DNA from: Chromera velia
Lineage: Eukaryota; Sar; Chromeraceae
DNA length: 20,000 nucleotides
Direction: 5' to 3'
Assembly (NCBI GenBank): GCA_018398765.1
Contig: JAHBMJ010003743.1
Span: 1 to 20,000, forward strand
The first letter of the stretch is position 1. Each line of letters starts with the position of its first letter. A program made the translations under genes and the position numbers. The notes under the pieces are model-generated. The model was not told the DNA's origin, searched no databases, and saw nothing but the letters and a program-made list of their open reading frames with translations. This document shows, piece after piece, positions 1-20,000 of this stretch.

Positions 1-14
1 ACGTATGTGGGTGC

Positions 15-18
<4 letters not shown>

Positions 19-54
<36 letters not shown>

Positions 55-83
55 GTGTGTGTGTGTGTGCGTGTGTGTGTGTG
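19..83. repeat. (GT)n microsatellite
   Basis: Nearly uninterrupted GT dinucleotide repeat with two GC interruptions. It lies in what is probably an intron of the gene ending at 289. The firm introns elsewhere in the window carry similar GT tracts. Confidence 0.95.
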
Positions 84-237
84 GTGTTCACACATGCTGG
101 TCTCTGTCCGCCATTCAGTCTGTCTGTGTGCACGTTGATCCAAGCAGGTCCACTTCTCTGCACCCTCGATGCTCTTGTCCGTCTCCGCCTCTTTCTTGTC
201 CACGTGCTTGTCGGCATGTCTGCCCATCTGTCTGCAG

Positions 238-289
238 GGCCCAGGTGAAAGCAAAGCGGAGGGCGGAAATGTCGGGAGCGCTTCGATGA
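238..289 (+). CDS. Probable terminal exon of a gene extending beyond the left edge
   Basis: A pyrimidine-rich stretch with several TCTGTC blocks ends in a TGCAG acceptor at 233-237, the same acceptor form used by all nine firm introns in this window. Entering with one base and then reading GCC CAG GTG gives a short basic tail, AQVKAKRRAEMSGALR, ending in TGA at 287-289. Nothing identifies the protein, because the rest lies left of the window. The call rests only on the acceptor, the open frame and the plausible basic C-terminus. A second frame from the same acceptor stays open to 384, so the frame is not certain. It could also be chance. Confidence 0.3.
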
Positions 290-2984
290 CTCGAATTGGA
301 AGCTGCTGCATGTGTATGTGCTGCGGCTCGGAAATTCATTTTCACACTTCAGCGACGAAGTCTAGGCCGAAGTGCATCGTTTGAATTCCGGATTTGTGCT
401 TGAGGCAGCTTTATCGTCATCATCATGATCATCTAGATCATCATTTTCTGCACACGCCATTCAAGATGCCATCGGCCTATCGCCATCATGCATTCTCACT
501 TTTACGTTTGGCGGAGTACGGACCAGGCAGTTTGATCTCTAGTTCGTTCTAGGCTCTGGTCCATCGAGTGTTGGGAAACATTTTTGGCTGAATCCTTAGA
601 AGCATCATAGAAAGCATCATTTTTTAATACTAGAAGTAGTCTACGGACTACTTATAATTGAGTAATAATTAACTAATTAATTTTATTGATCATACATTAA
701 TTTAAGTAATTATAAATCAACTTATGATCATTATATATAAAATCATGAACAGCTATCTCTTGCGCTTTCCTGCTAGCTTTCCTGCATGTATACTAGACAG
801 CTATTAAATTATTTTTATCATGATTATTATTCTATACCAATCATCGCCATTGGCCTTTGCTATAGGCATCTAGCGTGTAGCAAGTCACAAGTTGACTCAC
901 AACATGCAAGGCAGATAATGCCGTAGATTGTTGAATGATAGGATGACTCTGACTTGCCGCCATGGTAACTAGCTTAAGACTTGCAGTTCTTTTCAAACGC
1001 TTCTGCTTACTATAGCAGAGCGTAAAAATCTCGGTAAAACTTAAAAATCTAGTTAAAAATATAATTTATACAAATATATGTACGTATATCTAGACCCATA
1101 GTCAACCCTACCATCGAACAGTTTTGCAGGTTTGCTCTGCATTAATGTATCGATCCTTCTTCCGCCTTCGCTGGTCAGTTGCTTCGGTTAGCTTTCCCCC
1201 TTTTGCCTCGATCTAGGCCTCGATCTGGTTGCGCTGTCTTGGCCCTTTTGGGACTTCGCTTTTGTTTCACTTTTTTTTGTGTCGAGCCCTGATTATTTCA
1301 ATTTGTTTGCAATCAGTTGAAGGGCGAGTTGGTCGTGCACGGCAAGGGAAGAAAGCGGATAATTCTGCATGCGTGTGCGGTGGTGATCTCTATATTCTAA
1401 TAAGAGTGCTTCTGATGATAGGGGAACAACGAGGGGGCTTCTTAGTTTAACCTCTGGGAAGTAAAAGCTAACAGTAACACGTTGCTTTACTCCCCAACAA
1501 CACAAAGACAAACGCCTTGCCATTGACCTCTTCCCTTCCCTTTCCTTCTTTCGTCAGTACCTTCCTCTCTCGTTTTCGATTCTTCAAACACATAATGCAG
1601 TGGAAGGAGAAGGGGAACGGGAGAGAGGGACAGGGGATCCCTTTTCGAACGCTATCAAGGCGATTCGATTCGGTCGAACTCTTAAGCGCACTATTTGCCT
1701 TTCTTTTACTGGATCTACGGATCATTTACGGCCATTTGCGCGTGCTTTCAGAGAGACTGAAAGCGAACGGACATCGAGTGATTTTGTTTTCCCCGACTTT
1801 CATTCAGTGTCTGTCAGAAAGACGACCGTGGGCCCACGGTTCGTCCGCCTTAATTTCCGTCAAACTTACCCCCCCACCTCAATGGGAATAATTCTCCCAC
1901 CCAGCTCCCTGCACCTTTTCTTCTGGGTTCCTAACCTAAAATTGACCCGTGCATTTCTGTCCGGCTGGCTCACTTGCCCTTCAGGACAAGGCACAAAGAA
2001 GGAAGAAAGAGAGAAAGAGAGAGCTTCAATCGAGCTCGGTCGAAACTTTCCTTTCTCCTTCAATCAACATCAATCTTCTTTTCATTCTTAATTACCTCCC
2101 TCCCTCTTCTTGCATGGGACTGGAAGCCCTAATTTGATACGAGAGCGCAAATTGAGATCCGGCTCTTTCACATGGGGCAACGATTCGGTCATTTTCTGTT
2201 TTGCTCTTCAGTCTGTCTCGATCTCTCTCCGTGCACCATCTTCTCGAACATTCCTCGCTTAATTCGCTGACGAAGAGGACTGACTAGAAGAGAGTTCCAA
2301 CGACCGAGGACCAGGACGTTCTCTCCCTCTCTCTCTCTCTCTTTGTTCCTAAAATTCCTCCCTCTGCCAAATGGTCATACTGCTCTTGCACCATTGTCCC
2401 TTCCTCTCCCTTAAGATGAATTTTCCCCTTCCCGTCCCTGTCCTTCCATTCCCCCCTCGGCTCTTCGCTGCCTCCCCTTCTTCCTCATGAAAATGTGTAC
2501 ACGTGCGTGAGTTGCATGGAGAGTCAATACAACACGCGTGTGCGAAGGGCTGGTCGCATGCACTTAATTTCACTTCTGTTCTGTTCGGTCTTTTGTGATC
2601 TGCTGCATCTGGTCGTCAGTTGCAAGTTGGATAGACAAGGAGAAATTGACGGTGAGGGAGTAGACAAAAGGAAGTAAGTAAGAGAAGAAGCGAGGGACAA
2701 GGGGGGGAGGAGTGGAGGAAGGGAGTAAAGTGCGTAAAGGAGGGCAGCAAAAGCGTAAGCCACAACTTAATCAATCGAGTTGTTGAATGTCACCCGAGCA
2801 TGGGAGGATTGATGCTCAAGAGGTCTGCATATGTGCCTTCCTTCCTTCCTGCAGTTCTGCGTGCATGCATGCATGCATACGTGCTAGTGCTTAAAGATAT
2901 TGCTGTGCAACTAAGAAAAAACCAAAGAAAGTGCGAGAGAGGAAAGAAGCTTCTACCTAACACCGACGATTCGGTTGAATATGT

Positions 2985-3046
2985 CTTTCTCTCGATCGAA
3001 TTGATTTCTTTTCTTCTTTCTCTCGATCGAATTGATTTCTTTTCTC
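2985..3046. repeat. 31-bp tandem duplication
   Basis: Two adjacent 31-bp copies beginning CTTTCTCTCGATCGAATTGA differ at one base, the last position of each unit. They lie in pyrimidine-rich non-coding sequence. Confidence 0.9.
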
Positions 3047-3958
3047 CTCTCCATTTTCTTCGACTTTCATTTCATAACGAGCAGGTCCTCTCTTTTCCCC
3101 CTGCTGTGGATTTTGTTCTCTTGCAGTTTCTTCCATTCTTTTTCTTTTCATACACCGCCGCGATCTCCTGCTATTTCCTTCATTTCGCCTGGAAATCTTT
3201 GGATACAACAGTATGAGAGAGGCAGGCAAAGAAAGACAGGGAAAGGGACTTCTTATGCTAAAGTTAAATTTCGCTTGCTTTCACTCTCCAACCCTCGTTC
3301 ACTTCAGATTATCGTGCCGGGCTTTCTGTCGGATGGTTTTTGTTGCCCTCTTGCTTATCATTCCTAGCAAGGCAAAGAAAGAACGATTGACAGGCTTTAG
3401 AGGAGGAGAAGGGGGAGGAACGATAATCTTATCAATCAAGCAGTCAGAAAGGACGAGAAAGAAATGCACAGACGAAGAAAAGCAAAAACAAATCCTGATA
3501 GTTGAAGATGGTGATGAGGAGGGAGAAACGAGAGGGCGGGACGGACGGAGAAGATGAACATATTCACACGGTCGATCGGCAGATTCTTTCTTTCCTTCGC
3601 TCCTTCAAGATTGAATTCCTTCAGGTTCTTGATCCCAATGCTCGCCCCCACCCCCCTCCCTCTTTCCCCACATCCCTCCTCCTCTCTCTTCTTAGTGAAT
3701 GTTCAAGTTCACGTTTTGGTCATGAAAGGCTATTTCCTGTCTTGACGGACGGCCTGCCACATGATTCGAGACCACAGCAACGGCACAGATGAGACAGATC
3801 GAAACACACAGAAACATACGAATGTCTGATGCCTTTCGCTCCATCAACCGACTTCCTTTCCTCCTTACCTTTTCATCAGCCATCCCCCCGCGCCGCCGCC
3901 TTACCAGACTTTTTCAGTGCTCAGCATCACATCGATTTGGAATTTCTCTTGTAAATTG

Positions 3959-3964
3959 TTTATT
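3959..3964 (-). promoter_or_regulatory. AATAAA polyadenylation-like signal at the stop codon
   Basis: The minus strand reads AATAAA starting two bases after the TGA of the zinc-finger gene (stop at 3969-3967). It matches the canonical eukaryotic poly(A) hexamer. Its closeness to the stop would give a very short 3' UTR, so it may be fortuitous in an AT-rich spot. Confidence 0.25.
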
Positions 3965-3966
3965 TT

Positions 3967-6900
3967 TCATTCATGTACAGGCCCAAGTTCTTCGAGGACG
4001 TTCATGTCCATCGCCCCCTCTGAGAAAAGTTTCTCTAACGAGAGCATCAGGAACCCTGCACCCTCTCCTGCAGCGTCCCCTCCCCCGCTTCCCTGCAACG
4101 GCGGCAGAACACTGGCAGTGGGAGGCTGTTGAGGCTTATCGAAAATGTCACTCATGGACATCAGAAACTTCCAGGGCTCAACGGTGAGTGCCTCGGAAGG
4201 CCCTGCTGCTGTTTCATCCTCCACCTCAATCGCGGCCTCTGTCTCTGCCGTTGTGGCACTCGTGAGGGCATTCACTTCTTCTGTCCCCGAAAGGCGTTTC
4301 TCTGCACCTTCCCGAATTCCTGCAAAGGCCTGGAGGTCGAACGCCCAGGGAGACGATGACGACGAAGACGAAGAACCGAAAGAGGCAGAAGCCTGAGAGT
4401 CTGTGTGAAGACTGTTGTGCAATTTGTCGAGGGGGAGGGAACACAGAGGGGAACAGGGCCCCAAATATGCCGGGGCCCCGGTTCTGCGGTCAGCTGCATC
4501 GAGGGAATCCGAGTTGACTCTTCTCATCGCCCCTGGGGAAGTTTCGTCGTTTGTGCTGCTACCGTGGGCCGTGGTGGCAGCTGCTGCAGGCGAGTCATCT
4601 ACGGCATCGGTTGGTAGAGGGTAACTTGGAATTTTGACCCCTTCCATTTCAAGGGGGGTCAGTGGTGTACATGTGTGTGCGGGAACTCTTTCTCTCTTCT
4701 GTTGCTGCTGCTGCTGCTGCCCCCTTCTTTTGTCTCTGTCTCGATCTCTCTCTCTGTCTTCACCTGGACAAGGACCCTGCTGTGAGCGGAAGGCAGGCCA
4801 GTGATGTCCCCCCGGACCCTGTGTCTGTCCTTGACTGTGACCGTCTGGGAGAGGGAAGGGGGGAGCCCAGGGGGGCCGGATGGGCGCGCCGTCTGGCCCC
4901 TGAGAAGACGGACCTGCCCCCCCGTGTCCCGGCCAGGGGTAGCAGTAGGGAGGGAAAGCAAATGGGGGTACTTGGACATGAGGGGGGGGGAGCATGTGGG
5001 GTGGATAGCCGCTCCGTGCGAGGGCTGCAAAGTAAGCTGTGGGGTCAACGGGGGGGGGGAAGTTGCCTGGGGGTCCCGAAAGGTTCGGAGGGTAAGGCCA
5101 GGCTCCAAAATAGGGGGGTGGAAAAAAGGGGAGGAAGTCTGGAGGTAGATTGTGAGGGTCATTTGGGTTGAAGTGACAGCCGGAGTGGTTGTCCATCTGG
5201 TTATCTGCAGGGGGTCTTTCTCTTCTTCCGTCTCCTCCTCGAGCGAATCTTGAAGGAGGCTGGACTCCTCCATTTGCGCCCCCCCTTGCGTTTCCGTTTT
5301 GACCTCTTTCATGTCTTTTCTGCCGATCTCTAGTGTTCACTCTGCCTTCTCTATCCCTGTCCCTGTCTCTGTCTCTATCTCGGGAAGGTCCATTCTCTGG
5401 TGAAGAACTCAGCCTGAAATGACTTTTCTCTTTTTCGACTCCCTCGTGGCTTTCCGCCCCCCTCACTCTTTCTCTGGACCCTTCGAAGGAATCTCTTTTC
5501 CTCTCTTCTTCCTCCTGCTCACGCTCTTCTTCTTCTTCTGCTGCATTGGGGGCTTTGGATGTGGGGGGCTGCAAGGGGAATGATGAGGCCCTGTTGACAA
5601 GCCTGCTGCCTGCTTGCTCGGTCGTGGCGTGCTTCTCAGCTGAGTGTGCCTCTTCCTCCGCTCCGAACCCTCCCGGCTCTTTATCTTCAGGAATAATCTT
5701 GCTCCCCCCCTCCTCAGCTGAAGAGTTTCCTGAGGGGGTCGCGGTGACGCTTCCGGTTGTGTCTGCGGGCAGCCGAATTTTGCCTCCAGATTTGAGGGAA
5801 GGGGAAAGGGGAGGAAAGCCGTCATCAGTCTCGATGAAGATCTTGGGAGGACGGGACGCCCATGCGCTGCCGGGAGGGAGCTGGGGGGACCTAGAGACTC
5901 CCTTCGTGACTACTGGACAGGGTACTGGAGCCCTGGGAAGTGAGGTTGGGTTCGCGTTCTGGTGCCTCCATTTCGATTCCCTCTCCGTGGCTGGGTTGCT
6001 GAGCGGAGCCGTTCCCTCTGTTTCTCCTCCACTTTCTGTGGAATTGCTGAGCGGCGGTTTCTTTGACGCAGGGGACTTTGTGTTATCAGGTCTGTCTCTG
6101 TTGTCGGCTTCGAGCTCTTGAGTCTGCTTTTGTGTTCCTGGGGTTTGTGCTTGAATTTTCGATTGTGTTTCGTCCTTCAAGGAACCGGTCGCACTGTTTC
6201 CCTCTCTGCCCTTCCTGAGAACCTGGTTAGGCTGCATTTGTTGTTGCTGCTGGGTTCTCTGTTCATTGAAGCCTGTGGCGTTGATATTGCTCGATCGAAG
6301 CCGAGCATTTCCCAGAGACGCCAGGGCACTCTCCGGGTCATCACTGGCAAGTGCATCCCTTGCTTTGACAAGTTCTGCATGCAGTCAGTCCATCCAGGCA
6401 GGCAGTCGGAAGAAGCAAAATGAAAAAAAATAATAATAAACTGATTGAAGAAGTGAAACGAATGGACTAATTGAAAATACGGTCTGCTGAACAAATGTGT
6501 GACCAACAGACAGACTGGTCAGTTGACCAGCTGACCTCATAACTAACTGACTGACTTACAAACTGTCTGGCTTGCTGACTGGGTGGTTTGCTGACCGACT
6601 GATCAACTGACTGTGGCTGAGTTACTGACAGAAAGACATGCAGACTGGCAGACAGAGAGACTGACCGGCTTCTGAGTGTGCGTAAGTGCATTTGTCTCTG
6701 TACGGACACGGAATTCCCTGCAAGGAACCAAGCAAGCATACGAGGGGAAGCAAGGAACATTTCTAGCTTGGCAGGATACATAAATACAAACAAAATGAAA
6801 TAAGAAATGAGCCCTTGAACAGGTTTGATGCAGAGTGACACACTGAAAGCATGAGGGTATGGGGACTGAAGGCCAGACGGTAAACATTTTCCATAGCTAC

Positions 6901-7773
6901 GCGTACAGGTGGCAGGGGGGGAGGTTGATTTTCTCTTAGGGGGAAAGACACGATGCAGACCAAATGACAGCACGAAAGGGATATGGAGACTGCAGGAATA
7001 TCTGTATTTTTAAAAGTAAAAAACATGTCAGCTCGCACAGTACTGGCGCAGACAAAAACTAAACAAAACAAGAGGGAGAGACGTCCAAGTCAAAGAAGAC
7101 ATGCATCATTCATACCAAGGAAGCCAATGGGAAAGCGAGGCAGCCGAGTGTGAGGGATTTGTCGATCAACACAAGAAATGTTTTTTTTTGCGTGTCCCCT
7201 TTCGGCATCATCTGCCCTGTGCGTCATCCAGTGTAGCAGAACAGTCAAGGAAATAAATTGCGTTTATATATCTAGAAATGCAAGCTGACCCTTGCAGCAT
7301 TGTAGCACATGGAGGTGAATCTGAAGTCGGGAATTTTCCTGCAGAAAGAAGAATTGATGCAGCACATGGAGGTGAATCTGAAGTCGGGAATTTTCCTGCA
7401 GAAACAAGAATTGATGCAGCAAGTCCAGAAAGACGTCAGGTAGGCACCAGAGTGTGAAAGTAACTTTTGCATATTCGGTCGGAGTCTCACTGTACAATTG
7501 TATCGGTCTGAGTCGCCTCTTTCGTAATGAGAGAAAAGGAGGACCGACCTCAGCTGATCAACACCGTGTGCAAAGCGGCAGAGGCTCCCAAGCTTACAGC
7601 TTCCCGCCATGTAGTGACGACATCTGCAGTGAGGATAAAAGCCAAAACGAAGTCATGAAGCAATGATGGAGACATGCTCGGCGAGCGGAAAGAGACGGCC
7701 TACTGACTCACAATTTCGTACACTTTACGGCACCTTCCCAGTTGAAGTGCATCTGTTCTTGATCTTTTGACAT
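3967..7773 (-). CDS. Tandem CCCH zinc-finger protein with long disordered tail (five exons, 881 aa)
   Basis: Proposed exons on the minus strand are 7773-7712, 7623-7549, 7338-7290, 6717-6666 and 6374-3967. Phases agree at every junction and the total is 2646 nt including TGA. Exon 1 starts at an ATG and ends at a GTGAGT donor. The junctions assemble two zinc fingers: C22-x7-C30-x5-C36-x3-H40 (CRHYMAGSC then CRFAHG) and C57-x8-C66-x5-C72-x3-H76 (CTYAHSEAELV). The linker is 16 residues. Each finger is split by an intron, and only correct splicing restores the canonical spacing, which strongly supports the model. Proteins with such TTP-like finger pairs usually bind single-stranded AU-rich RNA and control mRNA decay or translation; the role here is inference. 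A helical stretch follows at about 80-118. The remainder is low complexity: Q runs at 121-125 and further on, an RD repeat near 411-422, and a Pro/aromatic-rich segment near 490-560. No catalytic domain is visible. Exon 5 has an unbroken frame. An internal methionine at 6237 could be mistaken for the start. Confidence 0.88.
7306..7419. repeat. 57-bp tandem duplication spanning a splice acceptor
   Basis: Two 57-bp units (7306-7362 and 7363-7419) differ at one base. On the minus strand each contains a pyrimidine tract, a TTTCTGCAG acceptor and the first codons of exon 3 of the zinc-finger gene. The acceptors end at 7339 and 7396, exactly 57 nt apart. Because 57 is a multiple of three, either acceptor keeps the reading frame. 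Confidence 0.95.
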
Positions 7774-8150
7774 TCTGAATCTCGATCCCTCTGCTGCCCT
7801 TACTTGACTGTAACTTAGCAGAGAGAGAAGCCTGAAGCACACGCAACCGTAGGCAGCAGGCTAGAGGCCTCAAACTATCTCTTGATCGACTCGAGCGAAC
7901 TTGACGTTGTTAACGCAGATTGAAGAAACGAATTCGAACTGTCAGTCAGGAGAGAGTCCCATTCCCTCTGCATGCGTAAGCTTTGGAGAGTCTTCTTGAC
8001 GTTTGAAAAACTGTCTGTCTTGGTCTCTTGCTTGTGCTTCGTCGCATCTTCAATGTGCATGCCTGCAATTTTCCATCTTACGATGTATAATGTACGTGAA
8101 GATCGATACAAAAATATATATATATATAGTCTCAATTACCGCGATCGGAA

Positions 8151-8180
8151 TGCATGCATGCATGCGCATGCATGCATGCA
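8151..8180. promoter_or_regulatory. 30-bp perfect palindrome made of TGCATGCA units
   Basis: The two 15-nt halves, TGCATGCATGCATGC and GCATGCATGCATGCA, are exact reverse complements meeting at a central GCGC. A further TGCATGCATGCAT lies at 8316-8328. TGCATGCA-like sites are known binding targets of AP2-family factors in apicomplexans. Placement between two divergent starts fits a cis-regulatory role, but the same string also expands as a simple repeat elsewhere (for example 2863-2878). Confidence 0.5.
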
Positions 8181-8201
8181 CTTAATTTTTAATTTTGTGC
8201 A

Positions 8202-8207
8202 TATAAA
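8202..8207 (+). promoter_or_regulatory. TATA-like element
   Basis: A TATAAA hexamer lies 22 bp beyond the 30-bp palindrome on the plus strand. It is about 530 bp before the assigned start codon of the J/thioredoxin gene, so it would imply a long 5' UTR or an unseen 5' exon. It is weak evidence by itself. Confidence 0.2.
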
Positions 8208-8736
8208 GCCGGCTGGGGACGCGCTGCCATCCATCATGGCAGGTGTGCATGGGCGCCCATGAATGACAAATTTTGGGGAAATTTCGCGAATTCGGGGTTA
8301 AATCCTCGGTGCACCTGCATGCATGCATTATTACATGACCCTTGCGGATCTTCAGCCGGCTCCTTTTTTGGGAAAACATTTTTAATTTCCATATATATAT
8401 ACACAGAGAGTACGTATATAGTGTAAGATGTGGAAATCCATGCATCTGCAACAGAATTTCGATCGATCTTCCATGATCTTCCCCCTGTATATATGCTTAT
8501 CACTGATTCCATTGCTCGATCGATCAAATCTACCGGCCAGGCAGCCGTTTCTTGATGTTCACAGGAATATATATCTATTTCAACATATATACATGATACA
8601 GAAATTGTGGCGTAAGAAAAGTCAGGAGACGCACAGATCAACAGGCTGACTCCATTTCAGTCATTGTGCCTTTAAACGTTTACTGACTTCCGCAACAAAT
8701 AGGAAGCGGTCACGCTCGATCGCTTCTGCCTCGAGC

Positions 8737-11700
8737 ATGAGCGGGCGTTCATGGGCAAAATGGGCAACCCGCCTTCTCCTCTCATCTTGGTTTTTGTCCA
8801 GCTGTCCCACCCGCTTCTCGAAACTTGCGGTAAGTGCTGAGATTGCTTCGGTCGGCTGCGGTGCGGAGAAAAGGTGCTCGGAGCTGAGAGAGGGAGAGGC
8901 TCTTGCAGGAGGAGAATGGCTGACAAGCCCGTCGGGCAACTACGCTTTGACCGTCACTCACCTTCCCCCTCAACTTTCAATTGTTCGTACACATGACTTC
9001 TTCCTTGTCTGGGAGGCAAACAAAAATCAGCAACTGTCTACGGATGTATCGCGTCTAGATACAGACGTTTTCCTGCGCCTACAGGAGGGTCGGGTGCTCC
9101 TGGAGGTGAGGGATCTTCAAGCCAACCTTCTGCAGACTCTCTTTTCCTCTCCGCCTGTACACGAAAAATTTAGACGAAACGTTCGGCTGACAATGCAAGA
9201 TGACGGAAATTTGGTTTTGTATGGAGGAGCGGACGGCATGAGCGTCCCTTGGTCTTTGCAAACGCAGCAACTCCAACGCGCACCCCCCCCCTCCAGCGCT
9301 CCCTCTCCCAACACACCCGCAGCAGGCGGTACTTCTCCTGCAGATTGCATGCCGTTTCGCAATTGTGCCTCATGCACGGAGGCCGGTTGTGCATGGTGTA
9401 TATCTAAGATGAAGTGCGTGAGCGACGAGCCCTGGATTTGTGCTGGGGACGACGACCACGTATCTTCACAAACACCGGTACCTGGGAAATACAGGGGGAA
9501 GGGGAAGTGCCCCTCAGGGGAGGCAGTAGAGGAAGCCACGCGGAAAAGAAGGGAGGCTGCTGAGAATCGAAGACAAGAGAAAGAGGCTGCAGCACGAGAG
9601 GCAGAGGAAGAGAAAGCTAAATTGAAGGCAAAAAGATCAGAAGCTGACCCCTCCCCGAAGTGCAGTTCTGACGAAAAGCGTGAATCAGAGGAGAAATCTG
9701 CGGAGGAGATCGCAAGGCACTTAAAAAAACTCAAATTGAGGTCCCGTCTACACGATGAAGTTCCCGACCGAGGTTCAGTAGAGCCTTATGATGTTCTTGA
9801 GGTGTCTGTCACTTCGACCCCGTCTGAAGTCAGGAAAGCCTACAGGAAGCTCTCTCTACTGTTTCATCCGGACAAGAACAGAGGGAACGAAGAATCGAGA
9901 AAAATGGCAGATGCAGCCTTCAGCGACATTCAGAACGCCTTTGATCTCCTCGGCACTCCCGACAAAAGGTCCGTGTGATCAATTGTGGTGCAGATACATG
10001 AATTTGAATTTTGAAAGCTTTGCAGTGCGCATTTTTCATCCAGCCAATCTTTTTCTTGCCTCTCTGTAGACGCAGCGGCAGGGATGAGAGAATGCAACAA
10101 CGCGAGCCACTCAGGCAGGCAGTCGGACTAGATTGCAAGCATCTGAACAAGAAGAGGAAAGAAGAAAGCAAGTCATGCTCTCTTTTCCCTGTGCGAGCTC
10201 GGTGCGAGGCAGCCAACAAGGAGGAAGCTGGACGACTGGATGCAAATCATGATCTTCTATGGACGCGGGCGAAGTGGATGTGTTTTGAGTGCCAGAAGGG
10301 CTGTCTGCATTCGTTTCTTTTCCTTCTTTGAATTTGATTTGAGAAATCATCAAGACTGCCATGGTTCATTGGAGGATCCCCTGCCGTTCCATTCGTCTAG
10401 GAGGCCTGTGTCTCGCATGTGTCGATCCCGGTCTGGTCTGTTCAAGCTTGTTTTTTTCCGAACTGCTGCGTAAGCCGGACTGTCTTATAAATGCGTGCAT
10501 GTGCCGAATGCTCTTCACCAAAATATCTGCACACTCGCAAGACGACCCCTGATCCTCTGATGTGATGTATGTGCATTTGTGTATACAATCTCACCTGCAC
10601 TTGTTTGGGCACGTTTGCGCGAATTTATGGATTTGCACAAGGGATGAGGCGTTTGCGTTCGCCGATATCTACGTACGAGTCTGTGCATGGGCGTTGAAAA
10701 GCATTCATTGACCGATGCTGTTTGCAGAACTGCCTTCGACGAGGCTTCTACTTTCTCGAAGAACGCAGGAGATGCCGCTCGATTCGCCCAAGACAAGAAG
10801 AACTGGAGGGGCGACGAGGAGTTTTACATGGGAGACCCTCTCATTAGCACACTGACGGAGGGAATATGGGAGAGAAGAATGCACGGAGATGGAATCTGGT
10901 TCATCGAGTGCTATGCAGCTTGGTGCCCTCATTGCGTGTCAGTCAGTCAGTCAGTCAGTCAGTCAGTCAGTCAATCAATCAGTAAGTCACTCATTCAGTC
11001 AGTCACTCAGTCAGTCAGTCAGCCAGTCAGGGAAGCAAGCAGGCAGTGACTGCGCAAGGCAATCAGTTTCCCCGCCAGTCAAAACAATCTGGCAACCCCC
11101 TTGAATCTCGATGACTTCCCATCCATCCATCCATCCATCCATTCTTCAATCGACGAATGAACCAATAAACGTGTAAATCGACGAATCAATCGATTCCTCA
11201 AGAGTCGGTCAACCAATCCATCTGTCGGCCTGAGAGACGATCCTAGTTGACCTTCACTCTCGTCGGCATCAACCTGTTTAGAGACCTTTCTGCCAATCTT
11301 TTGAGAGTTCCGTTTCCTGTTTTTTGTCTCCGTGTGAAAGGTTACAGCTTCGTTGTTTTCCCTTTGTGCGTGCTGTCTTGACTTCTTCTGATGCACATCT
11401 GTTGCTTCGATCCTAGAATCGCAAACTGATGTCTGTTCACTTCGGCCCTCAGATCAAACCATGCAGAGGAATGACGAAACATATTCAGAATTCAGAATAC
11501 CCACACACACACACATAATCAATCTTGCACGCACTCTCACACCCTGTCCTCTCAGCAGGCATTCAGATACAAACACACCTACACACACACATGCACATAC
11601 ATGTACACACACGCATACACACACACAAGCAGGGACGCACGCCGCACGTGCACATGCACATGCACATGTACATGCACATATTTACGCGTCGAATAGTGCC

Positions 11701-12289
11701 GACATGCAGATTCACATATGAAATTATGTGCATGCAGGCACATGAAGGACTTCTTCAAGCAGGCGGCACAACTTCTCGAAAACGACGATGTGGAAGTTGG
11801 GGCCGTGAACTGTGTGAGACAACCTCGACTTTGCAGGTGCGTGCGTCTGTCTGCCTTTTTCCCTGCATGCATGTGTATTCCTCTACCCAAGTTTTGGTCT
11901 CTCTTCCCGCTTCTGCATTGCCCGCTTCTCTGTCTCGCCTGTCGAATATTCGGAGAGGTTCCATTTGAGAGAAGTTTTGTGATCCTCGAGAGCAACAACA
12001 TATCTCCTCTTCCCCCATCTCAATTGTGAATTCTAGCTCGGAGGTTCTCGACAGGACTGGCTTGAGGGGCTTCTGCGTTGGTACATGCAATCGAGAAATA
12101 CTCCCACCTGTCTTTGTCATTTGTGGATTTAGCTCGAAATCTTTGAATCCCCTTCCTGTGCCCCACTCTGATCCCTTGGTTCATCGGTGTCCCCTCTCTT
12201 CGCCTGTATGTGGGCTTCGCATGCAGAGAGGTGCTTGGAGCCTCTGCTTTTCCGACTTTCCTCATGTTCAACAGGTCGGTCCAGGGGTC

Positions 12290-12327
<38 letters not shown>

Positions 12328-12907
12328 TGTATGTGTACGTGTATGTGTATGTGTGTGTGCGTGCTTGTGTGTGTGCGCGAGAGAGTGAGCGGATGAGTGA
12401 TTGAAGAAAAGAGGTTGGCAGCACGGGGGAATTACTAAACGCTAGTGACTTGAATAAAATGTTCCATTTGCTAAAGGTCAGCATGCGGCATGTCGTCGAC
12501 ACAAGTACAACCACGTACCTGGCACGTATTCTCTATTCGACCTTCCTTTTCACCCGTTTGGGTGTCTTCTTGTGTGCACCCCTTTGTATGTTTTCCTGCA
12601 TGTGTGCGTTGGAGTGAGTGCAGGGAGCTCGGCATGATCCAGCGTTTCAAGCTTCACGGGCATGCCTTTCAGACCATCGCACAGACTCTTGCGGATTGGG
12701 CAAGAAAAGTCCGTTTGGAAGGGGGGGGGGGGAAGGCAACATTGCTCCCAAAAATCGGTCCTGGTGGTTGTCTACGGACTCCGGCTCTGTTTTTGTCTGT
12801 GTGTCTGTCTGAAGTAAAATTGTGAATGCCTTTTTTCAAGACCGACAAACAACTTCCAACATGCTGGCGGATTAGAGAGATGTTTCTGCGGCAAGATAAA
12901 TCCGAAT

Positions 12908-12972
<65 letters not shown>

Positions 12973-13792
12973 TGTGTGTGTATGTGTGTGTGTGTGTATG
13001 TGTGTGTGCTTGCAGGTGTCTGCCGAATGGCGTCACCTTCTTGCCAGTAGAGACGTGGAGATGCTGGACACCTCACACTTTCTGTTCAACCTCCCGGCGC
13101 TGGTGGAGGAAGAGAAGGAACGAAAAGCGCAACGAGAAGCCGACATAGAGGCAGGAGACGAAATGGAAGAGGAAGAGGAAGAGGCTGAAAAGGAGCACGC
13201 AGAGAGACAGAACTTCCACATGGTCCTCTTTTTTGACTCACTCGAGTGTGGACCCTGCAAGGTCGGAATGACAAATCTGAGGAGACTCGCTGCCTCCCTC
13301 CGGGGCCTTCCCGTGAGCATCGGGGCCGTCAATTGCGAGGCATCTGAGGAACTTCATTCTCTCTGTTATGAAACTCTTCAGCTGTCTGCGCCTCCGCACC
13401 GACCGCACCTTCGTGCATGGCCTGCAGGGACAATAGAAGAGAAGGCGCATAGGCCAGAGGGCACAGAGCTGTACAACCCAAATGAACTCGAGCCCCACAT
13501 TGTCCTCCGCACTCTCGAGAAAACCCTGCGGCTAGCATTGGCAGATCGGAGGGAGGCAGGACAAAAGACAGGATCCGCTTTGGTAGCAGGGAAACCCAGC
13601 GACTTTGAAGATGAAAAGGAGGAGGAGGAAGAAGAAGAACCCCCTCCCCCCCCTCCTGAAGCTCCTCCTGACATGTCATGGCATGACTTTGCGGACACCC
13701 TCATGTGGGACGGCCCCGAGCAGCCAGCCCTTCCCCCTACTCCTTGGAAAGTCTACGCGAGACCTCGCGCTCCTGCGATTGCTACTGCATAA
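8737..13792 (+). CDS. Lectin-PSI-DnaJ-thioredoxin multidomain protein (six exons, 816 aa)
   Basis: Proposed exons are 8737-9968, 10728-10937, 11738-11836, 12227-12274, 12624-12708 and 13016-13792. All phases agree and total 2451 nt including TAA. In order: a probable N-terminal signal or anchor segment (hydrophobic about 12-22); a bulb-type lectin-like domain at about 48-175 with QDDGNLVLY at 154-162, matching the mannose-site pattern QxDxNxVxY; a cysteine-rich PSI-like domain at about 204-258; a charged coiled-coil at about 262-335; and a J domain from about 349 with HPD at 377-379, which would recruit an Hsp70. Thioredoxin domain 1 has WCPHC at 476-480 and SAFPT with the probable cis-proline at 523, the latter restored only by the 48-nt exon. 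An acidic linker follows, then thioredoxin-like domain 2 with CGPC at 636-639 but Glu where Trp is usual. The tail is acidic and proline-rich. J plus thioredoxin domains recall ER reductases of the ERdj5/DNAJC10 type, so an ER role in disulfide handling is likely by analogy. No KDEL-like C-terminus is present. The start is the first ATG after an in-frame stop at 8647. Confidence 0.9.
9969..10727 (+). other. Intron 1 of the J/thioredoxin gene
   Basis: It begins GTCCGT directly after the codons for the end of the J domain (DK, then a split Arg codon) and ends TTTGCAG. It is 759 nt long and contains no obvious microsatellite and no exon I can support. Reading through the donor would stop at 9976-9978, giving a J protein truncated after four extra codons. 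Confidence 0.8.
10938..11030. repeat. (GTCA)n microsatellite starting at a splice donor
   Basis: Tandem GTCA units begin exactly at the first intron base and continue with interruptions (AATC, AAGT, CACT) to about 11030. This creates many copies of the GTCAGT donor hexamer in succession. Confidence 0.9.
11500..11690. repeat. CA-rich tract with CATGCA units
   Basis: An interrupted (CA)n repeat grading into CATGCACATG units, inside intron 2 of the J/thioredoxin gene. Confidence 0.85.
11837..12226 (+). other. Intron 3 of the J/thioredoxin gene
   Basis: 390 nt, from GTGCGT to GCATGCAG, between codons for NCVRQPRLC and the EVLGASAFPT segment. The middle is pyrimidine-rich and I see no exon inside. 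Other open frames in this stretch have no domain support. Confidence 0.8.
12290..12376. repeat. (GT)n microsatellite in intron 4
   Basis: GT repeat with GTAC and GTAT interruptions, starting 15 bases into intron 4 (12275-12623) of the J/thioredoxin gene. That intron begins GTCGGT and ends GAGTGCAG. Confidence 0.95.
12721..12732. repeat. G homopolymer
   Basis: A run of 12 G residues shortly after the donor of intron 5 (12709-13015, beginning GTCCGT). It is intronic in the proposed model, so length variation should be tolerated. Confidence 0.9.
12910..13008. repeat. Compound (CT)n(GT)n microsatellite before an acceptor
   Basis: About 15 CT units pass directly into GT units with a few TATG interruptions, ending just before the CTTGCAG acceptor at 13009-13015. 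The tract occupies the place of the polypyrimidine tract of intron 5. Confidence 0.95.
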
Positions 13793-14090
13793 TTTTTACT
13801 ACAAGCAGACTTCAGCGCCTTCTATGCGCTTAGTATTCAAATGTTGCCATATTATCACCACGCAACTCCGAGTCTGTAAAGCATAGTTGCCACTAGCATT
13901 ATCATTACTGATTCATTCGGATGTATCGCTAAATGTATCGACTAGCAATTATTTTGATTATAATGACGTTCAATGCTTTAATGTTAATAACTAGCTAGAA
14001 TCATGGCTAGAATTATGACTCAACACAACCTCAGTCAACGTTGATAATCTGAAATATACTAGGAAATATACATAGAAGCTAGTATAGAAG

Positions 14091-14200
14091 ACAGTTTATA
14101 AGTTATACCCAAAACAATTTATTAGAAGTTGAATAAAGTTGAAATACAGTTTATAAGTTATACCTAAAACAATTTATTGGAAGTTGAATAAAGTTGAAAT
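14091..14200. repeat. 55-bp tandem duplication carrying AATAAA
   Basis: Two adjacent 55-bp units starting ACAGTTTATAAGTTATACC differ at two bases. Each holds a GAATAAAG, so plus-strand AATAAA occurs twice, about 340-400 bp after the stop codon of the J/thioredoxin gene. Use as a poly(A) signal is possible but unproven. Confidence 0.9.
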
Positions 14201-14389
14201 ACAGTGAGTGCCAAATTTTAGATTTATATAAATTCATGTAAATTTTTTTATCAAACTTCACCGTTTTCAACTTATTAGGTAAAATGGCACCAATGAAATC
14301 AAGTCAATCCACGCCAAGTCAAAGCTTCACGGCCTGTGCGCAAAGCAAGAGCTAGGCATGATCTATAATTAAAGTTATTTTTATAATAA

Positions 14390-14620
14390 AGTCTAACCAC
14401 AGACTTTAGACTTTAAAACTTCTTTAGTTTTAAAACTTTAAGAATAAAAAGCCTAGTAAAAAGCTTGAACATATTGATTTGTTGTTTAAGATTGTTTAGC
14501 CTTTTAAAACATTTTTCAATAAATGATAAAAAAACTTTTAAAGTGCGTTTTAAAAGTTATATTTTAGAGTCTACAGACTCAAACCAGGCTTTAAACTTTA
14601 TTTCACTTTAAAACTTTACA
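14390..14620. repeat. Cluster of inverted repeats rich in TTTAAA
   Basis: Visible hairpins include TTTAAAACT/AGTTTTAAA (14412-14434, loop 5), AACTTTTAAA/TTTAAAAGTT (14533-14558, loop 6), GAGTCT/AGACTC (14567-14580, loop 2) and GTCTAA/TTAGAC (14391-14411). Function is unknown. AT-rich DNA makes such repeats more likely by chance. Confidence 0.6.
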
Positions 14621-14857
14621 AATCACACCTAGAGCGAGAGCAGGTGATGCGCAAAAACCTATGCACATGCATGTAACACGTACACTAGATCGATAGAGCA
14701 TACACAAATGCAGTGAGGCAAAAAGTACTGCACTAAGTACTGTATCAAACGTTAACTGGCCTGCTGCATGCAAAGGAAAGCCCTGAAGACCAGAAGATAC
14801 TAGAAGGGTATGTTGGTAGGACATACTCTCCATATAACATAAAAGCTGTGTACTGTT

Positions 14858-14895
14858 GCTGCTGCTGCTGTGAGGGTGTTTGCTGCTGCTGCTGT
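14858..14895. repeat. Interrupted CTG/CAG trinucleotide repeat
   Basis: Two short blocks of four GCTGCT-type units separated by TGAGGGTGTTT. I see no coding context, so this is treated as a simple repeat. Confidence 0.8.
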
Positions 14896-16051
14896 TGGTC
14901 TTCATTTTCCCTGTCTCCCTAGTGGCTGCATCTTCACTCTAGTTTTCACTGGTGAATATAGTATGTATTTTTTAAAGGTTTCATAAGTAAAATTTTTAAA
15001 AACATTTATCCAAAGCTTTAACGTCCAAAATAATTAATTAAAAACGAAAACAGAAGTAAGAAAATGACAAAAAGAGGGAGAAGTAAAGTCTGAAATCATT
15101 GTGAGATGTGTTGACAGTCCTTTGTAAATCCACATGGGCTCCGTGTTTACCTAGGCAAAAAATATAAAAACACCGCAGCCTCCTCCAAGCCAGAACAATT
15201 AACAAAAAAAGACAATGAATAGGAAGGAAGAGCCAGAGCTGGATAGATGACCGCTAGATAAAAAAAACAATTGGAAGATCCAAAAGGGGTTTTTGGTATC
15301 AATGGTATGAAGCTAGGTATGAAGTTCAAGTTGAGTGGCATGGGTGGCAAAGCATATTTCATGAGCCAACATCACTTATCCGCACGTAAGGTCTGCCATA
15401 GATAAAAAAGTTTAAAAAGAACAGTCGGTACGTGTTTTAAGCGTGTTTGCTAAAAATCAGTTCCTTAATTCAACCTGCGCTGCCTGTGCTGATCCTAGTG
15501 TTGATCGACTTCCTAAGCATGAGCGATTGTATTGTAATTTTATATATTATATACGACTATTATTACAGTCTAACTTATCAATTTAAAGCTAAGTTTGAAG
15601 CTTCACAAGTTACTATACTATTCTACTAGATCATTCTAGCAATTATTAAATATGTCTTTTGTCGCCATTTTTCTAGCCATTTTTCCTAAAACATTCTTTT
15701 TATAAGTGTGAAAGTGAAAACTCAATTAATTTGTGCCACCGAGAGCAAGCATTGCACTTGTGCTTTACAACAGCATCCAATTTAGCACCTAATGCAACAA
15801 TAACGGGAAAAAACTAGGCGTCGAAGCACGATGCCTTGACTTGTGTTTCCAAAACTTCCCTCGATCATCGGAATGCGACAGATCTCAGTTCAGTAAGCTC
15901 ACTATTCCGGGAGTATAGATGACAATGCAGCTCTTTTTTAGGCTCATAAGGGGCGGTGTTGCCCGACGAAGCATTGCAGATGCCCTGGTGGTGAGAAACT
16001 TCTGGGTGTAGTCACGTTCGACACAGATTTCGGACGGCTAAAGCAGCAAAG

Positions 16052-19000
16052 TCACCACCCATTTCCAACGGTATGAATTGAAGTGTGAATGTAAGTCGAC
16101 CCGATGTTGCCGTCACCCTGCAGGAACTTCTTCTTCCTCGACAAGAGTTGACTTTCCCTCTTCACCAAGGCGTCAATCAGAGCCTCACGATGTCCAGGTC
16201 TCTCCTGCATGTAGTCATGCGAACAAAAACAATTAGTCTTGCTTAGGACGTCGGACTTTCGAAGACGTCTACCACATCAGGCAATGGATTTCGAGCTCTT
16301 CCAGAAATACGGAGGGCATCCTACATGAACAGTGGACTGATCGAAGCGAAGTGTCTTACGTTCACAGATTGAGTCTCATACGCACAGAAAATGGAGAAAC
16401 ACACAAACCGTTAATTGGGGACAGTGCACAGGCGCCAGTGTGCATGGAGACGTGCAGAAACAGGAAGGAAAGAACACACGTAATTTGAGAAAAAAAAACA
16501 ATCATGCATCTAGCTGGCAGACTAAGCATGTGAGATTGAAAACATGCACACTTCTCACAATTTTGAATTTCAAAGTCAGAATTCACAATTTCAAGTCTCA
16601 AAACACTTTGAAAGAAAAGAATCGGGCAACATCGGGAAACCTTGCAGAAGGCAACTGTCGGGCCGGAAAAAACAACCAGCTTCAATGTCAAAATGTTGCT
16701 TTTCCCTTTCGGCGAACCTTTTGGATTCCTGGGGTTGGTGCTGGGGCAAGAATTCGCTCCTGGATGTCTTTGTTCGACCACCTTGCCGTCCACGTGCAGC
16801 AGTTCTCGCAGAATTAGCGGTCCTGAATAAATTTGAATGAGAAGATAAGGATTAAAACAAAATAAATTTGAATGAGAAGATAAGGATCAAAACAAAATAA
16901 ATTTGAATGAGAAGATAAGGATCAAAACAAAATAAATTTGAATGAAAAGATAAGGATCAAAACAAAATAAATTTGAATGAGAAGATAAGGATCAAAAGAA
17001 AATAAATTTGAATGAGAAGATAAGGATCAAAACAAAATAAATTTGAATGAGAAGATAAGGATCAAAACAAATGAAACGGACAGGCACCTGCCAGGGCACT
17101 GAGGGGGCTGTGAAGCTTTACAGGCTCAGCAAACCAGTCATGCAAGAGGTCAGCGCACCGGGAACAATCGGGAGCCTGATTTATGTAATGCCATGGATAC
17201 ACGCTTCCCGCGTTTTGCATATCACTTTGTGGGCTGTCGTCTACCTCCAAGACGCTTCAACCTCACTTGAAAAACCCGCACGCATTGATGACGGGCAGGC
17301 AGGCCGGCGGGCGCGCGGGCGGACGGAGCGACGGACGGACGAAGTGAGAAAAAAGACGCCAAAAATTTCTCCAACATGTGCACCCAGAGACGTACACAAT
17401 TAGCGAGCAGCCGACAGACCGAATGAGCGACTGCCCGATAGACGGCCATGCAGCCAAACAGACAGGCGGTTTGAGGCAAGCAGGCGGGCAGGCCAGCAGG
17501 CAGACAGACAGGCACAGACACAAAGAGGCATGGAAAGCATAACACAGAGAGACTTGATACAGAAAGAGAGGGGGGAAGAACGGCATCCAGCAGACCTTGC
17601 AGGGACTATGCCGTTTCTTGCGTGACCTTCTGCAGACTTCAAGGCGGCAGCGGTCTTCCTGCACGGACCGGAGGGGACAAGGACGAGAAGAGAGTAGAAT
17701 AAAGTGAGATGAAACGCGGTCCGTGTGAATCTATCTGCATCGATCGAAAGACTCTCATACACGCGAAAGTTTGAGTGACAACGGTCGCATGTTAGTGCAA
17801 ACGTGCACGTGCATCTGTGTCATTGTCCGTCATCGATGAGAGAGAACCACGCCCGCCAGCATATCTGTCACCGTCAGTCCACGACCGCCTGCATGTACAT
17901 GCCGATCGATGTATGCTCGTCCCCTGCCCAAGGTATTGCTGCGTTCACGTCGGAGCCCTGATATCCATGATCCACACTGAATTCGGAATGAAGTCCACGC
18001 CGTTGCCAGTAGCCGTCGTTGCCGAACTTCCGCTCCCTCCCCTCCCCTCCGGCCGTTCATCTCAGGACAATGACATCAGAACAATCCGACAGTCAGAACA
18101 ACGCAGATGTACATCGCTATCCGGAGCCGAGGCTTGGGACTGCTGTGAGTGTCGGTCAAGGCTCAAATGAGCGCGCATGCAGTTGCACACCATAAACCAA
18201 GTGGATGGAGACCGTAGTGATCGCTCTCCGACTCCCCGCATGCCCTTCCACAAGGATGCGACCTAGCGAAAGTGAACTTCTCATACAGACAGAGACAGCC
18301 AGAGGACGGATTACAGGCTCATGGAAGGAAACGAAGTGACAAAGAACTGTTCGACGAGTAGGTATCACAGTTAAAGGGCCGGAGTAGTGGAAGTCGACGG
18401 GAATTCAAGAAACGCACATGCGTATCTACAAAACATTACGGGTTTCACGGATTATCAACGTATTTTCCCCCCTTCTGCAAAGAGAGACAATTTCACAAGT
18501 TGGGAGTTTGCCGCGCTCTAAGGTGGGGGGGGGCTGCCATGATCAGATCCTCTGAATGCACTAAAAGAAATGAAGACGTCTCTGAAAGTAGACTGACTTG
18601 CTCTTCTTTGGTTTCCCTTTTTGGTATTGAATTCTTGATTCGCCGTCTCCAGGCTCGTTGCTCAATCCAGGGGGTGACAATCCTTGAATAGGGACCTGCA
18701 GGGAGTCTCAGAGTGTATTTTCACGCAAAGCGCAGGCGAACGAGTTCATGCATGCAGCGCATAACAGGCCGGGAGACAGAATGAGCCAGAACCAAAGATT
18801 CAGGCAAATTAATGACGAGCCACGATGCTCTTTTGTTTTTGTTCTCGTGTTCCGCTGATGATTTATCGGGGATTCCTCTCAACCTGATCTCTTGTCTCTT
18901 CCACGTATTGTTACGCGACAGATGAAATGAAGCAGGTGTGGAGAAGAGAAGGCCCATATAGGACCGACCAACAGACAGACAGCTAAGAAGGCACGTAGAG

Positions 19001-19438
19001 AATGGGGCAAGAAAAGAGACAAGACAGACCCATAGACAGACAAAATCAAAAGCAAAAAACACACACAAAAGCTTTTTTCTGGTGTGGTCTCGCAGACAAC
19101 GAACAGACAGACAAAGGACCAGACAGAACATCGTGACACAGACAGGGAGACAAACGGGTACACAGGTGACCTGACGGTCAAGTGTGTAGAAAAGCAAAGA
19201 AGGCAGAGCGGCAGGCAGGTAGGCAGACAGGCAGACAGGCAGGCAGAAAGATGCAGAGACTGCATGCAGGATGAAACATTGGTGGATAACTGCAGAAGAA
19301 TTTGATTCGAATACACGAACGCAAGAAAGAGAAGGAGTTGGGGAGAGAGAGATTCAGCTGGATAGATTTATAGACAGAGCGGGAGGGAGAGTGAGAAAGA
19401 GAAAGGGAAAGAGAAAGAGAAAGGGAAAGAGAAAGAGA

Positions 19439-19479
<41 letters not shown>

Positions 19480-19880
19480 AAGGCCTCTTCATAAGAGCAG
19501 ATGAAAAAGAATTTTGGATTAGAAATATGGAAAGAGAGAACGTTGCGAGCATGTATAGTTGGGTGGATGTAATGCTTTTGTTAATCTTTGACTCTCAGGA
19601 AGAATCAGACAGACCCGATCCTTTTCTCTCTCCGGCCCTTGGGACCTCGATCGATCATTGGAGCGTCCGTCCGCTTTTTTCTTTGAGGACGAAGAGGACA
19701 CAAGCGCGCTCGCATTCGGGGATCGCACGGGCACGGGTCCCTTTGCAATGGGTGATGGAGCTGATTCGGGTGCGTGTGCGTTTGGGTTTTGAGAGGAGTT
19801 CGACATGTCTGAGTGTCCCTGCAGAATGGGCAGGACCGGAGCTTGTGGCGGCTGCCCTTGCACTTCTTTGATCAGCTCGG
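16052..19880 (-). CDS. Probable multi-exon gene of unknown function, 5' end beyond the window
   Basis: Candidate minus-strand exons, each after a TGCAG acceptor, are 19880-19615 (donor GTCTGT), 18695-18598 (donor GTCAGT), 17658-17596 (donor GTCTGC, after a long pyrimidine tract) and a last exon from 16204. The first reads AELIKEVQG, then a Ser/Pro-rich, disordered stretch with SSSSSKKK. Two reading chains fit. In chain 1 all junction phases agree using the listed donors: the second exon reads VPIQGLSPPGL and the gene ends RRDLDIVRL at 16177. In chain 2 exons two to four join in phase 0 (RIVTPWIEQRAWRRRI, then EDRCRLEVCRRS, then ERPGHREALIDALVKR) and end at TGA 16054-16052. Chain 2 needs a slightly later donor in the first exon, or one more exon. 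Chain 2 uses a longer open last exon. I recognise no domain. An upstream exon ending near 19988 (AAG before GTATTT) is possible. Existence of a gene is likelier than either exact model. Confidence 0.4.
16827..17071. repeat. 35-bp minisatellite, seven copies
   Basis: Seven contiguous copies of a 35-bp unit starting ATAAATTTGAATGAGAAGAT occur with only scattered single-base changes. There are no unique spacers, so it is not a CRISPR-type array. In the proposed minus-strand gene it lies in the 1391-nt last intron. A length of 35 is not a multiple of three, so it is unlikely to be coding. Confidence 0.97.
19199..19260. repeat. (GGCA/GACA)n tetranucleotide tract
   Basis: Interrupted GGCA and GACA units. 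They belong to a wider 18960-19260 zone of CAGACAGA-type repeats in the proposed first intron of the minus-strand gene. Confidence 0.85.
19391..19476. repeat. Purine (GAAA)n/(GA)n microsatellite
   Basis: AAAGAG and GAAAGG units pass into a pure (GA)n run ending at about 19476. On the minus strand it gives a long Ser-Leu open frame, which is an artefact of the repeat. Confidence 0.95.
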
Positions 19881-20000
19881 CTGCAATCCAATCAGCAGAC
19901 AGACAGAGAGACAATCAATAGCCGTGAGCCTACAGACGAAGGTTGGCAATCCCACACACAATTAAGTTTCGTACATGTCATAAATACCTTGCCATCCAAC

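Follow-up and report, generated by a model that had tools for sequence, protein, structure and literature searches.

Positions 8737-13792 on the forward strand of the window (the whole 20,000-nt stretch of DNA that was analysed) carry six predicted exons which, with GT-AG introns throughout, encode a single 816-aa protein without internal stops. The gene belongs to a large eukaryotic genome rich in introns. Start, end, length and a 759-nt intron agree with the initial annotation, and the reading phase is consistent. The features of the locus are as follows.

8737..9968, + strand: exon 1, with the N-terminus, lectin, PSI domain, charged linker and bulk of the J domain (aa 1-411); open frame 8650-9978, ATG at 8737, donor GTCCGT
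8737..8838, + strand: possible signal peptide region, with the hydrophobic stretch LLLSSWFLSSC at aa 13-23 (Kyte-Doolittle)
8878..9270, + strand: bulb-type (B_lectin) mannose-lectin-like domain, aa 48-178 (Pfam sub-threshold, PDB, profile, model)
9196..9222, + strand: QDDGNLVLY at aa 154, the sole intact QxDxNxVxY copy, in the third of three repeats (alignment A1)
9343..9519, + strand: PSI (plexin repeat) domain, aa 203-261, C-x5-C-x2-C-x4-C-x2-C-x5-C
9520..9780, + strand: charged linker, probably helical or disordered to judge from its sequence
9781..10749, + strand: J domain, aa 349 to about 418, interrupted by intron 1 at aa 411 (Pfam DnaJ)
9865..9873, + strand: HPD motif, aa 377
9969..10727, + strand: intron 1, 759 nt, with 8, 7 and 7 stops across the three frames and homology that spans it
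10728..10937, + strand: exon 2, end of the J domain and start of Trx1 (ERdj5 homology)
10924..10935, + strand: CPHC active-site motif of Trx1, aa 477
11738..11836, + strand: exon 3, Trx1 (ERdj5 homology)
12227..12274, + strand: exon 4, Trx1, SAFPTF region (ERdj5 homology)
12624..12708, + strand: exon 5, end of Trx1 (frame and splice sites; the ERdj5 match covers its first residues only)
13016..13792, + strand: exon 6, acidic linker, Trx2, acidic/proline-rich tail and stop
13199..13576, + strand: Trx2 thioredoxin-like domain (Pfam sub-threshold, profile; in a relative from the same genome, the first Trx is likewise followed by another)
13247..13258, + strand: CGPC active-site motif of Trx2, aa 636

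The motifs named in the initial annotation are all in place, including a PSI-like cysteine block from aa 204, and the domain composition (lectin, PSI, J and two Trx) and its link to J-thioredoxin proteins of the ER are supported by the sequence.

J domain, first thioredoxin domain and gene continuity

From their sequence, the identities of the J domain and Trx1 are firm. A Pfam search with the 816-aa protein gave DnaJ at E 2e-17 and Thioredoxin at E 3.2e-14, and a phmmer search against PDB gave an unbroken match of aa 347-534 to ERdj5 (E 1.6e-27), also named DnaJ homolog subfamily C member 10, with chains 5ayk and 3apo matching aa 351-534 and 347-534, respectively. The protein thus has an HPD-bearing J domain followed by a CxxC thioredoxin domain, as in ERdj5/PfJ2-type proteins.

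Exon 1 encodes the lectin, the PSI domain and the J domain up to aa 411 in 1,232 unbroken nucleotides. The introns measure 759, 800, 390, 349 and 307 nt in order, all GT...AG, and none of the resulting junctions (aa 411, 481, 514, 530 and 558/559) creates a stop. The aa 411 junction lies inside the Pfam DnaJ match (aa 350-415), and the ERdj5 match continues to aa 534, spanning the junctions at aa 411, 481 and 514 and that at aa 530 by four residues only. A gene break in the 759-nt intron is therefore not indicated, and J and Trx1 are predicted to be one gene because a single ERdj5 match runs across this intron. Trx2 is assigned to the same coding unit by its frame and by the domain order of the relative. 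Two adjacent genes, or a fault in the assembly or the model that leaves, for example, exon 6 with Trx2 separate, would be very improbable. Intron 2 is indeed rich in simple repeats, no match extends from Trx1 into Trx2 over the junction at aa 558/559, and the one-gene model is a prediction from genomic sequence; against this, homology crosses the four upstream junctions, all five introns leave the frame free of stops, and the J-Trx-Trx order recurs in the relative. An antisense frame at 9117-9785 had no match in Pfam.

The lectin-like and PSI domains

The two N-terminal domains had been proposed from motifs, and Pfam alone does not support them, since both fall below its curated cut-offs; PDB matches and shuffle tests with custom profiles support both. 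For the lectin, the isolated piece reached 16.1 bits with B_lectin (PF01453) vs a cut-off of 32.4, and B_lectin was absent from the Pfam results for the full 816-aa protein at E up to 10. Searched against PDB with phmmer, the piece matched pyocin L2 best (E 1.1e-7), followed by a LysM domain protein, pyocin L1 and putidacin L1; the best stretches were mostly confined to the third repeat, and from E 0.017 onwards the matches included unrelated chains, WD40 among them. The putidacin L1 family in NCBIfam also matched (E 0.0012), as did a phage protein, L037 (32% identity over 117 columns, pair E 1e-8).

With a profile seeded on L037, the lectin scored 33.4 bits, a value reached by none of 5000 full shuffles (best 10.2 bits among the 3868 that HMMER listed) and by 12 of 5000 control shuffles in which the LTMQDDGNLVLYGG stretch was kept. 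When the nine motif residues were masked, the score was 10.6 bits vs 10.2 for the best shuffle listed, a thin margin. L037 had itself been found via six peptide patterns from the window, including LTMQDDGN, and a further 101 loci via six L037 patterns, one of them MQDDGNLV; the lectin profile therefore favours the third repeat. The genome scan for lectin relatives kept the best 80 of 176, and alignment A1 comprises the window, L037 and 55 hand-chosen stretches of 89 trimmed ones. A structure model of the domain (pLDDT 77.1, pTM 0.73) was built with an alignment of known lectins, which biases it towards a lectin fold; in Foldseek, it gave six matches at E <= 0.001, two each to Marasmius lectin, LlpA and a plant receptor complex (5gyy, which contains bulb lectins).

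In alignment A1, the mannose motif is intact in one of three repeats: sites 1 and 2 lack the residues of QxDxNxVxY, the sugar-site motif that QDDGNLVLY matches. The domain thus shares its fold and one intact motif with bulb-type (monocot mannose) lectins such as pyocin L, putidacin L1 and the Marasmius oreades lectin. Those proteins have more than one intact site, and they occur in bacteriocins or as plant or fungal lectins and are not known from co-chaperones. Taken together, sequence and model argue for a real but diverged lectin, homologous to solved bulb lectins including their three-repeat fold. Of the earlier description as a mannose lectin, the fold is retained, while degeneration affects two of its three sugar sites and mannose binding is putative.

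The PSI domain scored 19.0 bits in isolation and 15.4 in the full protein (PF01437, curated cut-off 23.1). It has the PSI cysteine spacing with a CxWC core, and the piece matched Plexin-C1 at E 0.0025. Its score was 20.9 bits with a 13-row profile from the same genome, made from 13 of 15 fetched loci of 19 matches listed (the window copy and one locus with a stop were excluded). No full shuffle of 5000 reached this value (best 13.7 among the 4996 listed), nor did any of 5000 shuffles that kept the cysteines (best 16.9). By sequence, the domain is below the Pfam cut-off yet above its own shuffles. It shares the cysteine pattern of plexin PSI domains and differs from them in context, being flanked by a lectin and a J domain.

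We considered whether the lectin-like and PSI modules may no longer bind sugar and may instead be protein-contact or oligomerisation modules, so that the protein would amount to a normal J-Trx oxidoreductase that carries an adapter. The degenerate sites 1 and 2 favour such an adapter, as does the frequent role of PSI modules in plexins and integrins as spacers. The third site, however, is fully intact, which would be unexpected under drift, and we regard this explanation as unlikely.

The same genome was also searched for copies of the lectin. Pfam B_lectin gave no match, missing even the window's own weak copy, and was positive in 0 of 14 control genomes, so it is uninformative on absence. 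The phage lectin gave one match (E 0.2) and also missed the window's lectin. Since these searches miss a known copy, they cannot establish the lectin as single-copy. The lectin-PSI piece gave four matches, itself and three at E 0.7-1.5, which were judged from + strand frames to be chance.

Second thioredoxin domain and a relative in the genome

Isolated Trx2 was sub-threshold for Thioredoxin (PF00085; 14.6 bits vs a cut-off of 23.5). For the exon-6 piece, DUF5520 (sub-cutoff, E 0.0042) ranked above Thioredoxin (E 0.035) in Pfam, and in PDB its acidic stretch gave the best match, to a GID8 homologue (E 0.0048), with thioredoxins from E 0.24 only. A lone-sequence model was poor (pLDDT 46.8), and a fold search with it was uninformative, giving nothing at E <= 0.001 and glycosyltransferases on top. 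A custom profile nevertheless placed the CGPC motif in a thioredoxin-like surrounding. This profile had 19 rows, from 21 hand-picked stretches in 30 fetched loci (60 matches listed) after removal of two that had stops in the chosen reading. Trx2 scored 15.0 bits, reached by 0 of 5000 full shuffles (best 6.9 among the 2986 listed) and by 0 of 5000 shuffles with ECGPC kept (best 14.5 among the 4998 listed, a thin margin). By this sequence measure, Trx2 outscores its shuffles narrowly.

The relative lies on contig C179 of this genome and has a hydrophobic N-terminus (Kyte-Doolittle 2.55), a J domain, CGGC, CPPC and a C-terminal REEL. In a three-sequence blastp search, it matched aa 351-480 of the window protein at 26% identity (E 7e-13); its own Trx1 piece scored 15.4 bits vs the Pfam cut-off of 23.5. 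Its signal-like stretch immediately precedes the J domain, and neither a lectin nor a PSI domain was seen in about 2 kb of upstream DNA inspected by eye, with splicing partly worked out. Given this J-Trx-Trx relative with no lectin seen, the window protein looks like a co-chaperone of the ERdj5/PfJ2 type to which a glycan-binding unit has been added at the N-terminus. At nine more J-domain loci of the genome, frames were inspected by eye; further J-Trx or lectin-J genes are possible.

Location and possible function

ERdj5 and the window protein both have a J domain followed by thioredoxin domains, with similarity unbroken over aa 347-534. ERdj5 itself lacks a lectin or PSI domain, has more Trx domains and ends in a KDEL tail. 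PfJ2 of Plasmodium falciparum, likened here by its description, is an ER-resident Hsp40 with a J domain and C-terminal Trx; its figure legend lists a signal peptide, J, Trx and a DDEL tail, and lectin or PSI are unlisted there (PMC7886143). A literature search aimed at the lectin-PSI-J-Trx-Trx combination found no description of it and gave papers on other subjects only, consistent with the view that the combination is undescribed. One of these, PMC5864212, deals with coral lectins.

The earlier claim of a secretory protein holds in part. It is favoured by a modest N-terminal hydrophobic stretch and by the presence of lectin, PSI and Trx domains in one protein; the mean Kyte-Doolittle value of LLLSSWFLSSC (1.49 over 11 residues) is third in the protein, after 1.59 at aa 516 and 1.51 at aa 30. 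A KDEL-like retrieval tail is absent from the C-terminus, which ends APAIATA, unlike the C179 relative with REEL and PfJ2 with DDEL (PMC7886143). The protein might thus act outside the ER, secreted, at the surface or in another compartment such as a complex plastid, with the lectin and PSI domain serving adhesion or sorting. The missing tail fits such a location. J domains, however, require an Hsp70 partner. Both ERdj5 and PfJ2, as J-Trx proteins, are described as ER residents (PMC7886143). We therefore hold a site outside the ER to be quite improbable. The protein appears built, and is probably working, like ERdj5/PfJ2-type proteins; its ER location, glycan binding, redox direction and BiP partnership are what we infer.

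Our preferred reading, to which we give a probability of about 0.5, is that the gene product is a co-chaperone of the ERdj5/PfJ2 type (J domain and two CxxC Trx domains) with an N-terminal bulb-type lectin and PSI domain, handling glycan-bearing clients in the secretory lumen. The lumen of the secretory pathway would be the most likely site of action. There, the lectin's one intact site may grip a mannose-bearing N-glycan on a client, with the PSI domain and charged linker serving as a spacer or for protein contacts; the HPD J domain would cause a BiP-type Hsp70 to clamp the client, and CPHC and CGPC would reduce its disulfides or reshuffle them. A single molecule of this kind could recognise misfolded proteins by their sugar tags and assist in unfolding them. 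Since the same genome encodes ALG3 (E 1.8e-84), STT3 (E 2.8e-30) and calreticulin (E 1.7e-15), N-glycans rich in mannose are plausible as ligands.

The redox step could also run the other way, with a main role in disulfide formation or isomerisation in folding glycoproteins, like the calreticulin-ERp57 pair in one chain, and not in reduction for degradation. The active sites of PDIs are CGHC, which CPHC of Trx1 resembles. Lectin chaperones partner ERp57 on the folding side, according to passages of PMC7563561, and PMC7886143 assigns PfJ2, along with two PDI proteins, to a network for oxidative folding. Against this, the best match, ERdj5, is primarily a reductase (PMC7886143, PMC7563561), and we consider a folding role doubtful. 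Under the preferred co-chaperone reading, tasks that in mammals are split among separate proteins (EDEM1 or OS-9 with ERdj5) would lie in one chain; ERdj5 is described as reducing EDEM1-associated glycoproteins through its interaction with EDEM1 (PMC7563561).

How such a protein arose can be framed speculatively. A bacterial-like mannose lectin may have been grafted onto a duplicated ERdj5-type gene, giving a one-chain glycan reader and reductase in place of a missing glycan-dependent disposal step; with ALG3 and STT3, the lineage would build mannose-rich N-glycans. In this genome, neither GH47 (EDEM; threshold E 0.001) nor MRH (OS-9; threshold E 0.01) gave a match, and as each search was positive in 0 of 14 controls, and so lacked a working control, absence is suggested only. 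We hold this origin to be a doubtful proposition. The sugar tags that mark misfolded glycoproteins are coupled to Hsp70 and to the reduction of disulfides by mutually docking proteins in the cases known, and a natural fusion of all three tasks, if that is what this gene encodes, would lend independent support to the coupling, indicate that certain lineages arrived at a different means of reading glycans on misfolded clients, and offer a one-protein test system.

Gene model and J-thioredoxin core

Splice reconstruction on contig C3439 of the Chromera velia assembly (177.8 Mb, 4040 contigs) gave a gene of six exons and five GT-AG introns encoding 816 residues, and its start, end, length and first intron were all identical to those of the initial annotation. 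With the donor GT at 10938, at the end of exon 2, the frame stays open through the remainder of the gene, which serves as a check on the model. A (GTCA)n-like array (window 10938-11050) starts at this intron 2 donor; the splice site is thus part of a simple repeat.

The core domains are strong in Pfam: DnaJ at E 2e-17 (aa 350-415) and Thioredoxin at E 3.2e-14 (best stretch aa 454-531). A PDB search with the whole protein found 149 distinct sequences up to E 1, and among the best 60 of these, which were examined, chains of the ER J-thioredoxin protein ERdj5 ranked first (aa 351-534 and 347-534, E 1.6e-27). Three exon junctions (aa 411, 481 and 514) fall inside this matching stretch, which runs four residues beyond a further one at aa 530. 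Because this match and the J domain, which crosses the 759-nt first intron, both span junctions, a split into two genes at that intron is very unlikely. No ERdj5-match or J-domain homology crosses the junction ahead of exon 6 (aa 558/559); the open frame and the J-Trx-Trx order of a relative on contig C179 speak for exon 6, as predicted, belonging to the same gene.

We put the probability of the lectin-PSI-J-Trx-Trx architecture, as described, at about 0.9. We know of no description of this combination, and none of such a protein or its setting was found in the portion of the full-text literature covered, most subscription papers lying outside its scope. Any novelty would lie in the combination, each part being already known.

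Lectin and PSI domains

The two N-terminal domains claimed initially fall below the Pfam cut-offs, and support for them came from other searches. The isolated lectin piece reached 16.1 of 32.4 bits with Pfam B_lectin, which is not listed for the full-length protein. A scan of viral contigs with aa 41-410 yielded 180 pattern matches and a single relative, the phage protein L037, 32% identical to the window lectin across 117 columns. With a profile seeded by L037 (101 bacterial and phage loci) the window lectin scored 33.4 bits, reached by 0 of 5000 full shuffles and by 12 of 5000 in which the motif stretch was kept. The L037 protein (398-1219), which from its sequence looks like a cell-wall enzyme, has a three-repeat bulb-type lectin at its C-terminus.

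A PDB phmmer search with the lectin returned 43 sequences up to E 10, six of them at E <= 1e-4. Pyocin L2, pyocin L1 (two sequences), putidacin L1 and a LysM domain protein make up five bulb-type lectins; the sixth, Ika8, is not known to be one. Unrelated chains, WD40 proteins included, appear from E 0.017 upward. Most best stretches cover the third repeat alone, the only one of three to keep QxDxNxVxY; the putidacin match spans query residues 13-122. The NCBIfam putidacin family matched at E 0.0012. All six Foldseek matches at E <= 0.001 obtained with an AlphaFold model (pLDDT 77.1, pTM 0.73) fell on LlpA, a Marasmius lectin or a plant receptor complex, a test that depends on the lectin alignment from which the model was built. 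No second copy was found in the assembly by searches that are insensitive. The lectin is weak in Pfam but supported as a real domain by the other tests.

The isolated PSI piece reached 19.0 of 23.1 bits in Pfam; it matched Plexin-C1 at E 0.0025, with Plexin A following at 0.096. Against a profile built from 13 PSI pieces of this assembly it scored 20.9 bits, a level that no shuffle attained, whether plain (5000) or cysteine-kept (5000). The PSI domain is weak in Pfam yet supported by these other tests. Further genes of the assembly also match PSI (19 matches at E <= 1, the window copy counted); long open frames of 559-793 aa on contigs C2652, C3773 and C173 contain several each, and W-S replaces W-C in 5 of the 13 pieces read.

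Second thioredoxin domain and the C179 relative

The isolated second thioredoxin piece reached 14.6 of 23.5 bits in Pfam, outranked by a sub-cutoff DUF5520. In the PDB it matched thioredoxins only from E 0.24 up, below a GID8 homologue that matches an acidic stretch. Scored with a profile of 19 rows drawn from this assembly, it gave 15.0 bits, reached by no shuffle, the top ECGPC-kept one scoring 14.5. An alignment-free model was poor (pLDDT 46.8) and uninformative in a fold search; its strand and helix order fits thioredoxin. This domain appears supported though weak in Pfam, and is the least certain of all.

Elsewhere in the assembly, the protein is matched best by the C179 gene (E 3.0e-8, aa 349-495), which encodes, on the minus strand, a hydrophobic start, a J domain, CGGC and CPPC thioredoxins and a REEL end; its splicing was partly worked out. 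Because its J-Trx-Trx core is common to both genes, whereas no lectin or PSI was seen in its upstream DNA, inspected by eye only, the window gene would seem to be a second gene of the J-Trx-Trx type, extended by an N-terminal half.

Putative mechanism and flanking features

ERdj5 is described as binding BiP via its J domain, interacting with EDEM1 and reducing disulfides of EDEM1-associated misfolded glycoproteins (PMC7563561), and PfJ2 as an ER Hsp40 that is essential, carries a Trx domain and ends in DDEL, and works within an oxidative folding network (PMC7886143). On the simplest reading, the window protein would itself dock on client glycans, because a mannose-lectin fold sits in the same chain. 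Genes for building these glycans occur in the assembly (ALG3 at E 1.8e-84, STT3 at E 2.8e-30 and calreticulin at E 1.7e-15); searches of it for GH47 (EDEM) and MRH (OS-9) domains, run with no working control, gave no match. The protein contains no N-x-S/T sequon and therefore would not bind itself through N-glycans, an absence that may be chance. Its C-terminus has no KDEL-like tail and its hydrophobic start is weak, both of which count against standard ER residency. We infer every functional step, and hold the mechanism as stated to be evenly balanced between right and wrong.

Two features lie upstream on the other strand:
7275-7652, minus strand, CCCH zinc-finger piece (zf-CCCH E 3.8e-5)
3967-6384, minus strand, low-complexity open frame of 805 aa containing RD and Pro/Gln-rich stretches; Pfam matched nothing at E <= 0.1

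They are perhaps one gene. Just past the lectin-J-thioredoxin gene, window 14001-15000, in which no gene was recognised, has a GC of 0.33, the lowest of 20 one-kb steps (rest 0.38-0.59).
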